Of a DNA stretch of 64,000 nt, positions 1 through 64,000 are shown in pieces. Location: assembly GCF_000213655.1 (NCBI RefSeq), contig NC_015554.1, positions 3,472,001 to 3,536,000 of the forward strand, written 5' to 3'. The translations under genes were made by a program, and so were the position numbers. The notes under the pieces were generated by a model. It was given only the letters and a program-made list of their open reading frames with translations, ran no database searches and was not told the DNA's origin. How positions within the stretch are numbered: the first letter of the stretch is position 1; every line of letters begins with the position of its first letter. The DNA comes from Alteromonas naphthalenivorans (lineage in GTDB: Bacteria; Pseudomonadota; Gammaproteobacteria; Enterobacterales; Alteromonadaceae).

Positions 1-1
1 G

Positions 2-775
2 ACCGCGCTAACGGCAGCGGCTGAAAATAACCAAGTTCAAGGTCAGGTTTATTTAGTTGGCGCAGGCCCTGGCGATCCTGATTTACTGACTTTTCGCGCA
101 TTGCGCCTAATGCAAAAAGCCGATGTGGTGGTTTACGATAGATTGGTGTCGCCACAGATTTTAGAACTCGTTCGCCGCGATGCTGAAAAGATTTACGTTG
201 GTAAAGCGAAGAGCAATCATAGCTTGCCGCAAGATGACATAAACCAGTTGATGGTTGATGAAGCGAAAAAAGGCAATCGGGTTGTGCGCTTAAAAGGCGG
301 AGACCCGTTTATTTTTGGCCGTGGCGGCGAAGAAATTCAAACGCTTATTCAACATGGAATAGAGTTTCAAGTTGTACCTGGCATTACCGCGGCTAATGGC
401 GCATCAAGCTATGCAGGCATTCCTCTAACCCATAGAGATCATGCGCAATCAGTGGTGTTTGCTACAGGCCACTTAAAAGACGGTACGATTGATTTGAATT
501 GGCAGTCGTTAGCACATAAAAACCAAACGATTGTATTTTATATGGGGTTAACGGGCTTACCCATTATCTGTGAGAAGTTAATCGAAAACGGTCTTACACC
601 AGATACGCCAATTGCCCTTATTCAGTCGGCTACCACCGAAAACCAAGTAGTGGTGACAGGCACACTTAGCGATATTACGCAAAACCCTGCTACATCAGCA
701 TTAAAGCCACCAACGTTAATCATTGTGGGTACGGTGGTGAGTTTACATAAACAGCTAAATTGGTTCGGTGACTAG
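2..775 (+). CDS. cysG: Uroporphyrinogen-III C-methyltransferase, siroheme synthase CysG/CobA type (5' end outside window)
   Basis: SAM-dependent enzyme that methylates uroporphyrinogen III twice to precorrin-2, the first branch step to siroheme for sulfite and nitrite reductases. The reading frame is open to the left edge, and the SAM-binding motif [11 protein letters not shown] lies at about positions 53-90, so the gene begins outside the window. Family motifs [32 protein letters not shown] and GIPLTHRD are all present and the C-terminus ends on the typical LNWF. Because the start is missing, I cannot tell whether this is stand-alone CobA or the C-terminal half of a bifunctional CysG; the sequence resembles the CysG methylase domain closely. 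Confidence 0.9.
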
Positions 776-909
776 TTTGCGCCAGTAAGCAGGCGTGGTT
801 TTAACTAATTTGTTGCAATTTATGCCTGCGAACGCATACTGAATTAATCAGCTACGCGGCATATTGGCAGCAGCACATTGGTCGTCACACTAAAACGAAG
901 GTTACATTT

Positions 910-1944
910 ATGGGGCAAATAAGTCGTCTTTGTCAGCAAACGGCCTTGTATGCCACAGGTTTGCCAACTCGACTATCTAAGTCGCTAGCGCTTTCGACTG
1001 CCTTGCCACTTAGTTTTGCGCTTCTTCTTTGCTTTGCCCCTATCGCCACTTACGCTGCTCAACTCTCTTTCAACAAAACCGTCTCGACTGATGATATACA
1101 GTTTGAATATCGATGGTTAGATAGTGAAGGTATTGAGCAATCCATTGCATTCTCTTTGCCCAATAGTGCATTAAAGGTCGCGCCTACCACACAGGCCAAC
1201 TATAAACCCGAAATAGCCCAACGTTACGTTACCGTATCGCTACTTAAAGAGGCTAAGAAGGTCGACCCACGTGAAGCAGTGGTGTCTGTTTCCAATGAAA
1301 ACGACGCAATTAATATAAAGGTTACATCAACAAAGCCAAATAAAGCTGACCAGATATTATCTCAGTTAAAAAGTGTGCAGCGTACCGCTTATACTGACTA
1401 TCTTGATAAACACTATTACACTCGGTTCACCACGCTTTTTAACCAGCAAGCGGTAAAGCCTGATCACCTTCGTTATGTTGCACAAACGTTTGAATCACTT
1501 AGACCTATCTCGGAAGCGTTTTACGACAAAGTAGATCGAATTGAAAATAACCGTGTTTACTTACAATTGATGACTAGCTGGGTACAAAGTATTCCTTATG
1601 ATTCCCTTGAAGACAGAGTTGCCAGTAATGGTTCTGGGTTTGCGCCTCCACTAGGGTTACTTATGCAAAATAGGGGGGACTGCGACAGTAAGGCGGTTTT
1701 AACTGGCGCGCTGGTACGTGCCTTTCTTCCTTCCACCAACATCGTTATGGTTTTTCTTCCCCATCATGCGTTATTAGGGGTAGCTATCAATGCGGTTCCT
1801 GAAGACGAGAAATTAGAGGTTGAGGGTGAGACTTATGTACTGTTTGACCCAACAGGCCCAGCCCTTATCCCCTTTGGCGATATTTCAGATGACACGAAAC
1901 GCTACATCTCTACCGGCCGTTATCAAGTGGAGAAAATTGACTAA
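910..1944 (+). CDS. Exported transglutaminase-like domain protein
   Basis: 344 residues. A hydrophobic segment at about residues 28-49 ending in TYA-A looks like a signal peptide, so the protein is probably periplasmic. The C-terminal half carries a transglutaminase/papain-like triad that can be read directly: Cys258 in GDCDSKA, His286 in PHHALLG and Asp313 in LFDPTG. Members of this fold act as peptidases, amidases or crosslinkers; the substrate cannot be inferred here. It follows the siroheme gene by about 135 bp and faces the PhoH gene tail to tail. It is not part of an obvious operon. Confidence 0.7.
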   Translation: MGQISRLCQQTALYATGLPTRLSKSLALSTALPLSFALLLCFAPIATYAAQLSFNKTVSTDDIQFEYRWLDSEGIEQSIAFSLPNSALKVAPTTQANYKPEIAQRYVTVSLLKEAKKVDPREAVVSVSNENDAINIKVTSTKPNKADQILSQLKSVQRTAYTDYLDKHYYTRFTTLFNQQAVKPDHLRYVAQTFESLRPISEAFYDKVDRIENNRVYLQLMTSWVQSIPYDSLEDRVASNGSGFAPPLGLLMQNRGDCDSKAVLTGALVRAFLPSTNIVMVFLPHHALLGVAINAVPEDEKLEVEGETYVLFDPTGPALIPFGDISDDTKRYISTGRYQVEKID

Positions 1945-2024
1945 AACAAAAAGCGCATTCGCGGCTTGAGCCACGAACACGCTTAGTCGTATTTTAGTGT
2001 TACTGATTTGCTTACACGTAAAAA

Positions 2025-3422
2025 CTAAAGATTCTCTTCCGCAAAGCTGGCTAAGCGGCTTCTTACTACACCATCTAAGTTTAAGGTTGCACTGCCCGAG
2101 AAGTCTTTAAACTTCTCTACTAAGTAGGTTAGTCCTGAAGTCACAGCGCTTAAGTAATTACTGTCTATTTGGGCCAAGTTTCCGCCCACAATAATCTTAG
2201 TACCTTCACCGCATCGGGTGATAATGGTTTTAAGCTGTGATGCCGTTAAATTCTGCGATTCATCTAAAATCACAATTGAGTTTTGAATGCTTCGCCCCCG
2301 CATAAAGTTAACCGACTTATACTGAATGTTGGCTTTTTCCATGATGTAGTTCATAGAGCCTTTCACGTTTTCATCGTGTTTATGCAGCACTTCTAACGAA
2401 TCAGTAATGGCTGCTAACCATGGCAACATTTTCTCTTCTTCGGTTCCCGGTAAGAAACCAATCGACTCAGCTATTTCTGGCGTGCTACGTGTCACGATTA
2501 TCTTATCGTACATGTTACGCTCTACCACCATTTCAAGGGCGGCGGCTAGGGCCAATAGGGTTTTACCACTCCCTGCAGGGCCAGTAAGGATCACCAAGTC
2601 GATGTGTGGGTCAAGCAACGCATGAAGCGCCATTGCTTGACCAATATTCTTTGGCGTTATTCCCCACGCATGGCGGCCCATTAAGCGCTCATAGCCTAAA
2701 TCAAGCACTTCAAGAGAGTCGCCGTTAATCGCCTCAACGAGTCCAGCAAAATCGTTGCTTTCATCAAGTAGAAACTCATTGATGTAAGCTTCTGGCAGCA
2801 TGGCTTTGGGAATGGTGTGAATGGTATCACGACCTTCAGTGCGACTGTCTACACTTTTCACCTTGTCCCAAAAATTGCCTTCAAACCGATGGAAGCCCCG
2901 AGATAAGTATTTAATATCACTGATAAGTTGGTCGGTGCGGTAATCCTCTACATGAGCAAGACCTGCCCCTTTAGCTTTAAGGCGCATGTTGAGATCTTTG
3001 GTGACCAACACCACTTGTTGCGGTGCATTCGCTTTTTGCAAATGCAGGGCCACATTAATGATGCGGTTGTCGTTCTCATTACTGGTGAACACTTGCTGCG
3101 ATTGTGCCATGCCCAAATCAGTATAAATAGACAAAGAACCTGTCGGCGCTGTTTCACCTGCGCCCATTCCAACCATAGACACACCGGCCACCATATTTTC
3201 AGGTGACGCATCGTGCAGTAAGTCTTCCATTGCACGAATAGATACTCGCGCATCTCGGGCAACGTCTTTCTTACTGTCTTTGATGTAATCTAGTTCTTCA
3301 AGCACGGTCATTGGTACAACGACATCGTGTTCTTTAAAGGAGAGAAATGCGTGAGGTTCGTGCAGCAGAATATTGGTATCGAGGACGTATATTTTTGTAT
3401 CAGTGGAATTTTTTCTTGGCAT
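2025..3422 (-). CDS. PIN-PhoH fusion ATPase (PhoH2/YlaK-like)
   Basis: 465 residues with two domains. The N-terminal PIN nuclease domain (about 10-155) has acidic residues in VLDTNILLHE, NENDNRI and TKDLNMR. The PhoH P-loop ATPase domain (about 250-455) has Walker A GPAGSGKT at 281-288 and Walker B VILDESQN at 384-391. Fusions of this type act on RNA as nuclease-helicases in the characterised examples (PhoH2). It differs from E. coli YbeZ/PhoH, which lacks the PIN domain. Transcribed divergently from rapA across about 370 bp. Confidence 0.88.
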   Translation of the reverse strand: MPRKNSTDTKIYVLDTNILLHEPHAFLSFKEHDVVVPMTVLEELDYIKDSKKDVARDARVSIRAMEDLLHDASPENMVAGVSMVGMGAGETAPTGSLSIYTDLGMAQSQQVFTSNENDNRIINVALHLQKANAPQQVVLVTKDLNMRLKAKGAGLAHVEDYRTDQLISDIKYLSRGFHRFEGNFWDKVKSVDSRTEGRDTIHTIPKAMLPEAYINEFLLDESNDFAGLVEAINGDSLEVLDLGYERLMGRHAWGITPKNIGQAMALHALLDPHIDLVILTGPAGSGKTLLALAAALEMVVERNMYDKIIVTRSTPEIAESIGFLPGTEEEKMLPWLAAITDSLEVLHKHDENVKGSMNYIMEKANIQYKSVNFMRGRSIQNSIVILDESQNLTASQLKTIITRCGEGTKIIVGGNLAQIDSNYLSAVTSGLTYLVEKFKDFSGSATLNLDGVVRSRLASFAEENL

Positions 3423-3794
3423 CCTTTACTCCGGTAAATAAGGCCAGGCACACACAACAAATTAGCGTGCTAGGAACAGTTCCGCTGAAGGAGGAGAAGT
3501 TGTCGCTCGAACAGGACTTCCACTCCTTGTCGCGTCGACCGAAAAGTGGCAGTAACCTAAACACCGCCACTTCACACGCTTGCCCAACAAACAATCACAA
3601 GCGCTAAATCCACCATAATCCAGATTTTCATTATTAGCACTGTTTTTCTGCTAAATATTTTTTCTTGTGTACCTACTCTCCTCCTCCAACCACACTGTTC
3701 AACCCAAGATTAAAACGCGCAAATGGGCTAGTATTAATGACTTATTAATACACAATGCGTACAATACCGCCCCCGCAAAAAAGGTTGGTGATTT
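3423..3794. other. Divergent intergenic region between phoH-like gene and rapA
   Basis: 372 bp with no credible gene. A short plus-strand frame overlapping the 5' end of the PhoH gene runs through most of it, but its sequence is not protein-like. The right third holds the rapA promoter candidate and an inverted repeat, described separately. Nothing else was recognised. Confidence 0.6.
3732..3765 (+). promoter_or_regulatory. Candidate rapA promoter with overlapping inverted repeat
   Basis: TATTAAT-gactt-ATTAATA (3732-3750) is a perfect 7-bp inverted repeat. It overlaps a -35-like ATGACT (3737-3742) that lies 17 bp from a -10-like TACAAT (3760-3765), about 30 bp upstream of the rapA start. The placement suggests an operator over the -35 region. 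Promoter and operator are both inferred from sequence only. Confidence 0.4.
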
Positions 3795-6623
3795 ATGAGT
3801 TCAGGAAATCCGTTTTCCATTGGTCAGCGTTGGTTAAGTAATTCTGAAACCGAATTAGGTTTAGGCGCTGTTATTAGTGTTGATTTTCGCTCAGTTGAGT
3901 TGTTTTTCCCTGCCACGGGAGAAGCGCGAATGTATACAAAGCAAGACGCTCCATTGACCCGTTTGGTATTCGATATTGGCGAAACCGTGAAAAGCCAAGA
4001 CGGCTGGCAAATGACTATCTCTGAAATTGAAGAAAGTCAGGGCGTTTGCATTTATTTCGGCATTCGCGAAGACACCAAAGCACAAGTTCGTCTTTCTGAA
4101 ACCTTACTTGATCACCACATTCGATTAAACCAACCTGAAAGGCGATTGTTCAGCGAACAACTCGACCACCCTAAGTGGTTCGACTTGCGCCTAAACGCAC
4201 TAAATCACCAATACGATTATTTACGCTCTAGCACACTTGGTTTAGCCGGCGCACGTATTTCCCTTATTCCCCACCAGCTGCATATTGCCTCTGAAGTGGG
4301 TAGCCGTCATGCACCGCGTGTTTTACTTGCCGATGAAGTTGGCTTAGGTAAAACCATTGAAGCTGCGCTTATTATCCATCAGCAGCTTCGTACCGGTCGT
4401 GCGCAGCGAGTGCTAATTTTAGTGCCAGATTCATTGGTGCATCAGTGGCTGGTTGAAATGCTGCGCAGAATTAACCTGCCTTTCGCTATTTTTGACGAAA
4501 GTCGATGCGAAGCCTTAGATGATGACGGTGAAACTAACCCCTTTGATAACGACCAGTTAGTGCTATGTAGCATCGACTTTTTGAGTCAGAGCGAAAAGCG
4601 TCAACAACAAATTCAAGCGGCGTCGTGGGATTTAATGGTGGTTGATGAGGCCCATCACCTTGCGTGGTCTGCCGATGCCCCTTCTGCTGAATACACTTTG
4701 GTGGAAGCGTTGGCTAATGAAACCCCAGGGGTATTGCTATTAACCGCAACACCAGATCAACTTGGCCATGAAAGCCACTTTGCCCGCTTGCGATTACTCG
4801 ACCCTGCCCGCTTCCATAGTTACGAAGCGTTTTTAACAGAAGAGTCGCGTTACAGTCAGCTTGCTGACGCGGTAGCCCCGTTACTTTCAGACACCACACC
4901 GGACGAAAAGCAGCGCACTAAGCTAACCGACTTCGCCCCGGATGTGATGGAAAATGCAGGTAATTTAGCACAACCTGAAGCACGCCGAGAACTAGTACAT
5001 CAGCTTATTGATTGCCACGGTACTGGTAGAATGCTGTTTAGAAACCGCAGAGCCAATATTGAAGGCTTTCCTGACCGCGTATTGCTTGGCTACCAACTTG
5101 AACTGCCAGAGGTATATGAAAGTGCGGTAACCGGTGGTGATTTAACCCATGCGTTATACCCTGAACGTATGCCAAGCGTGGTGAATAGCTGGATGGATGA
5201 AGATCCTCGGGTAGGCTGGTTACTTGATTTTATGCAATCAGTAAAACCAGAAAAGATATTACTGATTTGTGCCAGTGCGCGCACCGCACAAGAACTTGGT
5301 GAAGTCATTCGCACTCAAACCGGTGTACGTCATAGCGTATTCCACGAAGGCATGACCATTGTAGAACGAGACAAAGCCGCCCATTATTTTTCTGATGAAG
5401 AAGATGGCGCGCAAATATTGCTGTGTAGCGAAATTGGCAGTGAAGGGCGTAACTTCCAATTTGCTCATCACTTGGTGTTATTCGATTTACCCGTCACTCC
5501 CGACTTACTTGAACAACGAATTGGTCGCTTAGATCGTATCGGTCAAACTCAAACCGTTGAAATTCACGTGCCTTATTTGAAAAACACCGCTCAGCATGTG
5601 TTGGTGGATTGGTATCATGAAGGGCTTAATGCGTTCGAGAAAACCTGCCCTACCGGCTCAGGTGTGTTTGACGACGTAAAAACCTTGTTGATTGGTGCGT
5701 GTTTGCATCCTCACGATCTCCATACTCGTGATGAACTTATCAACTTAAGTACCACGTTAAATAGTCAGTTAGTGGCACAGTTGGAAGCCGGCCGTGACCG
5801 TTTATTAGAACTTAATGCCTCTGGTGAAGGCCGCGTTGAACAGTTGCTTGAAGACATCATATTGCTTGATAACTCGCAAGATTTGTCACGTTTTATGGGC
5901 CGTTTGTTCGATGCTATTGGGGTTCAACAAGAAGAAAAGGGCAGCGATTGCTTTATTCTAATGCCAACCGAATCTATGGTTAGCCAATTACCGGGGCTTG
6001 ATCCTGAAGGCATGACGGTAACCTATAAACGCCGCGTTGCTACCACCTTAGAAAATGTGCAATTCTTAAGTTGGGATCACCCTCTTGTACATACCGCTAT
6101 CGATTTAGTGCTTAGTGATGTGCACGGTAAGAGCAGCATTGGCTTTATCGCCGATCCTGACCTCCCTAAGGGCGCTTACTGGTTAGAGGCCTTGTTCGTG
6201 TTAGACGCCAATGCCCCCAAAGCCCTTCAGCTTGGCCGCTTCTTACCTCAAACGCCACTGCGTATTTGTTTAGATGCACAAGGTAACCAAGTAGATTTAA
6301 CCTTCGAGATAAAGCGTAAAGTAAACCGCAAAATTTCGCATCAGTTAATAAAAGCGCTTCAACAGCCACTTACCTTAGCGATTGAGAGCAGCCGTAAACT
6401 GGCGCATCAACAAGCGAATCAAAAGCTACACGATGCACTGCAAGACATGCATAAAACCCTAAACAGTGAAATCCAGCGTTTAGTCGATTTGCAGAAGCGT
6501 AACCCGTCAGTACGTGACAGTGAAATTGAGTTTATTGAAAATCAAATGAACGCATTGGACAAAGTAATACAAGGCGCTGATGTGCAATTTGATGCCCTTC
6601 GTCTAGTGGTGAATAACCCTTAA
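3795..6623 (+). CDS. rapA: RNA polymerase-associated ATP-dependent protein RapA (HepA)
   Basis: SWI2/SNF2-type ATPase that binds core RNA polymerase and recycles it after transcription. At 942 residues it matches the family length (E. coli 968). The N-terminal region has the Tudor-like repeats of RapA (GQRWLSNSETELGLG). The helicase core shows motif I DEVGLGKT at about 180-187, the DEAH box at about 283-286, and motif VI QRIGRLDRIGQ at about 572-582. The stop codon overlaps the start of rluA (TAATG), so the two are translationally coupled. Confidence 0.97.
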   Translation: MSSGNPFSIGQRWLSNSETELGLGAVISVDFRSVELFFPATGEARMYTKQDAPLTRLVFDIGETVKSQDGWQMTISEIEESQGVCIYFGIREDTKAQVRLSETLLDHHIRLNQPERRLFSEQLDHPKWFDLRLNALNHQYDYLRSSTLGLAGARISLIPHQLHIASEVGSRHAPRVLLADEVGLGKTIEAALIIHQQLRTGRAQRVLILVPDSLVHQWLVEMLRRINLPFAIFDESRCEALDDDGETNPFDNDQLVLCSIDFLSQSEKRQQQIQAASWDLMVVDEAHHLAWSADAPSAEYTLVEALANETPGVLLLTATPDQLGHESHFARLRLLDPARFHSYEAFLTEESRYSQLADAVAPLLSDTTPDEKQRTKLTDFAPDVMENAGNLAQPEARRELVHQLIDCHGTGRMLFRNRRANIEGFPDRVLLGYQLELPEVYESAVTGGDLTHALYPERMPSVVNSWMDEDPRVGWLLDFMQSVKPEKILLICASARTAQELGEVIRTQTGVRHSVFHEGMTIVERDKAAHYFSDEEDGAQILLCSEIGSEGRNFQFAHHLVLFDLPVTPDLLEQRIGRLDRIGQTQTVEIHVPYLKNTAQHVLVDWYHEGLNAFEKTCPTGSGVFDDVKTLLIGACLHPHDLHTRDELINLSTTLNSQLVAQLEAGRDRLLELNASGEGRVEQLLEDIILLDNSQDLSRFMGRLFDAIGVQQEEKGSDCFILMPTESMVSQLPGLDPEGMTVTYKRRVATTLENVQFLSWDHPLVHTAIDLVLSDVHGKSSIGFIADPDLPKGAYWLEALFVLDANAPKALQLGRFLPQTPLRICLDAQGNQVDLTFEIKRKVNRKISHQLIKALQQPLTLAIESSRKLAHQQANQKLHDALQDMHKTLNSEIQRLVDLQKRNPSVRDSEIEFIENQMNALDKVIQGADVQFDALRLVVNNP

Positions 6624-7402
6624 TGGCTAATCCAGCGTTTGTTTATAACCCGCCCGTACAGCCCTATTTAACCATTCTCTACCAAGATGATGACATCTTG
6701 GTAGCGAATAAGCCCAGCGGCCTGTTAAGTGTGCCAGGTAAAGCAGAAGAACATAAAGACTCACTCATTAGCAGAGTTAATACTGTGTTTCCTACGGCGA
6801 CAGTAGTCCATAGGCTAGATATGGCCACATCGGGCATTATGGTGATGGCCCTTAACAAAGAAAGCCATCGGCATATTTCAAAGCAATTTGAACTACGCAA
6901 AACCAAGAAGCGCTATTTCGCTCGTGTTTTTGGCAACGTGAAAAGCAACCAAGGGGAAGTGAACTTACCCCTTATTTGTGATTGGCCTAACCGTCCTAAG
7001 CAAATGGTGGATTTTGAGCGAGGCAAAAAAGCCCTTACCCATTATGAAGTAGTAGACGTTATACCAAAAGCATCACCTCAACCCGTTAATTCAGCCGCCA
7101 GCGCTAGTTCTTGTGCTAGCCCCAGCACTACGAGTGAGCTAAGCGAAACGTTAGTGGCCTTGTACCCCGTTACTGGGCGCTCCCACCAACTACGTGTGCA
7201 CATGCTTGAGTTAGGCCATCCTATCTTAGGTGATAGGCTTTATGCTCATGAAGAAGCACTAGGTATGGCTGAACGATTACAGCTACATGCAGAAAGCTTG
7301 AGCTTTGCACATCCTGCCTCGGAAGACTGGTTAACCTTTCAAACGCCTATCCCGTTTACTGCTTATGCCCATTACTCCCCCGCCCCACTATCTATAGATT
7401 GA
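6623..7402 (+). CDS. rluA: Dual-specificity pseudouridine synthase RluA (23S rRNA U746 / tRNA U32)
   Basis: Isomerises uridine in 23S rRNA and tRNA. The catalytic motif HRLDMATSG places the active Asp at residue 66; GRSHQLRVHM and ILGDRLY are also typical. It is 259 residues against about 219 in E. coli. The excess is a Ser/Ala/Pro-rich insert at about residues 148-172 (ASPQPVNSAASASS...), probably a surface loop. It starts inside the rapA stop codon, and the rapA-rluA pairing is the same as in enterobacteria. Confidence 0.93.
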   Translation: MANPAFVYNPPVQPYLTILYQDDDILVANKPSGLLSVPGKAEEHKDSLISRVNTVFPTATVVHRLDMATSGIMVMALNKESHRHISKQFELRKTKKRYFARVFGNVKSNQGEVNLPLICDWPNRPKQMVDFERGKKALTHYEVVDVIPKASPQPVNSAASASSCASPSTTSELSETLVALYPVTGRSHQLRVHMLELGHPILGDRLYAHEEALGMAERLQLHAESLSFAHPASEDWLTFQTPIPFTAYAHYSPAPLSID

Positions 7403-7549
7403 GACTTTGGGGCGCTTCTTAGCTACCTGTTTCAGCTTTTATCATTTAAGCGGTTGATTAACCAAGTGCTAAAAAATACTATTGGTTCGAACTGAAGTTT
7501 TCACAGGTTTGGCCGATAATATGACTGTTGAATGCTTTATTGGTACGCC

Positions 7550-8398
7550 ATGTTACGTTTATCTCGTTTTCTTGTGCTGGGTTGCAGCTTATTATCTTTT
7601 TTGCTGTGTTCTGTGCCTTATGCGCAAGGGCAAAGCTTGTATGAGGATATTACCCACGCTTTTTTACCCGATGACATTACTTATGTAATGGCTGGGGAAA
7701 TCCGCGTGCCTATTTTTGAGAGCCCATCAGCATTACCCATCTCTCGCGGTGCGGCCATTATATTAGCTGATGCCTCACCCACCGGACTTTCCATTGGGGA
7801 CGCGCGTCACTTAGCCAGTTTACTGAATGAAAAAGGTTGGCATGCTGTGGTTAGCCCAGTTTCATTCACGCTAGAAGAAGAGCCTGACCTTCCCGTTGAT
7901 GAAGCCATTCACCCGAAAAGTGACAGTCGACTTCAGCGACAAAGTTACGTATCGTCCAGTCAGCATTTAACCATCTTAATCAATGCGCTTAATACGCACC
8001 TTGAAAGTCATCAAGGGTTTAGAATGAACATTGCTTATGGTATGCAGGCTGCACAATTGCTGGATTTAGGTTCTAAAGGCATTATTCCCTCACCAGACAC
8101 TTTAGTCGCCATCACCCCCTTTTGGCCGAATGCCGACATTAATCGCGGTGTACCTGAATTTATTGCCGGAACAGAATTTCCGGTATTAGATTTATCTATT
8201 AACGACACCAATACATGGGCGTCGCAAACAGAAACGAAACGAAAACAACTTGCCATCACCTCCCTCAAACTCCACTACAGACAACAGTCACTCTCAACCC
8301 ATAATTCAACCTTTGGTCTAATGGACAATGAAAATAGCGCCAAAATTCAGTTGATTGCTGGCAGCGTTCTTGGATGGGCTCAACATTTAGGCTGGTAA
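7550..8398 (+). CDS. Exported DUF3530-like protein
   Basis: About 282 residues from the ATG at 7550, which gives a clean signal peptide (MLRLSRFLVLGCSLLSFLL, then ...YAQG). An upstream ATG at 7532 adds six residues and has no better ribosome site. The body resembles the DUF3530 family, which has an alpha/beta-hydrolase-like layout (a strand-rich GAAIILADASPTG, then a helical middle and a C-terminal GSVLGWAQHLGW). I see no convincing nucleophile motif, so activity is unknown. It stands alone between rluA and a small orphan gene. Confidence 0.55.
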   Translation: MLRLSRFLVLGCSLLSFLLCSVPYAQGQSLYEDITHAFLPDDITYVMAGEIRVPIFESPSALPISRGAAIILADASPTGLSIGDARHLASLLNEKGWHAVVSPVSFTLEEEPDLPVDEAIHPKSDSRLQRQSYVSSSQHLTILINALNTHLESHQGFRMNIAYGMQAAQLLDLGSKGIIPSPDTLVAITPFWPNADINRGVPEFIAGTEFPVLDLSINDTNTWASQTETKRKQLAITSLKLHYRQQSLSTHNSTFGLMDNENSAKIQLIAGSVLGWAQHLGW

Positions 8399-8528
8399 TT
8401 AGAATCTAAACCAACTAGTCTAATTTACAGTCTAAAACAGTAACCTATCTCATTTGCCTTTGGTTTCACAAGGTATCACTGGGTGTTCTGAACTATAATT
8501 CATTTTAATCTTTATTAACGGCGGCTGT

Positions 8529-8858
8529 GTGTCTATGACTGTTCAAACATTCGTAAACAAAAAGGCCAAGCAGCTGTGTTTTTATCTGAGGTCATTTTGG
8601 CAAGGAGAGCTTCCGGTCGAGGAAATCGAACTATTCTTTTGGGATAGTATGGAAGAATGGGGCCAGATAGAGTACACATTTACCCAACCTTACACGTATA
8701 AGGAAAGGGTATTTTGGCATTTGCTCCATCAAGTCCATTTTTGGCAAGAAGATAAGTTACGTTCAGATAAATATCTCGTCGATGAGTTAATGAACTGTGT
8801 ATTGTTCTTGGAAGGTAAAGGGCATTGTCCCATCGACTGTGTAGGTATCCGCCCCTAG
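8529..8858 (+). CDS. Small conserved-looking hypothetical protein (109 aa)
   Basis: Starts at GTG 8529 or ATG 8535, with weak ribosome sites. The product is acidic and rich in aromatic residues (Trp, Phe, Tyr), with no signal peptide or membrane segment. The sequence (FYLRSFWQGELPVEEIELFFWD) looks like a real globular protein, and codon use matches the neighbours. I do not recognise the family. The context gives no function. Confidence 0.6.
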   Translation: MSMTVQTFVNKKAKQLCFYLRSFWQGELPVEEIELFFWDSMEEWGQIEYTFTQPYTYKERVFWHLLHQVHFWQEDKLRSDKYLVDELMNCVLFLEGKGHCPIDCVGIRP

Positions 8859-8923
8859 CGGCTTTCTTTATTCGTTAATTTATCAGTGATTCAACCCTTT
8901 ATTGCTCGTTTTCATTGAAACTC

Positions 8924-8960
8924 AAGCGTGATCATGGCTCAATACGAATGGATCACGCTT
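8924..8960. repeat. Perfect 10-bp inverted repeat before the AmpG-like gene
   Basis: AAGCGTGATC (8924-8933) and GATCACGCTT (8951-8960) are perfect inverted copies around a 17-nt loop. They end 16 bp before the TTG start of the permease. No T-run follows, so it is not a standard terminator. Both arms contain a GATC site. It could be a protein operator or an mRNA hairpin at the start. Confidence 0.6.
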
Positions 8961-8976
8961 TGGCCATGGAACGCAT

Positions 8977-10311
8977 TTGTTAGACTCTCTCAAAACTTAT
9001 CACGACCGTCGTTACCTCAGTATATTTCTATTTGGCATTACCAGTGGTTTTCCATGGATTATGATTAGCTCAGTGCTATCGGCCTGGCTGAAAGATGAAG
9101 GCTTATCTCGGTCAGCTATTGGCTTGTTTGGTGCTATCTTTGCGGTCTATTCATTCAATTTTCTTTGGTCTCCTTTAATTGACCGCGTAAAACCTCGCTT
9201 TCTTGGCCAGCGTCGAGGCTGGATTTTCATCATGCAAGGCGGCATAGCCCTGTGTTGTGCGTTAATGACACAATTATCAGCCAATAGTCACTTATTTTAT
9301 TTGGCATTGGTGGGTTTGCTCATCGCCATTTTTTCTTCTACTCAAGACATTGCGATAGATGGTTATCGAATTGATGTTATTGAAGAAAATGACAATGACG
9401 GTTTATCTGCTGCCTCTTCCGTTGCCACCGCAGGATGGTGGACGGGTTATGGTGGACTTGGGGCCATCCCGTTTTTTATTGCAGACAACAGCAGCTGGTA
9501 TTGGCCTGATATTTACGGTTTACTCGCCCTTTTTATGCTTGTGCTTATGGTCACTACTGTGTTTGCTAAAGAGCCAGACATAGATCGGGACCTATTGCGT
9601 AGCCAAGCAACGGGGAACCCAGCACACAGCAATACAGGCGCAACGCCTTCTAAAATAGCGCTTTGGTTTAAACAAACCTTAGTGGCCCCCTTTTCTGAGT
9701 TTTTCTCACGCAATGGCGTAAAACTCGCTTTGTCGTTTTTACTGTTTATATTCTTGTTTAAAATTGGGGAAGCTTTCTTAGGAAGAATGAGTATCGTTTT
9801 TTACAAAGAAATTGGTTTTTCAAATAGCGATATCGGCACTTACTCAAAGCTGCTCAACTGGTGGGTAACCATTATCTTTTCTCTGATAGGTGGGTTGGTC
9901 AATATTCGCTATGGTATTTACAAGGGCCTAATGACTGCAGGCATTGCTATGGCGGCTTCCAACCTTATGTTCTCGCTTATTGCCACTACCGGGCCTGATG
10001 TTACCCTTCTGGCCGCTGCGGTCATTATCGACGGCTTTACGGCTGCTTGGAGCACCGTGGCCATGGTCGCTTTTATTTCCCTGTTGTGTAATCGCGCTTT
10101 CAGTGCCACCCAATACGCCCTTATGGCATCGCTAAGTGTAGCGGGAAGAACCTTAGTAGCATCCAGTAGTGGTTTCGTGGTTGATTTCCTTGACGGTAAT
10201 TGGAGCCAGTTCTTTGTTATTACAGCACTTATGGTTATTCCCAGCTTGCTGTTCTTACACAATATTCGACATAAGATCACTCATTTAGAAAAATCTAAAA
10301 CTTCTGAGTAA
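8977..10311 (+). CDS. AmpG-like MFS permease (muropeptide transporter family)
   Basis: 444 residues with about 12 hydrophobic segments and the AmpG signature at the N-terminus (FGITSGFPWIMISSVLSAWL, then FLWSPLIDRVKPRFLGQRRGW and STQDIAIDGYRIDV). Family members import anhydro-muropeptides for wall recycling and so affect beta-lactamase induction. The chosen start is TTG at 8977, which matches the family N-terminus; no in-frame ATG is available nearby. No ampC, ampR or ampD lies next to it. Orthology to AmpG proper rather than a paralogue is uncertain. Confidence 0.8.
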   Translation: MLDSLKTYHDRRYLSIFLFGITSGFPWIMISSVLSAWLKDEGLSRSAIGLFGAIFAVYSFNFLWSPLIDRVKPRFLGQRRGWIFIMQGGIALCCALMTQLSANSHLFYLALVGLLIAIFSSTQDIAIDGYRIDVIEENDNDGLSAASSVATAGWWTGYGGLGAIPFFIADNSSWYWPDIYGLLALFMLVLMVTTVFAKEPDIDRDLLRSQATGNPAHSNTGATPSKIALWFKQTLVAPFSEFFSRNGVKLALSFLLFIFLFKIGEAFLGRMSIVFYKEIGFSNSDIGTYSKLLNWWVTIIFSLIGGLVNIRYGIYKGLMTAGIAMAASNLMFSLIATTGPDVTLLAAAVIIDGFTAAWSTVAMVAFISLLCNRAFSATQYALMASLSVAGRTLVASSSGFVVDFLDGNWSQFFVITALMVIPSLLFLHNIRHKITHLEKSKTSE

Positions 10312-10559
10312 TAAGGTTGCAATAACTCATTTCCCATCTAAAGTTAAACTACTGTGCATATAAGCAATAATGAGGAATGAGTTCGTAAAAGGATGGCCTA
10401 AATTAGCCATACGATAAGCTTTCACTTGGCTTCAATGTAGCCGATTAAAACGTAGTAGTAGTGGGTTTGGCGAAAGCCCTATGGCTAAGTAAAAAGCCAG
10501 TAACGGCAAAGAAATAACCAAGAAAAGGCCAAAAGTAGGCGTAGTAGCATGGAGTCGCT

Positions 10560-12746
10560 ATGAGCAAGAATGAAGTACCGTTTAACGAAGCAACGCATTG
10601 GAATTTATACATCGCTACAGGGTTTGCCGTAGTTATATTGTGTTTTTTCGCCTACCTATACCACTTTTTACACACCCACTATACGTTGTCGCAATCGCTA
10701 AGTGCGAGCAACTCACTGCATCATGCACTCATTGAAATAGAAAACCATATTGAGACACTTACTAAGCCACAACCTTCAGATGAAATAGCCACTATTCAGA
10801 GGGAATTAATGCCCCTTGTCGTTGAAGCAAAGTATCACTTTCAACATGCTTTTTTAATTGACGATGCGCATTTCGATGACTTTAATACCCAAGCACTCAG
10901 TTTAGATGCCTATATCAGCGAACAACAAATGAGCACTTCACTTTCACTTCCCGAGCAGGTGAAAGTCACTTTTTATTTGCTCCGTACTATTGTTGGTTTA
11001 CCCCCTAGTGAAGTAGCGGGTTATCTATCCCCCCCGCTTCAGCTTTCGCCACTCATTAGAGATATTCGGCTTCAAGAACAAATCACCTTGAATCGGTTGA
11101 GTCACAGTGCTCAGAACCTCAAGGTAAGCTTGTTCGTGATTACCGCCTTGTTAGCACTTTCTCTTATGGCGCTGTGGCTATTTGTTTTCTCAAAAATCAA
11201 CCAAAATAGAACTCGCCTACTTAAGAAAGAAGCGCATATCTCTTCGAAATATCGAGAATCTGAAGCCTTACTTGAGAATGAAAAGCGCGACTTCCTAAAC
11301 TTAATGAGCCACGAGTTTAGAGGACCAATTAGTGCCATCATTACTGCACTAGAACTTATTCCTAACATGAAACAGCAGCAAGGAAAGCTTATTCAACAAG
11401 CTGAGCAATCATGCTATCGGCTATTGAATTTAACCAACAACTTGCTGGATATCTTGTCGATTGGCAACGAACAAGATAAACACATCGGTCGTGTTGACCT
11501 CATCAGCTTGCTCGACGAATGCATTGCCCCTTACTCCGTTCAGGTTAGAGGGAAAAAAGTCGAATTCACGATGCATTGCAACCATAGCGTACCGCACTTT
11601 ATTGAAGGGGATGCCACAAACTTATCTAAAGTCATCCGCAACACGTTAGACAATGCCGTTAAGTTTACACCCAATGGCATTATCCACGTAGATGTCACAA
11701 CTTTGGTGAAAAACAAAAAAATATTTTTAGTCATAAAAGTTAAAGACTCAGGACTAGGTATTGCAGATGACATAAAACCTAAAATTTTTGAACGCTTTTT
11801 CCGTGGCGAACAGCCGCTAGATCATCGGTTTCCCGGTGCAGGTATCGGGCTCACCGTGGTACAAAAAAGTATTAATCAACTCGGTGGCAGCCTTTCATTT
11901 ACTAGCCAAGAAGGCATTGGCACTGAATTTGTTGCCACTATACCCATTGCGCCTTTACAAGATACCGAAGCACCCAAAACTAGCACTAGCAATGCGCGCT
12001 TCGCTATCGTTGATGATTTAGAAATTTCTCGACTGCATATTCAAAATATTATTACGGGCGAAGGGTTTTCCGCCCGTTGTTTTGCTTCAGGCTCAGACCT
12101 ACTAAGTCTGCATGATGAGCTACTACAATACACTGCCATTTTCGCCGATCTTTACATGCCGGGTATCGATGGCTTAGAGCTTACTCGAACACTTCATGCT
12201 ATTTATGGAAAACGTACGCCCCCCATTGTGGTGCTATCGGCAACACCGGATATTGCCAATGTGATTGCAAATAGCCAATTAGATATATGGCAGTCTTTTG
12301 TTAAACCTGTTGATAAGAACCGTATTGTGGATACCCTTCACCATTTGGCGCAACCGAACAAGTCCGCCTATCAAGCAGTGAATCATGCCAAAATACTGGT
12401 GGTAGAAGATGAACTTATCAATGCACAAATGCTAGAAAACATGCTGATATGCATGGGCCACTCGCCAAAGACTGTCACCAATGGTAATGACGCCATTATT
12501 CAGGCTCGTGAAGAGTCTTACGACGCTATTTTGTTAGATATTAATTTACCTGATATAAGCGGTTTAGAAGTGGCAAAAATTATTAAAGAGAATAAGCCGA
12601 ACATTCCTATAATTGCTATTACGGCTAACGCACATAAAGACGATAGAAAGGCCTCTGAGCTTGCAGGTATTCGCTACCACTTGGTCAAGCCTGTAACCTT
12701 TCAAGAATTGAAAAATACGCTTGGATTGACGCTGCTAAAGTTATAG
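10560..12746 (+). CDS. Hybrid sensor histidine kinase with two receiver domains
   Basis: 728 residues. A transmembrane helix at about 17-37 and another at about 190-212 flank a helical periplasmic sensor of no recognised type. They are followed by HisKA with His251 in NLMSHEFRGP, then HATPase_c (N-box NTLDNAVKFTPNG near 361; GLGIAD; FRGEQPLDHRFPGAGIGL). Two receivers follow: REC1 (about 478-590) with Asp530 and the conserved Lys in FVKPVD, and REC2 (about 610-725) with Asp660 and HLVKP. Both receivers keep their key residues. No Hpt domain is present, so a separate phosphotransfer protein would be needed. It faces the diguanylate cyclase gene tail to tail. Confidence 0.88.
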   Translation: MSKNEVPFNEATHWNLYIATGFAVVILCFFAYLYHFLHTHYTLSQSLSASNSLHHALIEIENHIETLTKPQPSDEIATIQRELMPLVVEAKYHFQHAFLIDDAHFDDFNTQALSLDAYISEQQMSTSLSLPEQVKVTFYLLRTIVGLPPSEVAGYLSPPLQLSPLIRDIRLQEQITLNRLSHSAQNLKVSLFVITALLALSLMALWLFVFSKINQNRTRLLKKEAHISSKYRESEALLENEKRDFLNLMSHEFRGPISAIITALELIPNMKQQQGKLIQQAEQSCYRLLNLTNNLLDILSIGNEQDKHIGRVDLISLLDECIAPYSVQVRGKKVEFTMHCNHSVPHFIEGDATNLSKVIRNTLDNAVKFTPNGIIHVDVTTLVKNKKIFLVIKVKDSGLGIADDIKPKIFERFFRGEQPLDHRFPGAGIGLTVVQKSINQLGGSLSFTSQEGIGTEFVATIPIAPLQDTEAPKTSTSNARFAIVDDLEISRLHIQNIITGEGFSARCFASGSDLLSLHDELLQYTAIFADLYMPGIDGLELTRTLHAIYGKRTPPIVVLSATPDIANVIANSQLDIWQSFVKPVDKNRIVDTLHHLAQPNKSAYQAVNHAKILVVEDELINAQMLENMLICMGHSPKTVTNGNDAIIQAREESYDAILLDINLPDISGLEVAKIIKENKPNIPIIAITANAHKDDRKASELAGIRYHLVKPVTFQELKNTLGLTLLKL

Positions 12747-12749
12747 AGC

Positions 12750-12773
12750 GTAGACGCAGAGGTAGACGCAGAG
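12750..12773. repeat. 12-bp tandem duplication between convergent genes
   Basis: GTAGACGCAGAG occurs twice in direct tandem (12750-12761, 12762-12773), starting 3 bp after the kinase stop codon. It is probably a slippage duplication; no function is evident. Confidence 0.7.
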
Positions 12774-12841
12774 TTAGTGTGTAATAAGCGCACCACCAAC
12801 TCTGTTTTATACTACCGAAAACGACGATGTAAATAGCAGCG

Positions 12842-13801
12842 TTACGCTCCGGCCAGCGCGCTAATACAGTATTTGTTTCGACCACTTTCTTTAGCTTCGT
12901 AAAGCGCCTGATCGGCTTTCTCAAGCCAAGCCATAGAGCTTTTACTGTGAGGGTCGAATTCAGCTAAGCCTAAACTCACTGTAAAGGTAATTTCTTCACC
13001 ATCATGCTCTACCACCAAACGCTCGGCCAAACGACGAATACGCTCAGCGACTATGACGGCTTTTTCAACGGAGGAATCGGTGAGAATAACGGCAAATTCT
13101 TCGCCGCCATAACGGCCAGCTAAATCGGTTTCTCGGACACAGCGCTTAATAAGGGCAGAAAGCATTTGAATAACTTTATCGCCAGCTTGGTGACCATAAG
13201 TATCGTTCACTTTTTTAAAGTGATCGATATCTAACATCATTGCAGTGCTTGCCTTATCTTGGCGCTTCGCTAACTTATAAGATTGCTCAAAACGCTCCTG
13301 CCAGTATCGACGATTAAACAGCCCCGTTAAGCCATCAATTCGACTGGCTGTTTTCAGCTCTTCATTCAGTCTTTCCATACCAATTTTGCTAAGTGCTTGG
13401 TCTGTCACGTCATAAACTACGATACAGAACCTCTCAACCTCACCGGTTTCAGAAATTAAGGGAAACATGGTCACGTTCTGATACATGTAACTGGCTTGGC
13501 AAGTAATGGGCCTATTGCCGCCAAATTTAAATAAATATTGGCGCTGTTCCCAAATAATAAATACAGGACTTTTTAAGTTGAAGACCGGACCTGATTTAAG
13601 CCTTAACCATTTTTCATCTATTTCTGAAAAATGGTTAAACAACGAGGTGCCTTTAATATCGTGCGGTGGAATGGAAGAGTGGTTTTCCATGAATTTATTC
13701 CACTCCTCTACATTGAAATCTCTATCTAACACGACAATACCTACTTCGATAGAGTCGAGCAGTTCAGCAGGCAAATTTCCGTTTTGGGTGAGTGAAATCA
13801 T
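12842..13801 (-). CDS. PAS-GGDEF diguanylate cyclase
   Basis: 319 residues, soluble, with no membrane segments. A PAS-like sensor domain (about 11-135; ELLDSIEVGIVVLDRDFNVEEWN) is followed by a GGDEF domain (about 150-315). The signature reads GGEEF at 232-236, an active variant, and the product-inhibition I-site RETD (223-226) sits exactly five residues upstream. It should make c-di-GMP from GTP with feedback control. Its ATG overlaps the stop codon of the upstream REC-CheC gene, implying a shared transcript and a functional pair. Confidence 0.92.
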   Translation of the reverse strand: MISLTQNGNLPAELLDSIEVGIVVLDRDFNVEEWNKFMENHSSIPPHDIKGTSLFNHFSEIDEKWLRLKSGPVFNLKSPVFIIWEQRQYLFKFGGNRPITCQASYMYQNVTMFPLISETGEVERFCIVVYDVTDQALSKIGMERLNEELKTASRIDGLTGLFNRRYWQERFEQSYKLAKRQDKASTAMMLDIDHFKKVNDTYGHQAGDKVIQMLSALIKRCVRETDLAGRYGGEEFAVILTDSSVEKAVIVAERIRRLAERLVVEHDGEEITFTVSLGLAEFDPHSKSSMAWLEKADQALYEAKESGRNKYCISALAGA

Positions 13802-14826
13802 TATGAAGCTTCCTTGTCTACATCCACTAAACGACCATAAATATGGTTCATCGCTTCATCGGGAAACAGCAGTAACAAGTCGAATGCAATATCTCTGGCT
13901 TTAATAGCGTAACCAATCTCGATTGCCATGACTTTGCCCCACTTCTTAACATTGTCGTTTAGTAACGCAGCTAGCCCCTGATGACGACCGAGCAATACAG
14001 GAAGCGTATGGCTAAACGACACGTTTAATTGTTCAGACAGTCCATTTAGGCATGCGCCGATTAAAATGTTCGACACATCCATTAACGCTTCAAGCTCTAG
14101 GCTGCCAGTAGATTGATGGGCATCGTATTTTAATAACTCAACAATGTTTTGTGAGTTAATATCATTGAAAATAACCAGCGCTTCACCGCGAATTCCCGCA
14201 CTGACAAAACCTTTCGATACTGCCGACACACAGTCGTTGCGATTTATCTCGGCTATGGCCATCGACAGTTCATTACTTTCTAGCAAATTGACATTGGGAA
14301 TAGGCAGGTCGACAAACTCGCCCATAAGCTGCGCTAGGCTTTCACCGGCTCGCCCCATAGCAATATTCACCATTTCACGGTACGCATCTAGCTTGTCTTC
14401 CAATGACGATGCATCGGTGTCTCTTGCAACGGCTTCTCGCTGTACTGCAGTAGAAACACCACTATAAATGCCGTAGGAGGATAAAATATTGGTGAGCTTT
14501 TCGTTATCAATTGGTTTACGAATGAAATCGATGGCACCTAAGGCTAGCATTCGTTCTCGCGCTTGCGCTTGTACGTCTCCTGATACCACGATAACCAAGC
14601 AAGGTAAGTCTTCCTTACGAATGGCCTCCATGGTTTCATAGCCATCCATAACAGGCATATTCAAGTCAAGAAAGACCACATCACCTTTACCAGCACGGAT
14701 AACCTCAAGGGCTTCTTGTCCATTACCGGCAAATGAAATCTCAACCTCCCAACTATCTGGGATACTGCGTGCCATTTGGCGTCGTGCAAAACCTGAATCA
14801 TCACATATAAGAATAGGTGTAGACAC
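13801..14826 (-). CDS. Response regulator: REC domain fused to CheC-type phosphatase domain
   Basis: 341 residues. The receiver domain (1-120) has acidic residues at 9-10, phospho-acceptor Asp54 in VVFLDLNMP and Lys in FIRKPID. The C-terminal part (about 140-335) is CheC-like with the paired helices REMVNIAMGRAGESL and EALMDVSNILIGACLNGL, each carrying the E-x2-N-type catalytic pattern. CheC-family proteins dephosphorylate CheY~P, so a receiver-controlled phosphatase is likely. It lies 9 bp downstream of thyA and overlaps the cyclase gene by one base. Confidence 0.85.
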   Translation of the reverse strand: MSTPILICDDSGFARRQMARSIPDSWEVEISFAGNGQEALEVIRAGKGDVVFLDLNMPVMDGYETMEAIRKEDLPCLVIVVSGDVQAQARERMLALGAIDFIRKPIDNEKLTNILSSYGIYSGVSTAVQREAVARDTDASSLEDKLDAYREMVNIAMGRAGESLAQLMGEFVDLPIPNVNLLESNELSMAIAEINRNDCVSAVSKGFVSAGIRGEALVIFNDINSQNIVELLKYDAHQSTGSLELEALMDVSNILIGACLNGLSEQLNVSFSHTLPVLLGRHQGLAALLNDNVKKWGKVMAIEIGYAIKARDIAFDLLLLFPDEAMNHIYGRLVDVDKEAS

Positions 14827-14835
14827 AAAACCTCC

Positions 14836-15669
14836 TTATATTGCGACGGGTGCTTTGATATGGGGATGAGAATGATAGCCTTTAAGCGTAAAGTCCTCAA
14901 ATGAAAAATCAAAAATGTCTTTCACGCTTTTGTTTAATTCCATAACGGGCGGCGCGAAAGGCTCTCGGCTTAACTGCAGGTCAACTTGCTCTAGATGATT
15001 ACTATATAAATGCGCATCACCTAAGGTCAGGATGAAATCACCTGGCTCAAGGTCACACACTTGGGCGATCATCATGGTAAGTAAAGCATAGCTAGCAATA
15101 TTGAAAGGAATACCTAAGAAAATATCACCGCTGCGTTGATATAGCTGACAGCTCAATTTGCCATCAAGCACATAGAATTGAAACATAGTATGACACGGTG
15201 GCAATGCTTGCTTACCCATACTCGCATTTTCACGTGGCGAATATTGCGTATCTGGCAAGACAGACGGATTCCATGCACTGACAATAAGACGGCGAGAATC
15301 TGGGTTGGTTTTAATTTGTTCAATCACATCAGCTATCTGATCGATAGTGGTGCCATCGCCATTGTCCCAACTGCGCCACTGCTTACCGTAAACAGGGCCT
15401 AGTTCACCCTCTTCTGTTGCCCAACCATCCCAAATGCTCACGCCATTCTCTTTCAAATAAGCGATATTACTTTCGCCTTTCAAGAACCATAGCAGTTCGT
15501 GAATAATAGATTTGAGGTGGCATTTTTTAGTGGTAACTAACGGAAAGCCTTGTTGTAAGTCAAACCGCATTTGATAGCCAAATACACTTAACGTGCCGGT
15601 TCCAGTGCGGTCTTCCTTTTTTACACCTGTATCACGTACATGGCGCATCAATGCGAGATATTCTTTCAT
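14836..15669 (-). CDS. thyA: Thymidylate synthase ThyA
   Basis: Methylates dUMP to dTMP using methylene-tetrahydrofolate. 277 residues; catalytic Cys159 in [12 protein letters not shown], with [10 protein letters not shown] and [20 protein letters not shown] conserved. About 13 residues longer than the E. coli enzyme because of an insert just before the catalytic Cys (about 141-154, [14 protein letters not shown]). It follows lgt by 12 bp, as in E. coli, and precedes the REC-CheC gene by 9 bp. Confidence 0.97.
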
Positions 15670-15681
15670 CTTTCTTCTTAT

Positions 15682-16485
15682 TTATTGTTTAGTTTGTTGC
15701 TGTTGGCGGGTGTAGGCGCGCACTATTAGCCCTATGCCTAATGCAATCATAGGTAAACATAATAGCTGCCCTTGGCTAAGCCCCATTTGGTATAAACCAA
15801 TGTGAGCATCTGGCTCTCTAAAGTATTCCACGATAAAACGGAAACTCCCATAACCAAGTAAAAAGACACCACTTACCGCGCCAACCGGTCGAGGTTTGGC
15901 AGAATAAAGCCACAAAATAACAAACAATAATACGCCTTCCAAGGCAAATTCATATAACTGGGAAGGATGGCGAGGCACATTACCGGCGTTTGGGAAAATG
16001 ATAGCCCAAGGCACATCAGTGGTACGGCCCCATAATTCAGCGTTAAGGAAGTTTCCGATGCGTCCTGCGCCTAAACCAATGGGAACTAGTGGTGCGACGA
16101 AATCGCCTAATTGCAAGAAGGTGGCTTTCATTCGCTTAGCTTGCCACATTAACGCCACTAATACGCCAACAAGCCCGCCATGGAACGACATACCACCGGC
16201 CCATATTTTAAACAGGTAGAGGGGGTTTTCTAGAAACATGCCAAACTGATAGAAGAACACATAGCCAATACGACCACCTAAAATCACACCAACAAAGCTC
16301 CAGAACAATAAGTCGCTAAGTTGATCTCGCGTCCATTCAGTGCGCGACAAACGCTTCTGCGCTAACAAATACGCGGCAATAAAACCAACGAGGTACATCA
16401 TGCCGTACCAACGGACACTTAATGGCCCGAGGCTAAAAATAATAGGGTCTATACTGGGAAAAACCAAATAACTGCTTTCAGCCAT
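15682..16485 (-). CDS. lgt: Prolipoprotein diacylglyceryl transferase Lgt
   Basis: Integral inner-membrane enzyme that transfers diacylglyceryl from phosphatidylglycerol to the lipobox cysteine of prolipoproteins. 267 residues, about seven hydrophobic segments, with the Lgt signature [21 protein letters not shown] and the upstream [10 protein letters not shown]. The start ATG lies 4 bp downstream of the TauE/SafE gene and thyA follows 12 bp later, so the three are probably one transcript. Confidence 0.97.
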
Positions 16486-16489
16486 ACGC

Positions 16490-17296
16490 TTAATTAATTC
16501 CTACAAACATTTTGATACTTACCAACACTAACAAACACGCTAGCATTGCTTTTAAAACTCGAGTATTTACCCGCTGGCCCAGCTTAGCGCCGATACCTGC
16601 GGTAAATATTGATGTGGTGACAATACCTGCTGTGGCGGGCAAATATACGTAACCTAAACTCCACTGTGGCATACCTGCTTGCTGCCAGCCCGCAGCAACA
16701 AAACTAGCGGTGCCAAATACTGCGATTAGCAAGCCACTAAATGCCGCGCAGCCAATCGCCAATCTTATGTTAATTCTGAACCACACTAAAGCTGGTACTA
16801 ACAAGGCGCCACCACCAACACCCATCAGTGCGCTAATTAAACCTGTGCCGCTACCCACGCAACTTAGCACCCATGGCGATGCTTCGCTGTCTGATGTTTT
16901 CTGCTTACCAAATATCATTTGTGCGGCAATAATAATAACCAAAACCGCAAAGATGTCTTTTAATAGCGCACCGGAAATATGACTGGCAATTTGCGCCCCT
17001 AAGATAGCACCTATTGCTATACCAAACCCAGTATAAAGCACCGTTGGTTTATGGATATTACCTAAGCGATAGTGTGCGAACGCAGACGACATGCCCGTAA
17101 AAATGATGGTAGAAAGTGAGGTAGCTATGGCCACCGGCATCACAGTCTCAACGGTCATACCAGCAAAGTGAATCAGTAAGTAGGAGAGTACAGGAACGAT
17201 GATAAGACCACCACCTATACCTAACATACCTGCTAATAGCCCCACGACCACGCCGAGGGCCAAGCAGCTTACAAAAATGATGGTTAACGGTTCCAT
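16490..17296 (-). CDS. TauE/SafE-family sulfite exporter-like membrane protein
   Basis: 268 residues, eight or so hydrophobic segments in two repeats, each with the family's Gly-rich motif ([15 protein letters not shown] and [15 protein letters not shown]). Members export sulfite or other organosulfur anions. The substrate is not readable from sequence. It sits between ptsP and lgt, a position empty in E. coli, with tight spacing to lgt. Confidence 0.88.
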
Positions 17297-17355
17297 TCAA
17301 AATCCTTTATCGCACAGCAGAATCTAGCATTTACAACGCTAGCGCCATGCCTGTT

Positions 17356-19647
17356 TTACGCACCTGCCCGTATTAACCCACCTAAGCCTTTTGTTTCTAA
17401 ATATTCGTTTAAATGTCCGAATACTTGTTCATGGCTTTGCGACGTTAACGCGAGAGAAAGAAGCTGTTTGCTTTCCGCCAGCGAAACCTTACGAATAAGC
17501 CAATTAATTTTTCGAATATTGAACGCATTCATACTTAAACGACGATACCCCATGCCCATTAATAAAATAGCACCTGCCGGTTCACCGGCAATCTCGCCGC
17601 AAATGGTAACAGGGATTTGGTTCTCGTTTGATTGCTGCACAATGTCGTAGAGTGCAGCCAATACCGCAGGATGGTAGCTGTTGTACAGCCCCGCCACACG
17701 AGTATTGTTTCTGTCTACCGCCAACAAGTATTGCGTTAAGTCGTTACTGCCCACCGAGAAGAAATCTACGTGTTTCGCAAGCTGCGGCAGTTGATACAAT
17801 ACCGAGGGTACTTCTAACATGATACCTAACTTAGGCCGCTGAAGTACTTCACCCGACTCACAAACCTCGTCACATATCTCAAAGTAGGCTTGGTTAACTA
17901 AGCGCTTGGCTTCTTGCACTTCTGCCACCGTGGATATCATTGGTAACATAATGCGTAGGTTTTTAAGCCCAATACTGGCTCTTAGCATGGCCCGTACTTG
18001 TACCAAGAATATCTCGGGGTGATCGAGTGTTAACCGTATGCCCCGCCACCCTAAGAACGGGTTCTCTTCATTGATGGGGAAATAAGGAAGGGGTTTGTCT
18101 CCTCCCACATCAAGGGTACGCATGGTAATCGGTAAATCGGGTGCCGACTCTAAGATTTGGCGATAAAGCTCAACTTGCTCTTGCTCAGAAGGAAAACGCT
18201 CCCGTAGCATAAAGGGAATTTCAGTACGGTACAGACCAATACCCGAGCCAATATGCCCAGCATTAAGCTCGGCTTCAGCAGACAAACCCGCATTGATGTA
18301 TAGCGACATGCGACAGCCATCTACGCTTTCACAAGGCTGCCCGGCTTCGGCGTCTATGCGCTCGGTTATTGCCGACTCTTCTTCAATAAGCTGAATAAAT
18401 TCAGTTTTGATGTTCCGCTCTGGGGAAACAATTACCTCACCTGCATAACCATCGAGTAAAAGCTCTTTACCCTCAAGCAGTGCAGGAGACACATTCTGAC
18501 ACCCCATCACCGCAGGCACACCCATTGCCCTTGCTAAAATAGCGGCATGAGAGTTGTTTGACCCCCGTATAGAGATAATGCCTTTGAGCTTTTCTCTTGG
18601 AAACTCAGCCAGCATGGTTGCCGATACTTCATCGGCCACCAAAATACTATCTTCGGTGGCGAGTTTTTCTACCAGCTTTTGCCCTTGGCCTTCGGTAAGA
18701 ATATTCGCCAAAATACGATCGGAAAGGTCGACGATATCGATGGCACGCTCTTGCATGTAAGGGTCGTCCATCGCGCGAAAACGTGCGGCGTAATTTTCGA
18801 CCACCATTTTAAGTGACGACGCAGCATCCCAACCTTGCCTGATTTTCTCTTCTACCTCGCGGCCTAAGCTATTGGCATCAAGTAAATGGTGATAAAGCTG
18901 AAATATGGATTTAACGTCATCTGGAATATCGTCATCTAAACTTTTCGATAATCCATCCACGTGTTGGCGCGTGACTTCCACGCCTTTGCGGTAGGTTTGG
19001 ATTTCGTCGTTTGGATTTTTACTGCGTTTAACAACCCAGTTTTTTAAATTAAGTGACTTATCTGGTGAGAAGCCTTTACCAATTGCTAAGCCGGGCGAAC
19101 CCGCAATACCAGAGACATTTTTTTGCAGTGCAATACTGTTTACATTGGCGGTATTGTTTAGTGCGCCGCGCATGTCAGCATTGGTAATTTCAAGCGCTAG
19201 CTGGGCAGCGAGGGTGACTAAGAATGCTTCTTCGTCTTCACTGAAACGGCGCATTTCACTTTGCTGTAGGGTAATGACGCCTAACACTTTACGCTGGTGA
19301 ATAATGGGCGTACCCAAAAATGCGTTGTAATTTTCTTCTTTAACTTCAGGGTAGTGTTTGAATCGAGGATGATGCTGGGCGTTAACAATGTTAAGCGGTT
19401 CTTCACGCTGACCGACTAAGCCAATTAAGCCTTCAGAAAAGCCTATATGAACTTGCTCTACTGCATCAGGGTGCAGACCGTCGGTAGCCTTTAGAATAAA
19501 GGTTTGTTTCTCGTAATCGGCAAGATAAATAGAGCATGAGTCTACATCCAGCGTTTGTTTAACGCGAGATGCCAGACGAAACAAGGCAGTATCTAGCGCA
19601 GGAATTTGATTCATTTCCTGCACGATACGTTTAAGCGTGGTTAACAT
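17356..19647 (-). CDS. ptsP: PTS-Ntr enzyme I (PtsP), GAF-containing PEP-protein phosphotransferase
   Basis: First protein of the nitrogen PTS: takes phosphate from PEP and passes it to NPr (PtsO) and EIIA-Ntr. An N-terminal GAF domain (about 10-160) is followed by the enzyme I body with active His367 (from the chosen start) in GSNNSHAAILARAMG and the PEP-site motifs GIGLYRTEIPFM and VDFFSVGSNDLTQY. I chose ATG 19647, which gives the family start MLTTLKRIVQEM and has AAAGG upstream. A TTG at 19674 with GGGAG upstream is a fair alternative and adds nine residues. It directly follows rppH as in E. coli. Confidence 0.95.
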   Translation of the reverse strand: MLTTLKRIVQEMNQIPALDTALFRLASRVKQTLDVDSCSIYLADYEKQTFILKATDGLHPDAVEQVHIGFSEGLIGLVGQREEPLNIVNAQHHPRFKHYPEVKEENYNAFLGTPIIHQRKVLGVITLQQSEMRRFSEDEEAFLVTLAAQLALEITNADMRGALNNTANVNSIALQKNVSGIAGSPGLAIGKGFSPDKSLNLKNWVVKRSKNPNDEIQTYRKGVEVTRQHVDGLSKSLDDDIPDDVKSIFQLYHHLLDANSLGREVEEKIRQGWDAASSLKMVVENYAARFRAMDDPYMQERAIDIVDLSDRILANILTEGQGQKLVEKLATEDSILVADEVSATMLAEFPREKLKGIISIRGSNNSHAAILARAMGVPAVMGCQNVSPALLEGKELLLDGYAGEVIVSPERNIKTEFIQLIEEESAITERIDAEAGQPCESVDGCRMSLYINAGLSAEAELNAGHIGSGIGLYRTEIPFMLRERFPSEQEQVELYRQILESAPDLPITMRTLDVGGDKPLPYFPINEENPFLGWRGIRLTLDHPEIFLVQVRAMLRASIGLKNLRIMLPMISTVAEVQEAKRLVNQAYFEICDEVCESGEVLQRPKLGIMLEVPSVLYQLPQLAKHVDFFSVGSNDLTQYLLAVDRNNTRVAGLYNSYHPAVLAALYDIVQQSNENQIPVTICGEIAGEPAGAILLMGMGYRRLSMNAFNIRKINWLIRKVSLAESKQLLSLALTSQSHEQVFGHLNEYLETKGLGGLIRAGA

Positions 19648-19703
19648 TGCGCCTTTGTGACCCTGAGTGTCCAATCGCTACTCCCTATACTTTGCTCGTT
19701 CGC

Positions 19704-20246
19704 CTAGCCTCGTCTACGCTTTTTACCGCGCTTTTGCGACGACGTATTATGGCGCTGTTGTGGACGCTGTTGAGCAGCCATTACAACAGGGGAAAACTCC
19801 TTCATAACCCGACGGTAGACGTCTCGCTTGAACGACACGACATTTCTAATTGGATACCAATAGCTCACCCAACGCCAATCATCAAATTCTGGGTGCCCTG
19901 TTTTCAATACATTCACGTCCCGCTCATTACAGTCAAGCTGCAGCAGGAACCACTTTTGTTTTTGGCCTATACAGACCGGATTACTTCCCTGACGAATTAA
20001 TCGCTTAGGAAGCTTATATCTAAGCCAGTTACGTGTAACACTTAAAATGGTGACATCTTTCGGCGTCAGTCCCACTTCTTCGTGCAGCTCGCGGTACATA
20101 GCTTGTTCGGCAGATTCCCCTTCATCAATTCCGCCTTGAGGGAACTGCCATGAATGTTGACCATAACGCCTTGCCCAAAATATTTGACCCATTTTGTTGC
20201 AAATCACTATGCCCACATTCGCACGGAATCCATCGGCATCTATCAC
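19704..20246 (-). CDS. rppH: RNA pyrophosphohydrolase RppH
   Basis: Nudix hydrolase that removes pyrophosphate from mRNA 5' ends and so triggers decay. The Nudix box [22 protein letters not shown] is intact and [19 protein letters not shown] and [13 protein letters not shown] match the family. The start is GTG 20246 (VIDADGF...), which aligns with the E. coli N-terminus and has GGGAG five bases upstream. An in-frame ATG at 20285 would add 13 unlikely residues. The C-terminal tail is rich in Lys/Arg (RGKKRRRG), an extension beyond the catalytic fold. It is transcribed towards ptsP and diverges from mutH. Confidence 0.95.
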
Positions 20247-20362
20247 ATAGACTCCCGGGCACACTATACTTTTATATCTCTGCATTCTTCCATAATATAT
20301 ACACCATTCAAAGCATTAATCGAAATTCATGCTTTCCTTATAGAAAATTACTGAGCTGAACT

Positions 20363-21037
20363 ATGCGTCCACCCGAGTCTCCACCTGAAAATTCAACCAC
20401 GTTATTAGCGCGCTGTGACGCCATTGCGGGCTTAACCTTGGGAGAATTAGCCCATATGGCTGACGTTGCCATACCAGAAAACTTACAGCGTCATAAAGGT
20501 TGGCCAGGCATGTTAATTGAACGTTGGCTAGGGGCCAGTGCCGGCTCTAAACCTCAGCAAGACTTCCCAGAGCTGGGTATTGAACTTAAAACTATTCCCA
20601 TCGATGCCAATTTTATGCCTCTTGAAACCACCTATGTTTGCTACGCCCCCTTATTGATGCAGCCAGGGTTAACGTGGGAAACAAGCAGTGTACGCAATAA
20701 AATTCAACAAGTGCTGTGGTTACCTATTGAGGGAGACAGGCGCATACCATTGGCGCAGCGCAGAGTCGCCAGTGCGTTTTATTGGCAGCCGAGTGCACTA
20801 GAAGATGCGATGTTAAAACAAGACTGGGAAGAGCTTACAGAGCAAATACTGACGGGGCATGTAGAATCAATCACTTCTCGACAAGGCGAGGCGTTGCACC
20901 TTCGCCCTAAGGCTGCTAGCGGCAAAGTATTAACTGATGCTTTAGGTCCGCAAGGCGAGCGAATTAAAACTCGCCCTCGTGGGTTCTACTTGCGTAAAAC
21001 CTTTACCCAGCAGGTGCTTTATAATGCGTTTAGCTAG
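20363..21037 (+). CDS. mutH: DNA mismatch repair endonuclease MutH
   Basis: Nicks the unmethylated strand at hemimethylated GATC during MutSL-directed repair. 224 residues with the catalytic D-x6-E-x-K pattern at Asp67, Glu74 and Lys76 (DFPELGIELKT). Its presence implies Dam methylation in this organism, which is relevant to the GATC cluster upstream of ispB. Divergent from rppH, as in E. coli. Confidence 0.96.
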   Translation: MRPPESPPENSTTLLARCDAIAGLTLGELAHMADVAIPENLQRHKGWPGMLIERWLGASAGSKPQQDFPELGIELKTIPIDANFMPLETTYVCYAPLLMQPGLTWETSSVRNKIQQVLWLPIEGDRRIPLAQRRVASAFYWQPSALEDAMLKQDWEELTEQILTGHVESITSRQGEALHLRPKAASGKVLTDALGPQGERIKTRPRGFYLRKTFTQQVLYNAFS

Positions 21038-21040
21038 CAT

Positions 21041-21067
21041 GGCTTTGTAGATTAAATAAACAAAGCC
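21041..21067. repeat. Hairpin between convergent mutH and the AraC-type gene
   Basis: GGCTTTGT (21041-21048) pairs perfectly with ACAAAGCC (21060-21067). It lies in the 37-bp gap between two converging stop codons. No T-run follows on either strand, so terminator function is only possible. Confidence 0.4.
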
Positions 21068-21074
21068 TACTGAA

Positions 21075-22160
21075 CTAGTGTGGTTCTTGGCTATTGCGCA
21101 GGTATTTCACTAACACATCGCCTAAAAACTTTTCAGAATTAAGACCTAAGCGTTTCGCCACTTTTGCTATTTTGGCATCACTTCGCAGCAGTACATTTTT
21201 GGCGTAGTCCAGCCGGTACTGGTACACAAAACCGCGAAAGTTTTTCTTAAGCTCTAAGTGCAAGGCAATCGCCAAGGTGGTGGGATCGACTCCTGCCTCA
21301 TCGCTAAAGTCTTTCAATGTTAGCCCCAGCTTCTTGTAGTTTTTACCATCAATCATGGTGCGCTTAGCTTGACCAATGACCGCTCGCACTTCGGCTGGCT
21401 TTACTGCACCTTCATCCAGCCGCTCGTAATCTAAAGGCGACGGTGACGTTACCCTAGGAAAAGTAAGGCTGAATAGCACCACGAGCAGAGAAACGCCAAG
21501 GGCCGTATGATGTAGGCTTTCCCAAAAAGGCACTGCAAAAAAGCCAAAGGTGGCAGCAGTCACCAGCAAAATACTGGCAAACGCCACAACAACCGTATTT
21601 GCCATGACGCTGGCAAGTCTTGGTACGCGAAACTCTTGAACGTCAACCGCCTGTTCGGGTAAATGCCTATGATACATTTGAATGTGTTCAATGATGAGAA
21701 TACCAATGAGCAACACGCAGAACCCTGTAGTTAACGAAGCTAAGTAAGCTGGCCATAACATTAATGGCTCGCCACTTGGGGAGGCTTCTAACCACAATAG
21801 CTTGTCTTCAGTGGGAATAAGCAAAATAGTTAGTTGCAGCACGGCCATTACCCAAAAAGGCACCCACAATCGAGAACGTTTAGACGGATAAGCCAAAAGC
21901 ATGGGCTTTACCATTCTATAGCTACAGCTCATTAATAGCACCGCAAAGACGTCTGACAGCCCATAAAGGGGCGCCAGTTGGGTTAACTGCCACAACCGCA
22001 TCCATTCATCTAGCATGAAAATGGGCCAGCTCAGAATAGCCGCAGCTAGCCAAGGGCTCTGAAATATACGGTGGCGATAATACACAAATCTTATTACCAC
22101 AATAAAATAGAAGAACAGCGCCGCATAAAGGGCGTAGTCATACACCATATCTGCTTTCAC
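21075..22160 (-). CDS. Multi-pass membrane protein with C-terminal AraC-type helix-turn-helix
   Basis: 361 residues. About six to seven hydrophobic segments fill residues 5-245. A cytoplasmic C-terminal region (about 265-360) has AraC-type features: GLTLKDFSDEAGVDPTTLAIALHLELKKNFRGFVYQYRLDYAKNVLL and a second helix pair ending KFLGDVLVKYL. This layout is that of membrane-anchored AraC-like regulators, so it may sense an envelope signal and bind DNA from the membrane. The target is unknown. It is alone on its strand, downstream of the CYTH-CHAD gene by 36 bp. Confidence 0.7.
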   Translation of the reverse strand: MKADMVYDYALYAALFFYFIVVIRFVYYRHRIFQSPWLAAAILSWPIFMLDEWMRLWQLTQLAPLYGLSDVFAVLLMSCSYRMVKPMLLAYPSKRSRLWVPFWVMAVLQLTILLIPTEDKLLWLEASPSGEPLMLWPAYLASLTTGFCVLLIGILIIEHIQMYHRHLPEQAVDVQEFRVPRLASVMANTVVVAFASILLVTAATFGFFAVPFWESLHHTALGVSLLVVLFSLTFPRVTSPSPLDYERLDEGAVKPAEVRAVIGQAKRTMIDGKNYKKLGLTLKDFSDEAGVDPTTLAIALHLELKKNFRGFVYQYRLDYAKNVLLRSDAKIAKVAKRLGLNSEKFLGDVLVKYLRNSQEPH

Positions 22161-22196
22161 CTTACTACATCCTTGTTCACGATTTACCTAGTGTCA

Positions 22197-23702
22197 TTAC
22201 CAGTAAATATCTCGTTCTAACGCCACAGCGCGGGTTCGCTCCATGACTTTCACGAGCACGGTCAGCTTACTGCTTGTCCACTTACTAAGTTCATCTTGTG
22301 TCTCTAATTCGGAGTCTTGTACCGCTTGGCGAAGCATAAGTAACGCATTAAGCTCCTCTATGCCGGTTAACAAATCTAACCAAGGTGCTCTGAAGTTACC
22401 CCGCTCTTCTAAAAACAAATCCCCAAGTAAAAAACCGCTCCACAAGGTTTGTCGAAGCACAACTTCTACCAACGTATAGTTGGCGGGGCCCATGGTTTTA
22501 TTGGCTGGCATACTTTGCTGCACCGTTTGCCACCCCTGAGATAACCACCCTTTGGCATGATCTAATACCAGCAAATCGTACCCTGTAGCTTCTCTACGCC
22601 ATGGTTTTGCGTTAATTAAGTCGATAGCTTTCAGCTTAATATCGGTAGCCATGCTGTCGAAAAATAAACTGGCTGGGTCATGTGCATGCAGCAGCCCTGC
22701 TTTACGTCCCTGCAAATAACTGACAATAGCCGGGTGTTTGCTTAAGGTTTTGTGGAACAGGCTCTTTTTAGACAATAAATACCGTAAGCTTTGCAAGTCA
22801 TCTTGCCAGGCCCATTGCTGTGCGTAAGCAATAAGCTTTTTATGCAACGCAAGCATTTCTGGGCACTGTAAAACAGGTAAATACAAAGACACACTTTGTA
22901 ACAGCAAGCGCACGCTCTTGGCCACTTCAGCTAAGGTTTTAATAGAGCCACTTTCAATAAATACATACTCATGGTGCTGCCAATGGGCTAAAGCCAATTG
23001 AAGTGCGCTTGAAAAGGCTTCTTCGGTAGACGATTTTGGATTTAGCGGCAAAAAGTCTGGCAAGGGTTTTACTTTGGCGTTAAAGCCATGCAGTAGCTGA
23101 TACCCTTGCGCCGCTTTAGACACGTCGCTTAGCCTGACATCCATACAACTATTTATGTGCGTTGCCAATATAAAGAGGCTGTCTAGGTCTCCACTTTGCA
23201 ATTCTAGCTCAATTTCATTAATGGGCGAGCTGGCTTTATCGGTAGCCGCCTCACCGCAATCAAGCACTACCTCTACGCGACTCTTCTCTACCTCTACAAT
23301 ATAAGCATGGCGAGTAAAGTGGGTACTAAATTGCTTTTCCAATTTGCTGTTCATGCTGGGAATATTCCAGCTAGAAGGCCACACTGAAGTATCAAACAGG
23401 GTTAAGTCGGGTTCAGGTGCATCAAGGTCAATGTTGTATTCTGCACGTTGATGTAACCCACCACTGACTTTCCCATTGGTTTTTAAGGTTTGCTCGTAGC
23501 TGCCATTATTGCCGCGCACACGAAAACCCATCTTACTTTCTTGAAAATCGTGATTTACCGTATCGTAGTAATCGTTTTCAAGCCGAAGTTCGGTGTGGGA
23601 AATTAGGGTAATATTATTTTTTTCAAAAAGAGGAAGTACGCGGTCTTTGAATGCTTGATGCGCACCATCTCGAGTAACAAATTTTAGTTCAATTTCAGAC
23701 AT
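22197..23702 (-). CDS. CYTH-CHAD inorganic triphosphatase (YgiF-like)
   Basis: 501 residues from ATG 23702 (MSEIELKF...), which fits the family; the longer frame from 23735 adds 11 unlikely residues. The CYTH domain (about 1-200) starts with the ExExK signature EIELKF and has the acidic and basic tunnel residues (RVRGNNGSYEQTLKT, ELRLENDYYD). The CHAD domain (about 220-490) is helical and His/Lys/Arg-rich. The E. coli homologue hydrolyses inorganic triphosphate. Divergent from the ygiM-like gene, as in E. coli. Confidence 0.85.
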   Translation of the reverse strand: MSEIELKFVTRDGAHQAFKDRVLPLFEKNNITLISHTELRLENDYYDTVNHDFQESKMGFRVRGNNGSYEQTLKTNGKVSGGLHQRAEYNIDLDAPEPDLTLFDTSVWPSSWNIPSMNSKLEKQFSTHFTRHAYIVEVEKSRVEVVLDCGEAATDKASSPINEIELELQSGDLDSLFILATHINSCMDVRLSDVSKAAQGYQLLHGFNAKVKPLPDFLPLNPKSSTEEAFSSALQLALAHWQHHEYVFIESGSIKTLAEVAKSVRLLLQSVSLYLPVLQCPEMLALHKKLIAYAQQWAWQDDLQSLRYLLSKKSLFHKTLSKHPAIVSYLQGRKAGLLHAHDPASLFFDSMATDIKLKAIDLINAKPWRREATGYDLLVLDHAKGWLSQGWQTVQQSMPANKTMGPANYTLVEVVLRQTLWSGFLLGDLFLEERGNFRAPWLDLLTGIEELNALLMLRQAVQDSELETQDELSKWTSSKLTVLVKVMERTRAVALERDIYW

Positions 23703-23879
23703 ATTTGCGCTGTGGCACACGTGATAATGATGCAACTTTACCTGTGTCCAAACTAATTCGCAATGACACCGTTAATTGGTTGCGATGAAATTAACCAGTA
23801 GACAAAAGTGGAACAAACTTGCCTTTATCGCGGTCAACCAATACCATCTCCATGTTTTAGACGAGTATTTGGACTACCT

Positions 23880-24482
23880 ATGATTCGAAAGTGGTTAGCA
23901 GTTGCCCTTTTTGCATGCTCTTGCCAAGCGCTGGCTCTTCAAGAGAGCGATACGCTAGAAGCGTCGTCGTCGCACTATATTCGCGATGATTTATTTATTT
24001 TTTTACATACGGGCCCAGGCCGGAACTACCGTATTCTAGGGTCTGTAGAGGCCGGCACACCAATTACGGTGCTAGACCGTGATGCAGATGCAGAATTCAC
24101 GCAAGTGACCGATGATGAAGGTCGTAAGGGGTGGGTTGAATCAAAGTATGTGACGACAGAAATGTCACAAGCTGAGAAGCTTCCTATGCTAAGTGAGCAG
24201 TTAGCACAAAGCCAAACCAGCTTACAAACTACTCAGCGCGAGAATGCGAACCTGCGTCAGCAGCTGAATGATGCGCGCCAGCAAATTACCCAACTCACAA
24301 CAGATACTGAACAGCAAAGCAACGATATTAAACGCTTGAGTGCTCAGGTAGAAAGTGCCGATAGAGATGAATTGGTCACTTGGTTCACCCGTGGCGGTAT
24401 GGTAGCTGGGATCGGTATTTTATTAGGTGTTTTGATTACCTATATGCCGAAAAAGCGTAACCGCAGTAAAGAGTGGATGTAA
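23880..24482 (+). CDS. SH3-domain membrane-anchored protein (TIGR04211/YgiM-like)
   Basis: About 200 residues from ATG 23880 (MIRKWLAVALFACSCQALA, a signal peptide); a GTG at 23808 in frame is less likely. A bacterial SH3 domain (about 28-95; HYIRDDLFIFLHTGPGRNYRILGSVEAGTPITVL) is followed by a coiled coil (about 105-165, Gln/Asn-rich heptads) and one C-terminal transmembrane helix with a basic tail. A periplasmic, membrane-tethered role at the cell wall is likely. A strong terminator follows. Confidence 0.82.
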   Translation: MIRKWLAVALFACSCQALALQESDTLEASSSHYIRDDLFIFLHTGPGRNYRILGSVEAGTPITVLDRDADAEFTQVTDDEGRKGWVESKYVTTEMSQAEKLPMLSEQLAQSQTSLQTTQRENANLRQQLNDARQQITQLTTDTEQQSNDIKRLSAQVESADRDELVTWFTRGGMVAGIGILLGVLITYMPKKRNRSKEWM

Positions 24483-24505
24483 TTTTTGCGAGCACTCGCG
24501 ATAAC

Positions 24506-24535
24506 GCTGGTACCAAAAATGCTGGTACCAAAAAT
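24506..24535. repeat. 15-bp direct tandem repeat
   Basis: GCTGGTACCAAAAAT occurs twice in tandem between the ygiM-like stop codon and its terminator. No function is evident. Confidence 0.8.
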
Positions 24536-24543
24536 ATAAATCG

Positions 24544-24572
24544 AAAAAGCGGCTTTTAAGCCGCTTTTTTTA
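24544..24572 (+). terminator. Rho-independent terminator of the ygiM-like gene
   Basis: AAAAAGCGGCTT-TTAA-GCCGC followed by a run of seven T. The A-run on the left makes it usable on both strands, so it may also serve the converging histidine kinase gene. Confidence 0.85.
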
Positions 24573-24614
24573 TTTCAGGAACACACACCATGCACACAAA
24601 AACGAACGCATTGA

Positions 24615-25952
24615 TTAAGTATCTAAATCATTCGGTTCATGGAGTTCAAGTTTAACCTGATATCCACTAGGCACAGCCCCCGCTTCAAATTGCCATTCCA
24701 GCTTCTCTGTTAGCTTAGTTATTAATTTAAGGCCTAAGCCGTAACCGGTATCGTCTAGCTCTGGCTTTTGAAGCATAGCATCATCAGCATTGTCTACACC
24801 GCCCTCTTGCTCATGATTTTCTACCGTTAATGTATTGCCCTGTAAATTAATTTTCACCACACCGCAGTCGGTATGCTGAAAGGCATTACGAATAACATTA
24901 CCGATAATTATTCTACTGGCCGTATCAGGAAGGTACATTTCGGTACTCGGTACGATTAACTCAACCTCCACCGATTTTCCTTTTAGTAAATAACCAAGGT
25001 CGTCACAGAGCTGTCGCACCATTTCTGACACATCAACATTATGATAAGGCAAAGCTTGGTCGTTATCGCGGGCAAGCCAAAGCAAGGTTTCAGTTAAGTC
25101 CGTCATGGTTTTCGACGCATTATCAATACGCGCTAAAGCGTTTACCCTTTTACTGTTGGTAGTCAGCATATGCGCTTGTTGCTGTTCTTTTGATAACACC
25201 CGTTGCAATAGTTCGGTGCTGCTACGTATCACTGCAATAGGGGTGCGTAGTTCATGGCTAGCATGATTCACAAAGGTGCGCTCTCGCTCCAGCGTTTGCC
25301 TAACACTTTGCAAACTGCTGTGAATGAGAGAAGCGAGTACATTAAGTTCTTGATACCTAAATGTTGGAATAGGCGCATCAAGTTGCTTTTCATCCAGCCC
25401 CGCAGCCCACTGTTGAAGTGTCTCAACGGGCTTGGTTACACTGCGCATAATCAATAGCAAGATGGCGGCAAAGATGCCTAGAGCCGCTAATCCTATCGCC
25501 ATACTCATCACTTCATGACTAAGCCACGCTGGCTTCCCACCACTAGGCTTTGGCCCCGTAAATAACTGTGACACGTAACGTACGTCTCCATTTTCTAACG
25601 GCACCATCATCAAGAACCTTGCAGCATGGGGGCGAGCAAGAAACCATTCTCTCTCGATGACTTTTTCCAACTGATAGGGTTTGAGCTCTTTATCTGCAAA
25701 CGACTTGAGAATTTCATCTGGTTGCTGGTCTAATCGTGCACTAATGTAGAAATTCAACGTGTTTTCGGGTGCGTCTTCCGATATGTCCATAGTCGTCGCG
25801 AAACGCACCATAGTGTGCCGTAACATACCGTCCATACCTTGAAAGAAACGCTCTGAAGAGAGTAAAGAAAATGAGGTTATCAATACGCAACCCACAGCAA
25901 GCAGTGTCCACAACACATAACGCCGCAAGCTTAAATGCAAGCCTTTAACCAT
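24615..25952 (-). CDS. Two-component sensor histidine kinase linked to RND pump
   Basis: 445 residues. Transmembrane helices at about 12-30 and 148-168 bound a periplasmic sensor of unknown type. HAMP-like linker, HisKA with His233 in NHASHELRTPIAV, and an HATPase_c domain with GNVIRNAFQHTDCG, DDTGYGLGLKL. Its start overlaps the response regulator by 8 bp, and both follow the RND permease gene, so it most likely senses pump substrates or envelope damage and controls this operon. Confidence 0.88.
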   Translation of the reverse strand: MVKGLHLSLRRYVLWTLLAVGCVLITSFSLLSSERFFQGMDGMLRHTMVRFATTMDISEDAPENTLNFYISARLDQQPDEILKSFADKELKPYQLEKVIEREWFLARPHAARFLMMVPLENGDVRYVSQLFTGPKPSGGKPAWLSHEVMSMAIGLAALGIFAAILLLIMRSVTKPVETLQQWAAGLDEKQLDAPIPTFRYQELNVLASLIHSSLQSVRQTLERERTFVNHASHELRTPIAVIRSSTELLQRVLSKEQQQAHMLTTNSKRVNALARIDNASKTMTDLTETLLWLARDNDQALPYHNVDVSEMVRQLCDDLGYLLKGKSVEVELIVPSTEMYLPDTASRIIIGNVIRNAFQHTDCGVVKINLQGNTLTVENHEQEGGVDNADDAMLQKPELDDTGYGLGLKLITKLTEKLEWQFEAGAVPSGYQVKLELHEPNDLDT

Positions 25953-26625
25953 GGTCTACATCCTCGGCTAGATAAAAGCCGCTATTCGGCTTACTTAATA
26001 CTGAAATAGAGGCTTTAGCTTGCTCTAAGCCTTTACGCAAATGATGCATATGCACTTTAAGCACATTACTTTCTGGCACACTGTCTTTCCAAGCGGCTTC
26101 AATAAGGCGCTCGCGACTCACCACATCGCCCTTTGCCTGCATTAGCTTTTTAAGCAGTGCATAGGTAATAGGGCTGAGTTTGATGTTATTACTACCTGCT
26201 TGCGCTTCTTGACCATTAATTTTTAAGGTTACATTACCCATGACTAGCTGATTCACTTGTGCTGAGCGACGCCCTGATAAAGCAGTAACTCGCGCGACTA
26301 ATTCAGCCATCGCAAATGGCTTTATCAAATAATCGTCGGCTCCTTTTTGAAAGCCGGTGAGCTTGTCTTCAAGCTGATCCCGCGCAGTAAGCATTATAAC
26401 CGGGATATCGTTTCCATCGTTTCGCATACGCTCACAGACGCTGAATCCGTCTAGTCGAGGCAAGTTGATATCAAGCACTAATACATCGTACTGATGCTGA
26501 TCAATAAGTTGCAACGCAGCCACGCCATTGCTGGCATGATCGCACTGCATATCTTCTAACTCTAAGTAGTCAAGGACGTTACCGGCCAACCCAATATCAT
26601 CCTCCACTAACAATACCCGAATCAT
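25945..26625 (-). CDS. OmpR-family response regulator linked to RND pump
   Basis: About 226 residues from ATG 26625 (MIRVLLVEDDIG), which has AAGG upstream; a GTG three codons earlier is possible. The receiver has acceptor Asp in VLVLDINLPRLDG and Lys in DDYLIKPF. The C-terminal winged helix (about 125-220) has LSPITYALLKKLM, ESNVLKVHMHHLRKGL. Lies 14 bp after the RND permease gene and overlaps the kinase gene. Confidence 0.9.
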   Translation of the reverse strand: MIRVLLVEDDIGLAGNVLDYLELEDMQCDHASNGVAALQLIDQHQYDVLVLDINLPRLDGFSVCERMRNDGNDIPVIMLTARDQLEDKLTGFQKGADDYLIKPFAMAELVARVTALSGRRSAQVNQLVMGNVTLKINGQEAQAGSNNIKLSPITYALLKKLMQAKGDVVSRERLIEAAWKDSVPESNVLKVHMHHLRKGLEQAKASISVLSKPNSGFYLAEDVDHG

Positions 26626-26639
26626 TGCTTCCACCTTTT

Positions 26640-29600
26640 CTAGCCAGCCACTTGTGCAGCAGCGTCTTTGGTTTTTTTACCCAGCTGCGCTACATCTTCA
26701 TAAATTAACAGCAATGCGGGGATTAATACTAATGTAATGGCGGTAGCGAACAAAATACCATAACCCAGTGATGCCGCAGCTGGTATTAAAAATTGCGCCT
26801 GAATAGAGGTTTCACCCAATATTGGGTACAAACCTAAAAAGGTAGTAATGGAAGTAAGCAATACGGCACGAAGACGACTTGAACAAGCTTCAATAACTGC
26901 CTCTTGCACCCGCATACCGGCTTCTTTCAACGCGTTGTATCGAGACACCAACAATAGGCTGTCGTTAACTACCACACCGCTTAGCGCCAATATACCGTTG
27001 AGTGACAGTATGCTAAGCATTAACCCATTACTCCAATGCCCTAATACCGCCCCAACAATGCCAAATGGAATGGCGGTCATAATAATCAGTGGCTGAACGT
27101 AAGATTTAAGCGGAATTGCTAGCAACGCATATATAGAGATTAACGCTAATATAAATACGCTTTCCATGGAGCTTTGCGTTTCTTCCTGCTGCTCGGCTTC
27201 ACCGGCAAAATGCAGTGATAAATCTTGATACTGACGAGATAGTGTTGGAACAAAGTTTTCGTTTAAGTAGTTCACCAATTCAGTGGCGGTTATCACATCA
27301 CTGTCTACCGATGCACTAACGGTAAGGGCGCGAAGTCCATCGATACGCACCACCTGCTTTTGCTGCACATCAGGTGTCATAGTAGCAATAACGCTTAATG
27401 GCACTACGGTACCGTCATCTAAACGCACACGGGTATTCATTACATCCGATGGGTCCATTCTGTCTTCTTCAGGGTAACGCACGCGCACTTTCACTTCGTT
27501 TTTATTGCGTAAGTAGCGCTGCACTATTTCGCCACCAAACGCTTTTAACAACTGTTGGGATAAGCTTTGCGTGTCCATTCCCATGGCCCGGCCTTCAGGA
27601 GTAAGCTCAAAACGCATCATGGCTTCACCTGGGGTTAACGAACTTTCCACACCGAATACGCCATCTATGTTTTCTAAGGCGTTTTGAAATGCCGTGTTTG
27701 CCGCTTTTAGGGTGGCGTCGTCAATACTTTTCAGTTCAACTCTAAAGGCATCAACCATTTCACGGCGCGCTTGAATTTTGAGTTTTTTCACAGCTTCTAA
27801 ATTACCGCTTAATGCTGTCCAGCGAGCCGCTAATTCATCCAAGGTATAGGGCTGTTCTTCGGCTAACGAGATAGTAATTGTGCCACTCTGATCGCCGCTA
27901 GCTGTCACTTGCAGGCTCTGCATGCCACTTACATCTGCGCCTTTTTCTTCCATTAATTGCTTATCGGCTTCAATCGCTGCACGTTCTAAACGTAGTAAAT
28001 TACGATCGGTTTGACCAAAGCTGGCATCACTAAACAGCGACATATTGGCAGATACCGTATCCCCTTGCATGCTGGGGAAGAAACCGACTCGTACTACGCC
28101 CGTTAGCGGCAAACTCATCACCACAATAAACAAGGTAATGAACAGCAACACTGCCGCATAGCGGTAAGCAATAGTGGCACTCAGCGCTGGTTGATAAAGC
28201 TTTTCATTAAACCAATTTAGCCCATTGTCGGCGCCGTCTTGTACTTTCCCCCATAAACCAGCAATGCCTTTTTTTGTGGTTTTCTTGGTAGGCAAATGCG
28301 CCAAATGAGAAGGCAGTATTAATTTAGACTCCACCACCGACAATAAAAGGCAAAGGGTAACTATGGTACCGAACTGGGAATATAAGGTGCCAAGACCGCC
28401 AGATACGTTCGACAAAGCAAAGAAAGTAGCCACTGTGGTGAGTACACCAAAAATAGTGGGGACAGCTACTTTACGGGTACCTTCTATGGTATTAGCAAGC
28501 GTATCGCCGTAACGTCGCCTAGTGGAATAAACACTTTCGCCCACCACTACTGCATCGTCCACCACAATACCCAGCGCCATAATAAAGCCGAACGTGGTCA
28601 TTTCGTTAAGTGTCATGCCGGTATAAGAATCGGTCATGAAATATAAAGTGCCGAAGAAAATAAACGGTAAACCAGCAGCAACCCAAAAGGCGACCCGTAA
28701 GTTTAGAAAAACCGCGAGGGTAATAAATACCAGCACAATACCCATTAAAGCATTACTGGTAAGTAAGTCTAAACGCTCGGTAATAAGCGTACTTCTGTCA
28801 TACCAAGTTTCTAGCTGCACGCCTTCGGGCAATAAGCCACGCTCGTGCCAGCTATCTACCACCGCATGGGCTTGCGCCACCATATCGGTTACATCGCCGT
28901 ATTTATCCATGAGCACTTGCAGACCATACCCATTTTGGCCGTTATATCGTGCTAATGAGTAGCTATCGTCTGCAAACGTGTCACTAATTTTTGCAACATC
29001 ACCTACCATCAACACCGTACCATCGGCGCTTGTCACGAGGGGGATTTTGGCAAAATCGCCCGCGTAGTAAGCTTGTTCAGACGCTTTTAAGCGAATCACT
29101 TTTTCTTGGTTACGCAAGCTTGTGGTGAGTGCTGTAGAAGACTCTTCGTTTATACGCGAGGCTACATCTGACAACGTTAATCCGTAGGCTTGTAGCTTAG
29201 CCTCATCAATTTCTATCGACATCATAGGGTCGATAAAGCTGCCCGCGTTCACATCGCGAATATCATCTTGTGCCAATAAGTCACGCTCTAACTGCTCACC
29301 TAAATACTGCAATTCAGCATGACTGGCATCGCCGTAAAGCTGCACCCAGATAACATGTTCATCGCGGGTAGCTTTGTCGATAATGGCGTTTTCAGCATCA
29401 GAAGGTAAGTTTGAAATACTATCAACTTCGGTTTTAATGTCGTTAAACAGTGTGTCTAAATCGTAGTCGGTTTCTTTTTCTACCTGAACGCTGGCGCCGT
29501 TGGAGTTGGAAGTAGACGTAATGCGTTTAATACCCGGTACGGCTTCTAATGCGTTTTCTATTTTAATCGCGATGCCTTCTTCGGCTTGTTCGGCATCACC

Positions 29601-29771
29601 ACTTTCATAGGTCATAGATATAGTGACAAACCTAGGCTCCATGCTAGGAAAGGCTTCTTTTCTAATATCGCCATAAGACACCATGCCGAGCACGATTAGA
29701 CCGACCATTAAAAGGTTGGCGGCCACCGAGTTTTGCGCAAACCACGCAATAACACCCTTGTGACTATTCAT
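26640..29771 (-). CDS. RND-family multidrug efflux permease
   Basis: About 1043 residues from ATG 29771 (MNSHKGVIAWFAQNSVAANLLM), with GAGGG eight bases upstream; other in-frame starts are at 29777 and TTG 29789. It is a proton-driven inner-membrane pump with the HAE1-like pattern: one N-terminal helix, a large periplasmic loop, helices 2-6, a second loop and helices 8-12. The proton-relay acidic pair is in MALGIVVDDAVVVGE. The start lies within the 3' end of the adaptor gene. Substrate not predictable. Confidence 0.92.
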   Translation of the reverse strand: MNSHKGVIAWFAQNSVAANLLMVGLIVLGMVSYGDIRKEAFPSMEPRFVTISMTYESGDAEQAEEGIAIKIENALEAVPGIKRITSTSNSNGASVQVEKETDYDLDTLFNDIKTEVDSISNLPSDAENAIIDKATRDEHVIWVQLYGDASHAELQYLGEQLERDLLAQDDIRDVNAGSFIDPMMSIEIDEAKLQAYGLTLSDVASRINEESSTALTTSLRNQEKVIRLKASEQAYYAGDFAKIPLVTSADGTVLMVGDVAKISDTFADDSYSLARYNGQNGYGLQVLMDKYGDVTDMVAQAHAVVDSWHERGLLPEGVQLETWYDRSTLITERLDLLTSNALMGIVLVFITLAVFLNLRVAFWVAAGLPFIFFGTLYFMTDSYTGMTLNEMTTFGFIMALGIVVDDAVVVGESVYSTRRRYGDTLANTIEGTRKVAVPTIFGVLTTVATFFALSNVSGGLGTLYSQFGTIVTLCLLLSVVESKLILPSHLAHLPTKKTTKKGIAGLWGKVQDGADNGLNWFNEKLYQPALSATIAYRYAAVLLFITLFIVVMSLPLTGVVRVGFFPSMQGDTVSANMSLFSDASFGQTDRNLLRLERAAIEADKQLMEEKGADVSGMQSLQVTASGDQSGTITISLAEEQPYTLDELAARWTALSGNLEAVKKLKIQARREMVDAFRVELKSIDDATLKAANTAFQNALENIDGVFGVESSLTPGEAMMRFELTPEGRAMGMDTQSLSQQLLKAFGGEIVQRYLRNKNEVKVRVRYPEEDRMDPSDVMNTRVRLDDGTVVPLSVIATMTPDVQQKQVVRIDGLRALTVSASVDSDVITATELVNYLNENFVPTLSRQYQDLSLHFAGEAEQQEETQSSMESVFILALISIYALLAIPLKSYVQPLIIMTAIPFGIVGAVLGHWSNGLMLSILSLNGILALSGVVVNDSLLLVSRYNALKEAGMRVQEAVIEACSSRLRAVLLTSITTFLGLYPILGETSIQAQFLIPAAASLGYGILFATAITLVLIPALLLIYEDVAQLGKKTKDAAAQVAG

Positions 29772-31194
29772 TGCCATTACCCTCAACAACCGGCTTCACA
29801 AGGGTATTAACAAGATAATTATTAAGTGGTCGCGCCACAATCAGCGCTTGGCTCGCCCCCGTCATAGGCTGGATATAGGCGAAACCTTCGTATTCAAAAA
29901 GTACCCTTGGGGTAAACTTGTTTAGCAAGTTTGTGTCTGGCGCAACAAACCATACTTCTTGTTTTTGCGATATAGCTGAAGACGGTACTTTCCATACATT
30001 ATCAAGGGCTCGACCTTCAATTTCAGCCACTAAAAACGTACCGAAATACAGAGGACTTGATAGCGATAATGGCTTTTCAACCACGGCAACGGCTCTACGT
30101 TGTCGAGTATCTTCGTCTTGGTGAAGCTCTACACGCTCAATAGTTGCCCGCCAATGGTGCTCACCTGTGGTATCTGTTAGTTGCACTTCCCAACCTGGCT
30201 TTTCACCCACCTTTGCTTGTGGCAACTGTGCCCATTGACTAGGTGATAGAGGAATAGATATCTCTGCCACATCAGCAGAATATAAACTGGCCACTTCTGT
30301 GCCCACTTGCACGTAACTGCCAGGCTGAATACTGCGGCTAACCACTAAGGCATTAAACGGGGCGCTGATGTTAGCAAAGGCTAAATCACGTTTTGCCGCC
30401 GCGACATTTTGCTCGGCTTCACGCAATGCAGCTTGCGCTGATTTAAGTTGGGGGGCGCGAAGCACTAAGGCTGACTCGGGTTCACCGGTTAACCCTGAGC
30501 GTGTCCATTCATCTTGTGCTTGTAGACCCTGAAGACGTTCTTCTTCAAGAGCAACGAAAGCAGTTTCATAAGTAGCTTCGGCAGCGGCTAATGTTTGGCG
30601 ATAATCGGTATTATCTACATTAGCCATTACCTCACCTTTCTCTAACAAAGCGCCGGTCTCAAAACGGGGCGACAACGCAGTAATTTGCCCACTGACTTGT
30701 GCTGATAACGTGAGCATATGAGTAGCACTGGCTTGCCCATATCCTTTCACTTTTGCGTTATAGGTGGTTGGATAGACTTCTACCACACCCACTTCGGCAA
30801 CATCTGCTGCGCTACTGCCTACCGCTTGGTTATCAGCTACGCCTTTCGCCGTGTTTTGATGTCGTCCTTGATTAGAATTTGGGTTTTGATCAGATATATC
30901 AGGACGTGGGCGATTATTTGGCTGATGGCTTTCACCTTGTTCGCCTGTTGGCGCAAGCACGGTTTGCTCTATATTGCTTTGTGCTTCTACTTGCGTAATC
31001 GCTTTTTCAGCATTTGCGTTTCTAGGCGCACTCATCTCTTGGCCTTCTTTACCCGCTCTGCCCGCTTTCTCTCCTTTCGGACCTGGCCCCATACCTGGGC
31101 CGCCTGAGCCTCCTAATTGGCTCATGGTGTAAAGAATGGCGATGACAATAGTCATTGCAGCACCAAGGGTTACGAAAACTTTTTTCTTATTCAT
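29764..31194 (-). CDS. RND periplasmic adaptor (membrane fusion protein)
   Basis: 476 residues. An N-terminal membrane helix (about 7-25) is followed by an unusual low-complexity linker at about 27-130, rich in Gly, Pro, Asn, Gln and charged residues (GGSGGPGMGPGPKGEKAG...). Then come the usual lipoyl halves, an alpha-hairpin (about 205-275) and beta-barrel domains (LSAQVSGQITALSPRFETGALLEKGEVMANVD; ISAPFNALVVSRSIQPGSYVQVG). Most adaptors lack such a linker. Overlaps the outer-membrane factor gene by 4 bp. Confidence 0.88.
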   Translation of the reverse strand: MNKKKVFVTLGAAMTIVIAILYTMSQLGGSGGPGMGPGPKGEKAGRAGKEGQEMSAPRNANAEKAITQVEAQSNIEQTVLAPTGEQGESHQPNNRPRPDISDQNPNSNQGRHQNTAKGVADNQAVGSSAADVAEVGVVEVYPTTYNAKVKGYGQASATHMLTLSAQVSGQITALSPRFETGALLEKGEVMANVDNTDYRQTLAAAEATYETAFVALEEERLQGLQAQDEWTRSGLTGEPESALVLRAPQLKSAQAALREAEQNVAAAKRDLAFANISAPFNALVVSRSIQPGSYVQVGTEVASLYSADVAEISIPLSPSQWAQLPQAKVGEKPGWEVQLTDTTGEHHWRATIERVELHQDEDTRQRRAVAVVEKPLSLSSPLYFGTFLVAEIEGRALDNVWKVPSSAISQKQEVWFVAPDTNLLNKFTPRVLFEYEGFAYIQPMTGASQALIVARPLNNYLVNTLVKPVVEGNGNE

Positions 31195-32588
31195 TGTGAC
31201 ACTCCAAGGCCTAGCGCAAGACCTAAGTCGATACGATTACTTAATTGAGAATTTTGAAGCTCGACGCGCTGCGCCTGCAAATTGAAGGTAGTGTCGTAAA
31301 CCGACAGTAAATCTAAAATATCCACCAAGCCTTGGCGATACTGCCCCGAAAATGTGTCGGCGCTACTTAAGGCATTCTGATAGGCGATATTGGTGTAGTA
31401 CTGGCGCTGGCTGAGCGCTTTTTCATTGTCTAATGCGTCTTGCACTTCTTGCACAGCCGTTAGTAAGGTTTCACGATATTCCCACCAGCTATTCAGCGCG
31501 GTTAATTCAGCATCATCGATTTGTGCTCGTAACGCCCCGCCTTGAAATAGGGGCGCGGTTACCTGCCCCAATAAATTCCACAATGGGTTGGTAAATAACG
31601 ATTGAGAAGGCGACGTGCCAGTATCAGTAAGGCCTGCTGATAAATTAATACTGGGTAAAAGTGCTTTGTAAGCCACTTTCACATTCGCTTCACTGGCTTT
31701 TATGCCGTAGTAAGCGGCTTGTAAATCGGGGCGTCTGGCCAAGTCTTGCTCGGGTAAGGCAAGCAATGGTTCAAGTACATCCGGAAACTCAGTAACTGAA
31801 GGGAAATCTGACAGCGTTTGGTCTTGGCGACCTAGCAATACTGCTAACGTACGCTTAGCAGCGCTAATCGTATTTTCATACAAGGCAATAGAGGCACGGG
31901 TAGTAGCGCTGCTGGTTTTTGCGTTATCTAAATCATCAAGGGAGCCCAGCCCTGTGCGGTAGCGCTTAAGAATAATACTTTCGCTATTTTCATAAACGCG
32001 CAAACGTTCTTGTTCAATCGCAAGGAGTTGTTGCTGAGTAATGATATCTAAATAGCTACGAATAATGCTGGCGACAAGTGCATCGCGAGAAGACTGATAA
32101 GCAGAACGTGCGCTGGCAGCATCAAAACTGGCAGCGTCCACGCTATCACTAATTTTCTGCCATAAGTCCAACTCCCAACTTACGGTTAGCCCTGCAGTAT
32201 AGCTTTCATTGCTACCTTCAATTTTACTGCCTGAAAAGCTCGCATCAAGATTTAGATTGTCTGCTGAATCTGCCGACTTTATCGCCACCTGCGCTTTTCG
32301 TAGGGTAATAAGGGTTTGCTGCAAACTTGCATTGTTTTCAAGCGCTTCATCAATATAGCTTTGCAGCCCTTCTACCGACACCAAGTCGGTTAACGCGGTG
32401 GCCGTTGAAGCGCTTTCTGATTGCGCTTGCCATATTACTGCTTCACCCGTCATCACAGAAGCCGATTCACTAAGCGAAACTTTGTCATGACTGGCACACG
32501 CGCTTAACCCTGCCAGCATAATTGCGACTAAAGGCGTGAATGAAATTTTACCTAACCCGATCATTGTTATTCGATTATTGCCTACCAT
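31191..32588 (-). CDS. NodT-family outer-membrane efflux lipoprotein (TolC-like)
   Basis: 465 residues with a lipoprotein signal (lipobox LSAC, Cys at about 31) and two TolC/NodT repeats, each with long helices; DLARRPDLQAAYYGIKASEANVKVAYKALLPSINLSAG is the family hallmark. It provides the outer-membrane channel for the pump encoded next. It is the first gene of the five-gene run (OMF, adaptor, permease, regulator, kinase). ATG 32588 is used; an alternative ATG at 32564 still keeps the lipobox. Confidence 0.88.
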   Translation of the reverse strand: MVGNNRITMIGLGKISFTPLVAIMLAGLSACASHDKVSLSESASVMTGEAVIWQAQSESASTATALTDLVSVEGLQSYIDEALENNASLQQTLITLRKAQVAIKSADSADNLNLDASFSGSKIEGSNESYTAGLTVSWELDLWQKISDSVDAASFDAASARSAYQSSRDALVASIIRSYLDIITQQQLLAIEQERLRVYENSESIILKRYRTGLGSLDDLDNAKTSSATTRASIALYENTISAAKRTLAVLLGRQDQTLSDFPSVTEFPDVLEPLLALPEQDLARRPDLQAAYYGIKASEANVKVAYKALLPSINLSAGLTDTGTSPSQSLFTNPLWNLLGQVTAPLFQGGALRAQIDDAELTALNSWWEYRETLLTAVQEVQDALDNEKALSQRQYYTNIAYQNALSSADTFSGQYRQGLVDILDLLSVYDTTFNLQAQRVELQNSQLSNRIDLGLALGLGVSQ

Positions 32589-32700
32589 GAATACAAGGAT
32601 GTCACAGCAGGGGTTAAGGCGGGGTTAACGGGAAATAATAGGTTTACGTCTTTTGGATGGCACCATAGAAGACCCATAGTGTTGCTCAGAAGCGTGAGCA

Positions 32701-32732
32701 TAAAAAAAGCCAGTCGTGAAGACTGGCTTTTT
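32701..32732 (-). terminator. Rho-independent terminator of putA
   Basis: AAAAGCCAGTC-loop-GACTGGCTTTTT; on the minus strand it ends in seven T after the stem. It lies about 40 bp downstream of the putA stop codon. Confidence 0.85.
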
Positions 32733-32770
32733 AGGTGTTTGCTATTTAAAGATGCTATGCCTTTATATAA

Positions 32771-35700
32771 TTACTCGTCATCTTCAACTAAGGTCATTAG
32801 TGATGTATTACCACCGGATGCCGTAGTATCGATACTAATGGTTTTTTCAGTCATTAAACGCTGAATCAACTTATCGTTATATTCAGCGGTGATCACTGGC
32901 AAAATAGCCCCTTCACGCGATGACAGCATTGCGGTAATACGCGCCGTACGTTCAGTGCTTGAATCCACAACCACACCCGCTAAGTCTTCATCCATCAATA
33001 AGGCATCGAAGTGACCTAAACGCGCTACTTGGAATACCCCTTTCGGCGCACCAGTAGATTCAAACTTATTTTGAATCTCAATAGCTTCTTCGTAGAAGAT
33101 TTCAGATACCACCGACACCACCGTGTTACCTGTAGCAAGTGCGGTAACGATAGACAGCATCCAGTACTCAAACGATACATCTTTATCGGCGAAACATACC
33201 AGGGTGCCTCTGGGTTCAAGGTAAAGTTTGTTAGATTCACCTGTAGGACCTGGTAGCTCGGTAGGTTTCGCTAACTTACGCTCAACACTGGTTAACTGCT
33301 GACGGGCAGTGGCCAACGTGCGATTTAAATCGTCGGCTAGGTCGTCAACAATGTCGACCTTGGCAATTTTGGCCAGTAACTGACGCACCATAGAGATACG
33401 ATCATTTAAAGCCATATGGCGCCACTGAGCTTCAACTTCCTTAGCTTGATCCATCACCACGTGGGCACGTTCTGCAATTTTATCGTCACCGACTAGGGCG
33501 TTATCAGTACCATCAACATCATCAATCAATGTTGGTTTAGGTGTAGCACGTTCCATCATTAAGCGTGGCAAGTAGTTAGGCCCACCCGCTTTTGGACCCG
33601 TACCTGATAACCCACGTCCACCGAAAGGTTGTACGCCAACGATAGCGCCAATCATGTTGCGGTTAATATAGACATTACCTGCACGGCTCTTCGCAGCAAG
33701 CTCGTATGCACGTTCTTCGATGCGCGAGTGAATACCCATGGTTAGGCCGTAACCCGTACCATTAATTTGCTCTAAAACATTGTCTAGCTCTTTTGATTTA
33801 AAGCGCACTAGATGCACCACTGGGCCAAAGACTTCTTTTTCTAGCACATCCAAGTTATCTATCTGATAAAGCGTAGGTGGGAAGAAAGTGCCGTTTTCAG
33901 TGCCTTCAGGCAGCTCGTTTCGATAAAGCAGTTTTCCTTTTCCTTCCATAAAGTCTACATGGTCGGTTAGGCTCTTCAGTGCTTTTTCGTCAATAACGGG
34001 GCCAACATCAGTGGCCAGCATAGTCGGATCGCCAATGGTTAACTCTTTCATGGCACCGGTTAACATACTGATAAGATCATCAGCAATTTCTTCTTGCACA
34101 AATAATACGCGAAGGGCTGAACAGCGTTGTCCCGCACTTTGGAAACCAGAATGAATAACATCATCAACTACCTGCTCTGGCAGGGCAGTTGAGTCCACAA
34201 TCATACAGTTTTGCCCGCCAGTTTCGGCAATGAGCGGTACTTGCTCACCACCACGATTGGCAAGTTCTTGTGAGATTAGCGTGCCTGTTTGGGTAGAACC
34301 GGTAAACATCACCGCTTTAATGCGTTCATCAGAAAGCAGGGTTTCACCTACTTCTTTACCTGGGGCAATAATGAGTTTTAACGCGTCTTCAGGTAGGCCT
34401 ACCGACTGCATAATATCTACAGCGCGTTTCGCCACCATGCTGGTTTGTTCAGCGGGTTTGGCAATAACCGTATTACCGGTAACCAATGCTGCAGATACTT
34501 GACCTAAGAATATTGCCAGTGGGAAGTTCCACGGGCTAATACACAGTACAACACCACGAGGAAGCAAGCGCTTGTCTTCAGCAAGTTCTTGAGCTCGAGC
34601 GGCGTAATAACGACAAAAATCTACGGCTTCACGTACTTCATCAATACTGTCTTGCGCAACTTTACCGGCTTCACGCATACAAATAGCAATAAGCTCTGCC
34701 ATATGGCGTTCTAGGGCATCGGCTGAACGATTAAGAATTTCAGCACGTTCTGAAGTGTCACGCTTAGACCAAGCGCCGAAGCCTGCATCTGCGTCATCTA
34801 ACGCTTTGCGCATATCATCAGGTTGTGCGTAATAATGGTAACCCACCACATCGTCGTGATTCATTGGGTTTCTTACCGCTGTTGCTCCCTCTGGAACACC
34901 ATCGGTTACACTGTAAAACTCTTGCCAGCGTTCTAGTTCATGCTGAAGTGCAGTAACCGCGTTCACGTCGGTTAAATCTAGTCCGCGAGAGTTATCACGT
35001 TCAGGTGCGTATAAACCACGTGGTGTTTTAATTAGTTTGTTGAAACGCACTTTAAGGCGCTGGGTTTTTTCCACCGGATCTTCAAGTAATGATTCAACCG
35101 GCTTTTCATCATCAACAATGGCGTTTACGAACGACGAGTTTGCGCCATTTTCTAATAAGCGACGCACTAGGTAAGCTAATAAGTCTTCATGTTCACCCAC
35201 AGGCGCATAAACACGGCACTGGATTTTTTCTTCAGTTACCACGGTATCGTATAGGGTATCGCCCATGCCGTGTAAGCACTGGAACTCAAACCCTTCTTTA
35301 TCGTCGCCAGCCAGTTCAATAATTACTGACGCTGAATAGGCGTTGTGAGTAGCAAACTGCGGATACAAGATATCGCGGTATTCTAATAGGCGGTTAGCAC
35401 AGGCATGGTAAGACACATCGGTTGATGACTTACGGGTAAATACGGGAAACTCTTCTAAGCCCGCTTGTTGCGTAAGCTTAATTTCCGTATCCCAGTAAGC
35501 GCCTTTTACCAATCGCACCATTAATGAACGGCCTACTTCTAACGAAAGCACACGCAAATGTTCAATCACATGAATAGCACGTTTTTGATAGGCCTGAACT
35601 GCGAGACCAAACCCCGTCCAACCATTTAAATCTTCATCACGGAATACCGCTTCAATAATATCTAGCGAAAGCTCCAAACGGTCTGCTTCTTCTGCATCTA

Positions 35701-36568
35701 CCGTTAAGCCAATGTCGTACTCTTTAGCCAGCATACATAGCGCTTTTAAGCGCGGCGGAATATCACGCATTGCACGTTCTCTGTGCAAGAATTCAAAGCG
35801 CGGATGTATTGCCGACAACTTCACTGAAATACCCGGTGAACGCTTAGGTCCACGGCCGTTAGCCGCTTTACCAATCACTTCAATAGCTTTAACGTAAGCA
35901 TCGTAATAGCGGTCTGCATCTTCCATCGTGCGGGCGCCTTCACCCAACATGTCGTAAGAATACACATAGCCTTTGGTTTCTTTTTCCTTCGCTCGTTCTA
36001 CTGCGTCTTTAATGGTTTCGCCCATCACGAACTGACGACCCATTACCCGCATGGCAATATTCATTGCGCGGCGGATAACCGGCTCACCTAAGCGACCCAA
36101 GGTTTTCTTTAACAGACCAAACTGTTCTTTCTTGCGCTTATCAGCATAGTTCACCATATTGCCGGTAAACAATAAGCCCCATGCTGAAGCGTTCACGAAT
36201 AAAGAATCTGAATTACCAAGGTGTGGTGTCCACTGCCCTTTAGATAATTTGTCGCGGATGAGTTCATCCTGCGTATCGCCATCGGGCACACGTAACAAGG
36301 CTTCGGCTAAACACATCAGTACCACACCTTCTGAGGTGGATAGTGAATACTCATTTAGCAACGCATCTACGCCACCATGACCTTCTTGGTCGCGGCGAAT
36401 TTGCAGTACCATTTTACGGGCGCGTTCCCACGCACGACTTCTGGCACGGGGGTTTACTTCAGCAATCGGTAAAATTTGATCCACAGCCACAGACTCACTA
36501 ATTCGATAGTAGTCTCGAATGCGCTGGCGTAGGGGAGATGTAGTATGAAGTGTGTCGTTAATGAGCAT
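32771..36568 (-). CDS. putA: Bifunctional proline dehydrogenase / L-glutamate-gamma-semialdehyde dehydrogenase PutA
   Basis: Oxidises proline to glutamate in two linked steps. 1265 residues: the FAD-binding PRODH barrel (about 170-490, with YSYDMLGEGARTMEDADRYY and LVKGAYWDTEIKL) and an NAD-dependent ALDH domain (about 560-1020) with the catalytic Cys in GFQSAGQRCSALRVL and the Glu in IAETGGQN. A C-terminal ALDH-like region follows. The N-terminus begins directly with the helical arm domain, so the ribbon-helix-helix DNA-binding domain of E. coli PutA (1320 residues) is absent. It therefore cannot repress its own gene as the E. coli trifunctional form does. Confidence 0.96.
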   Translation of the reverse strand: MLINDTLHTTSPLRQRIRDYYRISESVAVDQILPIAEVNPRARSRAWERARKMVLQIRRDQEGHGGVDALLNEYSLSTSEGVVLMCLAEALLRVPDGDTQDELIRDKLSKGQWTPHLGNSDSLFVNASAWGLLFTGNMVNYADKRKKEQFGLLKKTLGRLGEPVIRRAMNIAMRVMGRQFVMGETIKDAVERAKEKETKGYVYSYDMLGEGARTMEDADRYYDAYVKAIEVIGKAANGRGPKRSPGISVKLSAIHPRFEFLHRERAMRDIPPRLKALCMLAKEYDIGLTVDAEEADRLELSLDIIEAVFRDEDLNGWTGFGLAVQAYQKRAIHVIEHLRVLSLEVGRSLMVRLVKGAYWDTEIKLTQQAGLEEFPVFTRKSSTDVSYHACANRLLEYRDILYPQFATHNAYSASVIIELAGDDKEGFEFQCLHGMGDTLYDTVVTEEKIQCRVYAPVGEHEDLLAYLVRRLLENGANSSFVNAIVDDEKPVESLLEDPVEKTQRLKVRFNKLIKTPRGLYAPERDNSRGLDLTDVNAVTALQHELERWQEFYSVTDGVPEGATAVRNPMNHDDVVGYHYYAQPDDMRKALDDADAGFGAWSKRDTSERAEILNRSADALERHMAELIAICMREAGKVAQDSIDEVREAVDFCRYYAARAQELAEDKRLLPRGVVLCISPWNFPLAIFLGQVSAALVTGNTVIAKPAEQTSMVAKRAVDIMQSVGLPEDALKLIIAPGKEVGETLLSDERIKAVMFTGSTQTGTLISQELANRGGEQVPLIAETGGQNCMIVDSTALPEQVVDDVIHSGFQSAGQRCSALRVLFVQEEIADDLISMLTGAMKELTIGDPTMLATDVGPVIDEKALKSLTDHVDFMEGKGKLLYRNELPEGTENGTFFPPTLYQIDNLDVLEKEVFGPVVHLVRFKSKELDNVLEQINGTGYGLTMGIHSRIEERAYELAAKSRAGNVYINRNMIGAIVGVQPFGGRGLSGTGPKAGGPNYLPRLMMERATPKPTLIDDVDGTDNALVGDDKIAERAHVVMDQAKEVEAQWRHMALNDRISMVRQLLAKIAKVDIVDDLADDLNRTLATARQQLTSVERKLAKPTELPGPTGESNKLYLEPRGTLVCFADKDVSFEYWMLSIVTALATGNTVVSVVSEIFYEEAIEIQNKFESTGAPKGVFQVARLGHFDALLMDEDLAGVVVDSSTERTARITAMLSSREGAILPVITAEYNDKLIQRLMTEKTISIDTTASGGNTSLMTLVEDDE

Positions 36569-36991
36569 TGCAACCCTTTATTCGAAAAGCTGTAGAAAAT
36601 GGTTCCGGTAACGGAAAACAAGAATAACGTTACATGGAAAAATGAAATTAACAAGTAAAGCTGAGCTTTGCTTGAAGCGCCCCACCTAAAGTGTGCCGCG
36701 CCTGCGTATCTAGGTATTTAAACTTCGATCCTCTCAATGAAGATCACGATATCGCCGAAATTGCGCGGATACTAGCACAATTGCCTTTTTCGCCAAGCCC
36801 TTGCTGTCAACTTTTTGCACCACTGTGATAAGGCGTCTAAGAACGCGGGTGAATAACATTTCAAGACTATTTATATCACAGGCGTCACTTTACGAAATGT
36901 TAGTTAAATGTTTAAAAAATCTTTAATCAAGGACTACATCTCTCATATTAGGTCTACACTAGATAAGATAAAAAAGTGAGGATTAACGCTG
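36569..36991. other. Divergent intergenic region between putA and chemoreceptor gene
   Basis: 423 bp with no credible coding frame. It must hold the putA and chemoreceptor promoters. The stretch 36880-36985 before the chemoreceptor is AT-rich. I found no repeat or recognisable binding site that I would stand behind. Confidence 0.5.
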
Positions 36992-38614
36992 ATGTGGTTA
37001 CGCAATTTTAGTTTGATTCAAAGGCTCGGTATCATTGTTGCGCTTACGGCGCTTTTATTTTTAGTGCTAACCGGTGTGGTATTAAACCAGCACTATAAAG
37101 CACTGAAGGAAAAGTCGTATAAAGAAAATCAACACCTTGTAGAAGTTGTTCATACGTTACTGGCTAATTTTGAGGCACTGGAAGGGGTTGATGAAGAAGC
37201 CGCTAAACAGCAAGCGCTGACCGCTGTTAGCCGCCTTCGGTATGATCAAAGCAATTATTTTTGGATACAAGATGCCACCCCCGCCATGGTAATGCACCCC
37301 ATCAAACCATCGCTGAACGGGCAAGATTTACGAACCTTTAAAGATGGAAACGGCAAAGCGTTTTTTGTGGAAATGGCCCAACAGGTTAAGTCTTCAGGTA
37401 GTGGCTTTGTTGACTATGTATGGCCACTACCAGGGGAAGAAACGCCAGTAGATAAGATTTCGTATGTTAAAGAGTTCAAACCATGGGGATGGACTGTCGG
37501 TTCAGGTATTTACTTATCCACCCTTGAAGCTGAGTACGCTCACTTACGTAATTTGCTTATCGTTATTTGTATTATTAGCGTGTTATTAGTAGTAGCGCTT
37601 ATCTTCTATATTGGTGGCAGTATTGTTAAACCTGTTCAAGAAGTCACCGAGCGAATGAAAGATATTGCTATGGGAGAGGGGGATTTAACACGTTCACTTC
37701 CAGAATCAGGCCAAGATGAAATTACTCGACTTGCGCGTTATTTCAATGAATACACCAATAAAATGCGGCAATCATTGTTAGGTATACGTGAAAATATCAC
37801 CGCTCTTACCCAACAAGCTGTGCTGGTTGAAAACGTTAGCCAAGATAGTAGCGGTCAAGCGCAAAGCCAGAATGAAAATATGATGCAAGTTGCTGTGGCC
37901 ATGGAGCAAATGACCACTCAGATTCAACAAGTAAGTCAAAATGCAGATACTGCTGAAACGAGTACCAGCGGCGCACGCGCCAACGTAGAACAAGGTACCA
38001 GCGTGGTGGAAAGTACTGTCAGCGATATTCACTCTTTGACATCGAACATTGAGAGCGTGAGCTATGTGGTGAGCGAGCTTGCCGAACAAACTAACAGCAT
38101 TGGCGCTGTTCTAGACGTGATTCGCGGCATTGCCGATCAAACTAACTTACTTGCACTGAATGCTGCTATTGAGGCCGCTCGCGCTGGGGAACAAGGCCGA
38201 GGGTTTGCCGTGGTGGCCGATGAAGTTCGTACACTAGCCAGTCGTACAGGCCAAAGTACCGATGAAATTCAAGCGATGATTGAAAAGCTACAGAGCAATG
38301 CAAAAGCCGCCGTAGAAGCCGTGCAAGTAAGTCAGAATGCTTCAGCAAATACGGTGGACAATGCCAACAAAGCAAACGATAGCTTAAAAGAAGCCGACCG
38401 GCTTATGAATGAGATTTCAGGAATGAGCAGCCAAATAGCCCGTGCGACAGAGCAACAAGCTGAAGCCGCGAATGAGGCTAACATTCGTATCAATGCCTTA
38501 TCAGGTGCAGCTGATAACAGTCTAAAAACGGCGGAAAAATTAGCCAGTGCCAGTCAGGCTCTTAAAGCAAGCTGTGTGGCGATAAAAGAAATTGCCAGCA
38601 AATTTAAACTTTAG
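36992..38614 (+). CDS. Methyl-accepting chemotaxis protein with single Cache sensor
   Basis: 540 residues. Transmembrane helix at about 11-31, a periplasmic single-Cache domain (about 35-185; [22 protein letters not shown] and [14 protein letters not shown]), a second helix at about 188-210, HAMP (about 212-265), then the coiled-coil signalling domain with the strictly conserved tip [37 protein letters not shown]. sCache receptors often sense small carboxylates or other metabolites; the ligand here is unknown. It is preceded by an RBS (GTGAGGA). Confidence 0.92.
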
Positions 38615-38659
38615 TGAACCAAATTAGTCGTAAAAAGGAAGGTATTCACAGGTTTATAC

Positions 38660-38728
38660 TACTTCCTGCGTATGGAAGTATTTAAAGCGGTGCTTTAGAC
38701 TGGTTATCTACATCGTTAGATAACCAGT
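38660..38728. repeat. Two consecutive perfect hairpins upstream of the TIGR03545-type gene
   Basis: TACTTCC (38660-38666) pairs with GGAAGTA (38674-38680). Then ACTGGTTATCTA (38699-38710) pairs with TAGATAACCAGT (38717-38728) around a 6-nt loop. Neither is followed by a T-run. The second ends 26 bp before the ATG of the next gene, so it may act in its leader or as an operator. Confidence 0.55.
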
Positions 38729-38754
38729 TAAACGTCGTTTACAAGGAGTGATAT

Positions 38755-40473
38755 ATGAGCAGTGAGAGTAAAGGGATCCCAATCAAGTATTGGGTATTGG
38801 GCTTTTTTGTACTACTTATCTTAGTTTATGTTCTATTTGCTAATACCATTATTAAAGCCGTACTAGAGTCGAAATTAGGCGAGTCTTATGGCGCAGAAGT
38901 CAACATTGCCGAATTTGATCACTCTTTATATCCTACCACTGTCACTCTTAAAGGCATTGGCTTAACCAATGCGACTAAGCCTTCTCATAATCAAGTACTC
39001 GTTGGCGAAGCAAATGCTGACGTTGCCCTAATGCCCCTGCTTTCCAATCAAGTTGTAGTAAACAACCTTAACTTACTTGATGTGCAATTTGACCAGGTCC
39101 GCGAGCACGAAGGTGAAGTTTACCGAGTGCCTGAAAGCTCACTGTCCTACGATGAAATTAAAGCAAAAGCCAAAGAAGCAGTGCCTTCTGTAGACGAATT
39201 GCTTGCCCGTAATCCATTAAAAACGACCGCCGCCGTTGCCGAGGCAAAAGAAGCCTATGCCACCTATTCTGAAGGCTTGAAGCAAGACTATGAAAGCTTG
39301 CCTGATAAAGAACGCATCGACTATTACAAAACCCAGGTTGCTGCGCTTAAAGAAACGAATTACAAAGATCCACAAGCCCTCATTCAAGCCAAGTCATCGT
39401 TAGATAAATTAAAAGAAGAGATGAGTGCAGATCGTGCGCTTATTAGCAGCTTTACCGAAAAAGCGTCGAATGCTAAGAGTGCGTTGAGCAGCTCGGTAAA
39501 GGCCTTAAAAGAAGCGCCTAGTGAAGATTATGCGTTACTTAAAGGCGTGATTGCGGGCGATGAAGCAGCCCTATCTCAAGTGACTTACTTTGTATTTGGC
39601 GACAAAGCTGCTGAATACACAGAGTACCTAATGTCGGCCATGCAAATCGTGATGCCACTACTTCAAGGTGGTGATACGCCAGAAGAACCTGCTGCCGATA
39701 TGCCTTCTATTTTGGTGAAGCAAGCTAATGTGTCTGTGCTTTGGCAAAACGAATCGATAAGTAGTTCTTGGCAAAACATCACCAACACCCACAGTGTGTT
39801 TGGCGACCCAACCACCTTTACCATTGAAGCGGCTGGCGACATGCTTAAGCAATTTACCTCAAGTGGTGAATTCTGGATTGATGAAAGTGGCGTAGATGCA
39901 AGCCAAGTGTGGGAGTTAGCTGGGGTAAATATGTCAAATATTCCCGTAAGCGGTAATGAAACCCTTAACGCCGTGATGAAAACCGCACTCGTGGCAACTA
40001 CTGGATCTATGGAAGTGGTTGATAACCAGCTTAGCGGCAACGGCAAGGTTAACTTGCAAGAGTTAGTGATGGAAGCCACAGGTACAAGCGACGTGACAAG
40101 CGCGATTGCCTCGGCACTTCAATCGTTAAGTAGTTTATCGATGACCATGTTACTTGATGGCACTTTAGCTAACCCTGGATTTAATATTAAGTCAGATTTA
40201 GACAATAAATTGGCCCAAGCTGCTATCTCTCAACTCACCGCGTCTCAGCAAGATAAGCTTGATGAACTTAATACCAAACTAAATGCGATGGTTGCCAGCG
40301 AACAAGATGCTCTATCGAGTGAATTGGTTGATGTTAATTCAATGCTAAGTGCGGCACAGGGCGACAGCGGCGCCTTACAAGAACTACTTCAAAGCCAATT
40401 GAGCAGCGTAGTTGAAGAACAAAAGAATAAATTGTTCGACAAACTAAAAGGTAAATTAGGGCAAGGTGAATAA
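38755..40473 (+). CDS. Inner-membrane-anchored large periplasmic protein (TIGR03545-like, AsmA-like architecture)
   Basis: 572 residues. One N-terminal transmembrane helix (about 11-32) is followed by a beta-rich segment (AEFDHSLYPTTVTLKGIGLTNATKPSHNQVLVGEANADVALMPLL) like the start of AsmA-type proteins, a long charged helical region (about 130-280) and a Ser/Gln-rich helical C-terminus. It resembles the TIGR03545 conserved hypothetical family; that assignment is from memory of the pattern, not a search. The ATG has AAGGAG upstream. Followed by a terminator, so it is a single-gene unit. Function unknown; lipid or envelope transport is one possibility from the AsmA-like start. Confidence 0.65.
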   Translation: MSSESKGIPIKYWVLGFFVLLILVYVLFANTIIKAVLESKLGESYGAEVNIAEFDHSLYPTTVTLKGIGLTNATKPSHNQVLVGEANADVALMPLLSNQVVVNNLNLLDVQFDQVREHEGEVYRVPESSLSYDEIKAKAKEAVPSVDELLARNPLKTTAAVAEAKEAYATYSEGLKQDYESLPDKERIDYYKTQVAALKETNYKDPQALIQAKSSLDKLKEEMSADRALISSFTEKASNAKSALSSSVKALKEAPSEDYALLKGVIAGDEAALSQVTYFVFGDKAAEYTEYLMSAMQIVMPLLQGGDTPEEPAADMPSILVKQANVSVLWQNESISSSWQNITNTHSVFGDPTTFTIEAAGDMLKQFTSSGEFWIDESGVDASQVWELAGVNMSNIPVSGNETLNAVMKTALVATTGSMEVVDNQLSGNGKVNLQELVMEATGTSDVTSAIASALQSLSSLSMTMLLDGTLANPGFNIKSDLDNKLAQAAISQLTASQQDKLDELNTKLNAMVASEQDALSSELVDVNSMLSAAQGDSGALQELLQSQLSSVVEEQKNKLFDKLKGKLGQGE

Positions 40474-40522
40474 AGCTCCTTTGATTCCTTAGCCCTTCGC
40501 GGCATAATAGGTAATAACGTAG

Positions 40523-40546
40523 AGGGCAGTTTACTGCCCTTTTTAA
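40523..40546 (+). terminator. Rho-independent terminator
   Basis: AGGGCAGT-tt-ACTGCCCT followed by T5. It separates the TIGR03545-type gene from the ftsB-rpoS cluster. Confidence 0.8.
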
Positions 40547-40580
40547 ATTTTCCTCCGCTTAGCGGTTTTCAGGTGATTTT

Positions 40581-40871
40581 GTGTGGCAAGATAAATGGCT
40601 TCCTATTGTACTCATCACCCTATTAGGGTTGTTGCAGTATCGACTGTGGTTTGGGAAAAACAGTATTCCTGACTACCTTAGTCGAGAGCAGGAAGTAAAA
40701 ACTCAAGCGCAGCAAAACGCAAACCTTGCACAGCGAAATGCCCTACTAAACGCAGATATCACCGACCTTAAAGTAGGCTTAGAAGCCATTGAAGAGCGTG
40801 CTCGCAATGAACTAGGCCTAATTAAGCAAGGGGAAACTTTTTACCGGATTTTACCGCCAGAAACTAAGTGA
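40581..40871 (+). CDS. ftsB: Cell division protein FtsB
   Basis: Small bitopic divisome protein that links FtsL and FtsQ. 96 residues with a short cytoplasmic tail, a transmembrane helix at about 6-24 and a Gln/Asn-rich periplasmic coiled coil, ending in the typical ARNELGLIKQGETFYRIL. Starts at GTG with AGGTG five bases upstream. Its stop overlaps the ispD start (GTGA). Confidence 0.93.
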   Translation: MWQDKWLPIVLITLLGLLQYRLWFGKNSIPDYLSREQEVKTQAQQNANLAQRNALLNADITDLKVGLEAIEERARNELGLIKQGETFYRILPPETK

Positions 40872-41608
40872 GTAACATGACATCCTCCTCTGTGGTTGCG
40901 GTTATTCCCGCAGCTGGAATTGGCAGCCGAATGCAGGCCGATCGCCCCAAGCAGTATTTAACCCTTCAAGGGAAAACGATTCTTGAACACACCGTTGAAA
41001 TACTGCTAAACCATCACGCCATCGATTACCTTGTTATTGCCATTAGCCCTCACGACACTTACTTCCCTTCTCTTGCCATTGCTAATAATCCGAAGGTAAA
41101 AGTCGTAGAAGGTGGCAACGAGCGAGCTGACTCTGTGCTAAATGCCGTAAACACCCTGCCAGAAAATACGTGGGCATTAGTGCACGATGCCGCGCGTCCT
41201 TGCGTAAGTACTCATGACATTACTCAATTGCTAACGGTGATGGATAATGAACAGGTAGCTGGCGGTATTTTAGCCTCTCGGGTACGAGATACCATGAAGC
41301 GTGGGGCAGATAGTCAGGCAGCTAATGCCAATTTCCCCACCGTTCTTCATACTGAGAGTAGAGAAAATTTATGGCATGCCCTTACGCCGCAGTTGTTTCC
41401 CACTACGCTGCTTAAGAACGCGTTATACGATGGCCTAGCCGCTGGCGCATCCATTACCGATGAAGCATCAGCCATAGAATACAGCGGGCATAAGGTTGCA
41501 CTTATTGATAGCGACCCAGCCAATATTAAAATTACCCACCCAGGGGATTTACCCTTGGCAGATTTTTACTTACATCAACGACAGAAGGCACAATCAGAAT
41601 GCGAATAG
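40868..41608 (+). CDS. ispD: 2-C-methyl-D-erythritol 4-phosphate cytidylyltransferase IspD
   Basis: Third enzyme of the MEP isoprenoid pathway; joins CTP and MEP. 246 residues with the nucleotide-binding start [20 protein letters not shown], the central VHDAARPCV and the C-terminal [28 protein letters not shown]. The GTG at 40868 overlaps the ftsB stop; an ATG three codons later is also possible. Overlaps ispF by 10 bp. Confidence 0.96.
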
Positions 41609-42072
41609 GACACGGTTTCGACGTTCATAAATTTGGTGGCGACGGCCCCATTGTTATTGGTGGTGTAAGCATTGACTATGAACAAGGCCTAGTCGCCCAT
41701 TCTGATGGCGACGTATTACTACATGCGTTATGCGACGCCTTACTTGGCGCTGCAGCCCTAGGTGATATTGGCAAACATTTTCCCGATACTGATGATGCCT
41801 ATTCAGGTGCAGATAGTCGTGTACTACTCAGGCATGTGGTTCACGTAGTAAACGAAAAGGGCTATACCTTAGGCAATGCCGATATGACCATAGTGGCGCA
41901 AGCCCCAAAAATGGCACCACACATTCAGGCCATGCGAGAAATCATAGCCAAAGACTGTCATTGCGAGCTTGATGCAATCAATGTAAAAGCGACTACGACA
42001 GAAAAACTCGGATATACAGGCAGAAAGGAAGGCATTGCTGCACACGCGGTAGTGCTACTAGAAAAGATATGA
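41599..42072 (+). CDS. ispF: 2-C-methyl-D-erythritol 2,4-cyclodiphosphate synthase IspF
   Basis: Makes the cyclic diphosphate MEcPP in the MEP pathway. 157 residues; zinc ligands in GHGFDVHKF (Asp8, His10) and the later [31 protein letters not shown], with the C-terminal [20 protein letters not shown]. Overlaps ispD and truD, so the three are translationally coupled. Confidence 0.97.
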
Positions 42073-43139
42073 AACCATTACATACTCAACACTGGAATTA
42101 CTACTTTAATAAACCCGTTTCAACTGGCTTATTTAAATTCCAACCTGATGACTTTCAGGTTGTGGAAGACTTAGGTTATGAACCCTGCGGTGAAGGCGAG
42201 CATCAATTCATATTTGTAGAGAAAATTAATACCAATACTGCTTTTGTGGCTGAACAACTGGCTCGCTATACCAAATTGCCCCTTCGCCAAGTAACTTATG
42301 CTGGCCGCAAAGATAAGTATGCTCTTACCCGTCAGTGGTTTGGTTTGCATGCACCAGGGCAAGCTGATTTCGATTTTAGCGATTTTGAGCTAGAAGGTGT
42401 GCGGGTTATTAAGCAAACTCGCCACAATAGAAAACTTCGTACCGGTCAATTAAAAGGTAATGCCTTCACCATTACGCTGCGCCAAGTTGTACACCCTGAA
42501 GCCATTGAAGAACGCCTGCAGGAAATCGCCAAACATGGTGTGCCTAATTATTATGGCGAACAGCGCTTTGGGGTCATGCGTGTGAACGAGCAAGGTGAAG
42601 TGCAGCGCGGTGGCAACCTTGCCATGGCTGAGCGGATGATAAACGGTGAAACCATTCGTCATAGAAATAAGCGCTCTATGGCATTATCGGCCTTGCGTAG
42701 CTGGCTATTCAATGAGGTCATCTCTACTCGTTTAGAAAACGAGACCTTCGATAAAGTAGTTACCGGTGATGCATTGGTATTAACCGGCTCAAACAGTTTC
42801 TTTATTGACGATGACAAGCAGCAAGACAGTCAGCAACGTTATGAAGACAAAGATGTATGTCCTTCGGCACCGCTTTGGGGTAAGGGTGACTTAGTTACCA
42901 CATCAGAAGCAAACGCTACGGAGGAGAAAGTAGCGATAGGCCATCCTGAAGTTATCGACTTCCTAGGGCAATGTGGTTTCGAGCAAGAACGTCGTGCAAT
43001 AAAAATATGGCCATCGCAACTTGAATGGCAAAGTAAGGGTGATACATTAACCCTATCTTTTTCATTACCTAGCGGTTGTTTTGCCACATCCGTACTTAGG
43101 GAATGTGTTGAAACCGTTTCTCCCATTCACAGTATTTAG
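42069..43139 (+). CDS. truD: tRNA pseudouridine-13 synthase TruD
   Basis: Isomerises U13 in tRNA-Glu. 356 residues with the family motif [15 protein letters not shown] (catalytic Asp82) and [10 protein letters not shown], plus the TRUD-specific insert domain that ends in a charged loop (about 240-290). Stops 10 bp before surE. Overlaps ispF by 4 bp. Confidence 0.95.
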
Positions 43140-43149
43140 TTGAGATTGC

Positions 43150-43893
43150 ATGAAAATCCTAATGAGTAACGATGATGGTGTGTTTGCAAAAGGCTTAGCT
43201 ATTTTGCACGAAACTATCGCCAGCGAGCACGATATTACTGTTGTCGCCCCCGATCGTAACTGTAGCGGCGCAAGTAACGCCCTTTCGTTACATCAACCCC
43301 TTCGTATTCAACGCATGGACAGTGGCTTTTATTCTGTCAATGGCACGCCATCAGACTGTGTTCATTTAGGTATCAGCCGAATATTAAAAGATGACCCCGA
43401 ACTGGTGGTATCTGGCATTAATCATGGTGCTAACTTAGGCGATGATGTAGTTTATTCAGGTACGGTAGCCGCGGCGACGGAAGGGCGATATATGGGCTTG
43501 CCTGCCATTGCCGTGTCGCTAGCCAGCAAGAAAGGGGAGCACTTTGAAACGGCTGCGCGGGTAGTGCTAGATATTATCCGTAAACTTCAATCTCACCCTT
43601 TACCTGCAAATCAAATTTTGAACGTAAATGTTCCTGATATACCCTATGATGAGCTTAAAGGTATTGAAGTAACCAGACAAGGTCGCCGACATCGCGCTGA
43701 ACCGATGTTTGAAGACAAAGACCCGTTTGGTCAAACCATCTATTGGTATGGCCCAGCAGGTTCTGAACAAGATGCAGGCCCAGGTACAGACTTTCACGCA
43801 GTCGCAAACGGATATTGCTCCGTTACGCCGCTCAGTGTTGATATGACTGCCTACCAAAGCTTAGACAATATGAAAGAATGGTTAGCCAAGTAA
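43150..43893 (+). CDS. surE: 5'/3'-nucleotidase SurE
   Basis: Metal-dependent survival-protein phosphatase acting on nucleoside monophosphates and short polyphosphate. 247 residues; metal site in MSNDDG (Asp7-Asp8), with APDRNCSGASNALSL and SGINHGANLGDDVVYSGTVAAATEG. Sits with pcm in the stationary-phase cluster before rpoS. Confidence 0.97.
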   Translation: MKILMSNDDGVFAKGLAILHETIASEHDITVVAPDRNCSGASNALSLHQPLRIQRMDSGFYSVNGTPSDCVHLGISRILKDDPELVVSGINHGANLGDDVVYSGTVAAATEGRYMGLPAIAVSLASKKGEHFETAARVVLDIIRKLQSHPLPANQILNVNVPDIPYDELKGIEVTRQGRRHRAEPMFEDKDPFGQTIYWYGPAGSEQDAGPGTDFHAVANGYCSVTPLSVDMTAYQSLDNMKEWLAK

Positions 43894-43935
43894 CCAAATA
43901 ATGCGCGGCCGATAATAAGGATAATAAGCACCACC

Positions 43936-44571
43936 ATGAGAGCCTCCAGAAAAGGGGATGCGCTAGCACAGCTGCTTTATGACGAAGGGATCCGTTCGCA
44001 GCCTGTGCTTAACGCCATTGCCGGTACACCCCGGGACACATTCTTACCTGATGCGCTTAAGCATAAAGCCTATCAGAATACTGCGCTGCCTATTGGGCAG
44101 GGGCAGACCATTTCGCAACCCTATATTGTTGCGAAAATGACCGAACTGCTGCTAGATAGTCCGAATAAACCAGAAAAAGTGTTAGAGATTGGTACCGGCT
44201 CTGGTTATCAGACCGCTATTCTTGCACAGCTTTTTTCGGCGGTATTCAGCGTAGAACGAATCAAATCGCTACAATTTCATGCCAAAAGACGGATGAACCA
44301 ACTCGATTTACATAATATTGCCATGAAGCATGGTGATGGATGGAAAGGGTGGACATCTAAAGGTCCTTACGATGCCATTATTGTGACGGCTGCGGCCAGT
44401 AGTTTGCCGCAAGATTTATGCGATCAATTAAAAGAAGGAGGCCGCCTGATCATTCCCGTAGGAAATGAACAGCAGTCTCTATTGTGTATCGACAGGATAG
44501 AAGGCGAGCTAAAAACCACCACAATAGAGGCGGTGCGTTTTGTTCCCTTAGTAGCAGGAGAGCTATTGTGA
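43936..44571 (+). CDS. pcm: Protein-L-isoaspartate O-methyltransferase Pcm
   Basis: Repairs damaged isoaspartyl residues using SAM. 211 residues with [21 protein letters not shown], the SAM motif [15 protein letters not shown] and DAIIVTAAA. It starts 42 bp after surE and its stop overlaps the GTG of the yqaA gene. Confidence 0.96.
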
Positions 44572-45146
44572 AATTGTTCGAGCCAATGTACGACATGGCA
44601 CTTCGATGGGCTAGACACCGCCATGCGGTTAAATATTTAGGTGGGCTTAGTTTTGCTGAGTCAGTATTTTTCCCAATTCCACCTGATGTCATGCTTGCGC
44701 CCATGTCGTTGTCTCAACCGGACAAAGCGTGGCGCTTCGCGCTTATTACTACGCTTGCGTCTATTTTTGGGGGGATAGCGGGTTATTGGCTGGGGTATTT
44801 TGCCTTTGATGCATGGTTAGCGCCTATCATTGAAAGTTGGGGCTATACCCACAAAATAGAAACTGCGACGCAGTGGTTTGCCGATTACGGCGTTTGGGTG
44901 GTGTTTGTAGCGGGGTTCTCCCCTATTCCCTATAAAGTCTTCACTACCAGTGCTGGCTTTCTACAAATGGCGTTCTTTCCGTTTCTTATTGCCTCTGCGG
45001 TAGGCCGTGGCGCAAGATTTTTCTTGGTCGCAGGACTTATGCGCTGGGGCGGCGCCCCTATGGAAGCAAAGCTACGCCAATATGTGGAAGTATTAGGCTG
45101 GGCAGTGGTGCTATTGGCTGTTGCCGCTTACCTTATCTTGCGATAA
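44568..45146 (+). CDS. YqaA/DedA-like inner-membrane protein
   Basis: 192 residues from GTG 44568 ([14 protein letters not shown]), which overlaps the pcm stop as GTGA. A longer in-frame extension to 44484 lies inside pcm and is rejected. It has four to five hydrophobic segments and the DedA-like motif [18 protein letters not shown] and [14 protein letters not shown]. DedA-family proteins flip or move lipids or support envelope energetics. This gene commonly sits between pcm and nlpD in marine gammaproteobacteria. Confidence 0.85.
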
Positions 45147-45156
45147 TAGCAGAGCG

Positions 45157-46020
45157 ATGTCATACCGCTTAGTTCTGATTGGTGCTGTGCTACTGCTACT
45201 ACAAAGTTGCAGTAGCCGAACCGGCCCTGCCCCCGTTGTTCTATTAAATAGTCAAGCAGATCAAGAGTCTGGTGGATTCACATCAGATACCTATAAAGTA
45301 CAGCCAGGAGACACCCTTTTTGGCATCGCTTGGTATACCGGAAATGACTATCGAGATATCGCTAAATTTAACAGTTTATCAGAACCTTATCGTATTTTCC
45401 CTGGTCAAGAATTACGCATCACTCCCCCCCCTAAAATTGTAAAGATTTCGACAAGATCCAAGCCGCAGACCACTCAGTCAGCAGATCCGACCACGACAAC
45501 AGTAGACAAAAGTTTGATTGACCCCCCCAAACCACGGGCGTATGGTGAAGGTGAAAAAGTTGTTAAGCGACAAAACGTTACGAGCGTCAACAGGCCGTCA
45601 GAAAGCGTCAAAATAACGGCAGCCAATAGTTTTCCTAACAAGGTAAAGAAGTGGGTTTGGCCTACCAAAGGTAGGGTTGTTGAAACGTTCAGTAAGTCAG
45701 AGTCGGGCAACAAAGGAATTGATATCGCTGCGGCAAAAGGTACATCGATACACGCGGCAGCAGATGGAAAAGTTGTTTATTCAGGAAGCGCCTTAAGAGG
45801 CTACGGTAATTTGGTTATTATCAAACATACCGACACCTTTTTAAGTGCCTACGCATACAACGACAACATTATCGTTAAAGAACGAGACTGGGTGTCAGCG
45901 GGGCAAAAAATCGCCACCATGGGTGACAGCGGAACAAATTCGGTAAAACTTCATTTTGAAGTTAGGTATCGTGGAAAGTCTTTAGACCCACTGCGTTATC
46001 TGCCAGCTACACGACCATAA
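45157..46020 (+). CDS. nlpD: LysM/M23 murein hydrolase activator lipoprotein NlpD
   Basis: About 287 residues from ATG 45157 (MSYRLVLIGAVLLLLQSCSS; lipobox Cys at about 17). A LysM domain (about 46-90; YKVQPGDTLFGIAWYTGNDYRDIAKFN) and a C-terminal LytM/M23 domain (about 170-285). The first His of the active M23 H-x3-D motif is replaced (GNKGIDIA) while HFEVR is kept, the degenerate pattern expected of an amidase activator (AmiC in E. coli) rather than a peptidase. Immediately upstream of rpoS. Confidence 0.93.
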   Translation: MSYRLVLIGAVLLLLQSCSSRTGPAPVVLLNSQADQESGGFTSDTYKVQPGDTLFGIAWYTGNDYRDIAKFNSLSEPYRIFPGQELRITPPPKIVKISTRSKPQTTQSADPTTTTVDKSLIDPPKPRAYGEGEKVVKRQNVTSVNRPSESVKITAANSFPNKVKKWVWPTKGRVVETFSKSESGNKGIDIAAAKGTSIHAAADGKVVYSGSALRGYGNLVIIKHTDTFLSAYAYNDNIIVKERDWVSAGQKIATMGDSGTNSVKLHFEVRYRGKSLDPLRYLPATRP

Positions 46021-46093
46021 TAATAACAAATAACAATAAGAAACGAATTAAGGAGAAACGTCGTAAGGTAAACCTTGAAGCAGGAGATTCATT

Positions 46094-47086
46094 GTGGGTC
46101 ATATAAATCAAAGCCTAGAATCAAATACGAAAGATGACTTAAATGTCATTGATATACCAGCCGATCTGAAAACAGATAAAATAATATCTGATGACACTGA
46201 CACCAATTCAGAAGAATTAGTGTTAAGCCAAGACGACCAACCAAAAAATCTAGACGCCACACAGTTATATCTAGGTGAAATCGGCTTCTCGCCTCTGCTT
46301 AGTGCAGAAGAAGAAGTGTTTTTCGCCAGAAAGGCTCTACGTGGATGTGAAGCCTCACGCAAGCGCATGATTGTTAGCAATTTACGCCTAGTAGTGAAAA
46401 TAGCGCGTCGATACAACAACCGCGGTCTTGCCCTGTTAGATTTAATCGAAGAAGGGAATCTAGGACTTATACGTGCTGTTGAAAAGTTCGATCCCGAACG
46501 TGGTTTTCGTTTTTCAACGTACGCAACCTGGTGGATAAGACAAACCATTGAACGCGCAATTATGAATCAAACGCGCACGATTCGGTTACCTATCCATGTT
46601 GTAAAAGAACTTAATGTATATTTACGTGCAGCTCGTGAGTTATCTCAGAAACTCGATCACGAACCTACTGCTGAAGAAATTGCACTTGCCTTAGACAAAC
46701 CTGTCGAAGACGTTACCAAGATGCTGCGACTTAATGAACGTATTACGTCGGTAGATACCCCAATTGGTGGCGAAAACGATAAAGCGTTGTTAGATATTCT
46801 AGCCGATGAAAAAGAATTCGGTCCAGAAGAGAACTTACAAGACTCAGACATCAAATCAAATATTGTTGGCTGGCTGGAAGAACTCAACCCTAAGCAACGT
46901 GAAGTGTTGGCAAGACGCTTTGGATTAATGGGTTATGAGCCCTCAACGCTTGAAGATGTGGGTGCTGAAATTGGTCTTACTCGTGAACGAGTTCGTCAAA
47001 TTCAAGTAGAGGCATTACGTCGATTGCGAGACATTCTAGGCCACCAAGGCCTATCGCTAGAAAATTTATTTAACCAAATGAATTAA
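46094..47086 (+). CDS. rpoS: Stationary-phase sigma factor RpoS
   Basis: 330 residues starting at GTG with AGGAG upstream. The [16 protein letters not shown] start of region 1.2, region 2 ([30 protein letters not shown]), region 3 and region 4.2 ([28 protein letters not shown]) all fit RpoS rather than RpoD. The N-terminal 50 residues are acidic, as usual. The main promoter is probably inside nlpD, as known in E. coli; I did not identify it here. A terminator follows at once. Confidence 0.97.
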
Positions 47087-47106
47087 TAGCACATTGTACT
47101 AACACC

Positions 47107-47138
47107 ATGCCGAGGCGCATTTTGCCCTCGGCATTTTT
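47107..47138 (+). terminator. Rho-independent terminator after rpoS
   Basis: ATGCCGAGG-loop-CCCTCGGCAT followed by T5. Sits between the convergent rpoS and folA genes. Confidence 0.85.
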
Positions 47139-47148
47139 GTTTGTAGTC

Positions 47149-47649
47149 TTAAACCCTGGTTAAACTCACAAAAGTGTAGTTATGTGGGTTCTTCTCATCA
47201 GCGGTGTGCTCCTCACGGCTTTTCTCTTTCCAATGGCCATGGGCATCATAATCAGGAAACTGTGTATCGCCTTCTACTGCCAAATTAATAAATGTTAGGT
47301 GCAAAGTATCAGCCTTATCTAAAAACGCCTGATAAATGGTGCCACCACCAATAATCATAACCTCATCTGGGTGACTCTCTAATGCTGAAGCATATTCGAT
47401 AGCCGCTTCAGGTGATGATACAACCGACGCGTCTGGCAAACTGTAAGCGCTGTTTGTAGTGATAACAATATTCGGTCTTCCCGGCAAAGCGCGTCCGATA
47501 GACTCATAGGTTTTACGCCCCATAATGACAGGCTTACCCATGGTTACTTGTTTGAAATGTTTCAAATCTGCTGGCAAATGCCAAGGCATGTCGTTATCAG
47601 CTCCGATAACACGGTTATTAGCCATCGCGGCAATCATCGCAATTTTCAT
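47149..47649 (-). CDS. folA: Dihydrofolate reductase FolA
   Basis: Reduces dihydrofolate with NADPH; it works with ThyA, encoded elsewhere in this window. 166 residues from ATG 47649 (MKIAMIAAMANNRVIGADNDMPWHLPADL), with MGRKTYESIGRALPGRPNIVIT. An in-frame TTG at 47664 adds five residues without a ribosome site. Converges on rpoS. Confidence 0.95.
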   Translation of the reverse strand: MKIAMIAAMANNRVIGADNDMPWHLPADLKHFKQVTMGKPVIMGRKTYESIGRALPGRPNIVITTNSAYSLPDASVVSSPEAAIEYASALESHPDEVMIIGGGTIYQAFLDKADTLHLTFINLAVEGDTQFPDYDAHGHWKEKSREEHTADEKNPHNYTFVSLTRV

Positions 47650-47828
47650 AGTAATACTGACCAAAAGTGTTTCAATTGCACCTATGATAACTGATTAAAA
47701 CCGAGGCGATAACACCCTTCGACTTACCTGCCCCAGTTACTATGAATTTAAACAAACCTAGCCACTTTTCTGTCCTGTTTATTTTCTCATTTTTGACTTA
47801 CTTAGATACAGATCAAATAGTCTTCCTC

Positions 47829-47870
47829 TTTCTCCTTTCTCCTTTCTCCTTTCTCCTTTCTCCTTTCTCC
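47829..47870. repeat. Heptamer tandem repeat, TTTCTCC x6
   Basis: Six exact copies of TTTCTCC in a row, all pyrimidine on the plus strand. It lies about 155 bp upstream of the orphan gene at 48027 and about 180 bp from the folA start. The copy number is likely to vary by slippage. Confidence 0.95.
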
Positions 47871-47969
47871 CCATATGGTCTGCTGGGCCTTATTGTCTAC
47901 TGCGCGTTGCTAGGGTGAAAAAAGCGAGACGAGTCAATCTTAATTACGAACCACATGCAAATAAAAACA

Positions 47970-47987
47970 ATTATCATTTGCGATAAT
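47970..47987 (+). promoter_or_regulatory. Candidate Fur box upstream of the 122-aa orphan
   Basis: ATTATC-ATTTGC-GATAAT is an inverted repeat of the hexamer that forms classical Fur boxes (GATAAT / ATTATC), 39 bp upstream of the ATG at 48027 and close to an AT-rich -10-like stretch. This is a motif match by eye only. Confidence 0.45.
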
Positions 47988-48026
47988 CTTTTATATCGTC
48001 TAGGGTGTAATTAGGAGGGCAAGCAA

Positions 48027-48395
48027 ATGCAAATAACTTACTTGTGTGCAAAACACGAAGATTGGATTTACAGCAACCCGAAGCAAGCGCTTCACTTTAT
48101 GGCCAGAGACGAGATGCAAGGCACACTTTTACTGCACTGCGGACAATACACCGAAGCTATTCCTTACTTAGGTTGCGCTTTTGATATTGCGGTTATTCTC
48201 TTAGAAGTAGATGGCGGCGAAAATGAAGCGATGAAAAGCAAAGTGACGAGCCTAGCTGGGCTACTTGAAGAAACCTATTACAACCTCAAACTTCCCGAGT
48301 ACCGAAACGCCATTTTAGATAGAGCTAATTCTGTATTACAAGCCACAGAATCAGCAATGTTGTCAGCTTTTTTGCTTAAATCTGTGCATCAGTAA
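48027..48395 (+). CDS. Hypothetical protein (122 aa), possibly iron-regulated
   Basis: Strong ribosome site (TAGGAGGG) before ATG 48027. Soluble, with two Cys (Cys6 and Cys37), and mainly helical. The layout of short helix pairs (HEDWIYSNPKQALHFMARDEMQGTLLLHCGQYTEAIPYLGCAFDIAVILLE) looks tetratricopeptide-like, which would suggest protein binding. I do not recognise the family. It is a single-gene unit with a candidate Fur box upstream and a strong terminator downstream. Confidence 0.75.
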   Translation: MQITYLCAKHEDWIYSNPKQALHFMARDEMQGTLLLHCGQYTEAIPYLGCAFDIAVILLEVDGGENEAMKSKVTSLAGLLEETYYNLKLPEYRNAILDRANSVLQATESAMLSAFLLKSVHQ

Positions 48396-48467
48396 GCTGA
48401 TAAAAATGCTTACCGGCTTAGCATGTAAACTGTGTGTTTTAAAAAGAAATCAAATGCTATTAATAAA

Positions 48468-48499
48468 AAAACCGCTAGTTTTCGCAAACTAGCGGTTTT
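48468..48499. terminator. Bidirectional rho-independent terminator
   Basis: 14-bp perfect stem AAAACCGCTAGTTT / AAACTAGCGGTTTT around loop TCGC. It sits between the convergent orphan gene and obgE and can serve both. Confidence 0.88.
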
Positions 48500-48544
48500 A
48501 ATGTTGTTCGTTTAGCACTGAAATAAGCGTGAATGCTTTTTTAG

Positions 48545-49741
<1,197 letters not shown>

Positions 49742-49855
49742 TTATCACTCCGGGCATTGTTGCCGTAGGGGTTATTTATACTCAGTATTTAACTACTAAG
49801 TTTACACCAAATTGTTATGTACTGCCCAGATACTAAAGCTCGGGTTTCCATAAAA

Positions 49856-49883
49856 CAAAAAACCCCGCAAGCGCGGGGTTTTT
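49856..49883 (-). terminator. Rho-independent terminator after rpmA
   Basis: AAAAACCCCGC-aagc-GCGGGGTTTTT, a stem with A- and T-tracts. It lies about 30 bp downstream of rpmA, so most rplU-rpmA transcripts should stop before obgE. Confidence 0.85.
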
Positions 49884-49913
49884 CTAAGCCTGTTCGGCGA
49901 GTAGCTAAGGCGC

Positions 49914-50171
49914 TTACTCTGCTACGATGCTTACAAATTTACGGTTGTTCGGTCCTTTAACATCAAACTGAACTTTACCGCTTTTTAATGCAAACAACGT
50001 GTGGTCTTTACCGATACCCATGTTGTCACCAGCGTGGAAACGAGTACCACGTTGACGAACAATGATGTTACCAGCAAGAACAGATTCTCCACCAAAGCGT
50101 TTAACACCTAGGCGTTTACTCTCTGAATCACGACCGTTTTTGGTACTACCACCAGCTTTTTTATGTGCCAT
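49914..50171 (-). CDS. rpmA: 50S ribosomal protein L27
   Basis: 85 residues, full length. The N-terminal [22 protein letters not shown] reaches the peptidyl transferase centre. 15 bp downstream of rplU. Confidence 0.98.
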
Positions 50172-50186
50172 GTGTTCGTGCTCCTA

Positions 50187-50498
50187 TTAAGCGTTAATGC
50201 CAGTAATTTTCACTTCCGTGAACCACTGACGGTGACCCATCTGCTTACGTGAATGCTTACGACGACGGAACTTAACGATTTTAATTTTATCGCCACGACC
50301 GTGTGTAACCACCTCAGCAGTCACCTTACCACCAGCAACGTTTGGTGTGCCGATTTTTACGTCGTCACCGTTGCTTACCATTAAAACTTTGTCGAATTCA
50401 ATCGTGTCACCTGGGGCAACTTCGATTTTTTCTAGACGAACGGTTTGGCCTTCGGCCACACGGTGTTGTTTACCGCCACTTTGGAAAACCGCGTACAT
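50187..50498 (-). CDS. rplU: 50S ribosomal protein L21
   Basis: 103 residues, full length; [14 protein letters not shown] at the start and [15 protein letters not shown] near the end are diagnostic. First gene of the rplU-rpmA unit, with a good promoter 54-82 bp upstream. Confidence 0.98.
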
Positions 50499-50551
50499 AG
50501 TTAACTCCGCTCTGCGTCACTGACGCAATCAATTCAAAAAACAGGGCGCGA

Positions 50552-50580
50552 ATTGTACGTGAAACATCCGCAAATCACAA
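50552..50580 (-). promoter_or_regulatory. Sigma-70 promoter of rplU-rpmA
   Basis: On the minus strand TTGTGA (50575-50580) is 17 bp from TACAAT (50552-50557), followed by a GC-rich start region (CGCGCCC), a stringent-type discriminator. Position and quality fit the strong promoter expected for ribosomal protein genes. Confidence 0.7.
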
Positions 50581-50787
50581 CCCCGATTCTGATAAAAGTA
50601 GATTATTTTTCCAACATGGGTGAATTTTTGCGTGAATTCACCCAAAAATGCACGTTGTCACACTTAGAAAACAGCGCTAAGTAAATGGACAAACGGTAAA
50701 ATTCGAGATGATAACCGCCAAATTCGATAAGCATTTATAACTAATAAAAGCATGGAATGCGTTATCTGTAGATGGAAAATCGAATAC

Positions 50788-50893
50788 GATCCAACCGCGC
50801 CAATCTGATCATAAAAACGCGCATAAACCGCGCCTTTAAATCACCGTGATCAAAACGATCGAATAACAGATCCGAGATTGTAGCATTTTGATC
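50788..50893. promoter_or_regulatory. Cluster of six GATC (Dam) sites
   Basis: GATC occurs at 50788, 50807, 50848, 50857, 50869 and 50890: six in 106 bp against about one per 256 bp by chance. MutH in this window implies Dam methylation. Such spacing would suit SeqA-like or methylation-sensitive binding. Role not known. Confidence 0.6.
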
Positions 50894-51095
50894 TGAACTT
50901 CGCAGCTAGCAAAAAGAATATTTCTGAAAATACACATTTCACATCAAAATTGAGTGATAGCACCTATAATAAGACTTAACGTAAGTATATATTAACGACT
51001 GATTGATAATTGGCTGTGCAATTCCCGAAGATATGTTCACCGTGACCTTTTCAAGACATTTCGACTGCGATTCGGTTGAATTGGCTGGGTAACAC

Positions 51096-51179
51096 GTTTA
51101 ATTCGGTGGCCAATGCGTTTAATTCGGTGGCCAATGTGTTTAATTGGGTGGCTAATGTGTTTAATTGGGTGGATAGTAC
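51096..51179. repeat. 21-bp tandem repeat x4 upstream of ispB
   Basis: Units start at 51096, 51117, 51138 and 51159, with consensus GTTTAATTSGGTGGCCAATG plus one variable base. Copies 1 and 2 are nearly identical, 3 and 4 diverge. A decayed fifth copy may lie at 51075-51095. The array ends 61 bp before ispB. Confidence 0.95.
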
Positions 51180-51240
51180 AGCGCATTCAGGTACAATCAG
51201 CCCCTATAATTGCCTAAGAAATGAATAAGTTTTTACGCCC

Positions 51241-52221
51241 ATGCCAATGGATATAAATCAAATACGCGCGCTATCAAACGATGATATGCAAGCGGTTAAC
51301 CACTTGATTCAACAGCAAGTCGACTCTGACGTTGCACTTATTAATCAATTGGGATTCTACATTGTTAATAGTGGCGGTAAGCGCCTTCGCCCATTACTTA
51401 CCGTGTTAAGTGCACGTGCAATGGGCATTGAAAATGCTGACCACCATACCCTCGCCGCTATTGTTGAATTTATACATACCGCCACCTTGTTGCACGACGA
51501 TGTGGTAGATGAATCGACCATGCGACGCGGACGTGAAACCGCTAACGCCGTATTTGGTAACCAAGCATCAGTGTTAGTAGGTGACTTTCTATATACCCGC
51601 TCATTTCAGATGATGGTAAGTTTAAAACGCATGCGTGTTATGGACATTTTATCTGAAGCAACCAATCAAATTGCCGAGGGTGAAGTATTGCAGTTAATGA
51701 ACTGCAACGATGCCTCTACCACAGAAGCACGGTATTTCGACGTAATTTACGGTAAAACCGCCCGCTTGTTTGAAGCGGCTACGCAACTGGCAGCGGTATT
51801 AACCGACCAACCAGAAAACGTAGAGCATGCCATGCAAGAATACGGCAAGCACTTAGGCACCGCCTTTCAGTTAGCCGACGATATTCTAGATTACATGGCC
51901 GACAGTGATGAAATGGGCAAAAACGCAGGTGATGATCTAGCGGAAGGAAAGCCTACGCTACCTTTGCTATATGCAATGTGGAATACCGACAGTGAAGAAG
52001 ATAAAGCCCTTATTCGCGATGCCATAGAGCAAAGCAACGGTTTACCTCACCTTACCCGCATTCAACAAATCATGGAAAGCACTGGGGCACTCGATTACAC
52101 CCGCACGTGCGCCAACAACGAAGTAAAAATGGCTATTGATAGTTTATCTATTATTCCAGATTCACCTTACAAAGAGGCATTGATTGCTCTTGCTCATATC
52201 TCGGTAGAACGCACTAGTTAG
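51241..52221 (+). CDS. ispB: Octaprenyl (polyprenyl) diphosphate synthase IspB
   Basis: Makes the ubiquinone side chain by chain elongation from FPP and IPP. 326 residues with both Asp-rich motifs, LLHDDVVDES and QLADDILDYM, plus GGKRLRPLL. The chain length (8) is inferred from the family. ATG 51241 or 51247 could be the start. Divergent from rplU, as in E. coli. Confidence 0.94.
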   Translation: MPMDINQIRALSNDDMQAVNHLIQQQVDSDVALINQLGFYIVNSGGKRLRPLLTVLSARAMGIENADHHTLAAIVEFIHTATLLHDDVVDESTMRRGRETANAVFGNQASVLVGDFLYTRSFQMMVSLKRMRVMDILSEATNQIAEGEVLQLMNCNDASTTEARYFDVIYGKTARLFEAATQLAAVLTDQPENVEHAMQEYGKHLGTAFQLADDILDYMADSDEMGKNAGDDLAEGKPTLPLLYAMWNTDSEEDKALIRDAIEQSNGLPHLTRIQQIMESTGALDYTRTCANNEVKMAIDSLSIIPDSPYKEALIALAHISVERTS

Positions 52222-52225
52222 TGCG

Positions 52226-52945
52226 TTAACCCGCTTCAAGCATAGCGCCCACCAGCCCCACTAAAAAGCCAAGTATTGCGCCTAAGGGGGGTAACCAATG
52301 GTTTTCCATGCGAATACCAGGGGCTATGTCTTGAAATACTGAATACAAAATTCCCCCTGCTGCAAATAGCATAATGCCACTCATGATGACGGGGAAATCT
52401 GCCAAATAATAAAACCCTACTGCGCTCATTATTGGGCCAAGTAAGCTCATCAATACAAAAATCCAAATAAGCTTAGTACTACGGTTTTTGTTTGCTGGGG
52501 TCATTTCACGATAAGCATTAAACCCTTCTGGTAGATTTTGTACTGCTATTAACACGCCTAACAACATAGTACCTCCACCTAATGCGGCAGTGGTGCCTAG
52601 CGCTACGGATTCTGGCACAAAATCACTTAACATGGCGGCAAGTTGGCTTCCTGCGGTTTTCTTTTTTGCCAGATAAATATCCAACGCCATAAAGGCAAGT
52701 GCCCCGCCGACAAAACACCTACACGCCATTAAAACCGATACGTCTTTGATACCTTCAGGCACCAACACTAATGCTACCGCTGAAATTAACGCACCCGCCC
52801 CCAAGGCTAAAATACCGTGACGCAATTCTTGTTCTAACCACTTAGGACGGAAGCCTTTTACCTTAGATAAGAGCGCACCAGCAGGCATAGCGAGGCCAGC
52901 TAAGGTTGCCACTATAATGAGATTTAGAATATCGGGTTGCTGCAT
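52226..52945 (-). CDS. ZIP-family metal transporter
   Basis: 239 residues, about seven hydrophobic segments. The ZIP core reads SVALGTTAALGGGTMLLGVLIAVQNLPEGFNAYREM, with N-x2-E-G in the fifth helix region; the His usual in helix 4 is not evident, so metal choice (Zn or other divalent) is uncertain. Converges with ispB with only 4 bp between stop codons. Confidence 0.82.
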   Translation of the reverse strand: MQQPDILNLIIVATLAGLAMPAGALLSKVKGFRPKWLEQELRHGILALGAGALISAVALVLVPEGIKDVSVLMACRCFVGGALAFMALDIYLAKKKTAGSQLAAMLSDFVPESVALGTTAALGGGTMLLGVLIAVQNLPEGFNAYREMTPANKNRSTKLIWIFVLMSLLGPIMSAVGFYYLADFPVIMSGIMLFAAGGILYSVFQDIAPGIRMENHWLPPLGAILGFLVGLVGAMLEAG

Positions 52946-53015
52946 GTTTGCTCCCTATGCCTTGAGTCGTTCCATTACTTAGCCTAACACTATTGGTAAA
53001 GTGCTTAATAACCAT

Positions 53016-53049
53016 AAAAAAAAGACAGCTCAACGTTGCTGCCTTTTTT
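53016..53049 (-). terminator. Probable rho-independent terminator of pepQ
   Basis: AAAAAAGACAGC...GCTGCCTTTTTT, one A-C mismatch in the stem, with T-tracts on both strands. It lies about 75 bp downstream of pepQ. Confidence 0.6.
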
Positions 53050-53124
53050 CATTGTTCTCGCTGAGCGCATCTATAATTTTTAAGCCTAACGCTATTAATC
53101 ATAGAGTGATGCGTGGCGATGAGA

Positions 53125-54450
<1,326 letters not shown>

Positions 54451-54697
54451 TCATTTAAGTTTTTTGATTTGCATGGCTAACTGGCCTTCTTCAATGAGCA
54501 ACGCGTTACCAGCCGTTTCAAATCGCAGGTTCTACGCTAGCTTCACTAAGTGCGAGAAGTGAATAATATTAGCCATTGTCGTTAAGTGTGCTTCTCTTCT
54601 AAGGCGACTTGAGTACGCTCTCTTAAAGGAGAATAGTGTACCACGATAGCCGCTTAGCTTTCACCGAGCGGCTTGTATCATTAGTTAAACATCTGCG

Positions 54698-56788
54698 CTA
54701 GTGAGGCGCTAATTGCAAGGTTCCCGTTACAGGGTGGGTGCTAACGGCACTTGATGAAGGAATAACATCTTGGGTAAGCTGCGGAAACACGTTTTTATTT
54801 TCACCTAACTGATGCTCGTAGATATACTGATAAGCCAATACCGCTTTCACGTAACTACGGGTTTCTTTGTAAGGAATATTCTCAATCCAAATGTCCACTG
54901 GCAACGCTTCGCCTGCGGGTAACCATTCCAACACTTTACGCCAGCCAGCGTTATACGACGCCGACACCAATACAGGATTATTATCAAGCTTATCGCCTAG
55001 ATAACGTAAATACTGCACACCGTAGTCGAGATTATTCTCAACTTGAAACAAGGTATGTCGACTGACTTTCTTTTTGGCTAAGTATTGCGCGGTACCTGGC
55101 ATAAGTTGCATTAACCCTGCCGCGCCCACCGGCGATACTGCGTCTACCATGAAAGAGCTTTCACGACGGGCGATTGCCATCGCAAACGCTTTTGATACGT
55201 CGTAGGTTTCACTCTTTTCACTAAATTGTGACTCGAACGCCAAGGGGAAACGACGCTCAACATCGTCCCAATAACCACTTTTAGCGAAACTGATGATGGC
55301 TTGGTCGTATATACCCCACTCGTAAGCTAGCACTCCTGCATCAGTCACTTGTGAATCGGGTAAATTCGATAGCAAATAGCGCCACTCTCGACGCGCACTC
55401 GTAGAACGCTCTAAACGGTAAAATTCCATTGCCCGTTGGGTAGCGGGGGTATTCGCAATAGCGTGCACCGCACTTTGCACCAGAGGCGCTGGCGTATGTG
55501 CCAAATTAGGCTGACTATTAATACGGGCACTCGCCATAAAACCATAATAATTGCGTTCGGTGGACAGTTGCTGATACATCACCGTAGCCTGCATCACATT
55601 CCCTAGTTCTTCAAGCGCGCGGGCTTTCCAATAGCGGAAGTTTTCCTCTTGCTGGAGTTCAGGACTGGCGGCATCAATCACATCGACGACCCGCTGCCAT
55701 TGTTTGCCGCGAAGCAAAAACGACACATGCCAAAGTTTCACATCATCGCTAGCACCTGCGATATCGGCCTTATCTAGCCATTCATGGGCTTCAGGTAAGA
55801 AATCTAAAGTCGCGCTTAAGGCAATAGCCCGTTGAATAATATGTAATTCAGGCTCTGAGAAAATGTTTTTCGGGGCGTAGGTATTGTAAGCCTTTATTGC
55901 CGCTTTAGGGTTTCTCCACGCCAGTTTTTCTATACCCCAGGTTAATATTTCAGCTTCGCTGTTTTTGTGTTTCAAAGGAAACAGGCGGGTTCGGTTAACT
56001 AAACTTACATCACGTGATACCGATGACCACGCATCGGCTAAATACTGATGACTAGTGGGCAATTGGCGTTTTAAATAAGGAATAATGCGGCGATTATCTT
56101 CTTTCGCTGCAATGGCAATACGCTTAACCACTTTATCTGGCGTCATGAGGCCATTGCTTCGCCACTTTGCAAATAGAGGGTCGCATTCATCGGGCTGCGA
56201 CTGGCCGCTGTACCAAAGAGGGTCTACATCCGTTAGCACAGGTTTGGGATCGTCGGTACGTTTTAATTTGTAACCCAAGGCTTGGCAGGTAAGTTTAGCG
56301 CCCATGCCATCACGATAACTACTTAAAAACGCGTTTTCGTGGCCTTGAGAAGATAGGTAGTTCAGCCATCTATAGCGCAAACCATAACTAACAGGTTGCC
56401 CCGCGTAATCTTCTAGAAACTGTTCTACTTCACGCTGAGTTTTAAGCGACATGGTGCGTTCTAATCGCAAACGAAGTAGATACGGATAGAGTGGATAATT
56501 CGCCAACCCGTAAATTTCTGCGTCTAAATCTTCTAAACGTCTTTTCGGTAGGGTTCGTAAGCTTTTTTCTAAAATTAAGAAACGTGCCCGCTCATCGGCG
56601 TAGATGTCATCAGGGAATAGCGGCGAAACTTGCGCATGGCTTAGCTGAAGGCAGCTTGAAATAGCCACTATCGTAAATAACCCCAATGGCTTATGCAAAG
56701 GCAACTGCTTGAAAAATGCGAGTGCAGTTGGAAAAAAATTTATTCCTACTTTATACGACACAATGTGAACTCCTACCCCTTGTTGCAT
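54698..56788 (-). CDS. slt: Soluble lytic murein transglycosylase Slt
   Basis: Periplasmic enzyme that cleaves peptidoglycan to anhydro-muropeptides, the substrates of AmpG-type permeases such as the one at 9 kb. 696 residues: signal segment at about 33-52 after an unusually long N-terminal stretch (so a later start is possible), the alpha-superhelical U and L domains, and the C-terminal SLT domain with catalytic Glu543 in ARRESSFMVDAVSPVGAAGLMQLMPGTA. Confidence 0.92.
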   Translation of the reverse strand: MQQGVGVHIVSYKVGINFFPTALAFFKQLPLHKPLGLFTIVAISSCLQLSHAQVSPLFPDDIYADERARFLILEKSLRTLPKRRLEDLDAEIYGLANYPLYPYLLRLRLERTMSLKTQREVEQFLEDYAGQPVSYGLRYRWLNYLSSQGHENAFLSSYRDGMGAKLTCQALGYKLKRTDDPKPVLTDVDPLWYSGQSQPDECDPLFAKWRSNGLMTPDKVVKRIAIAAKEDNRRIIPYLKRQLPTSHQYLADAWSSVSRDVSLVNRTRLFPLKHKNSEAEILTWGIEKLAWRNPKAAIKAYNTYAPKNIFSEPELHIIQRAIALSATLDFLPEAHEWLDKADIAGASDDVKLWHVSFLLRGKQWQRVVDVIDAASPELQQEENFRYWKARALEELGNVMQATVMYQQLSTERNYYGFMASARINSQPNLAHTPAPLVQSAVHAIANTPATQRAMEFYRLERSTSARREWRYLLSNLPDSQVTDAGVLAYEWGIYDQAIISFAKSGYWDDVERRFPLAFESQFSEKSETYDVSKAFAMAIARRESSFMVDAVSPVGAAGLMQLMPGTAQYLAKKKVSRHTLFQVENNLDYGVQYLRYLGDKLDNNPVLVSASYNAGWRKVLEWLPAGEALPVDIWIENIPYKETRSYVKAVLAYQYIYEHQLGENKNVFPQLTQDVIPSSSAVSTHPVTGTLQLAPH

Positions 56789-57209
56789 TCAAATACACCA
56801 GAGTTGGTGTAATGATAAAACGATGCTTGCGTGAAAGCCGAAAAATTATCGGCGTGGATCCGTGCCACAGAAGTAAAAAGTGCCAGCGTTGATGATTATG
56901 ACTTACAACCATTTACATCATGATTGTAGATTATTGTTTTGCTGGATTGGCGCTTTGCGTCAATAGCATCCATTATACAAGCACTATTATTGAAATGAAG
57001 CTTGATTTTCGATGAATGACCTCCATTTTTAACAATTGAAACGCTCGTTTGAATTTTTCATTGATATTTTGTTTAAGTTTAGTTAAAAAGCTAGCCACCC
57101 TAACGCATTAGTGTTGTGGTACGACCAGAATGTATGTTTGGTTTATACGCTTATAGCGAATGGTTAGATTGCTACACTACTATCCCGGCCAACGCCGAAG
57201 GAGATGATA
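56789..57209. other. Intergenic region between slt and fadB
   Basis: 421 bp, AT-rich, no gene. It carries the divergent slt and fadB promoters and one inverted repeat resembling a PsrA site, listed separately. Confidence 0.5.
57035..57054 (+). promoter_or_regulatory. Candidate PsrA-type operator upstream of fadB
   Basis: ATTgAAACG-CT-CGTTTgAAT is an imperfect inverted repeat of the AAAC...GTTT type bound by PsrA, a TetR-family repressor of fatty-acid degradation in several gammaproteobacteria. It is about 155 bp upstream of fadB. No FadR-type site was seen. Confidence 0.35.
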
Positions 57210-59360
57210 ATGATATACACAGGCAAGAGTTTATCCGTCAGTCTGTTAGATGATGGCTTTGCTGAACTGGTATTTGATGCCGAAGGTTCAGTAAACAAGT
57301 TCGACCGCCAAACGGTGACAGAACTTGATGAAGCAACCCAAGCATTGCTTAAAGAAAGCGGTGTTAAAGGCTTAGTAGTACGCAGCGCAAAATCTGCATT
57401 TATTGTAGGTGCTGATATCACCGAATTTACCGGCTTATTCGCGATGGATGAAGCCGAAGTACTAAACTGGGTAGCAAACACGTCTCAGGTGTTTGACCGC
57501 TTCGAAGATTTGCCTTTCCCTACCGTTGCTGCCATTAACGGTTTTGCATTGGGTGGTGGCTGTGAAATGACACTAGCCTGTGACCTTCGCGTTGCAGATA
57601 CAACTGCCTCTATTGGCCTACCAGAAGTTAAATTAGGCATAATGCCTGGCTTTGGTGGCACCGTACGTTTACCTCGCTTAATTGGTGCCGACAATGCACT
57701 AGAGTGGATGACCACAGGTAAAGACAGAAAAGGCGCAAAAGCCCTTGCTGAAGGCGCCGTTGACGCCGTAGTTGCACCAGAGTCATTACGCGACAGCGCA
57801 CTTTCTATGCTAAAAGATGCCGCAGATGGCAAGTTCAAATGGGAAGCACGTCGTGCTCAGAAGAAAGCCCCATTACAGCTAAATAAAAACGAAGCTATGA
57901 TGAGTTTTTCTACCGCACAAGCCATGGTATTTGCCCAAGCAGGCAAGCACTACCCTGCTCCGCACAAAATGGTAGAAACCGTTCAAAAAGCCGCAGGCCT
58001 TGACCGCGATGGCGCACTTAAGCTTGAAAACGCTGGCTTTGTTGCCCTAACTAAAACCGATGCAGCGCAAGCGCAAATTGGTATTTTCCTAGCCGACCAG
58101 CTAGTAAGAAGTAAAGGTAAGAAACAAGCTAAAGCTGCCACAAAAGAGGTAAAACTTAATGCCGTACTGGGTGCGGGCATTATGGGTGGCGGTATTGCGT
58201 ATCAAAGTGCTGTTAAAGGCATGCCAGTGATCATGAAAGACATTAACACTGAAGCACTAGACCTAGGCTTAAACGAAGCTGCCAATATTCTTGGTAAAGG
58301 TATGCAGCGCGGTAAAGTTGATGCCAAAACCATGGCAAAAACCCTTAACGCTATTACGCCTACCCTTGACTACAACACGCTTAAAGATGCAGATCTTGTG
58401 ATTGAAGCCGTTGTTGAAAACCCGAAAGTAAAAGGCATAGTGCTTAAAGAAGTAGAAGACGTAGTGGCCGATGACGCTATCATCTGTTCTAACACCTCTA
58501 CTATTTCAATTAACCAATTAGCGAAAAGCTTAGACAAGCCAGAACGCTTCTGTGGTATGCACTTCTTTAACCCAGTACACCGCATGCCATTGGTTGAAAT
58601 TATTCGTGGTGAAAATACCTCGGAAGATACTATTAATGCCGTAGTGGCCACCACACTTCGCATGGGTAAAACCCCAATTGTGGTTAACGATTGCCCAGGG
58701 TTCTTGGTAAACCGCGTATTGTTCCCTTACTTCGCAGGCTTCAGTAAGTTGCTAATAGATGGCGCTGATTTTGTTGCTGTTGATAAAGTAATGGAAAAAC
58801 AGTTCGGCTGGCCAATGGGCCCCGCTTACCTAATGGATGTTGTTGGTATTGATACTGGCGACCACGCTGCAGACGTTATGGCAGCAGGTATTCCAGAGCG
58901 TATGGCACGTATTGGCGACGACCCAGTAACCGTGCTTTATAAAGAAAAACGCTTAGGCCAGAAAAATGGCAAAGGCTTTTATAACTACGGTAAAGACAAG
59001 CGCGGTAAGCCTACGAAAGTGGCTGCTGAAGAAGCATACAGCTTGCTTGCTCCTATTACAGCCGATACCAAAGACTTCGACGCGCAAGACATTATTGCAC
59101 GCTTGATGATCCCTATGGCTAACGAAGCAATTCGTTGCCTAGAAGAAGGCATTGTAGGTACTGCAGCTGAAGCAGATATGGCCTTACTTTACGGTTTAGG
59201 CTTCCCTCCATTCCGCGGTGGTGTATTCCGCTGGATTGAAACAATGGGATTAGCGAACTTTGTCGAACTAGCCGACAAATACGCCAGTCTTGGCCCGATT
59301 TACCAAATTTCAGATGGCGTTCGCAAGATGGCCGCTGAAGGTAAATCTTACTTCGCTTAA
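57210..59360 (+). CDS. fadB: Fatty acid oxidation complex alpha subunit FadB
   Basis: 716 residues from ATG 57210, six bases after AAGGAG; the ATG at 57204 abuts that site and is rejected. Enoyl-CoA hydratase/isomerase domain (about 1-190; [43 protein letters not shown]), then an NAD-binding 3-hydroxyacyl-CoA dehydrogenase domain (about 310-490; [33 protein letters not shown]) and its C-terminal repeats. Partners FadA, 18 bp downstream. Confidence 0.97.
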
Positions 59361-60542
<1,182 letters not shown>

Positions 60543-60562
60543 TTAATTATTTACGTTTTATT

Positions 60563-60586
60563 GAAAGGGCCTTCGGGCCCTTTTTT
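60563..60586 (+). terminator. Rho-independent terminator after fadA
   Basis: AAAGGGCC-TTCG-GGCCC followed by T7, closed by a C(UUCG)G tetraloop. It lies 21 bp after fadA. Confidence 0.9.
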
Positions 60587-60631
60587 GTTGCATGAGGTTC
60601 GTAAAGCACAATACAGCTTGAGCAAACACGA

Positions 60632-61600
60632 CTATTTTAAAACACGGGAAAGCGGGCTAACTACCCCTTGCGCCCCCTGTTGTAATACATGAGTGTAAAT
60701 TTGCGTAGTTTTCACATCAGAATGACCAAGTTGCGTTTGCACAGTACGAATGTCGGCACCCGACTGTAAAAGGTGAGTAGCAAATGAATGTCGTAAGGTA
60801 TGCGGCGTAACCTTCTTTTTAAGCCCACACGCACTTGCGGTTATTCTTATCGCCTTTTGTATGCTTGATTCATCAATATGATGTCGACGCGTTTTTCCAT
60901 TCTCGGGATCAACCGATAAACGCGCAGAAGGAAAAAGATAATGCCATCCAAGTTCTTTAGGCGCATTTTGATATTTAACACGTAAGCGATGGGGCAAATA
61001 TACCCCTTGGTAACTAGGGTTATCTAAATCAGCAATAAGGTAACTTTCAACTACACTTATTTGCCGATTAAGCCCAGGTTTTAGCTCTGATGCTAAAGTA
61101 ACAACACGATGTTTGCCGCCTTTACCATCCCATATTCGAATAGCGTTGTAGTCGAAATCAATGTCTTTTACACGCAACCTCACAGCCTCCATTAAACGTA
61201 ACCCGCTTCCATAAAGTAACGAAATAGGTAACTTTAAATGAGCAGGAAGTTGAGCAAACAGCGCTACCACTTCGTCTTGCGTAAGCACAACAGGTAACTT
61301 GGCTTGCCTGCGACTTGTAACAAAATCAAGACTCAAGGAAAGAGGCTTTTCTAGTATGTCTCGATAAAGAAATGCCAACGCATTGAGTGCGCTGGCTTGA
61401 GTAGCCGGCGCTACATTCTTTTTATTCACTAAGTGAGATAGAAACAACTCTACTTCTTTGTCTCCCATCTCGGCAGGATGCCTAGTATTGTGAAACCGGA
61501 TATAACTAACAATCCAACCACTATAAAGCTGTATAGAGCGCTTAGCGTAACGGCGATTTCGCATATGTTGAACCACCATTTGCATAAACATTGATTTCAT
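60632..61600 (-). CDS. intI: Integron integrase IntI (tyrosine recombinase)
   Basis: Catalyses attI x attC cassette insertion and attC x attC excision. 322 residues, full length. Catalytic residues Arg135 (SGLRLMEAV), Lys160, His267 and Arg270 (HTLRHSF), His293 and Tyr302 (IYTH). Between the second and third motifs lies the IntI-specific patch (about 217-250: ELGWHYLFPSARLSVDPENG, then RRHHIDESSIQKA), which separates IntI from XerC/D and phage integrases. Transcribed away from the cassettes. It looks intact, so the integron should be active. A LexA box upstream suggests SOS control. Confidence 0.95.
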   Translation of the reverse strand: MKSMFMQMVVQHMRNRRYAKRSIQLYSGWIVSYIRFHNTRHPAEMGDKEVELFLSHLVNKKNVAPATQASALNALAFLYRDILEKPLSLSLDFVTSRRQAKLPVVLTQDEVVALFAQLPAHLKLPISLLYGSGLRLMEAVRLRVKDIDFDYNAIRIWDGKGGKHRVVTLASELKPGLNRQISVVESYLIADLDNPSYQGVYLPHRLRVKYQNAPKELGWHYLFPSARLSVDPENGKTRRHHIDESSIQKAIRITASACGLKKKVTPHTLRHSFATHLLQSGADIRTVQTQLGHSDVKTTQIYTHVLQQGAQGVVSPLSRVLK

Positions 61601-61620
61601 TTTTATTTTTCACACTTAAA

Positions 61621-61636
61621 CTGTAATTACATACAG
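61621..61636 (-). promoter_or_regulatory. LexA (SOS) box upstream of intI
   Basis: CTGTAATTACATACAG fits the gammaproteobacterial LexA consensus CTGT-N8-ACAG exactly, with 20 bp between it and the intI ATG. LexA boxes at this position are known to control intI in Vibrio and mobile integrons. Confidence 0.85.
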
Positions 61637-61731
61637 CATTACGATTTTTTAGTACGCCGTAAAATAAAAAGGAAACATTCCGTACTTAAGTACAGTGTTT
61701 TCAGATACAAAGTGTAGGATATTGATATAAG

Positions 61732-61761
61732 TTAACTTACGTGCGAAAGTTAAAATATTAT
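61732..61761 (+). promoter_or_regulatory. Candidate cassette promoter (Pc)
   Basis: TTGATA (61732-61737), 18 bp, then TATTAT (61756-61761), reading towards the cassettes and ending 60 bp before the attI core. It is the best sigma-70 match in the region by eye. Confidence 0.4.
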
Positions 61762-61820
61762 TTGGGTGATATATGGAAACTTTCCGCCTTGCATAAAGGA
61801 TTTCTTCCGTACACTAAATT

Positions 61821-61827
61821 GTTAGGC
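61821..61827 (+). other. attI core site
   Basis: GTTAGGC, the GTTRRRY crossover core immediately before the first cassette. The first cassette ends with the complementary GCCTAAC at 62681, so the insertion point is G/TTAGGC. The rest of attI is the upstream ~150 bp, which holds two GGAAACWTTCCG repeats (61671-61682 and 61775-61786). Confidence 0.85.
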
Positions 61828-61843
61828 AACAGGATAAAGGTAA

Positions 61844-62686
61844 ATGAAATCTCAAGTACTTAGAAAATTTGAGTCAAAGCTAGAAGACATGAATGATCAG
61901 CTTTGCTATTTCCTATTCTCAGACATTGAAGTAAACAATATATTTTCAGAATTAGAACACGATATTTCAGATTCCTATACAACTGAAGTATATCCTGAAA
62001 ATAAGTTTTCAGATCGACTTCATATCAAAATTGAGGCTTTGCCAGCGTTTCGAACCAAAGCCTTCCACTCGTTGGTGAGTATGAGTGTTATTGCCTCAGT
62101 CGAGTATTTGTTAAGTTACATTGAAGAAGTTGAAGGCATTCGCGCCAACATAATGCCGTCAGTTCATGATGAAATAACCGATAAAAAGCCTGAAGAACAG
62201 TTAAATCTCAAGTTGAGACATTGGCTTGGCAAAGATCCAGAAAGCGCCATCATCAAAACAATTGCATACTTGCGGTTACGAAGAAACCATATTGCTCATG
62301 TTCGAGAAGAAATGAGTGATGGTTATCGCTCACTGATAAAGAATGACTCTAATCACCTCAACACATACTGGGCAAAGCAATCAACAAAATTGAATGGCTT
62401 TGACTTCTCCAAAAAAACTTATGATGAATTTGAAGTAAATGATGTATTTGCATTGATAAACCTTTCAAGAGTTTGTATGCGAGAGATTGATTCTTTGGTG
62501 TTGTCTACTATTTCAGAAGAGTCTATTGCAAGCTATGAACTACCTAGGTTTCTTGCAAATAAAAAGCTAAATGGTTTAACTGTCGAAGTTAAATCTCGAA
62601 AGTTTGCCGCGTTTCTACAGCATCAATACGGTAAAAAGATGTCCTGTGCGGATGCTTTGCTCAGAGATCACATGGAAAATGCCTAA
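61844..62686 (+). CDS. Cassette 1 protein with HEPN-like R-x4-H motif
   Basis: 280 residues, mainly helical, soluble. The central helix has LRLRRNHIAHVRE: Arg147-Asn-His-Ile-Ala-His152 is an R-x4-H motif of the HEPN type (often written RN-x3-H), the active site of many RNase toxins and anti-phage proteins. No antitoxin-like partner is encoded in the cassette. The RBS AAAGG precedes ATG 61844, and the stop codon lies inside attC1. The gene is more AT-rich than its core neighbours, as usual for cassettes. HEPN assignment rests on the motif and helical pattern; true function unknown. Confidence 0.85.
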   Translation: MKSQVLRKFESKLEDMNDQLCYFLFSDIEVNNIFSELEHDISDSYTTEVYPENKFSDRLHIKIEALPAFRTKAFHSLVSMSVIASVEYLLSYIEEVEGIRANIMPSVHDEITDKKPEEQLNLKLRHWLGKDPESAIIKTIAYLRLRRNHIAHVREEMSDGYRSLIKNDSNHLNTYWAKQSTKLNGFDFSKKTYDEFEVNDVFALINLSRVCMREIDSLVLSTISEESIASYELPRFLANKKLNGLTVEVKSRKFAAFLQHQYGKKMSCADALLRDHMENA

Positions 62687-62755
62687 CAAGTCAATCAACT
62701 TCGCGCCTACGGCGCCGGACGCAGCGAAGCTGCGCCGGTTATTGAGGCGTTAGAA
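62681..62755 (+). repeat. attC1 recombination site (75 bp)
   Basis: GCCTAAC at the left end and GTTAGAA at the right, with partial inner symmetry (TCAAT on the left, ATTGA on the right) and a GC-rich variable hairpin (CTTCGC...GCGAAG). It does not resemble attC2 and attC3, which share a different internal sequence. Confidence 0.88.
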
Positions 62756-63168
62756 GGCGTCAGCCTAAACTGCGTTTGGCTTTATAAAAATTCCAGTTCA
62801 ACCGCCCTCACCTGCTGTATCAAAATCGCCCTGGCTTTTGGTGGTTTTAACTTCGCCGCATTAACTTCAAAGGTCGCGCAATAGGCGCTTTATCGCCAAG
62901 TTCTTAATTCAATTTAGCAAGCGCCATTGCACTTGGTAGCTCAAATGGCGGCTTGCTCTAGTCAAATCACCAACATTACTCCATTGGCATTTTACTTGTT
63001 TGCTTTAACAATCAATCGTATGCTGGCTTTATTAGTTTTTAGAACTTCCAAAGGTAAAGGCTCTGCTTCTAACAAAGCGCTTAAGCCACTCCCTTCGGTC
63101 GCTGGGACGCCTATACGCGGGGCGGCTTCGCCATTATGCCCCACGCATCTGCGCCCCTTAGCTTAAAG
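62750..63168 (+). other. Cassette 2, no convincing gene; strong hairpins
   Basis: 419 bp unit. The only plus-strand frame of any length (62927-63166, TTG start) runs through attC2 and is not credible. Two hairpins stand out: GGCG-ctttat-CGCC (62884-62897) and a 13-14 bp stem with one bulge, AGCAAGCGCCATT (62916-62928) with AATGGCGGCTTGCT (62944-62957). It may encode a structured RNA or be a non-coding cassette. Confidence 0.6.
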
Positions 63169-63174
63169 TTAGGC
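63067..63174 (+). repeat. attC2 recombination site (108 bp)
   Basis: TTCTAAC at the left end and GTTAGGC at the right. Contains CACTCCCTTCGGTCGCTGGG and GCTTAAAGTTA blocks shared with attC3, so the two belong to one attC family. Confidence 0.9.
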
Positions 63175-63556
63175 GTCATTTACTTACAGCATTAAAATGT
63201 GGGTTCAGTCGTGACATTCCGGCATATAGGTTGTTTCGCTAGGTTGTCTTTACGGCTTGCTTTTTCGGTAGTTTCAGTAGCTTTACACCGCAACGCCAAC
63301 ACTCAACATCACCAGTTTTCTAAACTCGCTCTTTTATCCAGCAATACCGTTAACATCTAGCTTTTCGCACAGGGTTGTTTTATCTTAATTTCAATAATTT
63401 AAATACGCGGTCTAATCGGCTAGTGGTGGCAGCAAAGCTGCGTACTTTCAGTTGTACGCCTAACAAAACGCTGTTGGCACTCCCTTCGGTCGCTGGGACG
63501 CAAACACGGGGCCGCTTCGCGATTATAGCCCCGTGCCTGCGCCCCAAAGCTTAAAG
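63169..63556 (+). other. Cassette 3, no convincing gene
   Basis: 388 bp unit. Plus-strand frames close quickly (the first ATG, at 63197, gives a 5-codon frame), and the minus strand holds only short frames. Probably a non-coding cassette or an RNA-encoding one. No obvious terminator. Confidence 0.6.
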
Positions 63557-63562
63557 TTATAC
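63458..63562 (+). repeat. attC3 recombination site (105 bp)
   Basis: GCCTAAC at the left end and GTTATAC at the right. Shares the CACTCCCTTCGGTCGCTGGG block and the end AAGCTTAAAGTTA with attC2. Confidence 0.9.
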
Positions 63563-63580
63563 ATTCTCAAGGAATAGGTT

Positions 63581-63940
63581 ATTTTAATTAAAGCGATAAA
63601 GAGCCAACTTAACCTGAAACCGTACTTTTATGAAAAGTCGGCGAAAGTTGGTACTACCGGGTGTATTTTGGGAGGAGTCATAGCTTATTTATTGTTTATG
63701 AAAGCTCTACCAATGTTCGGTGTAGACCTTGATATTCCATTAAAGGAATATAGCGATCAAATAGTGTACTCGGTTTTTGCTTTTGGCATTCTGTTACTAT
63801 TTTGCTGTATATATTTACTTTGTTCACTTTGCGCAGCAGTTTACTTTTATCCCATGGTTAAGAACGGCAACCTAGGGGCAGATGATTATTTTAATATTGT
63901 TTTCAAAAGTCAGTACCCGACTCATTGGCAGCGAATGTAG
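63581..63940 (+). CDS. Cassette 4 small membrane protein, no ATG/GTG start
   Basis: Frame open from just after a TAG at 63575. Two hydrophobic segments (about residues 28-43 and 62-88 from the start used here: CILGGVIAYLLFMKAL and SVFAFGILLLFCCIYLLCSLCAAVYF). The upstream part (KPYFYEKSAKVG) reads as natural protein. No ATG or GTG lies in frame before it: ATT 63581, about six bases after AAGGAATA, is the best start, with TTG 63668 as a shorter alternative. Rare ATT starts are unusual and the start is therefore uncertain. Probable inner-membrane protein of unknown function. Confidence 0.55.
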   Translation: MLIKAIKSQLNLKPYFYEKSAKVGTTGCILGGVIAYLLFMKALPMFGVDLDIPLKEYSDQIVYSVFAFGILLLFCCIYLLCSLCAAVYFYPMVKNGNLGADDYFNIVFKSQYPTHWQRM

Positions 63941-63950
63941 GCAACCGAAT

Positions 63951-64000
63951 GTATAACAAAAAAATCAAGTTCGCCCGCTGCGCGGGCTGGGACGCATACA
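63951..64000 (+). repeat. attC4, left part (cut by window edge)
   Basis: Begins GTATAAC, the complement of the GTTATAC that starts cassette 4, and continues with CTGGGACGCATACA, the same GGGACGC block as attC2 and attC3. The right half lies outside the window, so the array continues. Confidence 0.85.

Follow-up and report, generated by a model that had tools for sequence, protein, structure and literature searches.

The integron beside fadBA in Alteromonas naphthalenivorans raises the question of how many attachment sites a single integron integrase can serve. In the usual picture, as given in the account of IntegronFinder 2.0 (PMC9024848), one integrase works with one attI in cis, typically near the integrase gene, and attC arrays that lack an integrase are proposed to be degraded integrons. 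The window, by which we mean the whole 64,000-nucleotide stretch of DNA analysed here, ends in such an integron, and the question is whether its integrase also supplies the cassette arrays found elsewhere on the same chromosome.

An intact integron at fadBA

The features at the head of the integron are the following.
59379-60542, plus strand: fadA (NF006510, 723 bits; TIGR02445, 689 bits), the conserved neighbour of the integron
60632-61600, minus strand: intI, integron integrase of 322 amino acids
61617-61828, plus strand: attI module, the intI-attI intergenic unit, delimited by aligning five genome copies (E 1e-50 to 1e-34 against their own model)
61621-61636: LexA-like box CTGT-N8-ACAG at the left end of the module, read from the sequence
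61772-61827, plus strand: attI core, two GGA-N5-TCC elements and then TAAATTGTTAGGC, with the crossover after the G at 61821

The original prediction of an intact chromosomal integron with a full-length IntI at this site is borne out. In a profile search the intI product scores 459.6 bits against the integron integrase model TIGR02249 (cut-off 265) and falls far short of the XerC (144.5 bits, cut-off 335) and XerD (154.3 bits, cut-off 330) models, and it is the sole gene above the TIGR02249 cut-off in this single-contig genome. A tree of 18 proteins, the phylogenetic check that had been proposed, places it with IntI, the 15 IntI proteins separating (98/97) from two Xer proteins and one phage-type integrase of the same genome, although these three are long branches and one of them is half covered. 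The attI core is likewise present, with its G/TT at 61821 in the crossover box GTTAGGC (61821-61827), where cassette 1 starts; another 10 species that were fetched have the module next to their intI.

Both fadB and fadA were confirmed beside the integron, and their adjacency is common to relatives, as the original prediction had suggested checking: fadA adjoins intI in all 10 other fetched Alteromonas loci that have a module beside intI, and in five of six loci with an IntI of another lineage, the sixth contig ending before fadA. In one further genome (G021) fadA adjoins an intI pseudogene. Chromosomal and beside fadA in its relatives, the integron in the window is not a mobile one; none of 72,556 plasmid records matched its 216-base attI module. 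Among phages the 3.6-kb stretch had short matches, five in all, which fell in integrase genes and in the segment that forms the end of fadA here. An Rfam scan of 60400-64000 returned no match. Taken by itself, the window locus is an ordinary Alteromonas integron.

Cassettes and attC sites in the window

Four cassettes follow the attI core.
61822-62749, plus strand: cassette 1, start GTTAGGC, R'' box GCCTAAC at 62681; ORF 61844-62686 (280 amino acids)
62681-62755, plus strand: attC of cassette 1, R'' GCCTAAC, R' GTTAGAA; bottom-strand DNA fold z -3.1
62750-63168, plus strand: cassette 2, GTTAGAA with TTCTAAC at 63067, without a conserved ORF
63067-63174, plus strand: attC of cassette 2, R'' TTCTAAC, R' GTTAGGC; HMM E 1e-28
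63169-63556, plus strand: cassette 3, GTTAGGC with GCCTAAC at 63458, no clear ORF, HMM-called attC
63458-63562, plus strand: attC of cassette 3, R'' GCCTAAC, R' GTTATAC; DNA fold z -3.7
63557 to beyond 64000, plus strand: cassette 4, GTTATAC with GTATAAC at 63951; ORF 63668-63940
63951 to beyond the window (contig 3535954-3536056), plus strand: attC of cassette 4, HMM-called, R'' GTATAAC

All four cassettes obey the R-box complement rule when the boxes are read from the sequence, in agreement with the complementary ends claimed for them. Of the bottom strands, folded as DNA, attC1 and attC3 fold better than shuffled sequences, and the fold of attC2 (z -1.25) is not significant against shuffles; for attC4 only a fragment outside the window was folded (z 0.29), and that fragment is uninformative. 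The ORF of cassette 1 had no match in Pfam, NCBIfam or PADLOC, and that of cassette 4 had none in Pfam. As had been anticipated, the array runs off the window, continuing to about position 3543827 of the contig. A profile HMM, built by iteration from the four attC of the window, called 15 attC sites in this array beside intI; attC1 comes in addition, as the HMM did not pick it up. Fourteen cassettes were called in this array and 39 in an array at 1.45 Mb, so that the intI array is one of five in the genome and not the largest. The original reading thus stands for the integron at fadBA, and the other four arrays and their attI copies lay outside its view.

Copies of the attI module far from intI

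The module of about 210 bp recurs four more times in the genome, at 1.450, 1.945, 1.954 and 1.972 Mb, although the genome has a single intI; a search of the whole genome with the module model, built from these same five copies, gave no sixth (next best E 0.14). Each of the five heads a cassette array. The first cassettes at the four distal copies, bounded by GTTAGCT/AGCTAAC, GTTATGC/GCATAAC, GTTATGT/ACATAAC and GTTATGC/GCATAAC, all start at the right base. Since these intI-less attI copies each have their own row of cassettes, one enzyme probably fills several distant sites. Separately, dnaA lies near position 1, and all five arrays would oppose the replication fork if the terminus lies opposite; the GC skew at 1.94-1.98 Mb has the wrong sign for such a terminus, and we infer nothing from replication direction.

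The arrangement is not confined to this genome. The model matched 30 of 59 Alteromonas genomes at 72 places, which we sorted ourselves into 23 beside intI, 1 beside an intI relic and 48 distal, 44 of the latter being examined. No intI match was found within up to 2 kb upstream of those 44 modules, against 11 of 11 for cis modules. The LexA-like box is present in exact form in 9 of 11 cis modules, 19 of 44 distal modules and 2 of 916 background windows. Of 38 Alteromonas sites tested, which include the relic site of G021, 27 obey the R-box rule when judged by the first HMM-called attC, whereas 20,000 permutations gave a mean of 3.0 and a maximum of 10; five of the 11 failures proved on reading to be finder errors (L172, L173, L192, A1 and A2c) and the rest are unexplained. 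One module (L202) had no attC within 6 kb downstream.

With the model remade for Cognaticolwellia, 12 distal copies came to light in a genome that is a single contig and has a single intI. The R-box rule held there at 15 of 21 sites (permuted mean 2.0, maximum 9), two of the six failures being finder errors on reading (L268 and L278) and the others unexplained. Six Alteromonas genomes (G022, G023, G024, G037, G038 and G041) keep distal modules of this type and have an intI of another lineage, about 60% identical, which sits with an unrelated attI; in these genomes the other IntI may act on modules foreign to it, or else the platforms may be frozen. In G021 modules are present without an intact intI.

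Origin and possible activity of the distal arrays

The reading that we prefer, and consider likely from these genome comparisons, is that a single IntI acts in trans on a number of attI platforms, and that these derive from integron heads after the loss of their own intI. The single integrase gene at fadBA would supply IntI, which would join the attC of circular cassettes with its own attI and, in trans, with the four intI-less modules. Each module, from the LexA-like box to G/TT, would accept cassettes at G/TT and build its own array, and cassettes would pass from one platform to another by copying or transfer. By origin the distal modules would be duplicated integron heads whose local intI was lost, and the IntI of this genome would carry out the recombination, including after that loss.

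The distal arrays might instead be relics, full integrons that lost intI and have been inert since, with modules and cassettes decaying. This would fit the published view of CALINs as degraded integrons (PMC9024848), the intI pseudogene that G021 carries next to fadA, and the Cognaticolwellia distal modules, of which 10 of 15 retain between 25 and 149 bp from the leader or 5' end of intI, the remnant extending into the coding start in 7 of the 10; in Alteromonas no such intI remnants were found. Against it stand the differences that begin at the crossover. In a comparison with A. lipotrueae that took in the cis platform and three distal ones, identity is 91-98% as far as the core, after which the sequences differ; A1, A2a and A2b are without intI in both genomes, yet their first cassettes differ from the crossover on. 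Between species, homology of orthologous distal platforms ends 2-15 nt past the core start in 91 of 93 pairs, which share ancestry and so are non-independent, with one genome compared per species; at the cysK locus, common to 13 genomes without intI there, 64 of 65 pairs part at the core. In a column profile of 43 distal modules the last columns of the core are mostly 95-100% conserved through GTTA and then drop to background. With the module conserved and first cassettes apparently replaced between species, these do not look like degraded arrays without a working attI, and they are apparently still recruiting cassettes.

Identical cassettes on two platforms also speak against relics. Three cassettes common to 1.45 and 3.53 Mb, 2.1 Mb apart, are 100, 100 and 99.5% identical over their full length, with the match stopping no more than 5 nt from the cassette ends; the remaining pairs are at most 91.2% identical among the best 60 of 71 pairs, drawn from 66 cassettes at a threshold of at least 75% identity over more than 75% of both members. 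Cassette 2 of the window is one of 11 copies over three platforms, the copy at 1.438 Mb being 100% identical. Such sharing could also reflect separate uptake of one cassette. Overall we regard the relic explanation as unlikely.

Two further origins listed for CALINs (PMC8618304) fare worse. Had a chromosome rearrangement split one long array and moved its parts away, the parts would not carry attI, whereas the distal arrays have attI at their head, and upstream of 51 fetched modules there was one weak attC match only (L171, E 0.7). The stretch before module A2c does match the 3' end of the gene preceding A2a (72.8% over 125 bp), so that A2c was probably duplicated together with the sequence beside it; duplication of this kind accounts for copies but not for later cassette changes, and we judge rearrangement very improbable as the general explanation. 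Chance landing of cassettes at secondary, attG-like chromosomal sites, the other listed mechanism, deserves still less credence: chance sites would share a short core only, but it was a model of about 210 bp that found the platforms, with most distal matches spanning nearly its whole length, and all five modules in this genome head an array. Sites of the attG type are reportedly known (Loot 2024). Repeated attC sites and cassettes are hard to assemble, which could suggest an artefact or misjoined contigs; against this, the genome is a single contig, distal modules occur in other one- or two-contig genomes (G007, G047, G058 and G065), and the same platforms, in the same host setting, are seen in the assemblies of 2 to 13 species, leaving this explanation with next to no probability.

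Relation to known integrons

The integron in the window resembles the sedentary chromosomal integrons of the Vibrio type in its IntI with a LexA-like box upstream, its attI, its R-box rule, its attC of about 75-110 bp and its cassettes mostly of unknown function, and it differs from them in that attI is not single, four extra intI-less copies lying in trans. In V. cholerae the LexA-like box regulates intI, not the promoter of the cassettes (PMC3948777); in the more tentative, distributed reading given under the implications, the box kept at modules that lack intI would have a role of its own. On the preferred reading each module would also hold a functional promoter for its cassettes; a promoter scan of the module gave one weak sigma-70-like match where 1.3 are expected by chance, and nothing above chance. 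Independently regulated cassettes have been reported (PMC4223743), so that cassette expression does not require a promoter in the module.

The four distal arrays would fall under the definition of a CALIN, with 39, 5, 5 and 3 cassettes called, where at least 2 attC are required, and no integrase found near them; they differ in being headed by a full attI module. The list of three CALIN origins in PMC8618304 does not include extra attI platforms. Integrons of Alteromonas and two further attC regions without an integrase are already known from López-Pérez 2014 (PMC4119200), where these regions are reported as expressed in RNA-seq and also as showing less insertion, the latter counting against active distal platforms. 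That three-region "super integron" is alike in its two integrase-less arrays, but section 6 of the paper mentions neither an attI at the remote regions nor action in trans, and here there are up to 12 distal platforms in one genome and a second genus. The Delta-attI cassettes of mobile integrons (PMC12901181) likewise have additional attI-derived sites at unusual positions; as described there those sites lie within array cassettes, whereas here whole modules beside host genes head separate arrays. We found no earlier description of an attI module heading remote arrays in the open-licence PMC literature, and one may exist elsewhere. Distal attI platforms could be missed because IntegronFinder, by its own description, detects no attI outside class 1 (PMC9024848).

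Implications

Should attI platforms prove to act in trans, many integrase-less arrays may be living parts of an integron system, a cell could express several first-position cassettes simultaneously, and the flow of cassettes within a genome would become measurable between fixed addresses. More tentatively, and with somewhat less than even confidence, the integron of Alteromonadaceae may often be distributed: a single integrase under SOS control would serve as many as a dozen selected attI platforms, each with a control region of its own, and the platforms would exchange cassettes by way of this shared enzyme. Were this so, the platforms would place cassettes in different chromosomal neighbourhoods.

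Integron and attI platforms in the A. naphthalenivorans genome

The last 3.4 kb of the window hold an integron that comprises intI, an intergenic stretch, and cassettes up to the window end, and its landmarks are as follows:

60632-61600, minus strand: intI, 459.6 bits with the integron-integrase model (cut-off 265)
61821: GTTAGGC, where cassette 1 starts

No Xer model attains its own cut-off against this IntI, the R'' and R' boxes agree in 4/4 cassettes (the attC end of cassette 4 being taken from the adjoining stretch, L018), and fadB and fadA lie upstream; the original prediction of a chromosomal integron at this position therefore holds. A cassette without a conserved reading frame (417-421 bp; window copy 62750-63168) occurs in 11 copies on three platforms of this genome.

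The genome is a single contig of 4,972,148 bases, in which one gene only passes the integron-integrase cut-off. An attC profile seeded from the four window attC gave 74 matches genome-wide, part of them weak or partial, with attC beyond the window end (L018) and in two further regions (L019-L020 and L021-L022). Cutting these matches at their boxes, with three attC placed by hand, delimited 66 cassettes, divided among five platforms. The platform at 1.450 Mb has 39 of them, the fadA array 14, those at 1.972 and 1.954 Mb 5 each, and that at 1.945 Mb 3; these counts are rough lower bounds since unusual attC are missed and some long cassettes are perhaps several. PADLOC identified anti-phage candidates on distal platforms: the 1.954 Mb array (L021 15644-17536) carries a type II-A retron RT together with its partner NDT, and homologues of QatA and QatC lie in the stretch of the 1.972 Mb array (L022 7169-11143). 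An identical GTTGGTATGAC ends three attC matches (C1:1429230, 1942053, and 3543827), and an IS110-family transposase gene lies at L021 4570-5736; this could be an IS that targets attC, like those of the IS1111-attC group.

The intI-attI intergenic stretch has BLAST matches at four other chromosomal places, and the copies of this attI module can be aligned across ~210 bp, beginning with a LexA-like box and ending at the crossover. Those near 1.95 Mb, three in number, are of one type, and the 59-bp core of the 1.45 Mb copy is 93% identical to that of the fadA copy. R1, a sequence-only model made from the five copies, recovers its sources, as expected, and finds no sixth copy in this genome at E < 0.1. 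At all four distal copies, read directly, the end box of the next cassette and the attI core are exactly complementary. Our reading is that one IntI probably serves more than one attI platform, acting in trans.

Distribution among relatives

Under stricter filters, with which weak copies may be missing, R1 matched 72 places in 30/59 Alteromonas genomes, of which 23 adjoin intI (cis), one adjoins an intI relic (G021), and 48 are distal. A distal match is present in 29 of the 30 positive genomes (27 counting examined modules only); the 44 distal modules examined, 40 in other Alteromonas and 4 in A. naphthalenivorans, omit four short or weak matches (G029:C12, G039:C3, and two in G053). Grouped by upstream proteins, distal modules occur in 13 genomes at a locus whose name, cysK, rests on one member, and otherwise at SDR (6 genomes), GST-like (6), dehydrogenase-like (4), and LysR (2) loci and as singletons. 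The module follows the dehydrogenase-like gene and cysK at the respective loci.

A different IntI lineage, 59-60% identical and with an unrelated attI, is found in six Alteromonas genomes (L216, L217, L218, L219, L225, and L226), adjoining fadA in 5/6, with the contig of the sixth ending before that point; the fadA locus seems to swap integrons. A. lipotrueae has an additional intI, a partial one that covers 204 profile positions (L227, G018:C6:95806-96420).

A family scan of 295 genomes, sampled from a larger group, matched 23 genomes in 5/52 genera, g8 and g38 included. Genus g8 is called Cognaticolwellia here because one of its genomes is 100% identical to a C. aestuarii record over 2.7 kb. 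R2, a model built from 15 modules in four genomes, has matches in 12/17 Cognaticolwellia genomes. G065, a single contig with one intI, has 13 module places, one beside intI and 12 distal, one of the latter (L273) without a GTT core. Four distal modules of G065 (L248-L251) are identical across approximately their last 125 bp and nearer to each other than to those of other species, which points to recent copying or gene conversion. Elsewhere in Cognaticolwellia, L275 (G277:C3:1655-2583) has two successive attI modules ~500 bp apart in the same array.

First cassettes and probable cassette exchange

For each site, R'' of the first HMM-called attC was checked for exact complementarity to the attI core. 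Among Alteromonas non-cis sites 27/38 match, against a permuted mean of 3.0 (sd 1.65, maximum 10, 20,000 permutations); the set of 45, the 44 distal modules plus the G021 relic, was reduced by one site without a readable core and six without an HMM-called attC, four of which have <300 bases of contig remaining. Cis sites match in 6/9 (permuted mean 2.0, maximum 6), a set too small alone to be telling. In Cognaticolwellia 15/21 distal sites match (permuted mean 2.0, maximum 9), from 26 entries less one without a core and four without an HMM-called attC, with the G208 and G283 loci left out. On reading, the mismatches at L172, L173, L192, the 1.450 and 1.945 Mb copies (A1 and A2c), L268, and L278 are due to finder error, the remainder being without explanation.

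Orthologous distal platforms were compared between species at the 28 sites followed by 250 bases or more. The alignment of flank and module ends 2-15 nt past the core start in 91/93 of these pairs, and at the fadA locus in 39/45, the pairs in both comparisons being non-independent. The other six fadA pairs end at 16-23 nt; one of the two distal exceptions ends at 17 nt, and in the other, L184 and L198 share 249 or more bases from the start of their first cassette. Against A. lipotrueae, flanks are 91-98% identical and all four compared platforms diverge from the core onward. Within A. naphthalenivorans, the 1.45 and 3.53 Mb arrays have three cassettes in common, two of 419 bp at 100% identity and one of 550 bp at 99.5%, with identity stopping at the cassette ends, and among the within-array pairs listed none is above 91.2%. 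Such near-identical cassettes on two arrays are what exchange via a shared integrase would leave.

Alteromonas integrons, and integrase-less attC arrays at two other places that are expressed in RNA-seq, are described in PMC4119200, whose section 6 names no attI at those two remote arrays. In an open-licence library we found no description of trans action on more than one attI platform.

Origin of the distal modules

The left end of the module is the LexA-like box, named for its likeness to the LexA consensus. It is exact in 9/11 cis and 19/44 distal modules versus 2/916 background windows, with patchy retention among distal loci (7/13 at cysK, 5/6 at SDR). PMC3108266 describes intI promoters with LexA sites like those of E. 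coli, and in V. cholerae this box governs intI and not the cassette promoter (PMC3948777). Persistence of the box at modules without intI could possibly reflect slow decay.

An upstream search of up to 2 kb revealed no intI remnant at the 44 distal Alteromonas modules, and the same search found intI at 11/11 cis modules. In Cognaticolwellia, 10/15 distal modules match 25-149 bp of the stretch that comprises the 5' end of intI and its leader; in seven of the ten the match extends ~19-113 bp beyond the intI start codon into coding sequence. The stretch before the 1.945 Mb copy matches the end of the gene that lies before the copy at 1.972 Mb. Taken together, these observations suggest, by extension where remnants are absent, that the distal modules derive from integron heads that would have been duplicated and then have lost the spare intI while retaining attI.
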